A DNA stretch of 49,497 nt from Candidatus Avelusimicrobium excrementipullorum (GTDB lineage: Bacteria; Elusimicrobiota; Elusimicrobia; Elusimicrobiales; Elusimicrobiaceae). The translations under genes were made by a program, and so were the position numbers. Below, piece after piece: positions 1-49,497 of this stretch (its first letter is position 1; every line of letters begins with the position of its first letter). The notes below the pieces were generated by a model, which was not told where the DNA came from, did no database searches, and saw only the letters and a program-made list of their open reading frames with translations. The stretch is taken from positions 1 to 49,497 of the forward strand of contig DWVB01000096.1 in the NCBI GenBank assembly GCA_019120455.1. The letters are read 5' to 3'.

Positions 1-2
1 TC

Positions 3-404
3 TTCTTAAACGAAGCCGAAGCGCGCCAGCTGACCGGAGAATATAACCTGATTACCGCGGGCAAAAAAATCCTGAAACTCGGCGCCGAACACGTCATTAT
101 CAAGCTGGGCCCCAACGGCTCCATGCTGGTCAGCAAACTGGGCATCGTGCAGTTTCCGCCGTATATTTTGGAACATGTATATGACACCACCGGCGCGGGG
201 GACACCTTCGGCGGCGGCGCCACGGGTTATTTGGCCAGCCTGCGCAAATGGGACACGCTGTCCGCCATCAAGCGGGCCATGATGATAGGCAATGTGATGG
301 CGTCTTTTGCCATAGAGTCTTTCAGCGTCAAGCGCCTGGCTAATATTAAAGAAGGCGAAATTGAAAAACGCCTGAAAGATTACACGTCTATGCTGCGCTT
401 TTAA
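3..404 (+). CDS. PfkB-family sugar/nucleoside kinase, C-terminal part
   Basis: The left edge of the window cuts this gene; about 133 codons remain and end at TAA 402-404. The fragment starts with FLNEAEARQLTGEY, a typical mid-domain stretch of ribokinase-like enzymes, followed by a strand ending IIKLGPNGSM. The signature DTTGAGDTFGGG follows, in which the GAGD aspartate is the catalytic base and the glycines form the anion hole. PfkB enzymes use ATP to phosphorylate sugars, nucleosides or related alcohols in the cytoplasm. The fragment does not reveal the substrate because the sugar-binding N-terminal half is missing. A 24-nt GC-rich inverted repeat at 411-434 follows the stop without a U-tract, so it is not a clear terminator. 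The family call is firm and the exact enzyme is unknown. Confidence 0.9.
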   Translation, partial: FLNEAEARQLTGEYNLITAGKKILKLGAEHVIIKLGPNGSMLVSKLGIVQFPPYILEHVYDTTGAGDTFGGGATGYLASLRKWDTLSAIKRAMMIGNVMASFAIESFSVKRLANIKEGEIEKRLKDYTSMLRF

Positions 405-458
405 GAGGCAGGGCCCGCCTTTACCGGAGGGCCCCGCAAGGCCGTAGTTGGGCGCATG

Positions 459-488
459 ATGACAAGGCAAAAAGAAATTTGCTAGAAT
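459..488 (+). promoter_or_regulatory. Predicted sigma70-type promoter of tRNA-Leu
   Basis: ATGACA (459-464) and TAGAAT (483-488) are separated by 18 bp. The second box ends 17 bp before the tRNA 5' end at 506, leaving a short leader. The same TAGAAT box with a TGGACA -35 box lies upstream of the L28 gene in this window. Confidence 0.55.
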
Positions 489-505
489 AGAAAAAGAGAT
501 TTATT

Positions 506-589
506 GCCGGGGTGCTGGAATTGGTATACAGGATGGTCTCAAAAACCATTGCCCTTTCGGGCTTAAGGGTTCAAGTCCCTTCCCCGGTA
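506..589 (+). tRNA. tRNA-Leu (anticodon CAA)
   Basis: An 84-nt class II cloverleaf. The acceptor strand GCCGGGG pairs with CCCCGGT, and the discriminator is A589. The anticodon stem ATGGT/ACCAT encloses loop CTCAAAA, giving anticodon CAA at 540-542, which reads UUG. A long variable arm (GCCC TTTC GGGC) and a T-arm with TTCAAGT follow, as expected for leucine tRNAs. No CCA is encoded. A strong terminator follows directly, so the gene is probably transcribed alone. AT-rich sequence begins just downstream, as often happens where elements have inserted at tRNA 3' ends. Confidence 0.95.
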
Positions 590-602
590 CTTCTATAGTA
601 AG

Positions 603-643
603 CGGTATTTTTAGAGTATATCCTCTGAAAATACCGTTTTTTT
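603..643 (+). terminator. Rho-independent terminator after tRNA-Leu
   Basis: A 14-bp stem (603-616 with 623-636, one G-U pair) closes a 6-nt loop and is followed by seven T residues. Confidence 0.85.
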
Positions 644-1054
644 CGTCGTAAAACACAGGGAAAAATGATATATATCAAAGAAAAGAAACAAAATAATGAT
701 GACAGTAAACTGACAGTAAAAACACATAAAAACCACCTGTCAGGTTCAGGGGATTTTGTTTGCGTTAGCGATTTAAGCTTGTTGCGTCGCGAGCCAACTT
801 ATTCTTCAAAACAGTAATCCTAGATGTTTAAAATATAAATTTAGGTTACATCACTTAATTTGTCACAGTTCAAAAAAATTAAAACGTAAACTGGCACTTC
901 AACCCATTACTTTTGTAACTTATTCTGTAGTCGTCAAATGCTATCCCAGATGGGTTTGTTTCAACCGTAATTTATCAAGGGAACACAAACACCGCTACCC
1001 CTTTACATTTTATTTAAGTACAATATATTTATCCCGTTATCACGAAGGCATTTT
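644..1054. other. AT-rich non-coding stretch downstream of tRNA-Leu
   Basis: About 410 bp of clearly lower GC than the rest of the window, with no convincing gene. A 50-codon open frame at 665-817 (plus) starts after AGGG but shows no recognisable motif, and I did not call it. A short direct repeat, GACAGTAAA, occurs twice within 25 bp near 701-720. A TACAAT box at 1019-1024 could be the -10 element of the next gene. The position next to a tRNA 3' end and the composition suggest remnant or hypervariable DNA, but no integrase or tRNA-end repeat was found here. Confidence 0.4.
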
Positions 1055-1555
1055 ATGAAAAAAATTATCAAAATAGATAGCGATATCATCTTTATCGGTT
1101 GTGAGGACGGCTCCATTAAAGAAGTACGAAAAATGGACTGCAGCAACTTTGAACCTGCCGTAGGAGATTTTGTTGAAATTTTTTCCACCGAAACCCGGGT
1201 AATTGTAACAAAAAAAGAACCGGAAGCACAACAAGAAACTCCCGCTCAAAACAGCGCGGCCAAAAACGGAATTAACATCAACATTAACAGTAGTAGCAAT
1301 ACGCCTATTCCCCAAACTTATATTGAAGCCTCTGGTGTGTCCGGTCCCAGAAAAGCCGTCAATAAAGTAGCCTACTGTCTGCTGGCACTTTTTTTAGGCG
1401 GTTTGGGCGGGCACAAATTTTATGCCGGCAAAATAGGCATGGGATTCCTCTACCTTATTTTCTGCTGGACATATATTCCTTCTATCATAGCTTTTATAGA
1501 GCTTATCATTGCCCTCTGTAAACCTGCAGATGCAAATGGCATGATCATCGTTTAA
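1055..1555 (+). CDS. TM2-domain membrane protein
   Basis: A 166-aa protein. Residues about 1-50 form a small charged region of unknown fold (DIIFIGCEDGSIKEV onward), and about 50-100 are a Gln/Asn/Ser-rich linker. From about residue 107 the TM2 domain follows: a first hydrophobic segment, then GGLGGHKFYAGKIGMGFL with the usual polar turn, and a second hydrophobic segment before the C-terminus. TM2 proteins are small two-helix membrane proteins, often with a soluble N-terminal sensor or zinc ribbon; their function is mostly unknown. The start is preceded by AAGG at a suitable distance (GAAGGCATTTTATG). GC content is low compared with housekeeping genes in the window, so this gene may belong to the variable stretch after tRNA-Leu. 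The following gene begins 25 bp later, so the two may be cotranscribed. Confidence 0.85.
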   Translation: MKKIIKIDSDIIFIGCEDGSIKEVRKMDCSNFEPAVGDFVEIFSTETRVIVTKKEPEAQQETPAQNSAAKNGINININSSSNTPIPQTYIEASGVSGPRKAVNKVAYCLLALFLGGLGGHKFYAGKIGMGFLYLIFCWTYIPSIIAFIELIIALCKPADANGMIIV

Positions 1556-1580
1556 TTTGGATTATATAAGGAGAAAATCT

Positions 1581-2069
1581 ATGAAAAAAATAAAAATACT
1601 ATTGCTTACGTTGTCCGCCGCCGTCCTGTTGGGCGCGTGCGTCAATATTCCAGAAACGCCGGAACTGCACATATCCCTGCCGGTAGCCGGAACGGAAGAA
1701 GTGTGGACGGATACCGATTATCAGGGCCAGCCCGTTTTACTGGCCGTAATGGCCACCTATTGCCCGTGGTGCAAACGCTCGCTGCCCGCGCTGGAAGCGG
1801 CCAATGCCGAATTTAAAGACAAAGGGGTACAGGTCATCGGCATTTTCGTAGACGAAAACGAAGATGACGTAAAAGATATTATTGACCAGTATGATTTGGA
1901 AAGCACCATTTTGTACCAGGGCGGACAGGCCGCGCAGGACTTAATGGTGGGTGGATTTCCGCACATTATGCTGTTTGACAAAGACCATGATTTGGTGCGC
2001 ATTTGGAGCGGCTACTCTGATACGCTGGCCGAAGAATATCAAAAAGAAATTAATAAACTGCTAGACTAA
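1581..2069 (+). CDS. TlpA-like thioredoxin lipoprotein
   Basis: A 162-aa exported thiol-disulfide protein. I chose ATG 1581 because AAGGAG lies 6 nt upstream and the product then starts with a clean lipoprotein signal (MKKIKILLLTLSAAVLLGAC, lipid-anchored Cys20). An in-frame ATG at 1557 would add an unlikely leader. The thioredoxin fold follows a short linker and carries CPWC in the context ATYCPWCKRSLPAL, the AhpC/TSA-TlpA type of active site, and later GGFPHIMLFD with the cis-proline. Members of this family reduce or exchange disulfides in the periplasm, often for cytochrome c maturation or stress resistance. No cytochrome genes are nearby, so the partner is unknown. A strong terminator follows the stop. 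Confidence 0.88.
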   Translation: MKKIKILLLTLSAAVLLGACVNIPETPELHISLPVAGTEEVWTDTDYQGQPVLLAVMATYCPWCKRSLPALEAANAEFKDKGVQVIGIFVDENEDDVKDIIDQYDLESTILYQGGQAAQDLMVGGFPHIMLFDKDHDLVRIWSGYSDTLAEEYQKEINKLLD

Positions 2070-2079
2070 ATGAACTTAA

Positions 2080-2108
2080 AATCCCCCGCTTTCACACGGG
2101 GGATTTTT
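2080..2108 (+). terminator. Rho-independent terminator after the TlpA-like gene
   Basis: AATCCCCCG pairs with CGGGGGATT around an 8-nt loop and is followed by a T-run. Confidence 0.85.
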
Positions 2109-2149
2109 ACGGCTGGCCAAAACCGGTAAAAATTCTTATAATAAGTTAT

Positions 2150-2426
2150 ATTTACGGAAAGGAGTGCATACAAACACATAAGCCTTCAACGAGGCTTATT
2201 TACAATTTGAATCTGTTTTTGGAACCGTATAAAGCATACGGTGCGCTGTCGGGATACCGGCGGCATAATTGAGGTCCAAAAACAATCGTTTTAGGCACAA
2301 AGCAAACGGACTAATTACCCGTTTGTTTTGTGCCGAGTGTTTCCTGTCATCAGCAGATGGCAGGAAACCACGGCTGTTATTTTTGGGTTACCTCAATTAG
2401 CTCAGATATAACGGCCGTTTTTATTT
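2150..2426 (+). ncRNA. Candidate structured RNA with a long-range pseudoknot
   Basis: No gene fits this 370-bp gap, but it folds densely on the plus strand. Three simple hairpins come first: 2178-2199 (7 bp), 2224-2242 (7 bp) and 2245-2264 (8 bp with two G-U pairs). Two stronger ones follow: 2294-2334 (16 bp, one G-U) and 2340-2367 (11 bp, one U-G). A last 10-bp hairpin, 2371-2380 with 2408-2417, is followed by TTTTTATTT and looks like a terminator. Its loop contains ACCTCAATT (2390-2398), fully complementary to AATTGAGGT (2267-2275), and TTTTGG (2381-2386), complementary to CCAAAA (2276-2281). This gives an H-type pseudoknot with two hairpins inside. A TATAAT box at 2137-2142 predicts a start near 2150. 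It lacks the conserved sequences of RNase P RNA, tmRNA ends, 6S or SRP RNA. It could be a free RNA or a leader of the next gene. The fold is read by eye. Confidence 0.6.
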
Positions 2427-2476
2427 GCCTAAAATAACCGTCATAGAAAAGCTCAAAACACATAAAGAGAGTAAAA

Positions 2477-2764
2477 ATGAGAAAATTAGCTTTAGCTTTT
2501 CTGGGAGCCGCTTGCGTGGCTTCCATGGGCTGTGCATACAACCGAAATATACAAAATCAACTTGATGCCACAAACATAAATTTCAACCGAGCAAAAAAGG
2601 GAATGGATTGCGCTTACTTCGCATTGGGTATTTTTCCCCTGACAAAAACAGACATTGACGTCGCCGCAAAAAAGGCCCATATCCGTTCTTTAAAATATGT
2701 GGAAACATATTATGCCAACTATATTTTATTCAGTAAAAAATGCATTGTTACTTATGGAGAGTAA
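2477..2764 (+). CDS. Small TRL-like lipoprotein
   Basis: A 95-aa protein with a short signal and a lipobox-like end (VASMGC, Cys19), so it is probably lipid-anchored. The rest has the pattern KKGMDCAYFALGIFPL, then DIDVAAKKAHI and KYVETYYANY, ending CIVTYGE. This spacing resembles the TRL family (named for a tRNA-associated locus), small periplasmic or outer-membrane lipoproteins of unknown role. AAAGAGAG lies just before the start. The gene follows the candidate structured RNA by about 50 bp, which raises the possibility that the RNA is its leader. Composition is AT-rich like the rest of 600-2830. Family assignment rests on remembered spacing rather than an alignment, so it is moderate. Confidence 0.65.
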   Translation: MRKLALAFLGAACVASMGCAYNRNIQNQLDATNINFNRAKKGMDCAYFALGIFPLTKTDIDVAAKKAHIRSLKYVETYYANYILFSKKCIVTYGE

Positions 2765-2792
2765 AAACACAACAGCCATCTCACAAAATAAA

Positions 2793-2821
2793 AAATCCCC
2801 GGTAACTCCGAGGATTTTTTA
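2793..2821. terminator. Bidirectional terminator between convergent genes
   Basis: The inverted repeat AATCCCCGG / CCGAGGATT (one mismatch) has T-runs on both sides, so it can serve the TRL-like gene on plus and the radical SAM gene on minus. It overlaps the stop of the latter by a few bases. Confidence 0.75.
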
Positions 2822-4117
2822 TTTCACACACGGACAAATATTTGCCTTTTCCATGCACACATACACCACCGTTTTGGGGAACAGGCGCTGTAGCAGCGGC
2901 ACAAAATAAGCATATACCCGACGGCGCATTTCCTCGGGGTAACGCATTTTGCCGTCAAAATCCAGCAGAAATTCCCCGTCCAAAATCGTATTGTCCGGGA
3001 AGCGGTTTTCCACCGCCTTTTTTAATTCGCGTGAAAAGCGCAAAAGCCCCACGCTGATCCACGCCACTTTGTCCGCCGGCACCGCTTCGGCTATTTGTTC
3101 TGCCGCCTGCGCATAGGCTTCCCGCCAGCCGTCAAACGGCACCACGGGGTCAAAATGAAACCCCAGGCGGTACCCGGCCTTGGCCGCCAGGGCCGCCGCT
3201 TCCAGCCGCCGCGTCAAAGACGGCGTAAAATGCTCCGTTTGTTCTATAAATTGCGGCGCATTGACGGACCAGCCGACCACCACGTTTTCCGCTCCGCCTT
3301 CCTCCAGCAGGCCCTCTATACATACGCTTTTGGTTTTAAATTCAAACTGCAAATGCGGCCTGGCGCGGAAAAACGGCACCAGCTCGCGGCTGTAGCGGGT
3401 CAGCCCGTCAAACACCAAAGAGTCCGTAAATTCCCCGCTGCCGATGCGCGGGCGGTCAAACGGCCCCTTATTAAATTTCGCCCCGTCTATTTTATCCAAA
3501 AAATCCTGCACATTGGCCGGCAGCAGGACGGCGTGCAAATTTTGATACTGCTGCAGGAAACAATACTCGCACTCAAAGCGGCAACCAAAACCCAGATTAA
3601 TCAGGTTGTACCCGCAGCCCGCATTGCCCTGCGAACACGGACAGGGCTTTAAAAAATCGTATTTTTCGCGGTGGATGACCAAGGTTTCGGTGCGGCGGGA
3701 AAAATTGCTTTCCCCCACCATTTCTTTGCCGTCCCAGTCGTGAAAAGCGACTTTGGGAAACATTTCCCGCGCACGCGCCGCCAGCGGGCTGTCCTGCACG
3801 GAAGTTTCAATATAAATGTTTTTGGGATAAAATTCCCGCGGCGTTAAATCCGCCCGCTGGGCCGGATCCAACTCCAGTTTGGGTAAATAAAACGCATTCT
3901 TCGGCGCGGAAGCGAAAGAAAGCGGATAGCGTTTTTGCAGGAGGATTTTTTTGGCGCGTTCAAAATTCAGTCCCTTTTCGGCGGGTAATATGGCAGACGG
4001 ATCCGCACCGTCGCGCTTGGCTATTTCATACAACAGGCGCAGCAGCTCGCGCTTTTTGTTTATGCCCAGCGCAGGCAGTATACCGTCCAAATAAGAAGAA
4101 ATCGTTTCAATGTCCAT
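2819..4117 (-). CDS. SPL-family radical SAM protein
   Basis: A 432-aa protein. The radical SAM motif is CRFECEYC (C179, C183, C186), which binds a [4Fe-4S] cluster that cleaves S-adenosylmethionine. Just before it, KPCPCSQGNAGCGY adds three cysteines, and the C-terminus ends with CMEKANICPC. The stretches RIGSGEFTDSLVFD and FEFKTKS are typical of the spore photoproduct lyase (SPL) family. True SplB repairs the thymine spore photoproduct using a cysteine as hydrogen donor in a CTSD context. Here the matching stretch reads GEFTDS with no cysteine, so the reaction may differ. It is the last gene of a minus-strand run and overlaps the aldo/keto reductase by 11 bp. The family is firm; a DNA-repair role is only an inference. 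Confidence 0.85.
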   Translation of the reverse strand: MDIETISSYLDGILPALGINKKRELLRLLYEIAKRDGADPSAILPAEKGLNFERAKKILLQKRYPLSFASAPKNAFYLPKLELDPAQRADLTPREFYPKNIYIETSVQDSPLAARAREMFPKVAFHDWDGKEMVGESNFSRRTETLVIHREKYDFLKPCPCSQGNAGCGYNLINLGFGCRFECEYCFLQQYQNLHAVLLPANVQDFLDKIDGAKFNKGPFDRPRIGSGEFTDSLVFDGLTRYSRELVPFFRARPHLQFEFKTKSVCIEGLLEEGGAENVVVGWSVNAPQFIEQTEHFTPSLTRRLEAAALAAKAGYRLGFHFDPVVPFDGWREAYAQAAEQIAEAVPADKVAWISVGLLRFSRELKKAVENRFPDNTILDGEFLLDFDGKMRYPEEMRRRVYAYFVPLLQRLFPKTVVYVCMEKANICPCVK

Positions 4118-5036
4118 ATTCCAAATACTCCGCTTCCCGTTCCGTCAGGCGGATTTGCAGGGCGGCGGCATTTTCCTGCACTTGCCGCGCACAGCGCGCC
4201 CCGAATAAAACCCCGCTGACGCCGCCGCGCACCAGCGCCCAGGCCAATGCCACGGCAGACGCGGCACAGTCTTTTTGCGAGGCCAGTTCCTTTATGCGTG
4301 CGGCCACGCACTGCGCACGGGAAAAAGACTCTCCCCGATAATACGGATAAAAATACCTGCGCGCATCGCTGCGGCGGAAGTTGGGCTCCTTATGGTATTT
4401 GCCGCTTAAAATCCCCCCGCCCAGCGCGCCGTAGGCCATAAAAGGGATTTTCTTTTCCGCACACGCCGCCAACACCTTTTCCTGTTTGTTGTCCAGCAAA
4501 GACAGCGGGTTCTGCACACACGCCACAGACGCCTGCGCGGCGGCGGAGACCAGCAGATCCGCAGACACGTTACACAGCCCCAAAGCGCGTATTTTGCCCT
4601 GCTCTTTCAGCCGCTCCAGCGCGCCCAGCGCGTCGGAAAGCGGCACTTTTGGGTCGGGCCAGTGTATGAGGTATATGTCCAAATAATCGGTTTGCAGGCG
4701 GGAGAGCGACGCGTCACACTGCGCCAAAATGCTTTCGGGCCGCAGGTCATGGTCCGGCCGGCCGTCTTTATTTAACACAATGCCGCATTTGTCCGCCAGC
4801 AGTACCTGTTGGCGGCGGCCTTTTAAGGCGCGCGCCAGCAGCTCCTCGGCGCGGCCCCAGCCGTAAGCGGGGGCGGTGTCTATCAGGCAAATGCCCGCGT
4901 CCAGCGCGGCGTGCACGGCGTCTGCCGCGTCCTGCCCGCCCGATTCTCCCCAGTCTTTTCCGCCGCCCAAAGCCCAGGTGCCCAGCCCCAAACGCGGGGC
5001 CGTTTTACCGGACAAAATAAGCGGCGTAAAAGTCAT
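4107..5036 (-). CDS. Aldo/keto reductase
   Basis: A 309-aa TIM-barrel oxidoreductase that reduces carbonyls with NAD(P)H in the cytosol. The N-terminus reads APRLGLGTWALGGG. The catalytic tetrad is visible: Asp and Tyr in DTAPAYGWG, Lys in LLADKCG, and His in DIYLIHWPDP. The later GVLFGA-type stretch contributes to cofactor binding. I start it at ATG 5036, which overlaps the stop of the CoA-binding gene in a TAATG junction; this supports translational coupling. A TTG two codons upstream would also be in frame. The downstream gene overlaps by 11 bp. The physiological substrate cannot be read from the sequence. Confidence 0.92.
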   Translation of the reverse strand: MTFTPLILSGKTAPRLGLGTWALGGGKDWGESGGQDAADAVHAALDAGICLIDTAPAYGWGRAEELLARALKGRRQQVLLADKCGIVLNKDGRPDHDLRPESILAQCDASLSRLQTDYLDIYLIHWPDPKVPLSDALGALERLKEQGKIRALGLCNVSADLLVSAAAQASVACVQNPLSLLDNKQEKVLAACAEKKIPFMAYGALGGGILSGKYHKEPNFRRSDARRYFYPYYRGESFSRAQCVAARIKELASQKDCAASAVALAWALVRGGVSGVLFGARCARQVQENAAALQIRLTEREAEYLEYGH

Positions 5037-5404
5037 TACCAAATTCCGTTTTCCGCCATGAAACAGCTTTCTACGGTTTTAATACCGGCTGTTTGCGCCT
5101 TTTGGCGGGCGCGTTCGTCCCGCGCGCCGGGCTGGAACCAAATTTCCTTCACGCCCGCCGCTATGCACTGCGCCACCGCTCCGTCCAGCGCGGCCGGAGG
5201 CAGCACCATAATCACGCCGTCAGGAGTTGCGGGCAGCTCCGCCAAGGTTTTATAGACGGGGTTTCCCAGCAACTCCCCGCCCTTGGGGTTTACCGCATAG
5301 ACGCGGTAACCGGCGGCCAGCAAATCTTTAAAAATGCGGGTGCCGTATTTGGACGGATCCGTCAAAGACACGCCCAGCACGGCATAAACGCGGCAGGCCG
5401 GCAT
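5036..5404 (-). CDS. CoA-binding protein (succinyl-CoA ligase alpha-like Rossmann domain)
   Basis: A 122-aa single-domain protein. The Rossmann pattern starts at once (VYAVLGVSLTDPSKYG), followed by GYRVYAVNPKGGELLG and the late stretch VKEIWFQPGA. This matches the YccU-type CoA_binding_2 family, a stand-alone version of the CoA-binding domain of succinyl-CoA synthetase. These proteins bind CoA or a related nucleotide, and their cellular role is unclear. The catalytic histidine of the ligase lies outside this domain, so no ligase activity is expected. It follows the YbaB gene by 1 bp and is coupled to the reductase gene downstream. Confidence 0.88.
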   Translation of the reverse strand: MPACRVYAVLGVSLTDPSKYGTRIFKDLLAAGYRVYAVNPKGGELLGNPVYKTLAELPATPDGVIMVLPPAALDGAVAQCIAAGVKEIWFQPGARDERARQKAQTAGIKTVESCFMAENGIW

Positions 5405-5405
5405 A

Positions 5406-5714
5406 TCAGGCTTTGGGCAGGCTGCCGTCCATACCCGCCATACCGCCCATGGCCTGAGCGGCCATGCCCTGGCTGTCGCGCACGGCCTTATTAATAACGG
5501 TTTTCAGTTCTTCGGCCAGCTGTTCGCGCGAAAAATTGTTCACCAGTTCCGACACGACCACTTCTTTTACTTCCTGCGAACCCGACACCGTAATTTCAAA
5601 CACATGGTGGGGGCTGTCCACCTTAATAACCATATTGTCCAGGCGTTTTTTAATTTCCTGGATTTGGTTTTTTAACTGCCACAAATCTTTAAGCTGTCCG
5701 AGTTTGTCAAACAT
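5406..5714 (-). CDS. YbaB/EbfC-family nucleoid-associated protein
   Basis: A 102-aa DNA-binding protein. It begins with a helical dimerisation segment (LKDLWQLKNQIQEIKKRL), has a central sheet with VFEITVSGSQEVKEVVV, and ends with a second helix (EELKTVINKAVRDSQG) and a Met/Gly/Ala-rich tail. YbaB proteins form tweezer-like dimers that coat DNA; they usually sit beside dnaX and recR. Here it lies downstream of addBA instead, which keeps a repair context. AGGAGG stands 8 nt before ATG 5714, a strong ribosome site. Confidence 0.88.
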   Translation of the reverse strand: MFDKLGQLKDLWQLKNQIQEIKKRLDNMVIKVDSPHHVFEITVSGSQEVKEVVVSELVNNFSREQLAEELKTVINKAVRDSQGMAAQAMGGMAGMDGSLPKA

Positions 5715-5770
5715 ATACGTCCTCCTGAAAATGTTTCTTAAATTTTACCAATTTAGCCGCTACGGCCGCT

Positions 5771-8700
5771 TCAGGCCAGCTCCGCCAGACGGCCCGCACG
5801 CACCAGCACCGCCGCGCCGCGCACCGTATTTTGCGGATACATTTGCCGGGCCGCCTGCACATATGCCTGCAGCTGCGGGCGGTATTTTTCGGCAAGCTGC
5901 GCGGGATCGTCCGTGCGGTCCGTTTTAAAATCCACGACCCACACCGTACCGTTTGTATCACGCAACAGTAAATCCATCACGCCGCTGACCACGCCCTGCG
6001 GCGTTTGACGGGAAAAAGGAATTTCCGCGTCCAGCACCTGCATGGCGCGCAGGCGCGCACAGGCGTCCGAAGCCAAAAACGTTTCTAATATTTCCCGCGC
6101 CGCATCGGTATATTGCGCCAAAGCCGTTTCCCGCGCCGCCCGCGCCAGACAAACGGGCAAATCTTCTTCCCCCCGCCAATAATGGGCCAGCGCCGCATGC
6201 ACCAGCGTGCCCAAATCCGCCGCCTGCCGGTTTTCGGTTTCTTCCCCCGCCAAAGCGGACGGGGAAAGAGGCAGTGTCTCTTCCCGCAATGCCTGATACT
6301 GCGCCATACGCGCCGCATACGCTTCGCGCCAGGCCTGCAAATCTTTGTTTTTTCTCTGCGCCGCCGGCGCGGGGCGGTGCGTATAGATAAATTCTTCCGG
6401 CTTTTGGTACGGCACATAGGTCAGGCGCAGTTCCCCCTGCGCGCCCAGCGCCTCGGGCCGTTCTTCCTCCAGCGGGAAAAAGCCCGCACGGCCGAACATT
6501 TCGGCCAGGGTGCGCCTGTCGCTGTTTTCATTGCCCACCACCAGCAATTTTTCCCGCGCGCGCGTCAGCGCCACATACAATACGCGCACTTCTTCGCAGC
6601 GTTCGTGTTCTTTTTGTTCTTCTTCCAGCCAGGCCAAATTGATATCGGCATACGGGCCGGCGCGGAAGCCGTGCAGGTCATAACGCCAGGAATACAAATG
6701 CGCAGGCCGTTTGGCCGCGGCGGCGCTTTCTTTTTTGGATATGTCGGCCAAAATCACAACGGGGAATTCCAGGCCTTTGGATTTATGCACCGTCATGACG
6801 CTGACCGCGTCCAGCGCTTCCCCCTCCGGCAGGGCGGTCAGACGGCCCAGTTCCTGCTCCATCATTTCCTGCACGCGGGAGAGGAACTGCCCCAGGGTGG
6901 AAGGCGTCTGCAAAGAATACCCTTCGGCCAAAGACACCAATTTCTGCAAATTGGCCATGCTGCGCTCCCCGTCATAGGCGGCGGTGCAGGCTTCGGCCAG
7001 GAAAGTTTCGTTTAACAGACCGCGCAATACATCGCGCAACGGCTCCCGTCCCGCGCGCGCGGCAAAATTTTTCAGCAGGGCAAATACGCGCCGCGCTTTG
7101 GGCTCATGCGTATTGGCGCGCCAGTCCAGTTCGCCGGCGCGGGCCAGGCGGTACAGCTCCTCATCGGTCAGGGCTCCCAGCGGGCTGCGCAGGACGCCGG
7201 CCAGCGCAATGCGGTTGCGCGGGTCGTCGGCGGCGCGCAGGAAATTTAAAAAGTCGGAGATTTCCTGCCGGCGGTAAAAATCTCTGTCTTCTTCCAAAGA
7301 AAACGGCACCCCTTCGCGCCGCAAAGCGTCTGCATACGGGCCGAGCGTGGTGGCGGCGCGAGACAAAAGAGCGATGTCTTTATATTGCAGTTTGCGTCCG
7401 CTGCGCAACGTCATTTTGCCCACGCTGTCGCGTATCCAGCGCGCAATAAAGCGCCCCTGGTTGTGGCGGTAATCATCGGCGGACACTTTTTCCTCTCCGG
7501 CGCAGACCAGCGCCATTTCCGCCGCGCCGTATGTATCCGTTTTCTCCGTAAAAATCGCTTCATAGGCGGGCTGGAAGGCCGGTTTTTCCCGCATGACGGC
7601 CGCACATACGCCGTTGGCCAGGGCGATGATTTCTTTTTCACTGCGGAAATTCTGGCGCAGGTACGCCTTTTCCCCGCCCTGCTTTAAAATCAAATCGGTA
7701 AACAGTTCATAGGCCGTAATATCGGCCCCGCGGAAACGGTAAATGGACTGCTTGGGGTCCCCCACCACAAACAGCTTGCCCGGCTGCAGTTTGACGGCTC
7801 GCCAGTCCGCGGCGCCGCCGCCTTTTTCTTCGGCCAGGAAAAGCAGCAGCTCACCCTGCACGGGGTCCGTGTCCTGGAACTCGTCAATATACAGCGCGTC
7901 GTATTCCTCCTGCAAATACCGCCGCACCAGTAAATTGTTTTTCAGCAAATCGCGCGTTTTAACGATTAAATCGTCAAAGCTCAAAATGCCTTCCTGCGTG
8001 TAACGCGCGCGCACGGTTTGCACCAGGTCCGCAAGCAACTCATAGGCTTTCAGCACCAGTTGCTGTACGGCGGGGTCGGCCTGCGCGGCGAAACGGCACA
8101 GGGCTTTGGCTTCTTCGGCGCTGTCTTCGTCCCAGTCTTTGGGAACGGATTTGACGGGAATAGTTTCTTCCTGCGCCTGCGGCGCCGCACCCGTGCGCAG
8201 CCACGCGGCCGCGTTTTCAAAACGCGCCGCCGCCTGGAAAAGCGCTTTTTCTATTACGCGCGGGGCTTTTTTTCCGGCGGAAAAATCTTCGGCCATTTGC
8301 CGCGCGCGCACGGCGCGCTCTTCACAGACGCGTGCCAATAAATCCTTCTGCGCAAAATACTGGTACGCGCCCGTTTTCCCGCCGCACATTTCTTCGGCGC
8401 AGGCGCGCAAATCGGCCAGCGGGATACGGGGCAGCACCTCCTTCCACTGCGACGCGCGCGGGGCGTTTTCCCCCAGTTCGCGGTCCAAAAAGCGGTTCCA
8501 TTCCGCTTCAAAAATGGCCTGCGCGCGCGGGCCTTTGTCTATTTCCGCGCCCGGGGTCAGGCCCGCTTCCAGCGGGTACATGCGCAAAATGTCGGCGCAG
8601 AAACCGTGAATGGTGCCTATTTGGCTGCGGTCCAGCTGAGCCAGCGCGGCCTCGGCGCGGGAAATAATTTCCGGCAGGGGCACGGCAAAGTGTTCCCTTA

Positions 8701-8968
8701 ATACCTGCAGGGTGCTTTCTTGCTCCCCTTCCCGTGCGGCGCGCAGTACGGCCTGGAGCTTAAAAATCAGGCGGGTTTTAATTTCGGCGGCGGCTTTTTC
8801 GGTAAACGTCAGCGCCACCAGCCGCGGCGCGGCCACCCCCTGCGCCAGCAGGGCAAAGCACAGACGGTCAATCAGCAGGGTGGTTTTGCCGGTGCCCGCG
8901 CCGGCCTCCACCACCATATTGACGTTTAAACGCGTGCGCACGCGGAAGCGGTCTTCCTGCAAACTCAT
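5771..8968 (-). CDS. addA: AddA/RecB-like ATP-dependent helicase-nuclease
   Basis: A 1065-aa UvrD-family helicase fused to a RecB-type nuclease. Walker A is AGAGTGKTT (K28). Further helicase motifs are LTFTEKAAAEI, LYIDEFQDTDPVQ, GDPKQSIYRFRGADI, LRQNFRSEKEI, MTVHKSKGLEFPVV and YVALTRAREKL. The C-terminal nuclease shows DLGTLVHAAL, then VSGVMDLLL and VWVVDFKTDR with a following RPQLQAY, the metal-binding set of PD-(D/E)XK enzymes. AddAB resects double-strand ends for RecA-dependent repair. The start ATG 8968 overlaps the addB stop (ATGA) and has GGAGG 7 nt upstream; a longer in-frame reading would run into addB. The name addA is used because of the partner and the single helicase; RecBCD-type genes are absent here. 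Confidence 0.92.
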   Translation of the reverse strand: MSLQEDRFRVRTRLNVNMVVEAGAGTGKTTLLIDRLCFALLAQGVAAPRLVALTFTEKAAAEIKTRLIFKLQAVLRAAREGEQESTLQVLREHFAVPLPEIISRAEAALAQLDRSQIGTIHGFCADILRMYPLEAGLTPGAEIDKGPRAQAIFEAEWNRFLDRELGENAPRASQWKEVLPRIPLADLRACAEEMCGGKTGAYQYFAQKDLLARVCEERAVRARQMAEDFSAGKKAPRVIEKALFQAAARFENAAAWLRTGAAPQAQEETIPVKSVPKDWDEDSAEEAKALCRFAAQADPAVQQLVLKAYELLADLVQTVRARYTQEGILSFDDLIVKTRDLLKNNLLVRRYLQEEYDALYIDEFQDTDPVQGELLLFLAEEKGGGAADWRAVKLQPGKLFVVGDPKQSIYRFRGADITAYELFTDLILKQGGEKAYLRQNFRSEKEIIALANGVCAAVMREKPAFQPAYEAIFTEKTDTYGAAEMALVCAGEEKVSADDYRHNQGRFIARWIRDSVGKMTLRSGRKLQYKDIALLSRAATTLGPYADALRREGVPFSLEEDRDFYRRQEISDFLNFLRAADDPRNRIALAGVLRSPLGALTDEELYRLARAGELDWRANTHEPKARRVFALLKNFAARAGREPLRDVLRGLLNETFLAEACTAAYDGERSMANLQKLVSLAEGYSLQTPSTLGQFLSRVQEMMEQELGRLTALPEGEALDAVSVMTVHKSKGLEFPVVILADISKKESAAAAKRPAHLYSWRYDLHGFRAGPYADINLAWLEEEQKEHERCEEVRVLYVALTRAREKLLVVGNENSDRRTLAEMFGRAGFFPLEEERPEALGAQGELRLTYVPYQKPEEFIYTHRPAPAAQRKNKDLQAWREAYAARMAQYQALREETLPLSPSALAGEETENRQAADLGTLVHAALAHYWRGEEDLPVCLARAARETALAQYTDAAREILETFLASDACARLRAMQVLDAEIPFSRQTPQGVVSGVMDLLLRDTNGTVWVVDFKTDRTDDPAQLAEKYRPQLQAYVQAARQMYPQNTVRGAAVLVRAGRLAELA

Positions 8969-11900
8969 TGTTTGGCCTCCTGCAGCTGCCGTTCCGCCGG
9001 CGCGTGTTTGGCACGCAGCAATGTACGGTATGCGTCTTTGCGGCAAATGGCCGCATACGGGCAGTACTGGCAGTGCTCCCCGGGGCTGACAAAGAAAGAG
9101 CCTTCTTTTATCAGATTCATCAGCAGCGTCAAAAATGCTTCCGCGCGCGGGCGCACGGCTTCAAAACCTTCGGCCGTCAGCTCCTGGCGGTCATAGCCTT
9201 TGTTGATATTCAGCAAAGCCGCGCCGTCCGGCGTTAAACCCTGCGTCTGCGGCGTATCTTGGGCCAAAATCAAATAAATAAACGGCTGCAAAATCACCTT
9301 TTTAAACATATCCGCCGCCAAATCTTTGCCGCCGTGGCGGCCCGACTTATAGTCCAGCACGCGGAAAGTTTTGGCGGCCGCATTGACGTCTATGCGGTCC
9401 ACAATGCCCTTGAGTTTCATGTGCAGCCGCGGCGAAGGCTCATAGATTTTTTCAAACAGCGTTTCAAACACCGCCGGCACAAAGCCGTCCAAATGTTCCG
9501 CGTCTTTAACAACAAAATCGGCCAGTTTGTCATGTATATCCTGCAAAATCAGCTCCCAAATCACGGGATAAATGCCAAACTGTTTATAACTTTGTGCGTC
9601 ATAGTGTTTGTTAACGGCCCGTTCCAGCCGCTCCTGCAAGGCAGACGGGAACAGCTGCCCCGCCAGTCCTTCTTTATAGAGCTGCTCGTAATAGTCCATT
9701 AAAATTTGGTGATAGGCCCGCCCGCGCGCGTCCGGCGCCAGCGCGTCGCGCGAGAGCACTTCGTCGGGTTCTTTGAGCCCCACGCCTTTGGCCAAAAAAT
9801 ATTTCATGGGGCAGCGCGCCAAATCCTGCAGGGCCGAGGGCGAAAACCCCGCCGCGTTTTGCGCGGAAAAAATTTCCGCTCCGCCGTTTACCGCGCCGTC
9901 GCGCGCCGTCAGCGCGCCGGCAGAGGCAATCTGCCGCGCCGCCGCCAGGGAGTCGCGGCGCGCTTCGTCCCACAGTCCCGCGGCCTGGTATTCTTTTTCA
10001 TCCGCCCCTTCGGCAGAAAGCAGCAGGGACAGCTCTTTTGCCGTCAAAAATTTTTCGTCCGTTTCTTTCAGCCGCTCCGCCGCCCGCCCGCTCACGCGCG
10101 TAACGGCCGAAGAAGTTAAATCCGTCTGTGCCGCGCGCGCGAACTCCGCCAAATATCCCGACGGCACCAGCGGCTTGCCTTCCGCATCCGAACGCAAAAA
10201 GGACAAATAGAGTTTCTCTTCCGCCGCTTCCAGCGCGCAGAAGAAAAGCAGGCGTTCCTCGTCAAAGCGTTCCATTTTTTGGTTGATCCAAAAACCCAGC
10301 TGGTCGCGCAAAACACGGCGGTAATAATCTTTTAAGACGGGGTCTTCATGAATGGCCTGCGGAAAACTTTTCTCATTCAGCCCCAGCACAAACACGGCTT
10401 TAAAGCCCTGCCCGCGCAAGGCCAGCGCGTCCGCAGCCGTTACGCCGGCGGGCCTATTTTCCCCCTGCGCCAGCTGCACGTCCTGCAGGGCGGAAAACAA
10501 TTCATCAAAAAATTCGCCGGCCCGCGCGCGCGGCTGCACCGCGCCGTAACGCGCAAAACCGTTTAACACCTGGCCCAATGCGTCCCATACGGCCTGTTCC
10601 TGCGCATCAAAAATATCCGTATTCACGTTATCCTGCAAAAAGTCCCGCGCGGCCTGCAAAAGCGCGGTCCAGTCTTCCGCGCGGTCCAAAAATTCCAGCC
10701 GCCGTTTGACGTCTTCCAGCCACGGCAAAAAAGCGGAGTCATAGGCCGGCAGAGACGGCCGCACCAAATCCGCCCACTGTGCAAAATCCCGCCTGGCCAG
10801 GCATTGGTCTATCAAATAACGCCACTGGTTCTTCCGTTTAAAATAAGGCGAAGACACGACGGCCCGCACGTCTTCGCGGTCAAAGCCGCCGCGGCACAGC
10901 GAAAACAAATTGGTGATAAATACGCCCAGCGGGCGCGCGGAAAACCCGAAAGAAAAAGAGGCGTTAAGCGGCACGCCGTTCTGCGCGCAGGCGGCGGGTA
11001 GCAGGGTTTTATAAGGCTCCAAAGAACGCGCCGTCAGGGCCATATCCGCATAGGGCAAGCCCTTTTCTTCATGCAGGCGCAGCATTTCTTTGACAACAAA
11101 AAACACTTCCCCTTCCGGATCGGGCGCGGACACGAAGCGCACGCCTTCCGGCGCGGCGGAAGCGGTCTGCGGCGTGAACAGATTTTTCAGCGCCTCTCCG
11201 CCGGCCAACGCAGCCCAGTTTTCTTCCCCTTCTTCCGCGACGCCGGACGCGCCTAAAATATTGGCCTCAAAAAATTTCCGCCCGAATGCAAAAGCGGGGT
11301 GCTTGGCATACGGCCAAAACACCGTCAGCGGATAATGCGCGCGCAGCAGGTCAAACAACTCCAGCTGGCGGCCCGTCAGCTCATAAAAACCGTACACTAA
11401 AATTTCCGCAAAACTTTTCAGCCACGGGCTGGCGGGCACGTGTTCCAGCGCGTCCCGGAAATACTGACGGTAAGAACGGTAACCGGGCACGTCGTCCATT
11501 TTTTGTAAATACGCGCGGTACATTTTCACCAACCACTGTAAATGAGGCATTTGCGCTTCCAACACGGGGTCGGAAGTGGTTTGCAAATGTTCCTCCAGCA
11601 CGTCGGGGTCGGCCAGCGAATCGGCCAAATCGAGCAGGGAAGCGCGCAGCGCGCGCGAAAAGCCGCGGCTGGGTTTATACCGGTTCAGCCCCGGGGTCAG
11701 CAGTAAATTTTTAAGCAGGTAATCATGCAGATTGTCCCCGGGCAGAAGCGGTGCACGCGGCGCGGGGTCCTGTGCGTCCAGCCGCGCCAAAAGCTGGGAA
11801 AACGTAACAAAAAACACATTGCTTACCAGGCCCGTTTTTTCCGCCAGCAGGCGGCGCAGGCGCGCGGCGGCGCGGCCCGAAGGGCAAAGCACCAGCACGC

Positions 11901-12015
11901 GCCGGCCCGGGCCGGTTTTCAAACCGGAGGCATAAGCGGCAAACCGTGTTTCCAATGCCCGAAAAGGTGCGTAAAAAACCCTCATAAATGCTATGCTATT
12001 AAATAAGTTATACAT
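8965..12015 (-). CDS. addB: AddB-like helicase-nuclease subunit
   Basis: About 1016 aa. The N-terminal part has a degenerate helicase layout (RVLVLCPSGRAAARLRRLL; VFVLGLNEKSFPQ) without a Walker A motif, as in many AddB proteins. The C-terminal PD-(D/E)XK nuclease carries LKGIVDRIDV and RVLDYKSGRHGG followed by QPFIYLIL. One cysteine in LARCPMKYF and three in HCQYCPYAAIC form the spaced four-cysteine set that holds a [4Fe-4S] cluster in AddB and Cas4. It pairs with AddA, whose start overlaps its stop by 4 bp. ATG 12015 gives ten extra residues; ATG 11985 (MRVFYAPF) is also possible and leaves more room for a promoter toward the divergent sixA. Neither has a clear ribosome site. Confidence 0.88.
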   Translation of the reverse strand: MYNLFNSIAFMRVFYAPFRALETRFAAYASGLKTGPGRRVLVLCPSGRAAARLRRLLAEKTGLVSNVFFVTFSQLLARLDAQDPAPRAPLLPGDNLHDYLLKNLLLTPGLNRYKPSRGFSRALRASLLDLADSLADPDVLEEHLQTTSDPVLEAQMPHLQWLVKMYRAYLQKMDDVPGYRSYRQYFRDALEHVPASPWLKSFAEILVYGFYELTGRQLELFDLLRAHYPLTVFWPYAKHPAFAFGRKFFEANILGASGVAEEGEENWAALAGGEALKNLFTPQTASAAPEGVRFVSAPDPEGEVFFVVKEMLRLHEEKGLPYADMALTARSLEPYKTLLPAACAQNGVPLNASFSFGFSARPLGVFITNLFSLCRGGFDREDVRAVVSSPYFKRKNQWRYLIDQCLARRDFAQWADLVRPSLPAYDSAFLPWLEDVKRRLEFLDRAEDWTALLQAARDFLQDNVNTDIFDAQEQAVWDALGQVLNGFARYGAVQPRARAGEFFDELFSALQDVQLAQGENRPAGVTAADALALRGQGFKAVFVLGLNEKSFPQAIHEDPVLKDYYRRVLRDQLGFWINQKMERFDEERLLFFCALEAAEEKLYLSFLRSDAEGKPLVPSGYLAEFARAAQTDLTSSAVTRVSGRAAERLKETDEKFLTAKELSLLLSAEGADEKEYQAAGLWDEARRDSLAAARQIASAGALTARDGAVNGGAEIFSAQNAAGFSPSALQDLARCPMKYFLAKGVGLKEPDEVLSRDALAPDARGRAYHQILMDYYEQLYKEGLAGQLFPSALQERLERAVNKHYDAQSYKQFGIYPVIWELILQDIHDKLADFVVKDAEHLDGFVPAVFETLFEKIYEPSPRLHMKLKGIVDRIDVNAAAKTFRVLDYKSGRHGGKDLAADMFKKVILQPFIYLILAQDTPQTQGLTPDGAALLNINKGYDRQELTAEGFEAVRPRAEAFLTLLMNLIKEGSFFVSPGEHCQYCPYAAICRKDAYRTLLRAKHAPAERQLQEAKQ

Positions 12016-12061
12016 ATTATGGCATTTTTGGCGCGCCTTTTTTGCGCCAGCGGAAATATAT

Positions 12062-12508
12062 ATGAAAATTTTGATTTTAATGCGCCACGGCCAGGCGGAG
12101 CCTTACGCCGAAACGGACGCGCAAAGAGCGTTAACCCCCGCCGGACGGGACAAAGCGGCCGCCACGGCCCGCACCCTGCAAAAAGCCGGATATAAACCCG
12201 CCGTACTGCTGTGCAGCCCGCTGCTGCGCGCGCGGCAAACGGCCCAAACCGCAGGCGACATTTTGGGCCTTGCCCCCCAAGCGGCCGAAGAACTGGACGG
12301 ACGTTTAAGCGCCAAGGGGCTCATAGACTTTGCCGTGCAGCAGCTGCAAAAAGCGGACTGCGTCATGCTGGTGGGGCATAACCCCAACTGCAGCATTGCC
12401 GCAGGCATATTGCGCGAAGAATACACCCCTTTTGAAGCGGGCACGGCCGCCGTGTTTGACATGACCGACCCGCAGGCCCCCAAATTTCTGCCGACGGAGA
12501 ACAAATGA
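12062..12508 (+). CDS. sixA: SixA-type phosphohistidine phosphatase
   Basis: A 148-aa histidine phosphatase. The RHG motif (MRHGQAE, H9) supplies the phospho-accepting histidine; LLCSPLLRARQTA and MLVGHNPNCS supply the second arginine and histidine. The short length and lack of extra lobes match SixA, which removes phosphate from histidine residues of signalling proteins, for example HPt domains or the PTS. An earlier in-frame start would add an unlikely leader across the intergenic region, so ATG 12062 is used. It is divergent from addB and overlaps uppP by 4 bp (ATGA), so the two are translationally coupled. Confidence 0.88.
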   Translation: MKILILMRHGQAEPYAETDAQRALTPAGRDKAAATARTLQKAGYKPAVLLCSPLLRARQTAQTAGDILGLAPQAAEELDGRLSAKGLIDFAVQQLQKADCVMLVGHNPNCSIAAGILREEYTPFEAGTAAVFDMTDPQAPKFLPTENK

Positions 12509-13287
12509 GCATTGCCGAAGCCGTTATCTTGGGCCTTTTGCAGGCGTTGGGTGAATTTTTGCCCATTTCTAGCTCCGCCCATTTGGTGCTGCTGCCTTTT
12601 TTCCGCGGGGTGCAATACCAGGGCGTTTCTTTTGACGTTATGCTGCATTTGGCCACCCTGCTGGCCGTGTTGTTATACTTCGCCAAAGACTGGTTTGTCA
12701 TTATCAAAGACGGCCTGACCCGCCCCAAAACCCGGGAAGGCAAAACGCTGTGGCTGCTGGCGCTGGCCACCGTACCGGCGGGCCTGGCGGGAGTATTGGG
12801 CCAGGACGCCATAGAAACAGTGTTCAGAAGCCCGCTGAGCATAGCGGCCTGCCTGATGGTGTTTGCCGTCATTTTATGGCTGGCCGACCGCAAAGCCGAC
12901 CCCGCAGGCCGCGCAGATATTAACCTGAAAAATTTACTGATTATCGGCTGTGCGCAGGCCTTGGCCCTCATGCCCGGCGTATCCCGCAGCGGAATTACCA
13001 TTACGGCGGCGCTGTTTCTGGGATTCTCACGCAGTCAGAGCGCGCGCATATCCTTTTTGCTTTCCGCCCCCGTTATCGGCGGAGCGGCGGTGCTGGAGCT
13101 GGCCCACCTTTCTGCGGCGGATATTACCGCACCGCTGGTGTGGGGGTTTATCAGCGCGTTTTTGGGTGCGCTGCTGGTCATAGGCGGGCTGATGAAATAT
13201 ATCAAAACGCACAGCTTTAACGTGTTCGTGGTTTACCGCCTGCTTTTGGGACTGGTGATTTTCGGCTGGTACTGGCACCTGCATTAA
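12505..13287 (+). CDS. uppP: Undecaprenyl-diphosphatase UppP/BacA
   Basis: A 260-aa polytopic membrane enzyme. It recycles undecaprenyl pyrophosphate to the monophosphate lipid carrier used for peptidoglycan and other surface polymers; overproduction of family members gives bacitracin resistance. The two family signatures are GEFLPISSSAHL near residue 17 and PGVSRSGITITAALFLGFSR near residue 155, which together hold the catalytic glutamate, serine and arginine. The rest is about seven hydrophobic segments. It starts inside the sixA stop codon, and an EamA transporter gene begins 55 bp downstream after its own -10-like TATAAT at 13310-13315. Confidence 0.95.
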   Translation: MSIAEAVILGLLQALGEFLPISSSAHLVLLPFFRGVQYQGVSFDVMLHLATLLAVLLYFAKDWFVIIKDGLTRPKTREGKTLWLLALATVPAGLAGVLGQDAIETVFRSPLSIAACLMVFAVILWLADRKADPAGRADINLKNLLIIGCAQALALMPGVSRSGITITAALFLGFSRSQSARISFLLSAPVIGGAAVLELAHLSAADITAPLVWGFISAFLGALLVIGGLMKYIKTHSFNVFVVYRLLLGLVIFGWYWHLH

Positions 13288-13342
13288 GCGGGGATAAAAA
13301 CAGATTTTATATAATGAAAAAAAGACTTCTCGGAGGAAAAAT

Positions 13343-14230
13343 ATGAGTTATTTGCTGGCGTTTTGTCTGGCTTTGTGTTGGGGAACGGCTTTTTTGGCCA
13401 CCAAAAATATCGTTACCGTTTTGCCGCCGTACTGGGGCACGTTTTTCCGCGTACTGGCGGGTTTGATTTTCTTTATTATTCTGTATGGTGTACAGCGCAA
13501 AAACCTGCGCTGCCCCGTCAAAGAACTCTGGCGGCCCTGGACCATCGGCTTTTTACTCATTCTGTTCCCGTTTGCGGCCATTTCCTGGGGACAGCGTTTC
13601 GTCGCGCCGACTATCGGCGGCATTTTTAACGGCACGGTGCCGCTGTGGTCGTTCATCGCCGGAGCGGTGCTGCTCAAAGGCGTAGACCGCTTTACCTGGC
13701 GGCGCGCCGTAGGCGTACTGATTGGATTAGGCGGCCTGCTGACCATTATGTGGCCGTCTTTACAGCTGGGCACCGACCCGAATGTTTTATATGGTTGTTT
13801 TGCCTTTCTGCTCATGGCGTGGTCCTACAGCTTGGGCAATGTGCTGACCAAAAAAATTATGGTGGACAATCATTCCGTCGCGCCGGAAGCCAACACGTTT
13901 CACCAGTATTTATTCTCCGCCGTGGTACTGCTGGCGGTTTCGCTGATTTTGGAACCGGTGCCGCCCGCTTCCGCTTTCAGCACCAAAGTGGTGCTCTCTA
14001 TCGCCAGCGCGGGCGTGTTTTCTTCCGCGGTGGCTTTCCTGCTGATGGTGGCGTTAATCCGCCGCTGGGGCGCCACGCGCATGGCGTCGGTAACGTATTT
14101 CACGCCGGTGGTGGCCATGGCCAGCGACATGATTGCTTTCGGGCGCATGCCCGGCGGCAACGAGTTGCTGGGACTGGCGCTTATTTTCATCAGTCTGTTC
14201 CTGATCCAAAAACCCGTAAAAGCGGCATAA
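13343..14230 (+). CDS. EamA-family (DMT) transporter
   Basis: A 295-aa protein made of two repeated EamA domains with about ten membrane helices. The first begins SYLLAFCLALCWGTAFLATKN; the conserved APTIGGIFNGTVPLW and the second-repeat start PNVLYGCFAFLLMAWSYSLGN are visible, as is the later RWGATRMASVTYFTPVVA. DMT carriers export or import small metabolites such as amino acids, purines or drugs. A strong ribosome site (GGAGG, 6 nt before ATG) supports the start. Threonine synthase begins 4 bp after the stop, so the pair is probably cotranscribed, and an amino-acid-related substrate is possible. The substrate itself is not readable. Confidence 0.9.
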   Translation: MSYLLAFCLALCWGTAFLATKNIVTVLPPYWGTFFRVLAGLIFFIILYGVQRKNLRCPVKELWRPWTIGFLLILFPFAAISWGQRFVAPTIGGIFNGTVPLWSFIAGAVLLKGVDRFTWRRAVGVLIGLGGLLTIMWPSLQLGTDPNVLYGCFAFLLMAWSYSLGNVLTKKIMVDNHSVAPEANTFHQYLFSAVVLLAVSLILEPVPPASAFSTKVVLSIASAGVFSSAVAFLLMVALIRRWGATRMASVTYFTPVVAMASDMIAFGRMPGGNELLGLALIFISLFLIQKPVKAA

Positions 14231-14234
14231 AAAT

Positions 14235-15476
14235 ATGAAAAAAATTCTGAACTTGCAGTGCATCAACTGCGGCAAAGAACATAAAACCAGCGAAACGGAT
14301 TTCGTCTGTACGGCCTGCGGGGGCAACCTGGAGGTCAACTACGACTATAAACTGATTTCCCGCCGGTTCAGCATCGGCAAATTAAAAGACAATACGCACT
14401 TTGACATGTGGCGGTATATGGACCTGCTGCCCATAAACGACCATGACAAAGTGCCCCATGTGCATGTGGGCTGGACGCCGATGTACCACTGCAAGGAGCT
14501 GGCGCACGAACTGGAAATTTCCCACCTGTTTATTAAAGACGAAGGACGCAATCCCACCGGCTCCATCAAAGACCGCGGCAGTGCCGTGGCCGTGGCCCGC
14601 GCGCTGGAACTGGACAAAGAAATCATTGCCGACGCTTCCACCGGCAACGCCAGCGATTCGCTGGCCTGCCTGACGGCCAGCCTGCCCATGAAGTCGGTCA
14701 TCTTTACGCCGACCTTTGTGCCGGAGCCGAAACTGGTGCAGCTTTTGGTATACGGAGCGGAGGTTATTACCGTGGAAGGCAGCTATGACAACGCCTTTGA
14801 CCTCTGCCGCAAAGCCGTGGAAGAAAACGGCTGGTATTCCCGCGCGGCGGGCTTTAACCCCTATACGCGCGAAGGCAAAAAAACCTGCGCTTTTGAAATC
14901 TGCGAGCAGCTGGAGTGGGAAGCTCCGGACAAAGTCATCGTCGCGGCGGGGGACGGCACTATTTTGAGCGGTCTGTGGAAAGGGTTTGTGGATTTTAACA
15001 AACTGGGCATTATTGAGCGTATGCCACAGATGATAGCCGTACAGGCCGCCGGCAGCGCCGCCATTAAGAACGCTTTTGAGAGCAAAACGGAAGTCAGCGC
15101 GGTGCAGGCCCACACGGTGGCGGACAGCATTCTGGTCAATTATCCGCGCGACGCGCAGCTGGCCCTGCAGGCGCTGGAAGAATCGGGCGGATTTGCGCTG
15201 ACCGTAACGGATGAAGAAATCATTCAGGCAATTCCCGAACTGGCGCGCAAAGCCAATATTTTTGCCGAGCCCGCCGGCGCGGCCGTATACGCCGCACTGA
15301 AAAAACTGGCGGCGGAAGGAAAAATAGAGCGCGATGAAACCGTAGTGCTGGTGGTGGGCGGAAACGGGCTTAAAGACATTGACAGCGCCTTAAAGTCCGT
15401 CAGCAAGCCCGACGTTATTCCCGCCGATATGGACGCGGTGCGCGCCGAACTGAAAAAGAAAGGACTTGTTAAATAA
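14235..15476 (+). CDS. thrC: Threonine synthase with an N-terminal zinc ribbon
   Basis: A 413-aa PLP enzyme that converts O-phospho-homoserine to threonine. The N-terminus holds a zinc-ribbon pattern, CINC then CTAC within 30 residues, as in the archaeal and actinobacterial type rather than the longer E. coli form. The PLP lysine is K112 in GSIKDRGSA. The phosphate loop is seen in VAAGDGTILSG, and EPAGAAVYA precedes the C-terminal VVLVVGGNGLKD. No other threonine genes are adjacent; the upstream transporter lies 4 bp away. A terminator closes the unit. Cysteate synthase and related fold-type II enzymes are alternatives but less likely given the lysine context. Confidence 0.9.
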   Translation: MKKILNLQCINCGKEHKTSETDFVCTACGGNLEVNYDYKLISRRFSIGKLKDNTHFDMWRYMDLLPINDHDKVPHVHVGWTPMYHCKELAHELEISHLFIKDEGRNPTGSIKDRGSAVAVARALELDKEIIADASTGNASDSLACLTASLPMKSVIFTPTFVPEPKLVQLLVYGAEVITVEGSYDNAFDLCRKAVEENGWYSRAAGFNPYTREGKKTCAFEICEQLEWEAPDKVIVAAGDGTILSGLWKGFVDFNKLGIIERMPQMIAVQAAGSAAIKNAFESKTEVSAVQAHTVADSILVNYPRDAQLALQALEESGGFALTVTDEEIIQAIPELARKANIFAEPAGAAVYAALKKLAAEGKIERDETVVLVVGGNGLKDIDSALKSVSKPDVIPADMDAVRAELKKKGLVK

Positions 15477-15493
15477 ATAAAATCCGTCCAAAT

Positions 15494-15524
15494 AAAAACC
15501 CCGCGTTCATATCGCGGGGTTTTT
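15494..15524. terminator. Bidirectional terminator
   Basis: AAAAACCCCGCG and CGCGGGGTTTTT pair around TTCATAT between the convergent thrC and nuclease genes. Confidence 0.88.
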
Positions 15525-15528
15525 ATTA

Positions 15529-16293
15529 TTATGCAGGGGTGTTGCCGCTGAAATCGGGCGCGGAAGGCTCGGGGTCCGGGTAGGAGGATTTGTCACAGCG
15601 GTTGCGAAACGCGCAGTCTTTGCAATGGGAAACATCCGGTTCAAAAAGGCCGGCTTCTATTTTCTCGCCCACTTCTATAAATTTGGCCAAAATGGCTTTT
15701 TCGTCAAACGCTTCAAACGGCGCGCTGACCTGTTTGTCAAACGCCGTAAAATAAAACGTCGCTTTGCCTTTTTGCATATTCCACGCGCGGCGCGCGCCCA
15801 CGGCGTAAATACCCATTTGCAATGAGTCGGTCACCGCAGCGTCAAAATCCACGTCGTCGCCGGTTTTATAGTCTATCACTTCCCAGCTGCCGTCGGGATG
15901 TTTGTCTATGCGGTCTATTTTGCCGCGCAGGGTCCATTTGCCTTCCTGGAAAATAAACTCCCGCTCGGTACTGTCCACCGTGGTTTTGCGTTCGTATTCG
16001 CGTTCGGCATACTGCTCCAGCATTTTTTTGCCTTTCAGGTAATATTCCATTTGCTGGGCCGCGCTGGTGTAGCCGGCGCCCAGCCAGCAGTCGTCATAAT
16101 AAGACAGCAGCTCTGACGGGTCATTGCTGTTGCGGTGATACTCCTCCAACGCGCGGTGTATGGACACGCCCAAAGACGAAGCGGCCACCAGGCCTTCTTT
16201 GCGCCCGTCCATATATTTGTATTTATACAAAAGCGGACATTCCAGGTACGTTTTAATTTTGGAGAAATTCAGTTCGTGCACGTCGCTGTACAT
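15529..16293 (-). CDS. RecB/Cas4-like PD-(D/E)XK nuclease
   Basis: A 254-aa stand-alone nuclease. The start of the fold is FSKIKTYLECPLLYKYKY, then SSLGVSIHRALEEYH. The active site reads LRGKIDRIDKHPDG and WEVIDYKTGDD followed by DSLQMGIYAVG. One cysteine lies in LECP near the N-terminus and three in HCKDCAFRNRC near the C-terminus, the arrangement that binds a [4Fe-4S] cluster in Cas4 and AddB. Cas4-type enzymes are 5'-to-3' exonucleases. No cas genes or repeats are near, so a general repair role is more likely. ATG 16293 lies 1 bp after the rsmD stop, which fixes the start and couples it to rsmD. Confidence 0.88.
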   Translation of the reverse strand: MYSDVHELNFSKIKTYLECPLLYKYKYMDGRKEGLVAASSLGVSIHRALEEYHRNSNDPSELLSYYDDCWLGAGYTSAAQQMEYYLKGKKMLEQYAEREYERKTTVDSTEREFIFQEGKWTLRGKIDRIDKHPDGSWEVIDYKTGDDVDFDAAVTDSLQMGIYAVGARRAWNMQKGKATFYFTAFDKQVSAPFEAFDEKAILAKFIEVGEKIEAGLFEPDVSHCKDCAFRNRCDKSSYPDPEPSAPDFSGNTPA

Positions 16294-16294
16294 A

Positions 16295-16876
16295 TCAGGC
16301 CGCCTTATATCGTAAAAAATGCACCAGGGTGTCGCCGTATTTTTCCACGCGGAAAATTTCCAGTTTTTCCGGCACGGCAAACGGCTCGGTTTTGTGCGTT
16401 TGCAGCACAATGACCCCTTTGGGGGCCAGCAGTTTGGCCGACGATACGTTTTTCAGCGCCGGTTCGGACAGGGCCAGCATTTTATTATTCTGGTCGCGGT
16501 ACGGCGGCCCCATGAAAATAATATCATAGCCCTCGTTGTCGCTGTAAGAAAGCAGGTAGTCCAGGGGTTTTAGCACGTCGCCTTTTATCACGCGCGCGCG
16601 GTCCTCAAACCCCAGGTGGATTAAGTTGCGGTGAATGTTTTTAATACAGGCCGGCTCCCTGTCCACGCACACCACGCGCAGCGCGCCGCGCGACAACGCC
16701 TCCAAAGACACATTGCCCGTTCCCGCAAACAAATCCAGCCACATAGCCCCCGCCAGACGCGGGCGCAGAATATCAAAGACGGACTGTTTAATTCTATCCG
16801 AAATGGGTTTGACCGGCAGGTTTTTGGAAACGGAAAAAATCCGTCTGCCCCGCGCGGTGCCTGCAATAATACGCAT
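16295..16876 (-). CDS. rsmD: RsmD-type 16S rRNA (guanine-N2) methyltransferase
   Basis: A 193-aa Rossmann methyltransferase that in E. coli modifies G966 of 16S rRNA in the 30S subunit. It starts MRIIAGTARGRRI as the family does, and contains RIKQSVFDIL and the SAM-binding motif WLDLFAGTGNVSLEALSRGA. The catalytic motif, usually DPPY or DPPF, reads GPPY here (residues 123-126). The aspartate contacts the target amine, so this change deserves notice; the codon is GGG, not an ambiguous base. The rest of the fold is intact and of normal length. It lies between the response regulator (10 bp upstream) and a nuclease gene. Confidence 0.88.
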   Translation of the reverse strand: MRIIAGTARGRRIFSVSKNLPVKPISDRIKQSVFDILRPRLAGAMWLDLFAGTGNVSLEALSRGALRVVCVDREPACIKNIHRNLIHLGFEDRARVIKGDVLKPLDYLLSYSDNEGYDIIFMGPPYRDQNNKMLALSEPALKNVSSAKLLAPKGVIVLQTHKTEPFAVPEKLEIFRVEKYGDTLVHFLRYKAA

Positions 16877-16885
16877 ACTCTTCCT

Positions 16886-17533
16886 TTACAGCTGGGCGAT
16901 GCCTTCCTTAATGGCGTAGCGCACCAGCTCGGCCTGTTTGTGAATGCCCAGTTTTTTCATAATATTGTTGCGGTGCACGTGAATCGTGTTTAAGGAAAGG
17001 TTAAATGTTTTGGCGATTTGCTTGCTGCTGTACCCTTCGGCAATCAGCTGCAGCACTTCTTTTTCTTTCGGGGTCAGGCCCGTTACGTCGCGCTTGCGCG
17101 AAGAAGTTTTGCCCAAAAAGCCCTGTACGATATATTTGGATACTTTGCTGCACAGATAAAACCGGCCGGCGGACACTTCGTTAATCGCGTCCACGATTTC
17201 ATCGGCCGTGGATACTTTTACAATAAATCCCTTGGCGCCGGCTTTCAGCGCTTTTTCCACCGACACGCGGTCGTCGTACATGCTCAGCATGACCACTTTG
17301 GCGTCGGGTTTCATCTTTACCAGCCGCTGCGTGGCTTCAATGCCGTTTAACACCGGCATGGAAATATCCACCACATACACGTCGGCATCATTTTTGGCGG
17401 CCCATTCCACCAGCTCTTTGCCGTTGGAAATTTCCGCCGCCACTTCCATGTCTTTTCCTTTGCGCTCCAACACGGCGCGCACGCCGTCACGCACGATCGC
17501 GTGATCGTCTGCTAATACCACTTTTATACTCAT
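16886..17533 (-). CDS. NarL/LuxR-family response regulator
   Basis: A 215-aa two-domain regulator. The receiver has acidic residues D9/D10 and phospho-acceptor D56 in VVDISMP, with K106 in GFIVKVS. After a short Arg/Lys-rich linker, the DNA-binding domain shows LTPKEKEVLQLIAEGYSSKQIA and the recognition helix region LSLNTIHVHRNNIMKKLG. It should bind DNA as a dimer once phosphorylated by the adjacent kinase, whose stop overlaps its ATG 17533 (ATGA). Target genes are not evident. An in-frame GTG or ATG further upstream would lie inside the kinase gene and is unlikely. Confidence 0.93.
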   Translation of the reverse strand: MSIKVVLADDHAIVRDGVRAVLERKGKDMEVAAEISNGKELVEWAAKNDADVYVVDISMPVLNGIEATQRLVKMKPDAKVVMLSMYDDRVSVEKALKAGAKGFIVKVSTADEIVDAINEVSAGRFYLCSKVSKYIVQGFLGKTSSRKRDVTGLTPKEKEVLQLIAEGYSSKQIAKTFNLSLNTIHVHRNNIMKKLGIHKQAELVRYAIKEGIAQL

Positions 17534-18639
17534 ATCCTGTTCACCCCGTACGCGACCTTCGGGCATTTGGCTTCAATCACGGTGCCCTTGCCAGGTTCGC
17601 TTTTAATCGTCAAATTTCCGCCCAGATAAGCCACGCTGTCCCGCATGGAGAGCAGCCCGATATGGTTGATGGACTGTTGGGAAGAGATTTTAAATCCTTT
17701 CCCGTTGTCGCTTATTTTCAGCGTTACGTCTTTTACGCCCCGTTTAATGCTTACGTCCACGCGCGTCGCGCCGGAATGCTTAATCACGTTATTGAGGCTT
17801 TCCTGCGCCACGCGGTATAAAACGATTTTTACTTCGTCGGATACGGCCGTCCCGTCGTCAGTTTGCGCCGTAAAGGTATGCTTGATGTTTTTATACTGCG
17901 TCATATGGCTGAGCAATTCCTGCACGGCATCGGCCAGCGTAATCGCTTCCAAATTGGGCGGCCGCAGGCTGACCACAATGTTTTTCACGCGCTCAATACA
18001 GTTTTTAATCTGCGTGTCCAAATCCGCAATATCTTTTAACGCCTGCTTGCGGTTGCCGGTGCTGACGCTGTCTTTAACCATACTTAAAAGCGAGGTCAAA
18101 ATAACCGCCGCGGAACCTATTTCATCATGCAAAGCCGAAGAAATTTTCCTGCGCTCTTCTTCCCGCGCCATCAGCAGCAGCTGCGGGAAGGTACGTCCGC
18201 CCACTTCTTTTAAAAAGTGCGTATGCGAATAGTTATACGCCCAGGACGTAATATTTTTCACCAGCCCCAGCACGCTGCCCACTTTGCCTTCGCTGTCGCG
18301 CAGCGGGATAAGCGTGGACTGAAAAAAGCAGGTGTTTTTGCCTTCGCACACGCTCCACTCATAGCTGACCACTTCGCCTTCGGCCGCTTTTTCATGGGCG
18401 CGGTTATGCACGGGCTGGCTGGGGTCTACGGAGATTTGCGTACAAAAACCCGCGGGCTTGCCGAACATAAAAATCTGTTTGCTGCGCACGTCCGCCACAT
18501 ACACCAGGTCATAGCCTTCCACTCCCTTCTCCTTAATGGAAGTAAAAGAAGATGAGTCGTCCACGAACAGCGCCGTTTCCGCGCACTCGTCGGGGCACGG
18601 ATAAATGCAGCTTTTCTTTTCGTCCTTTGGTTCGGCCAT
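17530..18639 (-). CDS. Soluble HisKA_3 sensor histidine kinase with Cys-rich N-terminus
   Basis: A 369-aa cytosolic kinase; no hydrophobic segment is present. Residues 1-20 hold three evenly spaced cysteines (C11, C15, C19 in CIYPCPDEC), and further cysteines lie at 66, 98 and 104 within a PAS-like sensor of about residues 20-135. The phospho-acceptor is H171 in ISSALHDEIGSAAV, the HisKA_3 type of NarX, DegS and NreB. The ATPase domain carries LYRVAQESLNNVIKHSGA (N box), SDNGKGF and GGNLTIKSEPGKGT. It pairs with the overlapping response regulator gene. A redox, oxygen or metal signal sensed through the cysteines is an inference by analogy with NreB. GGGGGG precedes the start. Confidence 0.9.
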   Translation of the reverse strand: MAEPKDEKKSCIYPCPDECAETALFVDDSSSFTSIKEKGVEGYDLVYVADVRSKQIFMFGKPAGFCTQISVDPSQPVHNRAHEKAAEGEVVSYEWSVCEGKNTCFFQSTLIPLRDSEGKVGSVLGLVKNITSWAYNYSHTHFLKEVGGRTFPQLLLMAREEERRKISSALHDEIGSAAVILTSLLSMVKDSVSTGNRKQALKDIADLDTQIKNCIERVKNIVVSLRPPNLEAITLADAVQELLSHMTQYKNIKHTFTAQTDDGTAVSDEVKIVLYRVAQESLNNVIKHSGATRVDVSIKRGVKDVTLKISDNGKGFKISSQQSINHIGLLSMRDSVAYLGGNLTIKSEPGKGTVIEAKCPKVAYGVNRI

Positions 18640-18826
18640 GCGCCCCCCGTTTACACCTTAGCTAGATTTTACTATTTTTTAACCCTTTTTCCACAGAATA
18701 CTTATCTGACGCCCTCCGGCAGCGCGCCGCGCGGGTTTAATCCATAACGGGTAGTCCGTTCTAAAGCCCACACGGCCAGACAGCGGGTACGCATTTTGGA
18801 CACGCCGGCGGCGGGGACAAGTTTGC

Positions 18827-18840
18827 TATAATTTAAATAA
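18827..18840 (+). promoter_or_regulatory. -10 box placing transcription start at the PBP1A ATG
   Basis: TATAAT at 18827-18832 ends 8 bp before ATG 18840, and there is no ribosome site, so the mRNA would be leaderless. No good -35 hexamer is visible at the usual distance. Confidence 0.45.
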
Positions 18841-20972
18841 TGAAAACGCTGGGCAAATTTTTAACTTCCAAATTCTTTTTATACGGCCTGCTGGCCGCCC
18901 TGTTTGTATGTATTATCGGCGGGGCGGTGTTCATGCGCTATATTTTCTCCGGCATTCCCCCCGTATATGAAATGGAAGAATACACCCCTTCGCTGACCAG
19001 CAAAGTGTTTGACCGAAACGGCAAACTCATTCACGAATTTTCCATAGAAAAACGCAGCATGGTGCCGCTGGAAGAAATCCCCGTGGACCTGCAAAACGGC
19101 GTAGTGGCCATGGAAGACCGCGATTTCTTTAACCACGCGGGGTTTTCCGTACGCGGCATTTTACGCGCGCTCATGCACGACATTTTAAGCGGCAGCGCCA
19201 AACAGGGCGGATCCACGCTGACGCAGCAGCTTTCGCGCGGCGTGTTTCTGACGCAGCAAAAAAAGCTGATCCGCAAAATCCGCGAAATTATTTTGGCCGT
19301 ACAGATAGAGCACCGCTTCAGCAAACCGGAAATTCTGCAGCTGTACTTAAACGAGATTTACCTCGGCAGCGGCGCGTACGGCGTCAAAGCCGCGGCCAAA
19401 CGTTATTTTGACAAAGAACTTTCCGAACTGACCACCGGCGAAGCGGCCCTGATTGTGGGGCTGATTCCTTCCCCGGGAAACTACAATCCTTTTGCCAATC
19501 CGGAGCGCGCCAAAGCGCGGCGCGACCTGGTATTGCAGGTCATGTATGAACAGGGCTATATCAGCCAAGAGGATATGGAAAAGGCCAAAGCCGAGCCGCT
19601 GCCCGAAAAAGAACCCGCGCCGGAAGGCGATAAGCCCGGACTGTACTTTATTGAACAGGTGCGGCGCATTTTAGAGCCCAAATACGGCACGGAAACGCTG
19701 TGGAAAGGCGGGCTGAATATTTACACCACCGTGGACATTGACCAGCAGGAAATGGCCGAAAAAATCATGAACGAAAAACTCAACGAGCTGGACATGGTGG
19801 TGGCCAAAGGCCTGGGCATAGAAATTGAGCCCGAAGACCCTGACGCCGAAACGGAAAAAGTGGAAGCGCAGGACCCCGAAACCGAAGGAGAAGAACTGCC
19901 CGATTTCCCGCGTCTGCAGGGGGCGTTTATGGTGCGCGACGTAAAAACCGGCGCAGTGCGCGTGCTGATCGGCGGGCGCAGCTTCGCAGGCAGCAAATTC
20001 AACCGCGCCACGCAGGCCAACCGCCAGCCGGGTTCCTCCTTTAAACCGTATGTCTGGATGGCCGCTTTGCAGCAGGGCTACACGCCCGCCACCCTGGTTA
20101 AAGACTTGCCCAGCATGTTTTACTTTGACGGACGCAACTGGCATACGTTTGACGAAAACTCGGATTTGTATTCTTTGGAGCTGGCCTCCCAGTCCTTTAT
20201 CGCCAATAAGTCTTTCAATGTATGGGCCCCGCAAAACCTGGGCGGACGCAACGAAGGCTGGATTACCCTGCGCCGCGCGCTGGAGAAATCCAAAAACCTG
20301 GTGGCCGTCAATTTAATAGACGCCATCGGTCCGCGCAAAGTGATTTCCGTGGCGCGCAAAGCCGGCTTGACGGGGGCTTTGCCCAATGTGCCCGCGCTGG
20401 CCCTGGGCGTAAACGTTTTGCATTTGGACGAACATTTGGCCGCGCTGACCACCTTTGCCAACGGCGGGATACACACTGACAACTATTATATTGAAAAGGT
20501 GGAGGACAACAACGGCCGCGTGCTGGAAGAACATATCGCACAGGAAACCGAAGCGTTTACCCCGCAGGATTCGTATTTGCTCATTAACATGATGAAAGGG
20601 GTGGTGCAAAACGGCAGCGGCCGCTCCGCCCGCGTACTGGGCCGCCCGCTGGCCGGCAAAACCGGCACCACGCAAAGCCACCGCGACATGTGGTTTGTGG
20701 GCATGACCCCGCACACCGCCGCCGCGGCCTGGATGGGTTATGACGATGACACTTCCCAGGAAAAATATCAGTGGCAGGGCAGCACCACCGCACGGTGGTG
20801 GACGGCCATTATGCAGGAAATTTTAAAGGACGAGCCGAAGGACGATTTCCCCGTACCGGAAGGCATTTCCTTCTCTTACATCAACCCCAATACGGGCAAA
20901 CTGGCCACGCCAACCGACCCGAACAAATTTTTGGAAGCGTTTAAAAAAGGCACCGAACCTACCAGCTTTTAA
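18840..20972 (+). CDS. mrcA: Penicillin-binding protein 1A (class A)
   Basis: A 710-aa bifunctional peptidoglycan synthase in the inner membrane. After a TM helix (about 12-36) comes the GT51 glycosyltransferase with catalytic Glu92 in AMEDRDFFNHAG, then KQGGSTLTQQLSRG and EIYLGSGAYGV. The transpeptidase has S399 in PGSSFKPYVW (SxxK), SKN at 484-486 and KTG at 607-609 in LAGKTGTTQ. A Glu/Asp-rich insert (about 325-355) separates the domains. At 710 aa it is shorter than E. coli PBP1A (850). The next gene, mfd, starts after a terminator hairpin. Class A PBPs polymerise glycan strands and cross-link them; they are beta-lactam targets. Confidence 0.95.
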   Translation: MKTLGKFLTSKFFLYGLLAALFVCIIGGAVFMRYIFSGIPPVYEMEEYTPSLTSKVFDRNGKLIHEFSIEKRSMVPLEEIPVDLQNGVVAMEDRDFFNHAGFSVRGILRALMHDILSGSAKQGGSTLTQQLSRGVFLTQQKKLIRKIREIILAVQIEHRFSKPEILQLYLNEIYLGSGAYGVKAAAKRYFDKELSELTTGEAALIVGLIPSPGNYNPFANPERAKARRDLVLQVMYEQGYISQEDMEKAKAEPLPEKEPAPEGDKPGLYFIEQVRRILEPKYGTETLWKGGLNIYTTVDIDQQEMAEKIMNEKLNELDMVVAKGLGIEIEPEDPDAETEKVEAQDPETEGEELPDFPRLQGAFMVRDVKTGAVRVLIGGRSFAGSKFNRATQANRQPGSSFKPYVWMAALQQGYTPATLVKDLPSMFYFDGRNWHTFDENSDLYSLELASQSFIANKSFNVWAPQNLGGRNEGWITLRRALEKSKNLVAVNLIDAIGPRKVISVARKAGLTGALPNVPALALGVNVLHLDEHLAALTTFANGGIHTDNYYIEKVEDNNGRVLEEHIAQETEAFTPQDSYLLINMMKGVVQNGSGRSARVLGRPLAGKTGTTQSHRDMWFVGMTPHTAAAAWMGYDDDTSQEKYQWQGSTTARWWTAIMQEILKDEPKDDFPVPEGISFSYINPNTGKLATPTDPNKFLEAFKKGTEPTSF

Positions 20973-20981
20973 TTCCTTTGC

Positions 20982-21003
20982 GCCCGCCGCCGGCGGGCTT
21001 TTT
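20982..21003 (+). terminator. Terminator between PBP1A and mfd
   Basis: GCCCGCC and GGCGGGC pair around a 3-nt loop and are followed by five T residues, immediately before the mfd start. Confidence 0.75.
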
Positions 21004-21008
21004 CACTT

Positions 21009-24000
21009 ATGCCAACGCCAAACAAAACGGACATTCTATTTTTCTACGGCCTGCCCAACCAAAGCGCGGCCGGATATTTTGCGTTTAAAAAATATTTGTC
21101 CGCGGGGCAAAGCGTGCTTTATTTAACCGCACAAGATCCGGACCTATTTATTAACGCGCTGGAAGAATTTGTACCGCACGATACCCTCAACCTGATTTCT
21201 TTTCCGGAGCAAAAAACCGGCCAGATGGCCGCCCTGCATGCGCTGATTAACGGCAAACGGCCTTTTGCCGTCGCCGCACAATATGCGGACTGGACAGCCC
21301 CCCTGCCCGCGCCGGAAGATTTCCGCGCCAACACGTTCACCGTGGCCCGCGGGGCCGTATTGCGCCGCGGCGACCTGCTGGACATTTTGCAGCACCGCGG
21401 ATACGCACGGGAGGATTACACCGAAGTCCCGGGCCAGTACGCCGTGCGCGGCAGTGTGGTGGATATTTTTCCCCCGGGGCAGGAGCGCCCGCTGCGCCTG
21501 TATTTTGCGGGCAACCGTGTGGAAACCATCAGCAGTTTTGACATTGACACCCAAAACACCCAAGAGCGCAAGGACGAGGCCGTCATTCTGCCGCTGAAAT
21601 TTGACCGCGAGCCCGCCTCTTTGGCCGACTATGTACGCGGCGCACAGTATGTATTTGACGAGCCCCCGCAGGATTTTGACTTTGCGCAATACCCTTCCGC
21701 CGCCGTGCTGACCCGGCTGCCCACGCACCAGGGCGTGAACTGTAATTTAAAAGCCAATATAGAATTTAACGCCAATTTTAAGCTTTTGGATACGGAGGCC
21801 GCCTCCCTGCGCCGGCAGGGCATGCAGGTCACCGTTACCTGTTTAAACCGCGGCGAGCTGGACCGCCTGTGCGAACTGATGCAGGACTATGAACACCTCA
21901 AAGACCTGCCCGTTAAAATCTCCCCCCTGACGCAGGGATTTTACTGCCCCGATGAAAAATTCGCGCTGATTACCTCGGCCGAGATTTTAAACCGCCGTTA
22001 CCGCGCTTCCTCCGTTTTAAAACAGTTTGACGTGCAGGGCGCGCAGAAAGTGCGCTTCAAAGAGCTGCGCCCCGGGGACTATGTGGTACATCAAAACCAC
22101 GGCATCGGCAAATACCTGGGGCTGGAAATTATGGACAAAGAAGAAAACCCGACCGACTGCCTGATTATTGAATACCGCCGCGGCAGCAAACTGTATGTGC
22201 CCATGTATGACTTCAAACGCGTGCAAAAATACATCGGCGCGGGCGGCAAGGCGCCGGCTTTGTCGGCCCTGGGCGGCGTGGCGTGGAAAGACGTCAAAAA
22301 ACGCGTTAAAGAAGAAGCGCAGAAAACCGCCAAAGAAATTTTGCGCATGGAAGCCCTGCGCCAGGCCGCCGGCGGGGAAGCCCTGCCCGGCGACGCGCGC
22401 ATAGAAGAAGAATTTGCCGACTCTTTCCCGTATGTGCAAACCCCGGGGCAGACGCAGGCCATAGAGGACGTCCTGCGCGACCTTTCGCGCAACAAACCCA
22501 TGGACCGCGTCCTGGTCGGCGATGTGGGCTTTGGCAAAACCGAAGTAGCCATGCGCGCGGCCTTGCACGCAGTCATGAGCGGCAAACAGGTAATGATGCT
22601 GGTGCCCACCACCATTTTGGCCGACCAGCATTACAAAACTTTCGCCAAGCGCATGGCGGGCTTTCCCGTAAACGTGCAAATGCTCTGCCGCTTCCAAACA
22701 AAAGCCCAGCAGCGCGAAATTATCCAGCAAATTAAAGACGGCGTGTGCGACATTATCATCGGCACGCACCGCCTGCTGTCCAAGGATATTTCCTTTAAAG
22801 ATTTGGGTCTGGTAATTATTGACGAGGAACACCGCTTCGGCGTCAAGCAAAAAGAAAAAATCAAAGCCAAAAGCGCCGGCGTGCATACTTTAATGCTCAG
22901 CGCCACGCCCATTCCGCGCACGTTAAACCAGTCCCTTTCCGCCCTGCGCGACATTTCGCTCATTGACACGCCCCCGCGCGGCCGCACGCCCATTAAAACC
23001 GTCGTCACCGCCTGGAACAACGAGCTGGCCGCGGCGGCCATTACGCAGGAGCTGGCGCGCGGCGGGCAGGTGTATTACGTGTACAACAGCGTGCAAAGCA
23101 TGGAAAGCCGCTACCTCTTTCTAAAACGCCTGGTGCCCGAAGCACGCATTTGCATGGCGCACGGGCAGATGAAAGAGAGTGATTTGGAGCAAACCCTCTG
23201 GGATTTTAACAACGGCAAATACGATATCCTGCTGGCCTCCACCATTATTGAATCGGGGCTGGACATTACCAACGCCAACACGTTAATTGTGGAGAACGCG
23301 CAGAATTTCGGCCTGGCGCAGCTGTACCAGCTGCGCGGACGTATCGGACGCGGGGACAAAAAGGCCTATTGCTACCTGTTCCACCCCGACTGGTTGTTTA
23401 AAAAAGCACCGGAGCCGGAAGAAGACTCTTACAAACAGCTGCTGGCCATGCCTTATAAAGCCCCGCAGGAAAAGGACCCCACCGAAGAAGCCAAAAAGCG
23501 CCTGGCCGCCCTGATGGAATTTAGCGACCTGGGCAGCGGCTTCAAGCTGGCCCTGCGCGACATGGAAATACGCGGCGCGGGCGAACTGCTGGGCGTGAAA
23601 CAGCACGGCTATGTCAATGAGGTCGGTTTGAGCCTGTACTGCGATTTGGTGGCCAACGAAGTCAAAAAATTAAAAGGGGAAAAGGTGGTGCGGCAAATAC
23701 GCGCTACGGTGAACCTGCCGCTGGCGGCCTATATCCCGCCCGATTATATCCCCGATGACAGCGACCGTCTTAAATATTACAAAGAGCTCATGAGCGCAGA
23801 CGAAACGCGCGCGCAGAAAATCCTGGATAAGCTGGCCGACCTGGCCGGGCCGGTACCGCCGGAACTGCATAATTTAAACCGCGTCCTGCAAATTTCGCGG
23901 CGGGCGGGCCTGCTGAAAATTTATCATGTGGAGTTTGCCTACGGGGCACTGGATCTGCTGTTTACCAGCGATTTCCAGATGCCGCCCGACCTGCCCGCAC

Positions 24001-24161
24001 GCGTATTGGAAAAATACGGCCCGCGCGTGCAGTTTATCAAATCACGCAACGGCGACGGGCTGCGCCTGCGCCTGAACAAAGAACAGGACCCCGTGCAGGA
24101 AGCGGAAAAGGCCGTCACGTTTTTTGAAACCTTCTTAAAACCCCAAAATGCTATAGTATAG
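21009..24161 (+). CDS. mfd: Transcription-repair coupling factor Mfd
   Basis: A 1050-aa SF2 translocase that removes stalled RNA polymerase from damaged DNA and recruits UvrA. The N-terminal UvrB-like region contains VRGSVVDIFPPGQERPLRL. The RNA-polymerase-interacting CarD-like domain is LRPGDYVVHQNHGIGKYLG (about 355-415). Helicase motifs follow: GDVGFGKTEVAMRAA (K510), VIIDEEHRFGVKQKE (D605), LSATPIPRTL and QLYQLRGRIGRG. The C-terminal domain holds IPPDYIPDDSDRL. It is somewhat shorter than the E. coli protein (1148). The start has no clear ribosome site and follows a terminator by 5 bp. A foldase gene starts 3 bp after the stop. Confidence 0.96.
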   Translation: MPTPNKTDILFFYGLPNQSAAGYFAFKKYLSAGQSVLYLTAQDPDLFINALEEFVPHDTLNLISFPEQKTGQMAALHALINGKRPFAVAAQYADWTAPLPAPEDFRANTFTVARGAVLRRGDLLDILQHRGYAREDYTEVPGQYAVRGSVVDIFPPGQERPLRLYFAGNRVETISSFDIDTQNTQERKDEAVILPLKFDREPASLADYVRGAQYVFDEPPQDFDFAQYPSAAVLTRLPTHQGVNCNLKANIEFNANFKLLDTEAASLRRQGMQVTVTCLNRGELDRLCELMQDYEHLKDLPVKISPLTQGFYCPDEKFALITSAEILNRRYRASSVLKQFDVQGAQKVRFKELRPGDYVVHQNHGIGKYLGLEIMDKEENPTDCLIIEYRRGSKLYVPMYDFKRVQKYIGAGGKAPALSALGGVAWKDVKKRVKEEAQKTAKEILRMEALRQAAGGEALPGDARIEEEFADSFPYVQTPGQTQAIEDVLRDLSRNKPMDRVLVGDVGFGKTEVAMRAALHAVMSGKQVMMLVPTTILADQHYKTFAKRMAGFPVNVQMLCRFQTKAQQREIIQQIKDGVCDIIIGTHRLLSKDISFKDLGLVIIDEEHRFGVKQKEKIKAKSAGVHTLMLSATPIPRTLNQSLSALRDISLIDTPPRGRTPIKTVVTAWNNELAAAAITQELARGGQVYYVYNSVQSMESRYLFLKRLVPEARICMAHGQMKESDLEQTLWDFNNGKYDILLASTIIESGLDITNANTLIVENAQNFGLAQLYQLRGRIGRGDKKAYCYLFHPDWLFKKAPEPEEDSYKQLLAMPYKAPQEKDPTEEAKKRLAALMEFSDLGSGFKLALRDMEIRGAGELLGVKQHGYVNEVGLSLYCDLVANEVKKLKGEKVVRQIRATVNLPLAAYIPPDYIPDDSDRLKYYKELMSADETRAQKILDKLADLAGPVPPELHNLNRVLQISRRAGLLKIYHVEFAYGALDLLFTSDFQMPPDLPARVLEKYGPRVQFIKSRNGDGLRLRLNKEQDPVQEAEKAVTFFETFLKPQNAIV

Positions 24162-24164
24162 GAT

Positions 24165-25016
24165 ATGAAGAAATATTGCTTTTTATTTTTACCCTTTTTT
24201 CTGATGCTGGCCGCCTGCCAAAAAACGCAGGATCCCGCGGCGGACACGGCAGAAAGCGCCACCGCCGACACCGTCGTGGCGCAGGTGGGGCCGGACGTCA
24301 TCACCCAGCGCCAGCTGGACGACCGCCTGGCCGTATTGCCGCAAGATGACCGCAAATTTGCCCAAACCGCCGTCGGACGGCGCAATTTTTTGAACTTATT
24401 GGCGCGCGAACGCCTGATTGCGCTGGACGCCAAAGATGAAAAACTGGACCAGTCCGACGTATACCTGACGGCCATGGAGGACAAACGCCAGCAGCTCAAA
24501 GACATTTATGAAGAATATGGTAACCAGCTGCTGGGCCGCCTGTGGGAACAAAGCCTGACCGAAAAGGGCATTTTGACCGTCACGGACGAAGAAATTTCCG
24601 CTTATTACGACAAATACCCTTACGAAATGACGATTAAACAAATCATCATTCCCGACGCGCAAACCGCCGACGCGGTATACCGCGAGCTGCGCCGCGCCAA
24701 AAGCCGCTGGAATACGCTGGAAAAACAGTATTCCACCGCGCCGGAGCAGAGCAAAGGCAAAGAAATTACGTTTATGCCCGGGGAATTTATACCGGAGCTG
24801 GAAGTCATCGCGGCCAATTCCCCCACCGGCAGCGTACAGGGATTTGTCAAAACCGCACAGGGATTTCATATAATAATGAAGACGCGTGAACGCAGGCTGT
24901 CTTTAAAAGACGCCGCCCCGCGCATACGCACCGTACTGGAAAACCAGAAAATAGATGCGGCGCTGAACGCTTTGCAAAATAAATATAAGGTGGTAATTTA
25001 TGAACAAGACGAATAA
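24165..25016 (+). CDS. Exported parvulin-type peptidyl-prolyl isomerase lipoprotein (PrsA/SurA-like)
   Basis: A 283-aa protein with a lipoprotein signal (PFFLMLAAC, Cys18). After an Asp/Ala/Thr-rich linker, a helical chaperone-like N-domain (VITQRQLDDRLAVL onward) leads to a parvulin-like domain at about 150-250 (MTIKQIIIPDAQTA ... GSVQGFVKTAQGFHIIMKT). These proteins help outer-membrane and secreted proteins fold in the periplasm. Parvulin catalytic residues are less well kept than in the next gene, so it may be mainly a chaperone. TATAGT at 24152-24157 ends 8 bp before the ATG, so it may have its own leaderless promoter in addition to readthrough from mfd. It overlaps the next gene by 17 bp. 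Confidence 0.85.
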   Translation: MKKYCFLFLPFFLMLAACQKTQDPAADTAESATADTVVAQVGPDVITQRQLDDRLAVLPQDDRKFAQTAVGRRNFLNLLARERLIALDAKDEKLDQSDVYLTAMEDKRQQLKDIYEEYGNQLLGRLWEQSLTEKGILTVTDEEISAYYDKYPYEMTIKQIIIPDAQTADAVYRELRRAKSRWNTLEKQYSTAPEQSKGKEITFMPGEFIPELEVIAANSPTGSVQGFVKTAQGFHIIMKTRERRLSLKDAAPRIRTVLENQKIDAALNALQNKYKVVIYEQDE

Positions 25017-26250
25017 ATTTTTGCTGCCCGTGCTGGCTTTGTGCCTGGCGGCGGGCGCACAGGGAAAAGTCATGGAATCTTCCGTGGCCACCGTCAACGG
25101 AAAACCGGTTTTGGCTTCGGATTATGACCTTTACTATGAAGGGGTCATTGAACAATACCAGGCCGCCGCGCCGCAGTTTTTGGAGCAACCCTACGCCAAG
25201 GATTTCCTGGGCAAGGAAGTGCTTAAAGAACTGATTTCCAAAGAACTTTTATACCAGGCCGCCGACGAGGCCAAAATTACGGTGTCGGACTCGGAAGTGG
25301 ACGAAGGCATTAATGAAATCAAAACCCGCTTCATTGTAGACGACGAAGGCAAACAGGACCCCAAAGGCGCCGACAAACGCTTTACCGAAGCGCTGAAAAA
25401 GCAGCACATGACGCTTAAAAGCTACAAGGAAAAAATCAAAAAAGACATCTCCGTCAAAAAGCTGATGGAAGCGCAAATCAAGGCCACCGTCAAGCCCGTG
25501 GAAGAGGCCGACGTCAAGGCCCTCTACGCCAACGTGGAGGCGGCCATGAACAACAATGAAAAAGCCCTGAAAAAGCTGGAAAAAGAAGACCCCATGAAAC
25601 TGCGCGAGGCGCAGCTGATTGCGGCCAAACTCAAACAGCTGACCGCCGAACAGGTGCGCGTGGGACACATCTATCTGGCCGTTACGCCGGAAACTTCCAA
25701 AGAAGACGCCAAGAAAAAAGAAGAATTGGCCAAACAAATTAAAAAAGAACTGGACGGAGGCATGGACTTTTCCGCCGCCGTCAAAAAATACACCGAGGAC
25801 AAAACCGCTCTGGCCAGCGGCGGCGACATGATTTTAATCAAAGGCATCGCCCCCAAAGAAGTGGACCAGGCAGCCTTCTCTCTGGCGGTGGGCAAAGTCA
25901 GCGACCCGATTAAAACCGACATCGGCTGGCACATTATCAAAATCAAAGAAAAACGCGCCGAAAAAGAAATCGGATATGACGACATCTCCCGCGATTTGGC
26001 CCAGTACGTCGCCCAGCAAAAAATCCAAACCGCTTTGGGCGAATACGTCAACGGCCTGGCCGATAAAGCCGACATCAAGGTGACCAAAACCTTTGAGGTG
26101 GACGCAGCCATAGAAGCCGAAGCCGCCAAGCGCGCCCAGGAAGAAGCCAAAAAAGAAGCGGCCAAAGCCGCCGGCACGGAAGAGAAATCCGAAACTGCCG
26201 GTGCAAAAGAAAAATCTGAAGCCGCCGAAAAAGGCGACGCCGAAAAATAA
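25000..26250 (+). CDS. SurA-like periplasmic peptidyl-prolyl isomerase
   Basis: A 416-aa exported protein with a cleavable signal (LLPVLALCLAAGAQG). A SurA_N-type chaperone domain (ATVNGKPVLASDYDLYYEG onward) is followed by a parvulin PPIase at about 215-320 (RVGHIYLAV ... GGDMILIKGIAPKEV ... DIGWHIIKIKEKR). The last 50 residues are a Lys/Glu/Ala-rich tail, probably disordered. It overlaps the upstream foldase gene by 17 bp, so they are coupled and may share clients. One parvulin domain, not two as in E. coli SurA. The start is set by the signal peptide and AAGG upstream. Confidence 0.88.
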   Translation: MNKTNKFLLPVLALCLAAGAQGKVMESSVATVNGKPVLASDYDLYYEGVIEQYQAAAPQFLEQPYAKDFLGKEVLKELISKELLYQAADEAKITVSDSEVDEGINEIKTRFIVDDEGKQDPKGADKRFTEALKKQHMTLKSYKEKIKKDISVKKLMEAQIKATVKPVEEADVKALYANVEAAMNNNEKALKKLEKEDPMKLREAQLIAAKLKQLTAEQVRVGHIYLAVTPETSKEDAKKKEELAKQIKKELDGGMDFSAAVKKYTEDKTALASGGDMILIKGIAPKEVDQAAFSLAVGKVSDPIKTDIGWHIIKIKEKRAEKEIGYDDISRDLAQYVAQQKIQTALGEYVNGLADKADIKVTKTFEVDAAIEAEAAKRAQEEAKKEAAKAAGTEEKSETAGAKEKSEAAEKGDAEK

Positions 26251-26268
26251 CGCATTACTTTTAAGACC

Positions 26269-26303
26269 AAGGCGGCGCCCGAAAAAACGGGAGCCGCCTT
26301 TTT
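26269..26303 (+). terminator. Terminator after the foldase genes
   Basis: AAGGCGGC pairs with GCCGCCTT, with inner CCCG/CGGG, ending in a T-run. The pdxA start is 7 bp downstream. Confidence 0.8.
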
Positions 26304-26309
26304 GAAATT

Positions 26310-27236
26310 ATGCCAAAGAAAGGAAAAACTCTTTTATTCATCACCGCCGGAGAACCCCTGGGCATCGGGCCGGAAGTAACGGTCAAAGCCCTTAAAGACC
26401 CTCGCGTGCAGGCCGCCTGCGATGCCATAATTATCGGGGAACCGTTCTCTTTAATTGAGGCCGGATACACGCCGGATCTGGGAGCGCTGATACCGGTTGA
26501 GTCGTTATTGGCGCGCCCGGGCAAACGCGGGCCTAGCGCCTGGGGCGGGGAAATTTCTTTTAAAGCCCTGCAAACCGCCTGTAAACTGGCCGCGCAAAAA
26601 CGCGGCACGGCGGTCGTTACGGCGCCCATTTCCAAGCAAAGCTGGGCCAAGGCCAAAGTGCCCTTTACGGGACATACGGAATTTTTGCGCAAATATTACG
26701 GCCAGACGGCGCTGATGATGTTTGTCAGCGGGCCCATGCACTGCGCGCTGGTCAGCGAACATTTTGCCATTAAAGATTTGCATAAAATCATTACCAAAGC
26801 GCGCATTGTCCGCGCCGGCAAAGACTTCGCCGCCGCGCTGAAAAAACTCGGCTCCAAAAAGCCGCACATTGCCCTGTGCAGCCTCAATCCGCACGGGGGC
26901 GACAACGGCCGTTTCGGCAATGAAGAGGCCAAAGTCATTATCCCCGCCGTGTCCGCCCTGCGCGCGGCCGGCATCCATGCCGAAGGCCCCTATCCGGTGG
27001 ACAGCCTGTGGCTGGCGCATGCGAGGGGAAATTTTGACGGAATTTTATGTATGTATCACGATCAGGCCCTGCTGGGGTTGAAGCTGGCCGCCAAAGAACC
27101 TATCGTACACGTCACGGCGGGGCTGGACTTTTTGCGTACTTCACCCACGCACGGCACGGCGTTTGACATCGCCGGACAAAACAAGGCAGACCCTGCCAGT
27201 ATGGCCGCCGCTCTATTGTTTGCGGCGAAAAAATAA
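26310..27236 (+). CDS. pdxA: 4-hydroxythreonine-4-phosphate dehydrogenase PdxA
   Basis: A 308-aa NAD-dependent dehydrogenase of the DXP-dependent vitamin B6 route; the product is combined with DXP by PdxJ. Visible signatures are TAGEPLGIGPEVTVKAL at the N-terminus, the metal/substrate histidines in FTGHTEFL and LCMYHDQALLGLK, and FLRTSPTHGTAFDIAG near the C-terminus. It is close to the usual length of about 330. It stands between terminators at both ends, so it is probably transcribed alone. PdxA2-type paralogues act in other pathways; no pdxJ is in the window, so the B6 role is an inference from the family. Confidence 0.9.
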   Translation: MPKKGKTLLFITAGEPLGIGPEVTVKALKDPRVQAACDAIIIGEPFSLIEAGYTPDLGALIPVESLLARPGKRGPSAWGGEISFKALQTACKLAAQKRGTAVVTAPISKQSWAKAKVPFTGHTEFLRKYYGQTALMMFVSGPMHCALVSEHFAIKDLHKIITKARIVRAGKDFAAALKKLGSKKPHIALCSLNPHGGDNGRFGNEEAKVIIPAVSALRAAGIHAEGPYPVDSLWLAHARGNFDGILCMYHDQALLGLKLAAKEPIVHVTAGLDFLRTSPTHGTAFDIAGQNKADPASMAAALLFAAKK

Positions 27237-27241
27237 TTTAT

Positions 27242-27270
27242 AAAAACCCGCTCTTTCCGGCGGGTTTTTA
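27242..27270 (+). terminator. Terminator after pdxA
   Basis: AAAAACCCGC and GGCGGGTTTTT flank a short loop, then T-rich sequence. Confidence 0.85.
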
Positions 27271-27369
27271 TTATTATTCAAATCCTTTCATATTTTCTCT
27301 ACCTCCTCTTTCTTCTTTTTTTTAAAACCTTTGCTCCCTTTTTTGCCTTCATTTGATAAAATGGAAAGT

Positions 27370-28074
27370 ATGAGGAATATTCTGCGCTTTGACGAACTGG
27401 ATTCCACCATCACCTACGCCAAACAACACAGCCATTCCCTGGCAGACAAAACCATTATTATCGCCAAACGCCAAACGGCGGGGCGCGGGCGTTTTGACCG
27501 CAAGTGGGACTCGCAGGAGGGCGGATTGTACCTGGGGATCTGGCTTAAACCGCGCAAAGCGGATTTCCTGCCCAATTTAACCCAACTGATGGCACTGGCG
27601 GTTTGCCTGTCCCTGCGCAAACTGGGTGCGGACGCATGGCTCAAATGGCCCAATGACGTGTTGGCGGACGGCAAAAAAATCTGCGGCATTTTAAGCGAAG
27701 CGGTCGCCTCCTCTTCCGGTTTTGAAGGGCTGGTTATCGGCCCCGGGATCAATGTGCGCCAGACGGATTTAAGCCATGTCGGCCAGCCGGCCGTTTCGCT
27801 GAAAATGTTGGGCATTGAAACCGATGAAGAAACCGTCATGCAACACCTGCTGGACACATTTTTTGAACGCTACGAAGCCGTGGCCGAAAACGGCTTTTCC
27901 GTCATTCGTGACGAATATTTAAAACATTTTCCGTATATAGGCAAAGAAGTTCATATACAAAACGGCGTACGCCCCGTCAGCGGCGCCGTGCAAACCATTT
28001 CCCCCGAAGGCAGGCTGGTGTTGCAAACGCCGCAGGGAGTGACGGAAATATCCATAGGAGACATGATGGTATGA
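27370..28074 (+). CDS. birA: Biotin-protein ligase BirA (no DNA-binding domain)
   Basis: A 234-aa enzyme that activates biotin with ATP and transfers it to the carrier lysine of biotin-dependent enzymes. It starts at the catalytic domain (RFDELDSTITYAK); the biotin loop is AKRQTAGRGRFDRKWDS, followed by LKWPNDVLADGKKICGIL and the GPGINV stretch. No winged-helix domain precedes it, so it is a class I ligase that cannot act as a repressor. I start it at ATG 27370, which lies 8 bp after a TAAAAT box (27357-27362); ATG 27361 is an alternative with three extra residues. It heads the decarboxylase operon, whose alpha subunit carries the target lysine, and overlaps the gamma subunit gene by 4 bp. 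Confidence 0.9.
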   Translation: MRNILRFDELDSTITYAKQHSHSLADKTIIIAKRQTAGRGRFDRKWDSQEGGLYLGIWLKPRKADFLPNLTQLMALAVCLSLRKLGADAWLKWPNDVLADGKKICGILSEAVASSSGFEGLVIGPGINVRQTDLSHVGQPAVSLKMLGIETDEETVMQHLLDTFFERYEAVAENGFSVIRDEYLKHFPYIGKEVHIQNGVRPVSGAVQTISPEGRLVLQTPQGVTEISIGDMMV

Positions 28075-28301
28075 GCGCAGAAAATCTGTTGATGCAAAGT
28101 CTGATTCTCACCGTCATCGGCATGCTGGTTGTGTACGTATTCCTGACCGTGATGATAGGAGTTATGAACGCACTGGCCTGGCTGGTGAAGGTACTGGAAA
28201 AATTCTTCCCGCAGCAGGAGCCGCAAACGGCGGCGGCCGGCGCGGACAACGCCCTGGTGGCCGTAGCCATTGCGGCGGCAAAAAAATTTCAGGGTAAATA
28301 A
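28071..28301 (+). CDS. oadG: Na+-pumping decarboxylase gamma subunit (OadG-like)
   Basis: A 76-aa protein with one membrane helix (about 8-32, LILTVIGMLVVYVFLTVMIG), a short amphipathic stretch (LVKVLEKFFP), and an Ala-rich tail ending AVAIAAAKKFQGK. This is the standard layout of the gamma subunit, which anchors the complex and joins alpha to beta. Single-helix proteins are hard to identify alone; position between birA and the alpha gene, with an ATGA overlap upstream, makes the call firm. Confidence 0.85.
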   Translation: MSAENLLMQSLILTVIGMLVVYVFLTVMIGVMNALAWLVKVLEKFFPQQEPQTAAAGADNALVAVAIAAAKKFQGK

Positions 28302-28315
28302 GGAGCGAGAAAAAC

Positions 28316-30106
28316 ATGAAAAAAATTAATTTTATGCTGACCGCGTTCCGTGACGGCTTTCAGTCCGTTTACGGCGCGCGCGTGCTGACCAAAGATTTTA
28401 TGCCCGCCGTGGAAGCGGCCCGCCATGCCGGCATCACCCATATGGAATTCGGCGGCGGGGCGCGTTTCCAGGCTCTGTTTTTCTACTGCAACGAAAACGC
28501 CTTTGACATGATGGATACCTTTCGCCAAACCGCCGGACCGGACGCCAACCTGCAAACGCTGGCGCGCGGCGTAAACGTGGTGGGCCTGGAAAGCCAGTCC
28601 TCCGACGTTATCAAAGCGCATGCGCAGCTGTTTAAAAAACACGGCACCACCACCATTCGCAACTTTGACGCGCTAAACGACGTAAACAACCTTATCTACT
28701 CCGGCCAGTGCATTCACGACGCGGGGCTGAAGCACGAAGTTTGCGTGTCCATGATGTCCCTGGCCCCGGGCTGGGACCCGAGCGGCAAAATCCACAATGA
28801 AATTTTTTATGAAAAAGTCCTGCGCTCCATTTTGGATTCCGGCGTGCCGTTTGATTCCGTCTGCTTTAAAGACGCTTCCGGCACCTCCACGCCCGTAACG
28901 GTGGGCAAGACCATTGCCATGGCGCGCAAACTGCTGCCCAAAGGCACCAAAATCGTATTCCATACGCATGAAACGGCGGGCAATTCCATCGCCTGCTGCC
29001 TGGCCGCCATTGAAAACGGCGCGGACTCTTTGGACCTGTCCATGCAGCCCGTGTCCGGCGGCACCTGCCAGCCCGATATTCTGACCATGTGGCACGCCCT
29101 GCGCGGCAGCGAATATACGCTGGATATTGACCCCAAGAAAATCCAGGAAGCGGAAAACGTGTTCCAGGACTGCATGAAAGATTATTTCCTGCCGCCCGAA
29201 GCCACCAAGGTCAACCCGATTATTCCGTTCTCCCCCCTGCCCGGCGGCGCGCTGACGGCCAATACGCAAATGATGCGCGACAACGGCACCTTTGACAAAT
29301 TCCCCGAAGTGGTCAAAGCCATGGGTGAATGCGTACGCCTGGGCGGTTTCGGCACGTCCGTCACCCCCGTTTCGCAGTTCTATTTCCAGCAGGCCTACAG
29401 CAACGTGATGTTCGGCCCCTGGAAGAAAATTACCGACGGCTACGGTAAAATGGTGCTTGGCTATTTCGGCAAAACGCCCGTGAAGCCGGACCCGAAAGTG
29501 GTCAAAGAAGCCAGCGAACAGCTGGGCCTGGAACCCACCACCAAAACGCCGCTGGAAATCAACGACGCCAATCCGAAAAAAGGCTTAAAACCCGCCAAAG
29601 AAAAACTGCAGGCCGCCGGTCTGCCGACCACCGATGAAAACGTCTTCATCGTGGCTACCTGCGGCGACAAAGGCCTGACCTATCTCAAAGGCGAAGGCAA
29701 AGTAAACGGCGTACGCAAAGTGGCCCCGAAAGTGCAGGGCAACGCCTGCAAAGTGACCGTGGACGGCAAAGCCTATGAAGTGTCTTTTGAAGGCGACAGC
29801 GTGGCCGTCGTCAACGGCAAACGCTATAACATCGGCGTAGGCGCGGCCGAAGCCAAATCCGCCGCAGCCGTCAAGCCGGCCGCCGCTTCCGGTGCGGGCA
29901 CGACGCTGAACTCCCCCCTGCCGGGCGCGGTGCTGCGCCTGTCCGTCAAAGACGGCGACACGGTGAGCGAAGGCCAGGAAGTGCTGGTATTGGAAGCCAT
30001 GAAAATGGAAACCGTCATCAGCGCGCCGGCTTCGGGCACCATTACGCTGCTGGTCAAACAGGGCGACCAGGTGCAGACCGGCCATCCGCTGGCAGAAATT
30101 AAATAA
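28316..30106 (+). CDS. oadA: Decarboxylase alpha subunit: carboxyltransferase plus biotin carrier (OadA-like)
   Basis: A 596-aa protein. The N-terminal HMGL-like barrel (about 1-270) carries the start [17 protein letters not shown], the metal/lysine region [13 protein letters not shown], and metal ligands in [10 protein letters not shown] conserved carboxylase domain (about 280-460) follows. The C-terminal biotinyl domain has [10 protein letters not shown] with biotin lysine K563, preceded by an Ala/Pro linker. It transfers CO2 from oxaloacetate (or a related 2-oxo acid) to biotin. Pyruvate carboxylase subunit B has the same layout, but the flanking gamma and beta genes point to a Na+ pump. 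A clear ribosome site (AAGGAG) precedes the start. Confidence 0.92.
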
Positions 30107-30117
30107 GAGAGGCGAAC

Positions 30118-31272
30118 ATGAATTTAATAGACTCTCTGGTTCAAATTTCGCATGCCTCGTCTTTGTACGCATTGACGTGGCAGCAGCTGGTCATGATGAT
30201 TGTATGTTTGTTCCTGCTGTGGCTGGGCATTAAAAAGCAGTTTGAACCCCTGCTGCTGGTGCCTATTGCCTTCGGCGGGCTTTTGTCCAATATTCCGGTG
30301 GCCGATATGGCCGCCGCCGGAAACTTTTTGGGCATTATTTACAACTTCGGCATTAACTCGGGCTTGTTCCCGCTGTTTATCTTCATGTCCGTAGGCGCGA
30401 TGACGGACTTCGGTCCGCTGATCGCCAACCCGAAAACCGCCCTGCTGGGCGGGGCGGCGCAGTTCGGCATTTTTGCCACGCTGATCGGCGCCATCGGCCT
30501 GTCCTACATCACCATTGGGGACAAACAGCTCTTTGAGTTCGGACTCAAAGAGGCGGCCTCCATCGGCATTATCGGCGGGGCGGACGGCCCGACGGCCATT
30601 TTCCTCACCACACGCCTGGCGCCGCATTTGCTGGGGGCCATTGCCGTGGCGGCCTACTCCTATATGGCGCTGGTGCCGGTGATACAGCCGCCCATTATGA
30701 AGCTGTGCACCACGGAAGCGGAGCGCAAAATCGTGATGAAACAGCTGCGTCCCGTATCCAAACGCGAGAAAATCCTGTTCCCCATCGTGCTTCTGCTGCT
30801 GTGCGCTTTCCTGCTGCCGGACGCCGCCCCGCTGATCGGCGCGCTGACGTTCGGCAACCTGATTAAGGAGTCCGGCGTGGCGGAACGTCTGTCCAAAACC
30901 CTGCAAAATGATTTCTGCAATATCGTTACCATTCTGTTGGGTTTGTCCGTCGGCTCCAAACTGCAGGCCAGCCAGTTCCTGCGCACGGAAACGCTGGGTA
31001 TTCTGCTGCTGGGCGTGATTGCGTTCTCCATCGCCACGGCCGCGGGCGTGCTGATGGCGCGCCTGATGAACCTGTTTGTCAAGGACAAAATCAACCCGCT
31101 TATCGGTTCGGCCGGCGTATCGGCGGTGCCGATGGCGGCGCGTGTTTCCAACAAACTCGGGTTGGAATATGACAAGAACAACTACCTGCTGATGCACGCC
31201 ATGGGCCCCAATGTGTCGGGCGTAATCGGCAGTGCGGTGGCCGCAGGCGTACTGCTGGCCCTGCTGAAATAG
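30118..31272 (+). CDS. oadB: Na+-translocating decarboxylase beta subunit (OadB-like)
   Basis: A 384-aa polytopic membrane protein. It decarboxylates carboxy-biotin on the alpha subunit and uses the free energy to move Na+ out of the cell. The family signatures are [18 protein letters not shown] and [14 protein letters not shown], the latter holding the aspartate that binds Na+; the C-terminal [15 protein letters not shown] and ANVSG-like [18 protein letters not shown] match as well. About nine or more helices are expected. It is the last gene of birA-oadG-oadA-oadB and is followed by a strong terminator. Methylmalonyl-CoA and glutaconyl-CoA decarboxylases share this subunit. Confidence 0.95.
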
Positions 31273-31289
31273 CCGTTTGTTTTGATGCA

Positions 31290-31316
31290 AAAAACCCCGC
31301 TTAACAGCGGGGTTTT
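31290..31316 (+). terminator. Terminator after the decarboxylase operon
   Basis: AAAAACCCCGCT and AGCGGGGTTTTT pair around a 4-nt loop. Confidence 0.9.
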
Positions 31317-31386
31317 TGTTTTCGGAAAATAACTGCGCCGGCCTGCTGCCGTTTTTAAACATTCTCTTTTTTAAAATAAAACCCCA

Positions 31387-32337
31387 TTAGTTAATGGTTG
31401 GCAGAAAGCCCTGCAGTTTAACCCTGCGCCAAAATTTGGCGGAGAACAAAAAGCCCGGATGTACCCACACAAACCGCGCCAGACGCTTCAGCGTCCAAAC
31501 AGCTTCCGCCCAAAAAGAGGGCATATCCACCGGCACCGGACAGGCTTTGGCATATTGGCGCCAAATACGCCCCGCCGGATGGGACAAACCGCCGGCTTTC
31601 CAGGGTTTGACGGGAATGGAATAATGCCATACAACCGGCCGGCATTTCCGTTCCGGCAAATCTTCATTATCGGGATATAAGCGCAGACGGTTGAAAAAAT
31701 CCGCATGGAAATTCCACTTCATATCCACCGGTTTCAGGCGGCCCCAAAAACTATAATTTAATATATCCTGGTCCAAAAAAATTAACTGTTTGGGATAGTC
31801 ATGCACACACTGCAAAAAATATCTGCCTGCTTTCTCATCACGCCAGCGTTTGGCGTCTATCAGCAATACGCCTGCATTGATATAGAGCCGATAATCCGGC
31901 TTCAATAACGGCCGGTGGGCATAATGGGCGGTCTTGTCTTCCACTCCCGCCGCATAAGCGCCGGCAAAATCGGTATAATAAAACCCGCGCAGGCTGCCGG
32001 TAACCGCCAGGTCACTGTCCAGGTAAATCAGTCTGTCTATGTTGGGTATCAGCTTTGGCAGCAACAGGCGCGCGATAAACGGCACACTCCGAGCCTGTCC
32101 GTCGGGACAATAGGGTAACACTTCCTGTGCGGTAAACGGAATAAATTGCAAGAAAAAGGGTTTTACGGAACGCAGCGGCTCAAAAAATTCCATTTCTGTC
32201 GCATCAGGGCTGGCTATGTAAAAATGCAGTTCGTCTTCCGGATCTGCGTTTTTTAGAATGGAATAAATGGCTACCGCCACATATTGGAAATATTTTTTAT
32301 CCGCTACAAAAGCAATATGAATGGGATACATTTTCAT
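31387..32337 (-). CDS. Glycosyltransferase family 8 (LPS sugar transferase type)
   Basis: A 316-aa cytosolic transferase. It begins IHIAFVADKKYFQYVAVAIYSIL, the GT8 start; the metal-binding DxD motif is DSD in RLIYLDSDLAV, followed by YINAGVLLIDAKRW and FLDQDILNYSFWG. The late HYSIPVKPWK supplies the C-terminal metal-binding histidine. GT8 enzymes of this size add glucose or galactose to the LPS core (WaaO/WaaJ). The C-terminal helix region is Arg/Trp-rich and may touch the membrane. ATG 32337 sits very near AAGGA; ATG 32331 (two codons later) has better spacing. It is downstream of nth by 7 bp, and no other LPS genes are adjacent. Confidence 0.88.
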   Translation of the reverse strand: MKMYPIHIAFVADKKYFQYVAVAIYSILKNADPEDELHFYIASPDATEMEFFEPLRSVKPFFLQFIPFTAQEVLPYCPDGQARSVPFIARLLLPKLIPNIDRLIYLDSDLAVTGSLRGFYYTDFAGAYAAGVEDKTAHYAHRPLLKPDYRLYINAGVLLIDAKRWRDEKAGRYFLQCVHDYPKQLIFLDQDILNYSFWGRLKPVDMKWNFHADFFNRLRLYPDNEDLPERKCRPVVWHYSIPVKPWKAGGLSHPAGRIWRQYAKACPVPVDMPSFWAEAVWTLKRLARFVWVHPGFLFSAKFWRRVKLQGFLPTIN

Positions 32338-32344
32338 TTCCTTT

Positions 32345-32992
32345 TTAGGCCGATATTTTTACGCCGTTTTTGGGGCAGGACGGCGCCAGCGGGCACTTGG
32401 AGCAGAACGGCTTGCGCGCCGGGCAAATGCTGCGCCCGTGCAGGATAAGCGCAATGCCTATCCATTGCCATTTGTCGCGCGGGATCAGTTTCATTAAATC
32501 ACGCTCTATTTTCACGGGGTCGGTTTGTTTGGTAAACCCCAGACGGAAAGAAAGGCGTTTGACGTGCGTGTCCACCACCACGCCTTCGGGCGTGCCGAAA
32601 TAATCGCCCAAAATCACGTTGGCGGTTTTGCGCGCCACGCCGCGCAGGGTCAGCAGTTCCTTCATGCTTTGCGGCACTTTGCCGCCATATACTTCGCAGA
32701 TACGCTTGGAACTCTCTATTAAAGACAAAGCCTTACTGTGGTAAAAACCCGCGGAATGGATAATTTTTTCCACGTCTTTGATATCCGCCGCGGCCAGCGC
32801 CTGCGGCGTGGGATATTTTTTAAACAGACTGGGCGTGATCTGATTTACGCGCGCGTCCGTACACTGCGCAGACAAAATGACGGCCATGAGCAGTTCCCAG
32901 GCGTTTTTGTGTTTTAGTGGGATAATGACTTTGGGATACAGCTTTTTTAGTTCCGCCAGCACAAAAGGCAAATCGGTTTTTTTAATCAGCAC
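32345..32992 (-). CDS. nth: Endonuclease III
   Basis: A 215-aa DNA glycosylase/AP lyase that removes oxidised pyrimidines. The helix-hairpin-helix is LLTLRGVARKTANVILG with catalytic K122; the catalytic aspartate is D141 in VVDTHVKRLSFRLG. The C-terminal [4Fe-4S] site has the exact spacing C-x6-C-x2-C-x5-C (ICPARKPFCSKCPLAPSC). I chose GTG 32992 because GGAGG stands 7 nt upstream, and the frame overlaps the end of the permease gene by 11 bp; a longer reading would run deep into that gene. It is an unusual passenger at the end of a metal-transport operon. Confidence 0.93.
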   Translation of the reverse strand: MLIKKTDLPFVLAELKKLYPKVIIPLKHKNAWELLMAVILSAQCTDARVNQITPSLFKKYPTPQALAAADIKDVEKIIHSAGFYHSKALSLIESSKRICEVYGGKVPQSMKELLTLRGVARKTANVILGDYFGTPEGVVVDTHVKRLSFRLGFTKQTDPVKIERDLMKLIPRDKWQWIGIALILHGRSICPARKPFCSKCPLAPSCPKNGVKISA

Positions 32993-33821
32993 GGGCCGCC
33001 TCCTCTTTTTTGTATCCGCGTCCCAGACGCGAAATAACAAACGCTATCAATAAAAAGACCAGATTGACCAAAATAATTGTCGCACCCGACGGAATATTAA
33101 ACAGAAAGGACAAATACACCCCGCTCCATACGCTGACCAAAGCCAGCGCGGCGGCCAGACACAACACCTGTTTAAACGTGCGCGCCAACAGCAGGGCGGT
33201 TACCGGCGGCAGGATAATCAGCGCGGAAATTAAGAAAATCCCCACCACTTTAAACGCCAGCACCACCGCCAGCGACGTAAACACAATCAGCGCGGCATTT
33301 AAACGCTTTACATGTACGCCGCGCGTGCGGGCAAAGGCTTCGTCAAAACTGGCGGCAATCAAATCACGGTAAAAAAACAACAGGAACAGCAAAAGGGCCG
33401 CCAGCAATACCGCACACCAAAACACCTCCGCACGGCCCACGGTCAAAATACTTCCGAATAAAAATCCGAACAAATCCGCATTAAATCCGCCGGCCAGCGC
33501 GGTGATAAAAATACCCAAAGCCAGTCCCGCCGCACTGACAATGCCGATGGCGGCGTCCCCGTACACTTTGATTTTCTCCATAATTTTCAAAATCCCCAAA
33601 GACGCCAACAGCACCACGGGCACGGACATATATAAAGGGCTGGTCTGCGTCAGCAGGCCGACTGCCACGCCCGTCAGACACACATGGCTGAGCCCGTCGC
33701 CGATGAGCGAAAGCCTTTTCAGCACCAAAAACACCCCCAGCAGGGCACATACCACCGCAGCCAAAGAGCCGGCCAGCAGGCCGCGCTGCACAAAGCCGTA
33801 AGAGAGGAACTCGCTAATCAT
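32982..33821 (-). CDS. znuB: Zinc/manganese ABC transporter permease (ZnuB-like)
   Basis: A 279-aa ABC-3 family membrane protein with about eight helices. Visible family stretches are FVQRGLLAGSLAAVVCALLGVFLVLKR in the first helices (longer run not fully quoted), SLIGDGLSHVCLTGVAVG as the coupling region, and KVVGIFLISALIILPPVTA. It forms the channel of a divalent-metal importer with the ATPase (overlap 8 bp upstream) and substrate-binding protein. Zn2+ and Mn2+ systems cannot be told apart from this subunit. Confidence 0.92.
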   Translation of the reverse strand: MISEFLSYGFVQRGLLAGSLAAVVCALLGVFLVLKRLSLIGDGLSHVCLTGVAVGLLTQTSPLYMSVPVVLLASLGILKIMEKIKVYGDAAIGIVSAAGLALGIFITALAGGFNADLFGFLFGSILTVGRAEVFWCAVLLAALLLFLLFFYRDLIAASFDEAFARTRGVHVKRLNAALIVFTSLAVVLAFKVVGIFLISALIILPPVTALLLARTFKQVLCLAAALALVSVWSGVYLSFLFNIPSGATIILVNLVFLLIAFVISRLGRGYKKEEAARAD

Positions 33822-34647
33822 GTTTGGCCTCCGCTCCGTGCGCCGCTTTATGGCCCGCCGGTTTTTCTGCCGAACAATGACAGCCCAGCGGGCAGTGTCC
33901 GTGATTGTGCAGGTGGTCTATGGTATGCTGGGCAAAGGGGCCGAGTTTTTCGGCCACTTTCTGCGAATGGCAAAAAGCCTGTCTGTCACCGAAAAACACC
34001 AGCTCTTTGTCTATATACATAAATTTGGAAATATATTTGCCCACTTCGCCCGTATCGTGGGTAATGAGCAGAATGGTTACACCGTGTTTCCGGTTTAAAT
34101 CCGCCAGCAGATTAAAAAACATTTCGCGGCTGCCGGGGTCCATGGCGGCGGAAGGCTCGTCCAAAATCAGCAGCTGCGGTTTGCTGACCAGCGCGCGCGA
34201 AAGCAGTACGCGCTGCTGCTGTCCCACCGACAGCGCGGAAAAAATCCGCCCCGCCAAATCCAGCGTATGCGTCTGCTGCAGCGCGCAGCGCACAGTCTGT
34301 AAATTTTCCGCCGTGGCCTCTTTATGCTTGGCGTCAAAACACAGCCCCATCAGCACCACTTCTTCCACCGACAGCGGGAAGCGCGTCTGTGATACGGGGC
34401 TTTTCTGCGCCAAATAGCCTATTTTTTGCCAGTCCTTAAATTTGCGCACGGGCACGCCAAAAAGCTCCATTTCCCCCATGCCTTTTTCCAGCCCTAAAAT
34501 CAACTTCAGCAAAGTGGTTTTACCGCCTCCGTTAGGGCCGATAATGCCCACATAATCCCCCGCTTCAACGGCAAAGGATACATTTTCCAGCACCGGCATG
34601 CGGGTATAGGCAAAACTAACATTTTTAGCCTGCACTACGGGCGGCAT
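33814..34647 (-). CDS. znuC: Zinc/manganese ABC transporter ATPase with His-rich tail (ZnuC-like)
   Basis: A 277-aa ATP-binding subunit. Walker A is GPNGGGKTTLLKLI, the signature LSVGQQQRVLLSRAL, Walker B LLILDEPSAAMDP, and the switch histidine is in LLITHDTGEV. After the ATPase core the last about 45 residues are rich in His and Cys (HTIDHLHNHGHCPLGCHC and later HKAAHGAEAKHD), a probable metal-binding tail that could sense or buffer zinc. It overlaps the substrate-binding gene by 13 bp and the permease gene by 8 bp, so the three are one operon. Confidence 0.93.
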   Translation of the reverse strand: MPPVVQAKNVSFAYTRMPVLENVSFAVEAGDYVGIIGPNGGGKTTLLKLILGLEKGMGEMELFGVPVRKFKDWQKIGYLAQKSPVSQTRFPLSVEEVVLMGLCFDAKHKEATAENLQTVRCALQQTHTLDLAGRIFSALSVGQQQRVLLSRALVSKPQLLILDEPSAAMDPGSREMFFNLLADLNRKHGVTILLITHDTGEVGKYISKFMYIDKELVFFGDRQAFCHSQKVAEKLGPFAQHTIDHLHNHGHCPLGCHCSAEKPAGHKAAHGAEAKHD

Positions 34648-35540
34648 TTGAGTCCCTCCCGCAGATTATGCAAGTTGCGGCGCATATATTCGCCGTATGT
34701 AATGCCGGCGTCAAAATCTTTTTTGCTGACTTCCTCCACCGTGTACAGCGGCAGCACCCGCACATTGGTTTCCCGCGCCACCGTAGCGGCCAAATCCTGC
34801 GACAGCATTTCTTCGGTAAATACGGCCGGCACCCCGTGTTTGCGTATATAACGCACCAATTCGGCCAGCCGGTGCACCGAATGTTCGCTCTGGTGGGAAG
34901 TGCCCGTTAAAGACTGTAAATTTAGGCCGTAGGTCCGCGCCAAATTGCCAAAAGCCAAATGCCCCACATGCACCACGTCACGACTTTGGCAGTCGGCAAA
35001 CCCGTTCATAAAAGAGGCATGCAGTTCTTTGATTTCTTCTTCAAAAAAGCGCAGGTTCTGTTTGTAATAGGCCTTGCCTTCGGGATCGGCTTTGATGAGG
35101 GCTTTGGAAATACGCTTGGCCATTTCCAGCGCGCCGTACGGGGTCATCCATACATGCGGGTCCTGCTCCGGCAAAGAAGGGCCGGCCTCCAGGGCGTTCA
35201 CACCGGAAAGACCTTTTAAAATATCGGCTGTCCACGGCTCTACACGCGGAGAAACATACACAAACAAATCGGCTTCGTTCACGGCGATAATGGAGCCGGG
35301 GGTAGGCTCAAAGCTGTGCGGCTCCGTGCCGGGAGGCACCAGCATATGCAGGGTCACTCTGTCCCCGCCGATTTGCTTGGCCAGCGAATAGGCCACATAC
35401 CCGGATACCGTCACATTCAGTCTTTCTTTGACAGGGACGGGAGCAGGCGGAACGGAAACGGTTTTATCCCCGCCCAGCCACCATACGCCAAATATGACAA
35501 GCGCCAGCACGATTGCGCCGGCAAGCAGCCGTTTATACAT
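34635..35540 (-). CDS. znuA: Zinc/manganese ABC transporter substrate-binding protein (ZnuA-like)
   Basis: A 301-aa periplasmic metal-binding protein. The N-terminal hydrophobic segment (about 4-22) has no lipobox and may be a signal anchor. Metal ligands are expected at His in GTEPHSFEPTP, His in EQDPHVWMTP and His in VHVGHLAFG, plus an acidic residue near the end (FDAGITYGEY). The short inter-histidine loop lacks the long His-rich insert of some zinc binders. It delivers metal to the membrane complex encoded by the next two genes. GGGGG precedes ATG 35540. No clear Zur or MntR operator could be recognised upstream. Confidence 0.9.
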   Translation of the reverse strand: MYKRLLAGAIVLALVIFGVWWLGGDKTVSVPPAPVPVKERLNVTVSGYVAYSLAKQIGGDRVTLHMLVPPGTEPHSFEPTPGSIIAVNEADLFVYVSPRVEPWTADILKGLSGVNALEAGPSLPEQDPHVWMTPYGALEMAKRISKALIKADPEGKAYYKQNLRFFEEEIKELHASFMNGFADCQSRDVVHVGHLAFGNLARTYGLNLQSLTGTSHQSEHSVHRLAELVRYIRKHGVPAVFTEEMLSQDLAATVARETNVRVLPLYTVEEVSKKDFDAGITYGEYMRRNLHNLREGLKCRP

Positions 35541-35627
35541 ATATCCCCCTTCGGTTGTATTGTATGTATTCTATCATTTTCCCAAGGCAAAAACTTTGCC
35601 GCCGCGCGACATGTCCATAAAACAGAA

Positions 35628-35653
35628 GGCGGAAAAACTATCGTTTTATCCGC
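35628..35653 (-). terminator. Probable terminator of greA
   Basis: On the minus strand GGCGGATAAAAC and GTTTTTCCGCC pair around GATA with one bulge. The following TTCTGTTTT is only partly U-rich, so the call is moderate. Confidence 0.5.
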
Positions 35654-35685
35654 CCTCGTTTTTAACGGCAACAAATTTTCCGTTT

Positions 35686-36156
35686 TTATTTGTATTCCAG
35701 CTTTACCAGTTTGTATTTATGCGGACCTTTGGGCAGCTGGGCCTCAAACTCGTCGCCTTCTTTATGCCCCAACACGCCGGAAGCCAGCGGACTTTTCACA
35801 GAAAGCAGCCCTTTGTCCGGATTGGATTCCATAGATCCCACCAGGGTATAGGTAAATTCTATATCCGCTTCCAAATCTTTAATCGTCACGGTCGCGCCGA
35901 TGCGCGCTTCGCTGCGGTCCACGTCCAAATTGTCCGTAATTTCCGCATTGCGCAGCGTATCTTCCAGCTCCTGAATGCGGATTAATGTTTCGGCCTGTTT
36001 TTCTTTGGCGGCGTGATATTCAGCGTTTTCTTTCAGGTCCCCTTGTGCGGCGGCTTCGCCGATTTCCTGCGAAAGCTGCGCCTTGGTATCTTTTAAATTC
36101 TTCAGTTCCCCCAGCAGGGATTCATATTTTTTACGGCTGATATACACTTTTTCCAT
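35686..36156 (-). CDS. greA: Transcription elongation factor GreA
   Basis: A 156-aa factor that enters the RNA polymerase secondary channel and stimulates cleavage of backtracked RNA. The N-terminal coiled coil contains the acidic tip in ENAEYHAAKEKQAETL (family DLSENAEY, here DLKENAEYH); the C-terminal FKBP-like domain shows VDRSEARIGATVTI, YTLVGSMESNPDKGLLSVKSP and GVLGHKEGDEFEAQLP. ATG 36156 is the family start. AGGAG lies a little far (12 nt) upstream; a GTG at 36168 is in frame but directly abuts it. It has its own promoter, divergent from the protease gene. Confidence 0.94.
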   Translation of the reverse strand: MEKVYISRKKYESLLGELKNLKDTKAQLSQEIGEAAAQGDLKENAEYHAAKEKQAETLIRIQELEDTLRNAEITDNLDVDRSEARIGATVTIKDLEADIEFTYTLVGSMESNPDKGLLSVKSPLASGVLGHKEGDEFEAQLPKGPHKYKLVKLEYK

Positions 36157-36195
36157 AATACGTATCACTCCTAAACGGCACTGCCGCTCAGTAAA

Positions 36196-36224
36196 AGTTT
36201 ACAATTTATGTACCCGCTTGGCAA
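36196..36224 (-). promoter_or_regulatory. Predicted greA promoter
   Basis: On the minus strand TTGCCA (36224-36219) and TAAACT (36201-36196) are 17 bp apart, ending about 40 bp before the greA start. Confidence 0.5.
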
Positions 36225-36244
36225 TAAACGCCGTTCTTACCCTT

Positions 36245-36273
36245 CTGACGCAAGAGCCGGAAATTTATATAAT
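36245..36273 (+). promoter_or_regulatory. Predicted promoter of the exported protease (leaderless)
   Basis: CTGACG (36245-36250) and TATAAT (36268-36273) are 17 bp apart. The box ends 7 bp before ATG 36280, so transcription should start at the ATG itself; no ribosome site is present. Confidence 0.55.
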
Positions 36274-36279
36274 CATTAC

Positions 36280-37032
36280 ATGAAACGCCTGGCCTTTTTA
36301 TTTTTATTTTTGGGTCTGTGCCTGGGCCTGCAGGCCAAAACCCGCGTGGAAATAGCCGAGGAGAACTCTCCGGCCATTGTGGCCGTCAACGTGCTTAAAA
36401 AAGACGGCTCCACGTTCACAGGCACGGGCTTTGTGGTCAGCGAAGACGGCGTCATCGCCACCAGCGGGCATGTGATACAGGACGCATTGTATATGAATAT
36501 TACCTTTAATACCGGCGCCGTATCGGGTCAGGCCGTGCCGCTGGCCGCGGCGGAAAAGGTGGATTTGGCTTTGCTGAAAATCGGCGCGCGCAACCTGCCT
36601 GCCGTTACGCTGGGAGATTCGGATTATATATTGCCCGGGCAGGAAATTACCGTCATCGGCAATCCGCGCCGCCTGCAAAATACCGTTACTTCCGGCCTGA
36701 TCAGCCAGGTAAGGCGCAAAGCCGACGGCACGATTTTGCACCAAATCAGCGCCCCCATTTCCCCCAGCTCCAGCGGCAGCCCCGTATTTGACGAAGATGG
36801 ACGGGTCGTTTCCGTGGCTTTCGGCAGTTATAAAGGAGAGGGAAACCAAAACCTCAATTTTTCCGTTCCCTCCAATTATTTGGTGGAACTTTTGCACCAA
36901 AACCACTATTACCCGCCGGTTATGGCCCCGCAGGAAGGCGGAGGGCCCCAAGACACCTGGGAACGAATTACAGCCCACCTGTCCAAGTCCTGGGAAATGA
37001 CCAGGCGTCTTTTTGCCCGCCTGTTTAAATAA
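36280..37032 (+). CDS. Exported trypsin-like serine protease (S1C/HtrA-like, no PDZ)
   Basis: A 250-aa protein with a signal peptide (LAFLFLFLGLCLGLQAK). The catalytic triad is visible: H64 in ATSGHVIQ, D95 in VDLALLK and S165 in PSSSGSPVF. The oxyanion-loop sequence is SSSGS rather than the usual GNSGG. After the protease core a tail of about 45 residues ends with KSWEMTRRLFARLF, an amphipathic helix that may bind a membrane. Full HtrA/DegP proteins add one or two PDZ domains, absent here. Such proteases clear or process periplasmic proteins. I use ATG 36280 because an earlier in-frame ATG would place a non-signal leader ahead of the signal peptide and overlap the promoter. Confidence 0.88.
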   Translation: MKRLAFLFLFLGLCLGLQAKTRVEIAEENSPAIVAVNVLKKDGSTFTGTGFVVSEDGVIATSGHVIQDALYMNITFNTGAVSGQAVPLAAAEKVDLALLKIGARNLPAVTLGDSDYILPGQEITVIGNPRRLQNTVTSGLISQVRRKADGTILHQISAPISPSSSGSPVFDEDGRVVSVAFGSYKGEGNQNLNFSVPSNYLVELLHQNHYYPPVMAPQEGGGPQDTWERITAHLSKSWEMTRRLFARLFK

Positions 37033-37122
37033 GGCCCAACATTTCCCTGGGCCAAAAGGGCCTTGCCACCCGCGCTAAAAACGGTTAAACTTTATATAAA
37101 TCCCGTTCAACCAGGAGTGCAT

Positions 37123-39120
37123 ATGCCCGTAAGCGACAAAGCCAAAAATACCGGTAAATTTATAGTGCTTATGCTTTGCTTCGCGATTATCTTTTTTCTG
37201 CTGCTGCCGTTTTTGGAAGATCCTGCCGCCGTAGCCGCAGCGCAAAGCAAAAAAGCAACGCCGCAGATTTTTACGTCTAACCCGCTGACTGAACTGGCCC
37301 GAAAAATATATTCTCTGTTCGGTCCCCGTTACAGAAAAGCAGGTGGCATGGCCGCTGCTCAGGGCCGCTACGCAAACGCCTATGCCCAAAACGACTGGCC
37401 GGACGGCTATACTGAAGAGTTCCTGACGGCGGATACCCGTTATTCCGCCGCACACGCAGAAGAAGAAACCGCGAACGGCAGCAACGGAGGCTCCACCGTT
37501 TATTTTCCGGAAGCATATGACTTCGGAGAAGCCGGTTTTGTCAACGAAGCAGGCGAATGGGTGCTAATCCGGCAAACTGCGCCGGAGGCTGCCCAGCGCG
37601 GCATGCACGATATTAATTCATCTGATACGGCCTATGACCGTTTTGTCCGCCTGGAACGCTCCGCCAAATACGCCGTGCCGAACGCAAACGCGGCGGAGCA
37701 AATCCCCTCTTCCAAATGGGCCCGTCTGTTTAAACCCATAAACAAGCTGTTGGGTCTGGGCGAGACGGAAATTCCCGCCGCCGTATCCTCTCCCGCCGGT
37801 TTGCGCCTGGCTTCCGCCGACGGCATGGACAACGGCGGGCCGCGCCGCCCCACGGAGCGTTTTGCACACCGCCCGAGCCTGGATATGCCGCAGGGAAGCG
37901 GCGCCTCTTCCGCCGCAGCACAGGCGCCCGCCGCGCCGGACGGATGGAGTTTACTGGATATTTTAAACCCGGCCCGCTCCTTTGAACGCCTGCACGATAT
38001 GGTCAATGACTGGTACAGCCCGCAGGAGCCTGCCCAGCAGCTTTCCCCCACCGACAAAGAACGCCGGGAAGCCGCTTTGCAGCTCATCCGGCAGCAGCAG
38101 GTTCAGACCCGTCAGCAGACGCTGGCCCAGATTTCCCAGGACGCCCAAGGCCAGCAGGCGGCCAGCCTGGCGGAGACTTTTTCTTCCTGCCGTTATGGTT
38201 CTTCGGTTTCTTACCAAGGCAACACAGCCCCCGTTAGCAGTTTTTTGGCAGGAATTGAGTCTTCTGGCGAAGAAGCAGATTCTTGTCCTCTCGTAGATCC
38301 GGCACAACAGGCAAAAGACGCTGCAGAACAGGGAAAAAAGAGTATTGAGCAACTAACGGAAGTACTGGGCTTTACTCCGCCGCCTTTGAATGTTGTTATT
38401 GTTATGGGCAAGGAACAACCGCGGTTTGAAATTACACAAGAAGAGTATAACAACAAGCCCGAAGAAACACTAGTCAAGGAATTTTACAATTATCTGTCCG
38501 GCACCTGTCCTGACGGAAATTGCTACTGGGTGGCCGCCACCGACGAGGCTGCAGACCTGGCCACGGCAATGGGCGGAAGTATTTACTCCGATCCATTAGG
38601 CGTCATGCCCGAACGCATGTCTGCTTTTACAGAAAGCAAACTGCAACAGGCACGGGAAGAGGGCATGGACGAAGAGGCTATTCAACAGTTGCAATCTTCC
38701 CTGGAATTCATCACCCCCGCTTATGTTGCGTATAATACGCAGCAGTGGCGGGCGTTGCAGGCGCCTCCACGCGCCCAGGGAGCCGAACAGGTCAAACCCC
38801 ATTTAATTCTTACCCCTACGGCCGCCAACGCCAACACTTTTGCGGCGGATACCCGTATACCGGCTACCATATTCTACGACACCACCGGCCAGGTGCTTAA
38901 CGGCAATTCTACTGCGACGCCTGCGCAGCAGGGCGCCATTATAGCCGATCAAGTGGCCCAGCGCGCCCAAAAAATAAAAGAGGATATGGACAGGCTGGAG
39001 CAGGAATTGGCCCGCATGCGCTTAGACGGCGTACTGGGCGACCGGATGCAACAGGCCCAGCAGGAATTGGAACAAAAGAAAAAAGAATGGGAGCAGCTGC
39101 GCAGTTTCGGCCAGCCATAA
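37123..39120 (+). CDS. Large membrane-anchored protein of unknown function
   Basis: A 665-aa protein I do not recognise. AGGAG 5 nt before ATG 37123 fixes the start. One hydrophobic segment (about 13-31) suggests an N-terminal anchor with the rest outside the cytosol. Residues 35-340 are low-complexity, rich in Ala, Pro, Ser and Gln, with a Gln-rich stretch (RQQQVQTRQQTLAQ). Around 430-610 a more ordered part holds PLNVVIVMGKEQPRF, a cysteine pair (SGTCPDGNCYWV) and VKPHLILTPTAAN. The last 55 residues form a likely coiled coil (MDRLEQELARMRLDG ... AQQELEQKKKEWEQL). Base composition falls from about 64% GC to about 47% over 38220-38460, so the gene looks mosaic. A terminator follows. Confidence 0.8.
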   Translation: MPVSDKAKNTGKFIVLMLCFAIIFFLLLPFLEDPAAVAAAQSKKATPQIFTSNPLTELARKIYSLFGPRYRKAGGMAAAQGRYANAYAQNDWPDGYTEEFLTADTRYSAAHAEEETANGSNGGSTVYFPEAYDFGEAGFVNEAGEWVLIRQTAPEAAQRGMHDINSSDTAYDRFVRLERSAKYAVPNANAAEQIPSSKWARLFKPINKLLGLGETEIPAAVSSPAGLRLASADGMDNGGPRRPTERFAHRPSLDMPQGSGASSAAAQAPAAPDGWSLLDILNPARSFERLHDMVNDWYSPQEPAQQLSPTDKERREAALQLIRQQQVQTRQQTLAQISQDAQGQQAASLAETFSSCRYGSSVSYQGNTAPVSSFLAGIESSGEEADSCPLVDPAQQAKDAAEQGKKSIEQLTEVLGFTPPPLNVVIVMGKEQPRFEITQEEYNNKPEETLVKEFYNYLSGTCPDGNCYWVAATDEAADLATAMGGSIYSDPLGVMPERMSAFTESKLQQAREEGMDEEAIQQLQSSLEFITPAYVAYNTQQWRALQAPPRAQGAEQVKPHLILTPTAANANTFAADTRIPATIFYDTTGQVLNGNSTATPAQQGAIIADQVAQRAQKIKEDMDRLEQELARMRLDGVLGDRMQQAQQELEQKKKEWEQLRSFGQP

Positions 39121-39140
39121 CCTGTATTTATTTTCCGCCC

Positions 39141-39168
39141 AAACGCCCGCTGACAAGCGGGCGTTTTT
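39141..39168 (+). terminator. Terminator after the 665-aa protein
   Basis: AAACGCCCGCT and AGCGGGCGTTTTT pair around GACA. Confidence 0.9.
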
Positions 39169-39245
39169 ACGCAGCCCTGCAGGCATCGTATATCCGCCGC
39201 CCGCTTTTTGCCTGCTTTTGCCCCCGCACATGAGCTGAATTTTCC

Positions 39246-39275
39246 TTGTCAAACCGTCAAAAAAACAGTTATACT
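39246..39275 (+). promoter_or_regulatory. Predicted promoter of the six-gene envelope operon
   Basis: TTGTCA (39246-39251) and TATACT (39270-39275) are 18 bp apart, about 52 bp before the first gene, and the preceding unit ends in a terminator. Confidence 0.6.
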
Positions 39276-39327
39276 GAAAATAGGGCTTTTTTGCCCCGCA
39301 TTTTTATTTCAGCCAAACGGAGTCTGC

Positions 39328-39891
39328 ATGAAAAAACTGTTTTTGCCGCTTCTGGTTTTTGCCGTTGCTTTGGCCGGCTGCCACCAGGAAAAACAAGAAG
39401 AACCGGCCCCCTACAACCGCCCTTTTAACGCGGACACTTACGAACGCAATTTCAGCAGCAATGTTTTCGCCGCATGCATGAGCGAAGGAAAACCTTACGC
39501 CACCTATTCGCTGGCGCGTTTAAACCAAAAGCCCACGGAGTGCGACCCGCGCTACAAAGTCACTTTTGTCAACGGCCCTTGCGAAGGAAAAACCGTATGG
39601 ACCGAAGACGTTATTGAAAAAACCTCTCCCGTCGGAGGCGGCCAGTTGGTCAAAGGCCAGGTGGTGCTGCGCAATTACTGGAACCCGCGCAAACTGGACA
39701 AAGACACCGCCCAGCTGGACCGCTGGAACCGCGGCGTGGTATACGACACCTCCCGCATGGATGAAGGCGTGGTGGAGCTGGAGTTCCCGCGGGATAAAAA
39801 CGACTTTATGGCCGCGCGGGAATTTATTTTCCTGCACAATGTCCGCTATATAGAAAAACCCGAACAAAAAGAACCGCGCATTTGGCTGTAA
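39328..39891 (+). CDS. Lipoprotein of unknown function
   Basis: A 187-aa protein with a standard lipoprotein signal (LPLLVFAVALAGC, Cys18). The mature part is hydrophilic with three cysteines (AACMSE, TECDP, GPCEGK) that could form disulfides, and the stretch GGQLVKGQVVLRNYWNPRKL. No known domain is recognised. ACGGAG lies 6-7 nt upstream of ATG 39328. First gene of a six-gene run with short gaps or overlaps, so its role is probably tied to the outer-membrane proteins that follow. Confidence 0.8.
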   Translation: MKKLFLPLLVFAVALAGCHQEKQEEPAPYNRPFNADTYERNFSSNVFAACMSEGKPYATYSLARLNQKPTECDPRYKVTFVNGPCEGKTVWTEDVIEKTSPVGGGQLVKGQVVLRNYWNPRKLDKDTAQLDRWNRGVVYDTSRMDEGVVELEFPRDKNDFMAAREFIFLHNVRYIEKPEQKEPRIWL

Positions 39892-39912
39892 GCGGCAAGG
39901 AGATAATAACAC

Positions 39913-40623
39913 ATGACATTTAAAAAAATCATTTTTCTGTTTGCCTGCGTATGTTTTCCTTTTCTGGCACAGGCGCAAGACTATGACGGTTACGCACCGG
40001 AAACCCTGCTGATTGACGTACCCACCGCCAATGTGCTGGACAAATATCAGGCTTCTTTCACCACGCGCGCCTATGCCGACGGAAGCATTATGGAAAGCCT
40101 GGATTTCGGGGTCATTCCGCAAATCAATATCGGTTTTTCGCTGGCGGTATATGAGCTGATCGGCAGTTCGGACGATATCAAAGTATTGGATCCGGACTTC
40201 CAGGTAAAATGGAAACTTTTTGACGGCAGTCTGTACCTGCCCGCCATTGCCATAGGCTACGACGGCCGCCGCTACGGTTACAATCGTCCGTCTGACGAAT
40301 ACATGGACGACCGCAAAGGCGGTTACATTACCCTGACGCGTGAAATTTTCACCCCGGGACTGAATGCGTCGGCCGGTATGAATCTGTCTGATTTTGACCG
40401 CCACGACCTGTACTTTTTTATGGGTATGTCCTGGAAACTGAGCGACTGGGTCACCCTGCTCGGCGAATGGGACAATATCAACAATATGCGCGATTCCCGT
40501 TTTAATTTGGGCGCCAATATCAACATTACCCCCTCGCTGGCTTTGGCGGGCGCGGTGCGCCGTATCGGCCGCGGGGACGAAAATGAACGCATACTGCAGT
40601 TGCGCTATGTAACGAATTTCTAA
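39913..40623 (+). CDS. Predicted outer-membrane beta-barrel protein
   Basis: A 236-aa protein with a signal peptide (FLFACVCFPFLAQAQ). The mature part has alternating polar and nonpolar strands, for example YQASFTTRAYADG, INIGFSLAVYELIG, LYLPAIAIGYDGRRYG and LNASAGMNLS, and ends with a C-terminal Phe in LQLRYVTNF, the usual BAM recognition end. It resembles YjbH-type or other small barrel proteins linked to surface polymers, though I cannot assign a family. AAGGAG precedes the start. It lies between the lipoprotein and the HAMP protein. Confidence 0.75.
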   Translation: MTFKKIIFLFACVCFPFLAQAQDYDGYAPETLLIDVPTANVLDKYQASFTTRAYADGSIMESLDFGVIPQINIGFSLAVYELIGSSDDIKVLDPDFQVKWKLFDGSLYLPAIAIGYDGRRYGYNRPSDEYMDDRKGGYITLTREIFTPGLNASAGMNLSDFDRHDLYFFMGMSWKLSDWVTLLGEWDNINNMRDSRFNLGANINITPSLALAGAVRRIGRGDENERILQLRYVTNF

Positions 40624-40641
40624 TGTTTGCCAAGAGGTCTT

Positions 40642-41106
40642 ATGCAAAAGCAGCCGCCTGCCGGTGCGCCGCAGTTTAAAAGACGCACGATTTTTATTAA
40701 AAAGAAACTTCAGTTCAGCTACATGACGCTGATTATTTTAAGCGTACTGGCGGGGCTGCTGATTATGGCTTTTGAGCTGACGTTCACTTTAAACGACATC
40801 TTTGACCAATATCCCGTCCTGCTCCAGCCCCTGTACGACCATTTCCCCTCCCTGGCATACGGGTTTATTTATAAAATTATCATTTATGTCATCTTTGTCA
40901 TTTTGATTTCGGCCATCGTATCGCACAAAATGGCCGGCCCCGTATACCGCTTTGAACAGACCTGCAAAGCCATAGCCAAAGGAGATTTTTCCCAGCGGGT
41001 ACACCTGCGCAAAGGGGACCAGCTGACGGACTTGCAAGATGAATTTAACAACATGATGGACCGCGTGGAAGAGGAAATCAAAAAAAGCAAAAACGGGGGC
41101 GTATGA
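40642..41106 (+). CDS. Two-helix HAMP-domain protein without output domain
   Basis: A 154-aa inner-membrane protein. Residues about 30-50 (MTLIILSVLAGLLIMAFEL) and about 75-100 (YKIIIYVIFVILISAIVSH) are membrane helices around a short periplasmic loop of some 25 residues. A HAMP domain follows (KMAGPVYRFEQTCKAIAKGDF ... LQDEFNNMMDRVEEEI) and the protein stops there. HAMP normally passes signals to kinase, cyclase or methyl-accepting domains; none is fused here, so it may work by contact with a partner. ATG 40642 has AAGAGG upstream. It overlaps the TolC gene by 4 bp. Confidence 0.82.
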   Translation: MQKQPPAGAPQFKRRTIFIKKKLQFSYMTLIILSVLAGLLIMAFELTFTLNDIFDQYPVLLQPLYDHFPSLAYGFIYKIIIYVIFVILISAIVSHKMAGPVYRFEQTCKAIAKGDFSQRVHLRKGDQLTDLQDEFNNMMDRVEEEIKKSKNGGV

Positions 41107-42404
41107 AAAAACTTTTTTGGCTGTGTCTGGCGCTGTGCCTGGCCCTGCCTGCGGCGGCGCAACGCGAATACGGGCTGCGGTTTTCCAGTTTGATTAACGA
41201 CGAACTGACGCTGGAAAACGCAATCCGGCTGGGGCTGGAAAACAACAGCGATTTTTTGGCCGCCCAGCAGGAAATTATTATTGCGGAACAAAAAGTAAAA
41301 GAAGCCAAATTTCTGTTCCTGCCGCAGTTTTCCCTGCAAGGCACGGCCACCTGGTACGACCTGGACTACCCCATGGTGCTGCCCGATTCGGTGGCCAACC
41401 GGTTTATTCCCAACAATGACCTGTTGTCCGATGACATGAAACACCAGTTTTTCGGCGCGGGGATAACCGCCACACAATACCTTTATGCCGGCGGCCGCTT
41501 CCGAAACACCCTTAAAATGGCCGAAGCGAATTTAAAACAGGTGCAAAGCAAATACGAAGCCGTCAAAAACGCCACCGTGCTGAACATCAAAAAGTCTTTT
41601 TTCCGTCTGCTTTATGCCCAGCATAATGTAGAGCTGGCCGAAAAAGTGCAGCAAAAAGCCGGCCGTTATTCCCGCAGTCTGCATACGGGAGCCTGGAACA
41701 AAGTCAAGACCCAATATCTGCTCTCGCGCCTTACTTCGTTAAAAAGCGAAGCGGACAACGAGCTGCAAAAAGCGCAGCTGGCCATGCTGGTCAGCCTCAA
41801 CAAAGAACTTAACTCGCAAATCAAAGTCCGCGGAGATTTTAAACCCGTGGAAGTGGAGCTGGATCTGCCCCGCCTGAATTTATGGGCCATGGAATTCCGC
41901 CCCGAGCTTAAAGCCGCCATTTACGCCCTGGAGCTGGACAACCTGGCCATTGATTTGGCCCTGTCGCGCCGGTATCCCGATTTGATTTTAACGGGCAGTT
42001 ATGAAAGGCTGGGCTTTGACAATTTAGACGACGAAAACAAACAGATTTCGCTGGCCGTGCGTCTGCCGCTGCCTTACAACCTCTCTACCCAAAACGCCCA
42101 GCGCAAAGCCGAACAAAAACAAAGCACGCTGCGCCGCGCCGCCATAGAGGACTCTATCCGCGTGCAGGTGGCCGAAAATTACGCCGATCTGGTTTTTTGG
42201 CAGGCCGAAGCCATCAGCCGCCAGCAAACCTGGCGGGACGTGCAGAAACTGCTGTCACAGGCCGAACGCGCCGCCGCGCCGGACCTGACCGCTCTGGAAG
42301 CGCTGGACGCGTATTACCAAACCGGCCGCAGCTATTACGAAGCCATCCGCCAAAACCTGACGGCCAAAGCCGGTCTGGAATGGGCCATCGGCCAGGATTT
42401 ATAA
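41103..42404 (+). CDS. TolC-family outer-membrane protein
   Basis: A 433-aa protein with a signal peptide (LCLALCLALPAAAQ). It has the repeated helical hairpins of TolC: LTLENAIRLGLENNSDFLAAQQEI and, in the second half, LWAMEFRPELKAAIYALELDNLAIDLA, with long coiled-coil stretches such as FFRLLYAQHNVELAEKVQQK. TolC trimers form outer-membrane exit ducts for efflux pumps or type I secretion. No inner-membrane pump or adaptor gene is in the operon, so the partner must be elsewhere or the HAMP protein may play that part. ATGA overlap with the upstream gene. Confidence 0.9.
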   Translation: MKKLFWLCLALCLALPAAAQREYGLRFSSLINDELTLENAIRLGLENNSDFLAAQQEIIIAEQKVKEAKFLFLPQFSLQGTATWYDLDYPMVLPDSVANRFIPNNDLLSDDMKHQFFGAGITATQYLYAGGRFRNTLKMAEANLKQVQSKYEAVKNATVLNIKKSFFRLLYAQHNVELAEKVQQKAGRYSRSLHTGAWNKVKTQYLLSRLTSLKSEADNELQKAQLAMLVSLNKELNSQIKVRGDFKPVEVELDLPRLNLWAMEFRPELKAAIYALELDNLAIDLALSRRYPDLILTGSYERLGFDNLDDENKQISLAVRLPLPYNLSTQNAQRKAEQKQSTLRRAAIEDSIRVQVAENYADLVFWQAEAISRQQTWRDVQKLLSQAERAAAPDLTALEALDAYYQTGRSYYEAIRQNLTAKAGLEWAIGQDL

Positions 42405-42414
42405 CGGAGTCCGT

Positions 42415-43371
42415 ATGAAAAAAATCCACGCGCTTGCCCTGTTTATGCTGGCGGCGGCTTTTGCCTTGCCGGCTTACGCGCTGCCCCGCGTAACGCAGGA
42501 CGCCATTTTGCGCGATTTTCTGTGGGAAGAATTTATCAGCCTGCCTGCGCAGGAGAGGCCCAAAGTGGGCCTGGCGCTTTCCGCCGGAGGCGTGCGCGGT
42601 TTTGCCCATGTGGGCGTACTGGAAGTGTTGCACAATGCCGGCGTGCCCATAGACGCCATGGCGGGCACCTCTATGGGAGCGGTAGTAGGTTCTTTGTATG
42701 CAGCCGGTTTGCCCACGGATAAATTATGGGAAATCAGCCAGCATATTCAAATGGACACCATCACGCCGGATTTCAACCTGATGGGCCTGCTTAAATTGCT
42801 GTTTTTGCAAAAACTTCCCTCTTCGCGCAATTTGCAAGACTTTTTTAATCAACAAATCGGCCATATGCGTTTTGAAGATATGGTCATCCCTTTTGCCACG
42901 GCCGCCATGGACGTAAAAACCGGCGAACAGGTGGTGTTTGATTCCGGTCCGGTGGACATTGCCGTACGCGCCAGCATGAACCTGCCCGGGGTGTTTGACC
43001 CCGTGCCGTACCGCCACCGCTATTTGGTGGACGGAGCGGTGGTCAACTATCTGCCGGTAGACCTGGTTAAACAAAAAGGAGCCGATTATATTATTGCTTC
43101 CGTTACACCGCCGGATTTTTTCTCGCAGGCTCCGCAAACCGTAGCCGCCTATTTATTGCGTATAGGAGATGTGCGCGGGGCCGCCATGATAGAAGAGTCG
43201 GCCCAACGGGCGAACTTTGTTATTCAAAACCGCGTATTGGATATCGGCACCCTGGAGCTGGACAAACTGCACGAAGCCGGAGAGGTGGGTATCCGCTCAG
43301 CTAATGACGAACTGGAGGCGCTGCAGGAAGACCTTATCCTGTTTGCGATAGACGATGTGGTGCAAAAATAA
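42415..43371 (+). CDS. Exported patatin-like phospholipase
   Basis: A 318-aa protein with a signal peptide (LALFMLAAAFALPAYA). The patatin fold is clear: oxyanion loop LSAGGVRGFAHVGVLEVL, nucleophile S86 in GTSMGAVVGSLYA, and catalytic D206 in YLVDGAVVNYLP. Patatin-like enzymes cleave acyl chains from phospholipids with a Ser-Asp dyad. RssA is the closest small type, but RssA lacks a signal peptide, so the periplasmic location is notable. Its place beside a TolC and a barrel protein suggests envelope lipid turnover. ACGGAG precedes the start. It overlaps the TPR gene by 17 bp. Confidence 0.9.
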   Translation: MKKIHALALFMLAAAFALPAYALPRVTQDAILRDFLWEEFISLPAQERPKVGLALSAGGVRGFAHVGVLEVLHNAGVPIDAMAGTSMGAVVGSLYAAGLPTDKLWEISQHIQMDTITPDFNLMGLLKLLFLQKLPSSRNLQDFFNQQIGHMRFEDMVIPFATAAMDVKTGEQVVFDSGPVDIAVRASMNLPGVFDPVPYRHRYLVDGAVVNYLPVDLVKQKGADYIIASVTPPDFFSQAPQTVAAYLLRIGDVRGAAMIEESAQRANFVIQNRVLDIGTLELDKLHEAGEVGIRSANDELEALQEDLILFAIDDVVQK

Positions 43372-44320
43372 ATTTTTCATTCCCGCCTTCCTGTTATGTT
43401 TCTGCGCCGTACAGGCGCAGGCGGGGCTGTTCGGCATCAGTTTTAAAGACCGGCAGGAATTTGTAGACGCACGCGAAACCTATAACCGCGGCGATTACCG
43501 CCAGGCCGTCATAGAATTGAGCAATTATATTTACAAAACCAAAAATATCAAACGCCGCGAAGCCCGCGCTTACCGCCTGCTCGGTTTATCCTATGAACAT
43601 CTGAACCAGCCGGAAAAAGCCCTGGAAGTGTATTTGGAGGCTTTGGAATTTCACGATGAAGACGTGCCCCTGCTGCTGGCGGCGGCCGCCTTATACCAGC
43701 ACACTAATCTGATTGACCGCTCCATAGAACTCTATGACCGCGCCCTGGCGCTGGAGCCGAACAATTTGGAGGCCCTTTCCGGCCAGGCGGAAAATTACAT
43801 AGAAATGGGGTTTTATTCCAAAGCGCGCCAATATTATGACGAATTTTTCCGCTTAAACCCGCAGGCCCCGTCCATCAACCGCGCGCGCTATGCATACACG
43901 TTTTTAAAACAGCGCAACTATGCCGATGCATTTATCAATATTACCATGGCAAAGACCGAAGATCCGGAAGATCCGTCCTACTGGCTGCTCAGCGCGCGCG
44001 CCTATAAAGGCTTAAACCGCATTGACGACGCCCTGGCGGATTTGGACGTGGCCCTGCAGCTGGCGCCGGAACGGGAAGATTTAAAACCGCTGCGCGCTAT
44101 GTGGCTGTACCAGGCAGGGAATTATGAGCAATCACTGGCGGACACACAGGCCTTGCTGGCACAAAATCCCGACAATGAACTGGCTCTGTTTATGTTGTAT
44201 ATGAACCTGCAGAAAACGGGACAAACCAAACAGGCGCGGGAACAACTGAAAAAAATACAGGAACTGGACCAAGACTCTTTCGCCCGCCGCGTAGCCGACA
44301 AACTGCTAAACGGAAAATAA
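43355..44320 (+). CDS. Exported TPR-repeat protein
   Basis: A 321-aa protein with a signal peptide (FIPAFLLCFCAVQAQAG). The mature part is a run of TPR units, including YNRGDYRQAVIELSNYIY, AYRLLGLSYEHLNQPEKALE, DRSIELYDRALALEPNNLEA and NRIDDALADLDVALQLAPER. TPR arrays are scaffolds for protein contacts; in the periplasm they often serve assembly of outer-membrane complexes. It ends the six-gene operon, overlapping the patatin gene by 17 bp, and is followed by a strong terminator. Confidence 0.9.
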   Translation: MWCKNKFFIPAFLLCFCAVQAQAGLFGISFKDRQEFVDARETYNRGDYRQAVIELSNYIYKTKNIKRREARAYRLLGLSYEHLNQPEKALEVYLEALEFHDEDVPLLLAAAALYQHTNLIDRSIELYDRALALEPNNLEALSGQAENYIEMGFYSKARQYYDEFFRLNPQAPSINRARYAYTFLKQRNYADAFINITMAKTEDPEDPSYWLLSARAYKGLNRIDDALADLDVALQLAPEREDLKPLRAMWLYQAGNYEQSLADTQALLAQNPDNELALFMLYMNLQKTGQTKQAREQLKKIQELDQDSFARRVADKLLNGK

Positions 44321-44335
44321 ACAATTCATAAATAT

Positions 44336-44365
44336 AAAAAGGCGGCCTTTTGGGCCGCCTTTTTC
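44336..44365. terminator. Bidirectional terminator between convergent operons
   Basis: AAAAAGGCGGCC and a matching GCCGCCTTTTT flank a short loop; T-runs exist on both strands. Confidence 0.9.
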
Positions 44366-44373
44366 ATAGTCTG

Positions 44374-46020
44374 TTACGGCAGAGGCACAAACGGCGCGCG
44401 GTCCGGTTTGCGCTGCGTAGGCAAAATTTCTATCTCGTCCACCAGCACGGACGGGGCCACCACCGCAAAAGGAAGCATGGTGGAACTGTCCGTAAATACG
44501 GATACTTCTTCGTCTGCGCCCGCCGCCAACACATCCCGCAGGCTGCGCGTGGTTATGCCTTCCAAACGCAGGCCGTAGACGGGTTCTTTGCGTCCGTCAG
44601 CCGTATAAATGCGCCAGGCAAAACTCCCCTCCCCTTTACCGCCGTTAATGACGGGAAAACGCGGAAAAATATATCCGTATTCCAGCCCCAGCTCCCGGCA
44701 GCGGTCCAGCAGTTTTTGTTCCAGTTCTTCCTGCGTCAGGGACGTTTTCGGCACAAAAAACACATGGGTCAGCGCCGCGCGCGGGTATATCCAGCCGCTC
44801 ATGCGCGCGTGGCCGTTGCTTTGCTTCTGCCCCTCAATCAGACTGCGCACGGTGGGCAGGGCCAGCAGTTTGCCGCTTTGCACCAGTTGCAGCTCCTGCG
44901 CCGGCACGCCTTCATCGTCCAGCGGCGTAAACGCCGGCAAAGACCGGCCTTTATACTCCCGCAGCTGCGGCCGGTCATACACGTCCAGCAAATGGCTGAT
45001 GACGCGCATGCCCAGTTTGTCCTTAAACTGGCCGGCGGTGCCGTCCGTTTCCGCCTGGGCCGACAGCAAAGGCTTGGAATTATTGGCATTGCGTATAAAC
45101 AGCTGGTTGAAAAATCCGCCGGCGGCTTTGGGCTCCAGCAAAACGGGCCCCAAATAGGGCTCTGCTTTTTTGGCCTGATATATATCCTGCAGACGGGTCA
45201 AAAATTCTTCCGTTTCCGCACGCAGTTCTGCCGCGTCCGGCGTTTGGCCGCATTCCAGCGGAATATTATCCGTCAGGCTTTCCTGATAGCCGTCTTTATT
45301 GCGCAAGGAAGAAGAAAGTATCAGCGCGCAGGAAGGCTGGCTGTATTGATAAAAATCCCCCTCGCTGTCCAGAAAATAAATGTCCTGCTGCGCCAGGCGC
45401 AAAGAAGCACCGAAATTTTCCAAATAGGGCAGCCGTTTTCCCAGAGCCGAAAGTTCATTGACCAGCTGCTGGTATTGCTCCGCGTCCGCCTTTGGAAAAG
45501 GCATAATCTCCTCTACATAAGAAGCCTTGGGGGATTTTGAAAAATCCGGCAAATCGTCCGTTAGATTTTTCTGGCGTTTATAGGCCATTTTCTTTTCGTA
45601 GGAATCCCCCGCCGCCACATAGGCGCTGTCGGTCAGCCGCCACAGCATGCGGCGCAGCCCTTCATAACTGGCGGGGACGGACGAAGCCGACGCCGGACGG
45701 TAATAATACGCATTGTTTACAAAACCGGAGCTGTTGTTTTTGGCGTCTCCGGCATATGTATATACCGCCGCTTCCAGCAAGGTTTGGGGTTCCTCCCGCA
45801 CGGCATACGGCGCGCCGAACTGCGCCGAGAAATTTTGCGATGAGGAAGCAATCACTTTATAGGCCGTAAAATACGGCTTGGGGCTGCCCTTGACGCGCAA
45901 CTGCTTTTGGGTACGGCGCATTTCGTCATTCATCGCGCGGAAATACATATTATCCGGCAGCTGTGCCGCCCCCAGCGGCCAGGCCAGACAAATCAACAAA
46001 AGAAAGAAATATTTTTTCAT
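44374..46020 (-). CDS. Exported TldD/PmbA-family protein without metal motif
   Basis: A 548-aa protein with a signal peptide (FFLLLICLAWPLGAAQ). The C-terminal two thirds follow the TldD/PmbA fold: DGYQESLTDNIPLE, TAGQFKDKLGMRVIS, LREYKGRSLPAFTPLDDEGVPAQ and a late NGGKGEGSFAWRI stretch. At the place where TldD has HExxxH, this protein reads VLLEPKAAGGFFNQLF, so it cannot bind the zinc in the same way. It therefore resembles the inactive TldE/PmbA partner of the heterodimer. The start codon overlaps the stop of the next-upstream gene (TAATG), so the two are made together. The family is clear; the export is unusual. Confidence 0.82.
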   Translation of the reverse strand: MKKYFFLLLICLAWPLGAAQLPDNMYFRAMNDEMRRTQKQLRVKGSPKPYFTAYKVIASSSQNFSAQFGAPYAVREEPQTLLEAAVYTYAGDAKNNSSGFVNNAYYYRPASASSVPASYEGLRRMLWRLTDSAYVAAGDSYEKKMAYKRQKNLTDDLPDFSKSPKASYVEEIMPFPKADAEQYQQLVNELSALGKRLPYLENFGASLRLAQQDIYFLDSEGDFYQYSQPSCALILSSSLRNKDGYQESLTDNIPLECGQTPDAAELRAETEEFLTRLQDIYQAKKAEPYLGPVLLEPKAAGGFFNQLFIRNANNSKPLLSAQAETDGTAGQFKDKLGMRVISHLLDVYDRPQLREYKGRSLPAFTPLDDEGVPAQELQLVQSGKLLALPTVRSLIEGQKQSNGHARMSGWIYPRAALTHVFFVPKTSLTQEELEQKLLDRCRELGLEYGYIFPRFPVINGGKGEGSFAWRIYTADGRKEPVYGLRLEGITTRSLRDVLAAGADEEVSVFTDSSTMLPFAVVAPSVLVDEIEILPTQRKPDRAPFVPLP

Positions 46021-47717
46021 TATTTTCCCTCCTCTTCCGCGTCCGGCGCGGGCAGTACGGGCGGTTTAAAATCACTTTTTTGGGTTTTTTCCATTTCCAG
46101 ATTTTCAAACAGCAGGCTCGGCGCAATATTGCTTTGCGGCACCCAGCCCGACTCGGCTCCGCAGGAGCCGTTAAACAAGGTGTCGTCGTCCCCTGCCGCC
46201 AAAATTTTGTTAAAGCTCACCAGCGGCGTGCCGACTACGTCCAGTCCGCGCACCACCTCTTTATGTCCGTCCGGGTACACGCGCAACACCCGCTTGGCCT
46301 CCAGCTTAAAGCTCTGCGGCAGGCCGGTGCCCGTCAGCGTAAAACCGCCGCCCAGATCCTCTACGATAAACCCATACGGCTTGCCCTGGCGTTTGATTTC
46401 TTCCACCAGCATTTCTTCCAGTTTTTCATAGGGCACGGTTTGCGAGGCCGTGGCGCGGATAACACTCATGCGCGCTTCGGCGCGGCGGCCGGTTTGTTTG
46501 CGGCCGTGACCGTTGGAAACGGGGAACCCCTCTATGGGACTGCTTTGCATAAGGAAATTTTTTAGTACGCCGTTTTCTATCAACGTTACGGGGCGGGCCT
46601 TGACGCCTTCGTCATCGTATTCATAATGCCCGCGCAGGGGCTCTCCTTTAAACTGCGTCTGCGTCGGGTCGGCCGTAATGGTAATTAGCGGCGAAATGAC
46701 CTGCTGGCCCACCTTGCCGGCCAGGGTCTGCCCGTCGCCGGCGTTTTTCAGGCGGTATCCCTCCAGGCGGTGCCCCATGACCTCATGCACAAACACCGCC
46801 GCGGCGCGGCCCTTTAAAATGGTAGGGGCATTATACGGGTCCCCCTCCGGCGCATTGGACAGCTCTTCCAGTTCCCGCAGGGATTTGTCCACATCGGCCA
46901 GCAGTTTTTCGCGCGAAGGAAAATCCTGCGGGGAGAGTACGTCATAAATGCCGTCGCGGCTGATTTCTAATCCGTCTTTACTGCGGCCGGAAAACTGATA
47001 CGCCAGCCGGAAAAAAGAATACGGGGTTTTCAGGCGCGTACCGCGGCTGTCTGCAAAATAGCGGTGCCCCTGTTCGGCACTGACGGAAAAGGACGAAGTA
47101 AGCACAAAGTCCTTCCCGCGCGCCAAGCGGGAGGCCTCTTTGAGCATATCTTCATATTGTGTTAAATCTATTTCCTGTAATTTTTCCGTCCGGCAGTATG
47201 TTTCTTTGGGAGGAAATACAAAATCATCGGACTGGTCACGCACGGCCGCCATGGAACGCACATTGGACTGCACGCGGCTGAAATCCCGCTGGGCGTTTTC
47301 CGCCGCCTGCTGCGTGCCCTTCCACCAGGCCGTCAGAAACCCTTTGGGGTCGGACGGATCCGGCACGGGAGCGGACCAGACAGGCAGTTCCCAGTTTTCC
47401 CGTTCGCCGCGCAGGGCGCGGGTATTATCCAGTTTGGTGCTGCCGGCACGCGCCATTACCTCGGCGCTGGACACAGGCGTCACGCGTTTGACAGCCACTC
47501 CGTCATAGGCCACGCCCAGCACTGCGTCCTCTCCTTCTTTATAGGTATAAGAAAGATAATAAATAGGCGGATTTTGCTTTTTTAAGATTTTAAAACTGCG
47601 CGTCAGCTGCTGCTCCATTAATTTTAAAGGCAGCTCTTCTTCTATGGCACAATTCGGCGCCGCGGCAAACCCCAGCACGGGGCAGACCAGCGCCCATAAC
47701 AAAAAATATTTCTTCAT
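46020..47717 (-). CDS. Exported TldD/PmbA-family metalloprotease
   Basis: A 565-aa protein with a signal peptide (LLWALVCPVLGFAAAP). The metal motif HEVMGH (H311, E312, H316) sits in AVFVHEVMGHRLEG; the C-terminal TldD features follow: LRGHYEYDDEGVKARPVTLI, NGHGRKQTGRRAEARMS and LGGGFTLTGTG. Classic TldD works in the cytosol with TldE (PmbA) to trim unfolded peptides, for example microcin B17 and some modified peptides. Here both partners carry signal peptides, so a periplasmic TldD/TldE-like pair is likely. ATG 47717 has GGAGG 7 nt upstream; a GTG two codons earlier is less likely. Confidence 0.87.
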   Translation of the reverse strand: MKKYFLLWALVCPVLGFAAAPNCAIEEELPLKLMEQQLTRSFKILKKQNPPIYYLSYTYKEGEDAVLGVAYDGVAVKRVTPVSSAEVMARAGSTKLDNTRALRGERENWELPVWSAPVPDPSDPKGFLTAWWKGTQQAAENAQRDFSRVQSNVRSMAAVRDQSDDFVFPPKETYCRTEKLQEIDLTQYEDMLKEASRLARGKDFVLTSSFSVSAEQGHRYFADSRGTRLKTPYSFFRLAYQFSGRSKDGLEISRDGIYDVLSPQDFPSREKLLADVDKSLRELEELSNAPEGDPYNAPTILKGRAAAVFVHEVMGHRLEGYRLKNAGDGQTLAGKVGQQVISPLITITADPTQTQFKGEPLRGHYEYDDEGVKARPVTLIENGVLKNFLMQSSPIEGFPVSNGHGRKQTGRRAEARMSVIRATASQTVPYEKLEEMLVEEIKRQGKPYGFIVEDLGGGFTLTGTGLPQSFKLEAKRVLRVYPDGHKEVVRGLDVVGTPLVSFNKILAAGDDDTLFNGSCGAESGWVPQSNIAPSLLFENLEMEKTQKSDFKPPVLPAPDAEEEGK

Positions 47718-47769
47718 ACACACCCTCCGGCGGAATATATATTATTGTAGCACAATGCGGCGGGGCAAT

Positions 47770-47799
47770 TTGTAGGGCCACAAATAAATTTGATATGAT
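47770..47799 (+). promoter_or_regulatory. Predicted tRNA-Thr promoter
   Basis: TTGTAG (47770-47775) and TATGAT (47794-47799) are 18 bp apart, ending 17 bp before the tRNA. Confidence 0.5.
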
Positions 47800-47816
47800 A
47801 AATGCAGGTAAATTAC

Positions 47817-47889
47817 GCCGAGATAGCTCAACTGGCAGAGCAACGGTTTTGTAAACCGTAGGTTGTGGGTTCGACTCCCATTCTCGGCT
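47817..47889 (+). tRNA. tRNA-Thr (anticodon UGU)
   Basis: A 73-nt cloverleaf. Acceptor GCCGAGA pairs with TCTCGGC; the D-arm contains AGCTCAACTGGCAGAGC; the anticodon stem ACGGT/ACCGT encloses TTTGTAA with anticodon TGT at 47850-47852, reading ACA and other ACN codons. The T-arm has GGTTCGACTCC. The discriminator is T889 in the same block (47889) and no CCA is encoded. The last 17 bases recur 180 bp downstream. Confidence 0.95.
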
Positions 47890-48086
47890 GTAATTTGTCC
47901 GCGCAGGCGGGCACGAGAAAGCGGGCAAACTGCTTTGCCCGCGTTGGGAGGCGAAGGCCGCAGTGATGTTTTTGTTTGAGGCCAAAGGCCGAAAGGCAAA
48001 AACCGCGAAGCCCGGCCCGAAGGAAAATCCCGTCAGGGATTTTACCGCAGGGGACTCCCATTCTCGGCTGTAATTTGTCCGCGCAG
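47873..48086 (+). repeat. Direct repeat of the tRNA-Thr tail enclosing three hairpins
   Basis: A 34-bp perfect direct repeat lies at 47873-47906 and 48053-48086, exactly 180 bp apart. It begins inside the T-loop of tRNA-Thr, covers its 3' end, and runs on into TAATTTGTCCGCGCAG. Similarity continues in weaker form for about 25 bp after each copy. The 146 bp between them hold three inverted repeats: 47921-47942 (9-bp stem, loop CTGC), 47968-48003 (7-bp outer stem with an inner GGCC/GGCC) and 48024-48043 (8-bp stem, loop GTCA). No gene is evident. This could be a small non-autonomous element using the tRNA 3' end as target, or a divergent tandem duplication. Confidence 0.75.
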
Positions 48087-48160
48087 ACGGACAAAACAAA
48101 GACGGGCACTGCTTTATCTCTTTTCGGCAGCCGTTTTCCACTTTTATTACCGGAGCGTCT

Positions 48161-49102
48161 ATGGAACCAGTTACCACCACCGTATCAGTTGCGATGTGGG
48201 TCGCCTTTTGGATTGTTGTATTAACCGCCCTATTTGTTGACCTGGCCGTGCTGAATAAGCACAAAGGCCATGTATCCATCAAAGAAGCCGCGCTGATGGT
48301 GACGGCATGGGTGTCTTTGGCCGCGCTGTTCGGCGGGGCCATTTGGCTTTTTGAAGGGCCGCGCCATGCGCTGGAGTTTTACACGGGATATATCCTGGAA
48401 TATTCCCTGTCTATAGACAACATGTTTGTTTTTATCATGATTTTCGGCTATTTCGCCGTACCGCACGATTTGCAGCCCAAAGTGCTGCTGTGGGGCATTT
48501 TGGGCGCGGTGGTCATGCGCTTTATCTTCATTTTCGTGGGCGTACAGCTGATTTCGGCCTTCTCCTGGATGATTTATGTATTCGGCGCGCTGCTGATTTT
48601 TACTGCCGCCAAAATGCTTTTGCAAAAAGAAGACGAAAAAATGGACCCAGGCAACTCGTTTATCTTAAAAGTTTTTAGGAAAATCATGCCCATCAAAACG
48701 GATTACCACGGCAACAACTTCTTTGTCAAAGAAAACGCCAAATGGTTCGCCACCCCGCTGTTTGCCGCGCTGCTGGTGATTGAAATGTCGGACGTGATTT
48801 TTGCCATAGACTCCATTCCCGCCGTGCTGGGCATTACGCGGGATACGTTTTTGGTATATTCCTCCAACATTTTTGCCATTATCGGGCTGCGCTCGCTGTA
48901 TTTCCTGCTTTCGGGCATGGCGGGGCGTTTTCCGTACCTCAAATACGGCATTTCCGTCATTTTATTCTTTGTGGGCGTAAAAATGCTGATTTCGCACCAT
49001 GTCAAAGTACCGGTGCCGCTGTCTTTGGGCGTCATCGTGTGCATTTTGGCCCTGTCCATCTTTGCCAGCAAGATTTTCCCGCCCAAAGAACAAGCCCATT
49101 AA
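48161..49102 (+). CDS. TerC/Alx-family membrane protein
   Basis: A 313-aa polytopic protein with about eight or nine helices. Family features include WIVVLTALFVDLAVLNKH, YTGYILEYSLSIDNMFVFI, with conserved Asp in SIDN, and the second repeat ALLVIEMSDVIFAIDSIPA. A charged cytosolic loop (QKEDEKMDPGNS) separates the halves. TerC/Alx proteins export manganese or support metalation of secreted proteins and respond to alkaline or tellurite stress. Many are preceded by a manganese riboswitch, but the leader here is only about 70 bp and shows no such fold. GGAG precedes ATG 48161. Confidence 0.92.
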   Translation: MEPVTTTVSVAMWVAFWIVVLTALFVDLAVLNKHKGHVSIKEAALMVTAWVSLAALFGGAIWLFEGPRHALEFYTGYILEYSLSIDNMFVFIMIFGYFAVPHDLQPKVLLWGILGAVVMRFIFIFVGVQLISAFSWMIYVFGALLIFTAAKMLLQKEDEKMDPGNSFILKVFRKIMPIKTDYHGNNFFVKENAKWFATPLFAALLVIEMSDVIFAIDSIPAVLGITRDTFLVYSSNIFAIIGLRSLYFLLSGMAGRFPYLKYGISVILFFVGVKMLISHHVKVPVPLSLGVIVCILALSIFASKIFPPKEQAH

Positions 49103-49131
49103 TGGACAAAAGCGGCAATATTTACTAGAAT
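49103..49131 (+). promoter_or_regulatory. Predicted rpmB promoter
   Basis: TGGACA (49103-49108) and TAGAAT (49126-49131) are 17 bp apart, directly after the TerC stop. Confidence 0.6.
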
Positions 49132-49169
49132 ATAAAGACCGAATTTAACTCAATACAAGGAAGGAATTT

Positions 49170-49364
49170 ATGGCGTATAAATGTGCAATTTGTGGCAAAG
49201 GCCCCGTGTCCGGCGGTTCTTACAGCCACTCCAACCTCAGAACCAAACGCACCTTCAACCCCAACCTGCAAAAACAGAAAGTGGTCCTGGAAGGCAAAAC
49301 GCAGACGGCCTACGTGTGCACCAACTGCATTAAAAGCGGACTGGCCAAAAGACCGACCAAATAA
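49170..49364 (+). CDS. rpmB: 50S ribosomal protein L28, zinc-binding form
   Basis: A 64-aa ribosomal protein. CAIC near the N-terminus and CTNC near the C-terminus make the four-cysteine (C+) zinc-ribbon form; in many bacteria a zinc-free paralogue replaces it under zinc starvation. The central HSNLRTKRTFNPNLQK is the family signature. AAGGAAGGA precedes ATG 49170. A small inverted repeat (49351-49371) overlaps the stop and is followed by seven T after a gap; a stronger terminator lies further down. No zinc-free copy is in this window. Confidence 0.95.
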   Translation: MAYKCAICGKGPVSGGSYSHSNLRTKRTFNPNLQKQKVVLEGKTQTAYVCTNCIKSGLAKRPTK

Positions 49365-49397
49365 CTCGGTCCGGCGTTTTTTTGTTTTCTGACAATC

Positions 49398-49429
49398 AGC
49401 CCGCGCTGCAGCGTTGCGCGGGCTTTTTT
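49398..49429 (+). terminator. Terminator after rpmB
   Basis: AGCCCGCGC pairs with GCGCGGGCT around a 9-nt loop, followed by T residues. Confidence 0.85.
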
Positions 49430-49456
49430 ATTGAAATTTCCCCGAAGGAGCGGCTT

Positions 49457-49497
49457 ATTACGCTTTTCAAAAAATGGACAGCCCTGTTTCTGCTCTT
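49457..49497 (+). CDS. Possible start of an exported protein (cut by the window edge)
   Basis: AAGGAG at 49445-49450 is followed after 6 nt by ATT, and the frame reads ITLFKKWTALFLL, which looks like the start of a signal peptide or membrane helix. No ATG, GTG or TTG occurs in that frame nearby. ATT is a rare but known start codon. Another ATG (49474) begins a frame with no such signal. Only 13 codons are visible. Confidence 0.3.
   Translation, partial: MTLFKKWTALFLL

What the first reader, a model, noticed from the sequence alone, without database searches (positions are those of the whole stretch)
2150..2426. Candidate pseudoknotted RNA in a gap upstream of a TRL-like lipoprotein gene
Six hairpins and a long-range helix are readable directly. 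AATTGAGGT (2267-2275) matches ACCTCAATT (2390-2398) over nine bases, and CCAAAA (2276-2281) matches TTTTGG (2381-2386). The second strand of that helix lies inside the loop of the terminal hairpin, which ends in a U-tract. Two of the hairpins hold through G-U pairs. The layout does not fit the RNase P, tmRNA, 6S or SRP RNAs I know. It could be a free RNA or a cis-acting leader with a terminator.
Basis: partly seen in the sequence, partly recalled or inferred. Interest (0 to 1): 0.72.

Follow-up and report, generated by a model that had tools for sequence, protein, structure and literature searches.

The report
Attenuator leader RNA family of Elusimicrobiota
The stretch is one copy of a previously unlisted, phylum-wide family of structured RNA switches that sit, up to about 45 per genome, just in front of genes for pili, cell-surface sugars, lipoproteins and DNA-modification enzymes in gut bacteria of the phylum Elusimicrobiota, and can fold either to stop transcription or to let it run on.

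Summary
The RNA (about 2150-2426) folds far better than shuffles (z -11) and matches no Rfam family. It is one of hundreds of copies confined, as far as searched, to Elusimicrobiota; one genome has about 45. Of 213 distinct main-type copies with enough downstream sequence, 209 lie in the right orientation before a gene, median 42 nt from the start codon: type IV pilins (116), glycosyltransferases, outer-membrane proteins, lipoproteins, DNA methylases.

It continues into a second helix that captures the 5' strand of the terminator. That antiterminator competes with helix P2 for the same strand, and it co-varies between subfamilies. In 97% of copies the transcript lacking the terminator's 3' strand folds as antiterminator; in 95% the full leader folds as terminator. 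So this is a transcription attenuator, sometimes with a Shine-Dalgarno-masking hairpin downstream.

A hairpin of the main type has self-complementary loops of many different sequences, which suggests kissing dimers. What throws the switch is unknown. No expression data were available; everything here is comparative.

The parts
2137..2142 (+). TATAAT, probable -10 box; transcript start expected near 2150 (inferred)
   Evidence: a TATAAT-like hexamer lies upstream in 84% of copies versus 51% of shuffles
2178..2199 (+). P1 hairpin (8-bp stem), optional in the family
2213..2223 (+). P2 5' strand CUGUUUUUGGA, near-invariant
   Evidence: 97% mean pairwise identity; the P2 partner strand changes mostly by wobble
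2224..2242 (+). P3 hairpin
   Evidence: all 7 pairs have double changes
2245..2264 (+). P4 hairpin
   Evidence: all 7 pairs have double changes
2266..2275 (+). 5' strand of the hypervariable 10-bp long-range helix (PK5)
2275..2288 (+). P2' / antiterminator strand UCCAAAAACAAUCG: pairs with P2 5' strand or with the terminator 5' strand. Position 2285 is A where most copies have G, a mismatch in both pairings
2294..2334 (+). P5 hairpin (16-bp stem)
   Evidence: all 16 pairs have double changes
2312..2317 (+). self-complementary loop UAAUUA of P5, candidate kissing-dimer site
2337..2369 (+). P6 hairpin: stem 2339-2368 plus an outer G-C (2337-2369) with bulged U
   Evidence: all 13 pairs have double changes; outer pair GC 62, AU 32
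2370..2418 (+). intrinsic terminator hairpin P7 (2370-2380/2408-2418) plus P8 (2382-2390/2398-2406)
2390..2399 (+). 3' strand of the hypervariable helix (PK3), apical loop of the terminator hairpin
2418..2426 (+). U-tract of the terminator
   Evidence: 196 of 218 copies end in GCCG with at least 5 T in the next 7
2427..2476 (+). spacer to the gene; probable Shine-Dalgarno AAAGAGAG at 2464-2471
2477..2764 (+). regulated gene: 95-aa TRL-like lipoprotein
   Evidence: Pfam PF13146 TRL, 30.7 bits, cut-off 25

Best explanation
It is the 5' leader of the TRL-like lipoprotein gene and works as a transcription attenuator. SHOWN by comparison: three mutually exclusive helices share strands. P2 pairs CUGUUUUUGGA with UCCAAAAACAG. 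The antiterminator pairs AACAGYCG (the end of P2') with CGGCUGUU, the 5' strand of the terminator. The terminator P7 pairs that 5' strand with its own 3' strand before a U-tract. The hypervariable 10-bp helix continues the antiterminator and would zip it up as soon as its second strand is made; if P2 holds instead, the same 10 bp form a pseudoknot with the terminator loop. INFERRED: RNA polymerase reads through when the antiterminator persists and stops when P2 and the terminator win. In many pilin copies a hairpin masks the ribosome-binding site, and its loop repeats the P2' sequence, so the P2 strand freed by antitermination could open it. INFERRED, weaker: self-complementary P5 loops let leaders dimerise, and each copy keeps its own long-range helix so that paired leaders do not cross-pair. 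The signal that tips the balance (protein, metabolite, or another leader) is not known.
For: z -11.15. Covariation on 97 sequences. Long-range helix: at least 8 WC bp in 199 of 207 copies against about 0.5% when strands are dealt to other copies; about 38% mean pairwise identity, lowest of all helices; near-random identity (25-40%) in many pairs even at 86-88% identity elsewhere. Antiterminator: own duplex -18.7 against -11.3 kcal/mol swapped (short subfamily), -15.9 against -9.4 (main); co-changes C-G to U-A and G-C to A-U. Folding: transcript ending before the terminator 3' strand has the antiterminator as MFE in 193/198 main and 41/42 short copies; full leader has the terminator in 188/198 and 31/42; for the window -101.9 (antiterminator) against -98.3 (P2), then -114.5 (P2 and terminator) against -101.9. 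Context: 209/213 copies with a downstream same-strand ORF, median 42 nt. Shine-Dalgarno hairpin: at least 9 bp in 20.5% of pilin copies against 0.5% shuffled.
Against: No expression or probing data. Nested folding cannot score P2 plus pseudoknot together, so the early preference for the antiterminator may be overstated. The window's own copy has a C-A mismatch in both P2 and the antiterminator (2285). Some spacers show neither SD hairpin nor P2' repeat, the window's included. No trigger was found, and junction nucleotides are only moderately conserved.
Confidence: 0.8

Rival explanations
1. The same attenuator is a metabolite riboswitch: a small molecule, for instance a cyclic dinucleotide, binds the P2-P3-P4 domain and sets the balance.
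For: Gene set (pilins, glycosyltransferases, lipoproteins) resembles c-di-GMP regulons; 3-4 GGDEF domains in most genomes of the genus sampled, four in this one. C. difficile pilA1 is switched by a c-di-GMP-II riboswitch with terminator (PMC6366702).
Against: No match to any Rfam riboswitch. The three-way junction lacks a block of invariant unpaired nucleotides; invariant positions are mostly those with two pairing partners. R-M and methylase genes in the regulon are unusual for c-di-GMP.
Confidence: 0.3
2. The switch is thrown by a protein (RNA chaperone, NusG paralogue or dedicated antiterminator) that binds the near-invariant CUGUUUUUGGA strand or the P5/P6 domain.
For: The P2 5' strand is about 97% identical and the P2 partner strand drifts mostly by wobble, as expected of a bound single strand; dozens of leaders in one genome share it.
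Against: The second pairing partners of P2' and the spacer repeat explain part of that invariance without a protein; no candidate protein was identified.
Confidence: 0.3
3. Leaders sense one another: terminated leaders dimerise with nascent ones through the palindromic P5 loop, and this shifts the terminator/antiterminator balance.
For: P5 loops hold a 6-nt palindrome in 66% of copies and in 49% of distinct loops (8% after shuffling); a 4-nt palindrome in 94% of copies and 79% of distinct loops (40% shuffled). Many different palindromes: UAAUUA, UCAUGA, UUAUAA, UUCGAA, UUGCAA; several kinds within one genome. The commonest layout, 2+6+1 nt, is that of the HIV-1 DIS loop (layout from own knowledge; palindromic kissing loop in PMC7357161).
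Against: The short subfamily lacks P5 yet keeps the switch. A 6-bp A-U kissing helix may be weak. Dimerisation not tested.
Confidence: 0.25
4. A free small RNA with its own promoter and terminator; the downstream gene has a separate promoter.
For: Strong terminator, probable own promoter.
Against: 98% same-strand downstream genes at a tight spacing and a conserved antiterminator.
Confidence: 0.07
5. A dispersed mobile element or DNA-level recombination site.
For: Many copies; palindromic P5.
Against: Helix-preserving base changes throughout, fixed place between promoter and gene, none in 2.9 million viral contigs by the exact pattern.
Confidence: 0.03

Closest known systems
c-di-GMP-II riboswitch before pilA1 of C. 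difficile (PMC6366702)
   Same: Leader with a terminator before a type IV pilin gene; mutually exclusive folds
   Different: No Rfam match here; about 220-270 nt; hypervariable long-range helix; up to about 45 copies per genome; regulon includes DNA methylases; ligand unknown
HIV-1 DIS palindromic kissing loop (PMC7357161)
   Same: Self-complementary 6-nt loop, commonly in a 9-nt 2+6+1 loop
   Different: Bacterial regulatory leader; many palindromes in use; dimerisation only predicted
Terminator/antiterminator attenuators in general (trp-type leaders, T-box, terminator riboswitches; own knowledge)
   Same: Shared strand between antiterminator and terminator; U-tract; same-strand gene just downstream
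   Different: Antiterminator continues a hypervariable 10-bp helix that becomes a pseudoknot in the other state; no T-box match
Ornate homo-oligomeric RNAs ROOL, GOLLD, OLE (PMC12286853)
   Same: Large structured bacterial RNAs that self-associate
   Different: This one is shorter, is a cis leader, and matches none of these Rfam families

Membership tests
Transcription attenuator leader | Intrinsic terminator between promoter and gene | tested here: met
   GCCG plus T-tract in 196/218 copies; -10-like box enriched upstream
Transcription attenuator leader | Conserved antiterminator sharing a terminator strand | tested here: met
Transcription attenuator leader | Gene downstream on the same strand | tested here: met
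   209 of 213, median 42 nt
Transcription attenuator leader | Termination that changes with a signal | not testable with these tools
   needs in vitro transcription
c-di-GMP-I/II (GEMM) or any other Rfam riboswitch | Score above the Rfam gathering threshold | tested here: not met
   nothing relevant up to E 10
T-box leader | Rfam T-box match | tested here: not met
Any Rfam 15 family, including ROOL, GOLLD, OLE | Score above the gathering threshold | tested here: not met
   tRNA only
Palindromic kissing-loop dimer (DIS-like) | Self-complementary loop maintained through sequence change | tested here: met
   49% of distinct loops with a 6-nt palindrome against 8% shuffled
Palindromic kissing-loop dimer (DIS-like) | Dimer formation | not testable with these tools
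   native gel or cryo-EM needed

The most novel reading that the evidence does not exclude
An RNA-based control network in which dozens of paralogous leaders in one genome dimerise through palindromic loops and are kept from cross-pairing by a private hypervariable helix that is also the zipper of the antiterminator, so that expression of surface, pilus and DNA-modification genes is coordinated by the leaders themselves, without a classical ligand.
Probability: 0.22. Interest if true: 0.93.

Novelty: new variant of a known kind. Interest (0 to 1): 0.82.

Why it matters
It would be a large regulatory RNA class of a poorly cultured phylum: over 200 distinct main-type copies examined in detail, plus a short subfamily across 19 genera. 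It marks a regulon of variable surface and DNA-modification genes. Hypervariable yet almost always matched strands and palindromic loops of many sequences are rare natural evidence for specificity-by-pairing and RNA dimerisation in bacterial leaders, and they make both directly testable. A genome with the size of cultured Elusimicrobium minutum carries a copy.

Tried and rejected
Rfam (gathering threshold, and E up to 10 on the region): nothing. Free sRNA: rejected on gene context. Mobile or viral element: no hit of the exact pattern in IMG/VR. Reading CCAAAA/TTTTGG as part of the same fold as P2 and P8: rejected, it belongs to the antiterminator state. A universal spacer repeat of P2': only about a quarter of main-type spacers carry TCCAAA (46 of 186, 2.4 expected), and in the short subfamily the P2 strand pairs with its own spacer only slightly better than controls (-10.4 against -9.5 and -8.7). 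DNA-level explanation of the palindromic P5 loop: the palindrome is offset from the stem centre by half a base, which suits RNA loops better (inference). Literature: no paper found on such an RNA in Elusimicrobiota; one further query was malformed and not repeated. The alternative-fold energies for L053 were mis-anchored and are ignored.

Full report
OBSERVATION. The region 2160-2426 folds to -116 kcal/mol, z -11.15. Rfam 15 gives only tRNAs in the whole window, and nothing credible for this stretch even at E up to 10.

RELATIVES. A DNA search found homologues in 29 of 61 genomes, all in the window's own genus, and a second copy in the same genome before a YrbL-like gene. A covariance model of 43 copies (R1) finds the RNA in 58 of 61 genomes of the genus and 88 of 295 of the phylum. 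One 1.5-Mb genome, G064, has 51 hits, about 45 of them strong. The window genome has two real copies. IMG/VR gave none. A second, shorter subfamily without hairpin P5 (model R2) occurs in 80 of 295 genomes and 19 of 90 genera of the phylum; some of these hits are main-type copies found by cross-match, and the hits in families f2, f7 and f16 are few and mostly weak. One member lies in a single-contig genome of 1,643,562 bp, which from memory is the size of Elusimicrobium minutum Pei191, before a zinc-ribbon gene of the kind that main-type leaders precede in other species.

STRUCTURE. On 97 distinct sequences, 68 of 81 pairs show changes on both sides; 1441 double-change cells against 394 shuffled; sliding the partner by one column drops pairing from 93.5% to about 43%. 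Related sequences inflate such counts, but the slid control keeps relatedness. The long-range helix has at least 8 WC pairs in 199 of 207 copies (control about 0.5%) with 162 different sequences, and is the least conserved helix (38% pairwise identity, against 48-63% for P3-P6). Leaders about 87% identical elsewhere often share only 25-40% of it, so both strands, about 115 nt apart, are replaced together.

SWITCH. The short subfamily showed the logic. There P2 is GAUUAUUUGUUGGA and the terminator begins GCGAUUA; in the main family P2 is CUGUUUUUGGA and the terminator begins CGGCUGUU. In both, the 3' end of P2' (UAAUCGC or AACAGYCG) is complementary to both. Own pairing of this strand with the terminator 5' strand is much better than pairing swapped between subfamilies: -18.7 against -11.3 and -15.9 against -9.4 kcal/mol, with co-changes at three positions. 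The hypervariable helix directly continues this antiterminator. With the terminator 3' strand absent, 193/198 main and 41/42 short copies fold as antiterminator; full length, 188/198 and 31/42 fold as terminator (15 main and 16 short copies whose helix could not be placed next to P2' were skipped). For the window: -101.9 (antiterminator) against -98.3 (P2), then -114.5 (P2 and terminator) against -101.9. The programme cannot score P2 with the pseudoknot, so which state forms first in the cell is inference.

DOWNSTREAM. Of 218 distinct main-type copies, 5 run into contig ends, 209 have a same-strand ORF (median 42 nt) and 4 have none found. 116 are pilin-like; 34 of 34 sampled match the prepilin methylation motif. 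Others include glycosyltransferases 2, 8 and 9, outer-membrane barrels, EcoRI-type and other DNA methylases, sulfatases, a DISARM DrmD-like helicase and the TRL-like lipoprotein of the window. Spacers of pilin copies often form a Shine-Dalgarno-masking hairpin (at least 9 bp: 20.5% against 0.5% shuffled), and 46 of 186 spacers contain TCCAAA (2.4 expected), part of a repeat of P2'. In the main family the P2 5' strand pairs with its own spacer at -12.1 kcal/mol, against -8.7 with the other subfamily's spacers and -7.1 with shuffled spacers. This fits a second, translational gate, but the window copy shows neither feature clearly.

KISSING LOOP. P5 loops contain many different palindromes, most often as 2+6+1 nt. 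49% of distinct loops hold a 6-nt palindrome against 8% after shuffling; 94% of all copies have at least a 4-nt one. Several kinds occur in one genome. Self-pairing between molecules is the simplest explanation; it is not shown, and since the short subfamily lacks P5 it cannot be essential to the switch.

VERDICT. A new, Rfam-unlisted family of cis-acting attenuator leaders. The kind (terminator/antiterminator leader) is known; the hypervariable matched zipper/pseudoknot, the palindromic loop and the scale of the regulon are, to my knowledge, new. The trigger is unknown.

Noticed in passing
window 2289-2297 and 2426-2434: TTTTAGGCA is fully complementary to TGCCTAAAA just after the terminator; many Endomicrobia-type spacers start TTTTGCCTAACAAA. 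Possibly a further pairing in read-through mRNA.
   Followed up: no
spacers of about 24 main-type copies, e.g. L048, L012, L075: UUGAGCCCGA-like element complementary to the terminator strand GGCUCAA (P8'); never together with the CCAAAAACAG-type element.
   Followed up: partly
L083:250-467: This leader's two long-range strands do not match each other; each matches a different leader type (3' strand as in L082), as in a recombinant or an assembly chimera.
   Followed up: no
L272:1577-1754 and L267:1988-2166 (both - strand): Further divergent variants with their own P2/antiterminator/terminator sequence sets, so more subfamilies exist.
   Followed up: partly
L027:1303-1537 (- strand): A leader copy lies 46 nt before a DISARM DrmD-like helicase; others precede EcoRI-type methylases.
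   Followed up: partly
G000 contigs C71, C46, C21: Four GGDEF-domain matches in this small genome.
   Followed up: no
window 1581-2108: Upstream gene (to 2069) is a thioredoxin-fold (TlpA/ResA-like) protein with a probable lipoprotein signal; it is followed by its own terminator-like repeat (AAAATCCCCCGC...GGGGGATTTTT) at about 2078-2108.
   Followed up: no

What the first reader, a model, noticed from the sequence alone, without database searches (positions are those of the whole stretch)
47873..48112. tRNA-Thr tail duplicated 180 bp downstream around three hairpins
A 34-bp perfect repeat starts within the T-loop of tRNA-Thr and reappears exactly 180 bp later, with weaker similarity beyond. 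The 146 bp between contain three inverted repeats and no gene. Elements that insert at tRNA 3' ends leave such repeats, but they normally carry an integrase. A 180-bp hairpin-rich unit would be a minimal non-autonomous element or a repeat family tied to tRNA ends.
Basis: partly seen in the sequence, partly recalled or inferred. Interest (0 to 1): 0.66.

Follow-up and report, generated by a model that had tools for sequence, protein, structure and literature searches.

The report
Mobile RNA-like repeat matched to tRNAs
Short folded repeats, each built around a second copy of the end of the tRNA gene beside it and carrying a stretch complementary to that same tRNA end, are scattered after many different tRNA genes in two bacterial phyla and look like tiny mobile elements tied to tRNA ends.

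Summary
In detail: a 34-bp perfect (49-bp, 90%) repeat of the tRNA-Thr tail, 180 bp apart, around three hairpins. It belongs to a large, apparently undescribed family. A covariance model from five copies of this genome hits 80 of 90 genomes of the family, 111 of 294 sampled in the phylum and 92 of 285 of a Patescibacteria class; no Rfam family fits. Of 207 copies studied, 194 lie directly after a tRNA gene or in an array starting at one (25 isoacceptors; all 142 direct cases in the same orientation). Copies usually end in a second copy of that tRNA's own tail. Segments on both sides of hairpin 1 are complementary to the tail of the tRNA they follow. Orthologous sites with and without the element show an insertion with a 28-bp target duplication. 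Near-identical cores at different tRNAs carry different, locally matched arms. Hairpins covary strongly. Reverse transcriptase and Y1 transposase genes do not track the element. The E. coli tyrT 178-bp repeat/RtT RNA has the same anatomy without detectable sequence relationship. Best reading: a non-autonomous, tRNA-tail-directed element, probably RtT-like as RNA; enzyme and insertion chemistry unknown.

The parts
47817..47889 (+). tRNA-Thr (anticodon TGT), the host tRNA; its T-loop/T-stem/acceptor 3' half (nt 54-73) is the target of the element
   Evidence: ARAGORN; Rfam tRNA 71.5 bits
47873..47906 (+). first copy of the repeated tail (T-loop nt 57 to 17 nt past the tRNA), perfect part
47896..47913 (+). 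terminator-like hairpin after the tRNA, first copy
   Evidence: sequence
47914..47919 (+). arm P0a (CGAGAA), reverse complement of 47881-47886 in the tRNA acceptor 3' strand
   Evidence: pairs with the second tail copy in the fold; family-wide test
47920..47943 (+). hairpin 1 (loop CTGC), stem with many compensatory changes between copies
47945..47955 (+). arm X (P0b), complementary to tRNA nt 54-64 (47870-47880) at 10 of 11 positions
   Evidence: family-wide tests
47963..48006 (+). hairpin 2 of the core; outer conserved stem with variable inner stem
48022..48046 (+). hairpin 3 of the core (loop region CGTCAG), covarying stem
48053..48101 (+). second copy of the tRNA tail and terminator-like hairpin (target duplication)
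47919..48059 (+). whole match to the covariance model R1 (156.3 bits, E 2e-37); the only copy in the window

Best explanation
This is one copy of a family of about 140-nt, protein-less elements that sit in the T-loop of tRNA genes. Insertion at T-loop nt 56/57 leaves the tRNA intact and duplicates its tail plus the DNA just beyond it, so the order is tRNA, tail, terminator, P0a, hairpin 1, X, hairpin 2, hairpin 3, tail, terminator. P0a and X are the reverse complement of that tRNA's tail (nt 72-65 and 64-54), with hairpin 1 at the break. Shown here: the linkage to tRNAs, the tail repeat, the empty sites, the locus-matched arms, the covarying structure, tandem arrays, and turnover of cores between loci. 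Inferred: the unit is transcribed and folds as a tRNA-like RNA, its arms pairing with a tRNA tail as in E. coli RtT RNA; this pairing with the tail (of the pre-tRNA or of the exposed DNA strand) directs or templates insertion at the T-loop, the tail is duplicated by staggered-cut or copying synthesis, and unequal recombination and gene conversion then make arrays and exchange cores. The enzyme is supplied in trans or is a housekeeping one; it is not identified.
For: Linkage: of 207 model matches on 148 loci, 142 directly follow a same-strand tRNA (<=95 nt; 142:0 orientation), 52 are later units of arrays starting at one, 4 are at contig starts, 9 have none found. Tail repeat: >=10-nt exact tail match at the element end in 114 of 173 versus 12 of 3460 mismatched controls. 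Arms: X versus nt 54-64 >=9 nt in 111 of 176 versus 326 of 4400; P0a >=7 nt in 32 of 176 versus 2 of 4400, swapped controls flat. Patescibacteria: X >=9 nt in 16 of 25 versus 12 of 542. Odd T-arms are matched too, e.g. TGCAAG and GTCAGCACCC. Empty sites: 7 of 30 orthologous tRNA-Thr/terC loci hit by the model; L189 against empty L194 gives a 28-bp duplication. Same-genome pairs with core identity >=0.88 at different tRNAs: X fits own tRNA better/tie/worse 69/2/1. Covariation: 622 double-changed cells versus 175 shuffled, slid controls 48-116.
Against: No transposition was seen and no enzyme was found: RVT_1 in 14 of 90 and Y1_Tnp in 22 of 90 genomes, against 80 of 90 with the element. No viral, phage or plasmid carrier at the sensitivity used. 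Between orthologous loci hairpin 1 is better kept (0.872) than the core (0.775), so arms may stay at the locus while cores are exchanged by gene conversion, rather than being remade at each jump. In the cleanest new insertion (L189) X fits 9 of 11 and P0a does not fit; a donor tRNA with the implied T-arm was not found in 5 genomes. P0a is weak in many copies and absent or contiguous in some Patescibacteria forms. Copies share ancestry; counts were not corrected for it.
Confidence: 0.6

Rival explanations
1. Classical site-specific integration: a non-autonomous integrative element with tRNA-tail att sites moved by a tyrosine recombinase in trans; the tail repeats are attL and attR.
For: T-loop start and tail repeat are what such elements leave (established knowledge); the tRNA stays intact.
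Against: Tail copies differ from tRNA to tRNA and extend past the tRNA into locus-specific DNA, as in L189 versus empty L194; one att core cannot easily serve 25 isoacceptors; the antisense arms are unexplained. No integrase lies in the unit. Integrase genes were not searched in the genomes.
Confidence: 0.12
2. A host-serving structured RNA, RtT-like, that pairs with the tRNA tail and acts on tRNA maturation or level; it is inherited mainly vertically and sometimes lost, and selection keeps the arms matched.
For: Strong covariation; X fits nt 56-64 better than the second tail copy does, 75 better, 34 equal, 29 worse of 138; presence in 80 of 90 family genomes; arms anchored to loci.
Against: 23 of 30 orthologous tRNA-Thr loci have no match; copy number runs from 0 to 24; target duplications and decayed or partial copies; near-identical cores at different tRNAs of one genome.
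Confidence: 0.18
3. No dedicated mobility: tail, terminator hairpin and antisense arm arise by fold-back and template-switch synthesis of host polymerases at tRNA terminators, with the core spread by gene conversion among such pads.
For: Tail, terminator and P0a form a continuous fold-back in several copies; in the modal case the fold-back ends at nt 54 and the right repeat starts at nt 56 (35 of 131 and 6 of 19); no RT or Y1 gene tracks it; cores turn over while hairpin 1 stays.
Against: A homologous core in two phyla with the same position and structure asks for a more specific process; hairpin 1 sits at about the same break (64/65) in the copies read by eye.
Confidence: 0.15
4. Assembly artefact or chance repeat.
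For: The genome is a 97-contig draft and one copy sits at a contig start.
Against: Same anatomy in independent assemblies of many genomes and two phyla, and in complete E. coli genomes for the RtT counterpart.
Confidence: 0.01

Closest known systems
E. coli tyrT/tyrV 178-bp repeat (3.14 copies, number recalled) and RtT RNA (Rfam RF00391)
   Same: Direct repeat of the tRNA tail (nt 58-76) in tandem units after tRNA-Tyr, a segment GGGGAAGGAT complementary to nt 59-68, a hairpin core, and an Rfam outer helix that pairs that segment with the tail copy. A second E. coli locus, after tRNA-Pro between eptB and dppA, has the Pro tail repeated and GAGGAT, complementary to the Pro tail. Arrays of many units in one strain.
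   Different: No detectable relation: RF00391 finds nothing in 4 carrier genomes and R1 finds nothing in 3 E. coli loci. RtT was seen here only at Tyr and Pro tRNAs; the element is at 25 isoacceptors in the set and in two phyla. RtT is described as a by-product of tyrT, with similar elements assigned to BIMEs (passages of PMC2965389), not as a tRNA-matched mobile family in what I saw.
REP/BIME and RAYT-mobilised hairpin repeats
   Same: Small, protein-less, hairpin-bearing dispersed repeats in intergenic DNA.
   Different: Fixed place after tRNAs, long target duplication, arms matched to the target; no Y1_Tnp match in 68 of 90 genomes.
tRNA-targeting genomic islands and their attL/attR
   Same: Insertion in the tRNA 3' part with a tail repeat and an intact tRNA.
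   Different: About 140 bp, no integrase in the unit, locus-specific duplication past the tRNA, antisense arms.
IS605-type guide sequences, IS110 bridge RNA, group II intron EBS (recalled, not searched)
   Same: A segment of the element that pairs with the target.
   Different: No Y1 transposase or RT tracks the element; the pairing segment changes with each tRNA; a 28-bp duplication is left in the cleanest case.
TIGR-Tas tigRNA (search listing and start of abstract only)
   Same: Guide-bearing RNA reported from phage and parasitic bacteria.
   Different: No array of spacers between fixed repeats; guides here match the adjacent tRNA; Tas proteins were not looked for.

Membership tests
RtT RNA (RF00391) | Match to the Rfam covariance model | tested here: not met
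   No RF00391 match in 4 carrier genomes at E<=1; none among matches up to E 5 in five loci with copies
RtT RNA (RF00391) | Tail direct repeat, antisense segment and outer helix with the tail copy | tested here: met
   for the element; for E. coli
RtT RNA (RF00391) | RNA product processed from the tRNA transcript | not testable with these tools
   No transcriptome
tRNA-targeting integrative element | Direct repeat of the tRNA 3' end, tRNA left intact | tested here: met
tRNA-targeting integrative element | Integrase in the element or tracking it | tested here: inconclusive
   None in the unit; genomes not searched for tyrosine recombinases
tRNA-targeting integrative element | Common att core shared by the copies | tested here: not met
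   Repeat differs with each tRNA and includes locus-specific DNA
REP/RAYT or IS200/IS605-type | Y1 transposase in the genome | tested here: not met
   22 of 90 genomes versus 80 of 90 with the element
Retroelement | Reverse transcriptase in the genome | tested here: not met
   RVT_1 in 14 of 90 genomes; for example none at E<=1e-5 in G004 with 24 copies
Mobile element in general | Insertion polymorphism with target duplication at orthologous sites | tested here: met
Structured RNA or ssDNA | Covariation above column-shuffle and slide controls | tested here: met
   on A3 (86 distinct rows; alignment fitted to the model, which leans towards the structure)

The most novel reading that the evidence does not exclude
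A widespread class of self-retargeting, protein-less mobile RNAs or ssDNAs: each insertion copies the tail of its new tRNA target in direct and in inverted form, so that the element always carries arms complementary to the tRNA it sits in; E. coli RtT is a long-known, unrecognised counterpart. The arms then guide target choice or tRNA-like processing.
Probability: 0.3. Interest if true: 0.94.

Novelty: new variant of a known kind. Interest (0 to 1): 0.8.

Why it matters
A repeat family whose arms match the tRNA it lies in, at 25 isoacceptors and in two distant phyla, would be a new way for a tiny element to find and live with safe sites without a gene of its own. It gives the E. coli tyrT 178-bp repeat and RtT RNA, whose role has stayed open, a family of look-alikes to compare with, and makes the question testable: what copies the core, and does the antisense arm act on DNA, on pre-tRNA or only within its own RNA.

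Tried and rejected
Rfam: no family fits; the weak listings below gathering scores are taken as chance. Reverse transcriptase and Y1 transposase as drivers: do not track the element. Phage, plasmid and viral carriers: none. Idea that the right-hand repeat generally stops in the loop of hairpin 1, formed from a few copies: rejected, 4 of 57 within 3 nt; ends are spread, with the largest bin 30-40 nt past the tRNA (17 of 60). Idea that L189's slightly misfitting X came from a present donor tRNA: not found in 5 genomes. Idea that arms are remade at each jump: weakened, where hairpin 1 is more conserved between orthologous loci than the core. Comparison of core identity by genome or by tRNA gave no clean split (0.696 same genome, 0.725 same tRNA, 0.685 neither). 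Literature: searches listed no paper whose title or abstract start describes this family; only listings were seen except passages of PMC8250186, PMC2965389 and PMC2658671.

Counts and dropped rows: searches used subsets of the 207 matches (full-length, tRNA found, T-loop pattern GTTC[AG]A or loop motif found; sizes given with each count). The 120 regions were picked mainly from well-assembled, copy-rich genomes, so copy numbers are not a random sample. Searches listed only the best matches.

Full report
1. The observation. ARAGORN finds tRNA-Thr(TGT) at 47817-47889. A direct repeat of 49 nt (90%) lies at 47873-47921 and 48053-48101, spacing 180; its first 34 nt are identical. It starts at nt 57 in the T-loop. 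Between the copies are three hairpins and no convincing gene. The neighbouring gene is a TerC-family gene at 48161-49102 (Pfam TerC, E 1.4e-52).

2. A hidden part. The segment CGAGAA before hairpin 1 is the reverse complement of the tRNA acceptor 3' strand, and the segment after hairpin 1 fits the complement of nt 54-64 at 10 of 11 positions. Folded as RNA, 47911-48074 gives one closed structure in which both arms pair with the second tail copy, with hairpin 1 branching off between them and hairpins 2 and 3 inside (-73.7 kcal/mol, z -4.30, 0 of 200 shuffles).

3. Copies in this genome. BLASTN of the unit against the 1.41-Mb draft finds five more copies: after tRNA-Thr(CGT), tRNA-Ser(CGA), tRNA-Val(CAC), tRNA-Arg(TCG, a decayed copy), and one at a contig start. 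The copies after Thr(TGT), Thr(CGT), Ser and Val end in the tail of that tRNA plus DNA beyond it; the decayed Arg copy does not show it clearly. A covariance model R1 was built from five copies; it finds these six and no others in the genome, and one in the window. The second tRNA of the window, tRNA-Leu at 506-590, has no copy.

4. Spread. R1 hits 80 of 90 genomes of the family at E<=1e-3, in all 6 genera, up to 24 copies in one genome; 111 of 294 genomes sampled in the phylum at E<=1e-6. R1 scores these at E down to 2e-25. Six genomes reached through such loci hold 1 to 16 matches each, and 92 of 285 genomes of the class of the Kaiserbacteria genome have a hit at E<=1e-6. That the window genome itself is Elusimicrobiaceae is inferred from its genus mates.

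5. Linkage to tRNAs. R1 on 148 fetched loci gave 207 matches. Of these, 142 start within 95 nt of the 3' end of a same-strand tRNA (142 of 142 in the same orientation), 52 are later units of arrays that start at a tRNA, 4 lie at contig starts and 9 have no tRNA found. Several of the 9 follow decayed tRNAs of which the 3' half remains, or a tRNA-Val without T-arm. The tRNAs are of 25 isoacceptors and 13 amino acids. Most copies start about 40-55 nt after the tRNA. In Patescibacteria 25 of 34 distinct copies directly follow a detected tRNA.

6. Tail repeat and empty sites. An exact match of at least 10 nt to the own tRNA tail lies at the element end in 114 of 173 copies, against 12 of 3460 pairings with tails of other amino acids. 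The tRNA-Thr/terC locus is conserved in the genus (terC piece found in 65 of 66 genomes). Of 30 fetched orthologous loci, 7 carry a model match, one of them two units; most others show the tRNA followed directly by the gene leader. Comparing L189 with the empty L194 gives a repeat of 28 bp, from nt 57 to 12 nt past the tRNA, around the inserted body. The duplicated DNA is native to the locus, which is the mark of a target duplication, not of a carried att site.

7. Arms matched to the tRNA. In 176 copies, X has a run of at least 9 nt complementary to nt 54-64 in 111, against 326 of 4400 pairings with other tRNAs; the arm before hairpin 1 has at least 7 nt complementary to nt 65-72 in 32, against 2 of 4400; swapped pairings are flat. 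In Patescibacteria X has at least 9 nt in 16 of 25 against 12 of 542; P0a is weak there (8 nt: 2 of 25 against 0 of 542). The arms follow even unusual T-loops: TGCAAG after an intron-bearing tRNA and GTCAGCACCC. X fits the tRNA better than the second tail copy does: 75 better, 34 equal, 29 worse of 138.

8. Cores move between tRNAs, arms fit locally. Among 36 same-genome pairs at different tRNAs with core identity of at least 0.88, X fits its own tRNA better than the partner's in 69 of 72 comparisons, with 2 ties and 1 worse. Alignments show near-identical cores with different arms and a different but still complementary hairpin 1 stem. Against a simple picture: between 36 orthologous pairs hairpin 1 is more conserved (0.872) than the core (0.775), and in 40 of 67 comparisons the best paralogous core is closer than the orthologous one. 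So cores are exchanged while left arms can stay; how the arms of a fresh insertion arise is open. In L189 X fits 9 of 11 and P0a does not fit.

9. Structure. On A3 (92 matches, 86 distinct) 94.7% of cells pair, 38 of 42 pairs have double changes, 622 double-changed cells against 175 in shuffles, and slid versions fall to 48-116. The alignment was fitted to the model, and rows are related, so the numbers lean upward; the size of the effect and the slide control make the structure safe in my judgement. A2 was not counted. Rfam has no match.

10. Two architectures. In Patescibacteria some copies have a contiguous fold-back of the tRNA 3' end and no hairpin 1 or X (L362, L363, L365, L384), and in L363 the right repeat starts at the same point (GGACAC) where the fold-back ends. 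In the usual type the fold-back ends at nt 54 and the right repeat starts at nt 56: the modal difference is +2 in 35 of 131 Elusimicrobiota and 6 of 19 Patescibacteria copies, with a broad scatter otherwise. This suggests that one cut or switch point sets both ends; it is an inference.

11. Enzymes. RVT_1 is found in 14 of 90 family genomes and Y1_Tnp in 22 of 90. Copy-rich genomes such as G004, G005, G006, G008 and G010 have neither. Phage, plasmid and viral collections gave nothing. Tyrosine recombinases and other families were not tested.

12. Known relatives in anatomy. The E. coli tyrT-tyrV region has tail copies 178 bp apart and a segment GGGGAAGGAT complementary to nt 59-68 of the tail. 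Rfam's RtT model contains the helix between that segment and the tail copy. RtT also lies after tRNA-Pro in E. coli, with the Pro tail repeated and the shorter arm GAGGAT complementary to it; one strain has 14 annotated RtT units in the tyrT region. Passages seen: rtT called a by-product of tyrT and similar elements assigned to BIMEs (PMC2965389); a covariation-supported helix and tandem GA in the tyrT repeat RNA (PMC8250186); a 175-bp VNTR at rtT RNA (PMC2658671). Neither model finds the other family, so this is likeness of plan, not shown kinship.

13. Verdict. The finding is real and larger than described. I file it as a new variant of the kind represented by RtT: a tRNA-tail-tracking, structured, tandem-forming repeat. 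Insertion polymorphism with target duplication and locus-matched antisense arms are shown; mobility in action, transcription, the enzyme and the order of steps are not.

Noticed in passing
L059 516-655 (G004) and upstream: tRNA-Val(CAC) gene next to the element lacks its variable loop and T-arm, as if deleted at the insertion region.
   Followed up: partly
L050, L058, L121 upstream of the element: Decayed tRNA genes of which only the 3' half is left, followed by an element whose X still fits it at least in part.
   Followed up: partly
L188 (G018), tRNA-Thr/terC locus: A different insertion at the same spot, flanked by a direct repeat of the DNA just after the tRNA; not matched by R1.
   Followed up: no
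L255/L358 (Kaiserbacteria): Element follows a tRNA-Leu gene that is predicted with a 306-nt intron and has a T-loop starting TGC.
   Followed up: partly
L397 1459-1592 (E. coli CKJ_1000_3.1) and H26-H45: RtT unit after tRNA-Pro; related DNA occurs at a median of 8 places per E. coli genome, so further tRNA-linked or BIME-linked copies are likely.
   Followed up: partly
L057 (G004): Array of four units, some partial, after one tRNA-Arg(CCG).
   Followed up: no
window 44374-46020 and 46020-47723, minus strand: Adjacent pair of PmbA/TldD-family metallopeptidase genes upstream of the tRNA (Pfam PF19289).
   Followed up: no
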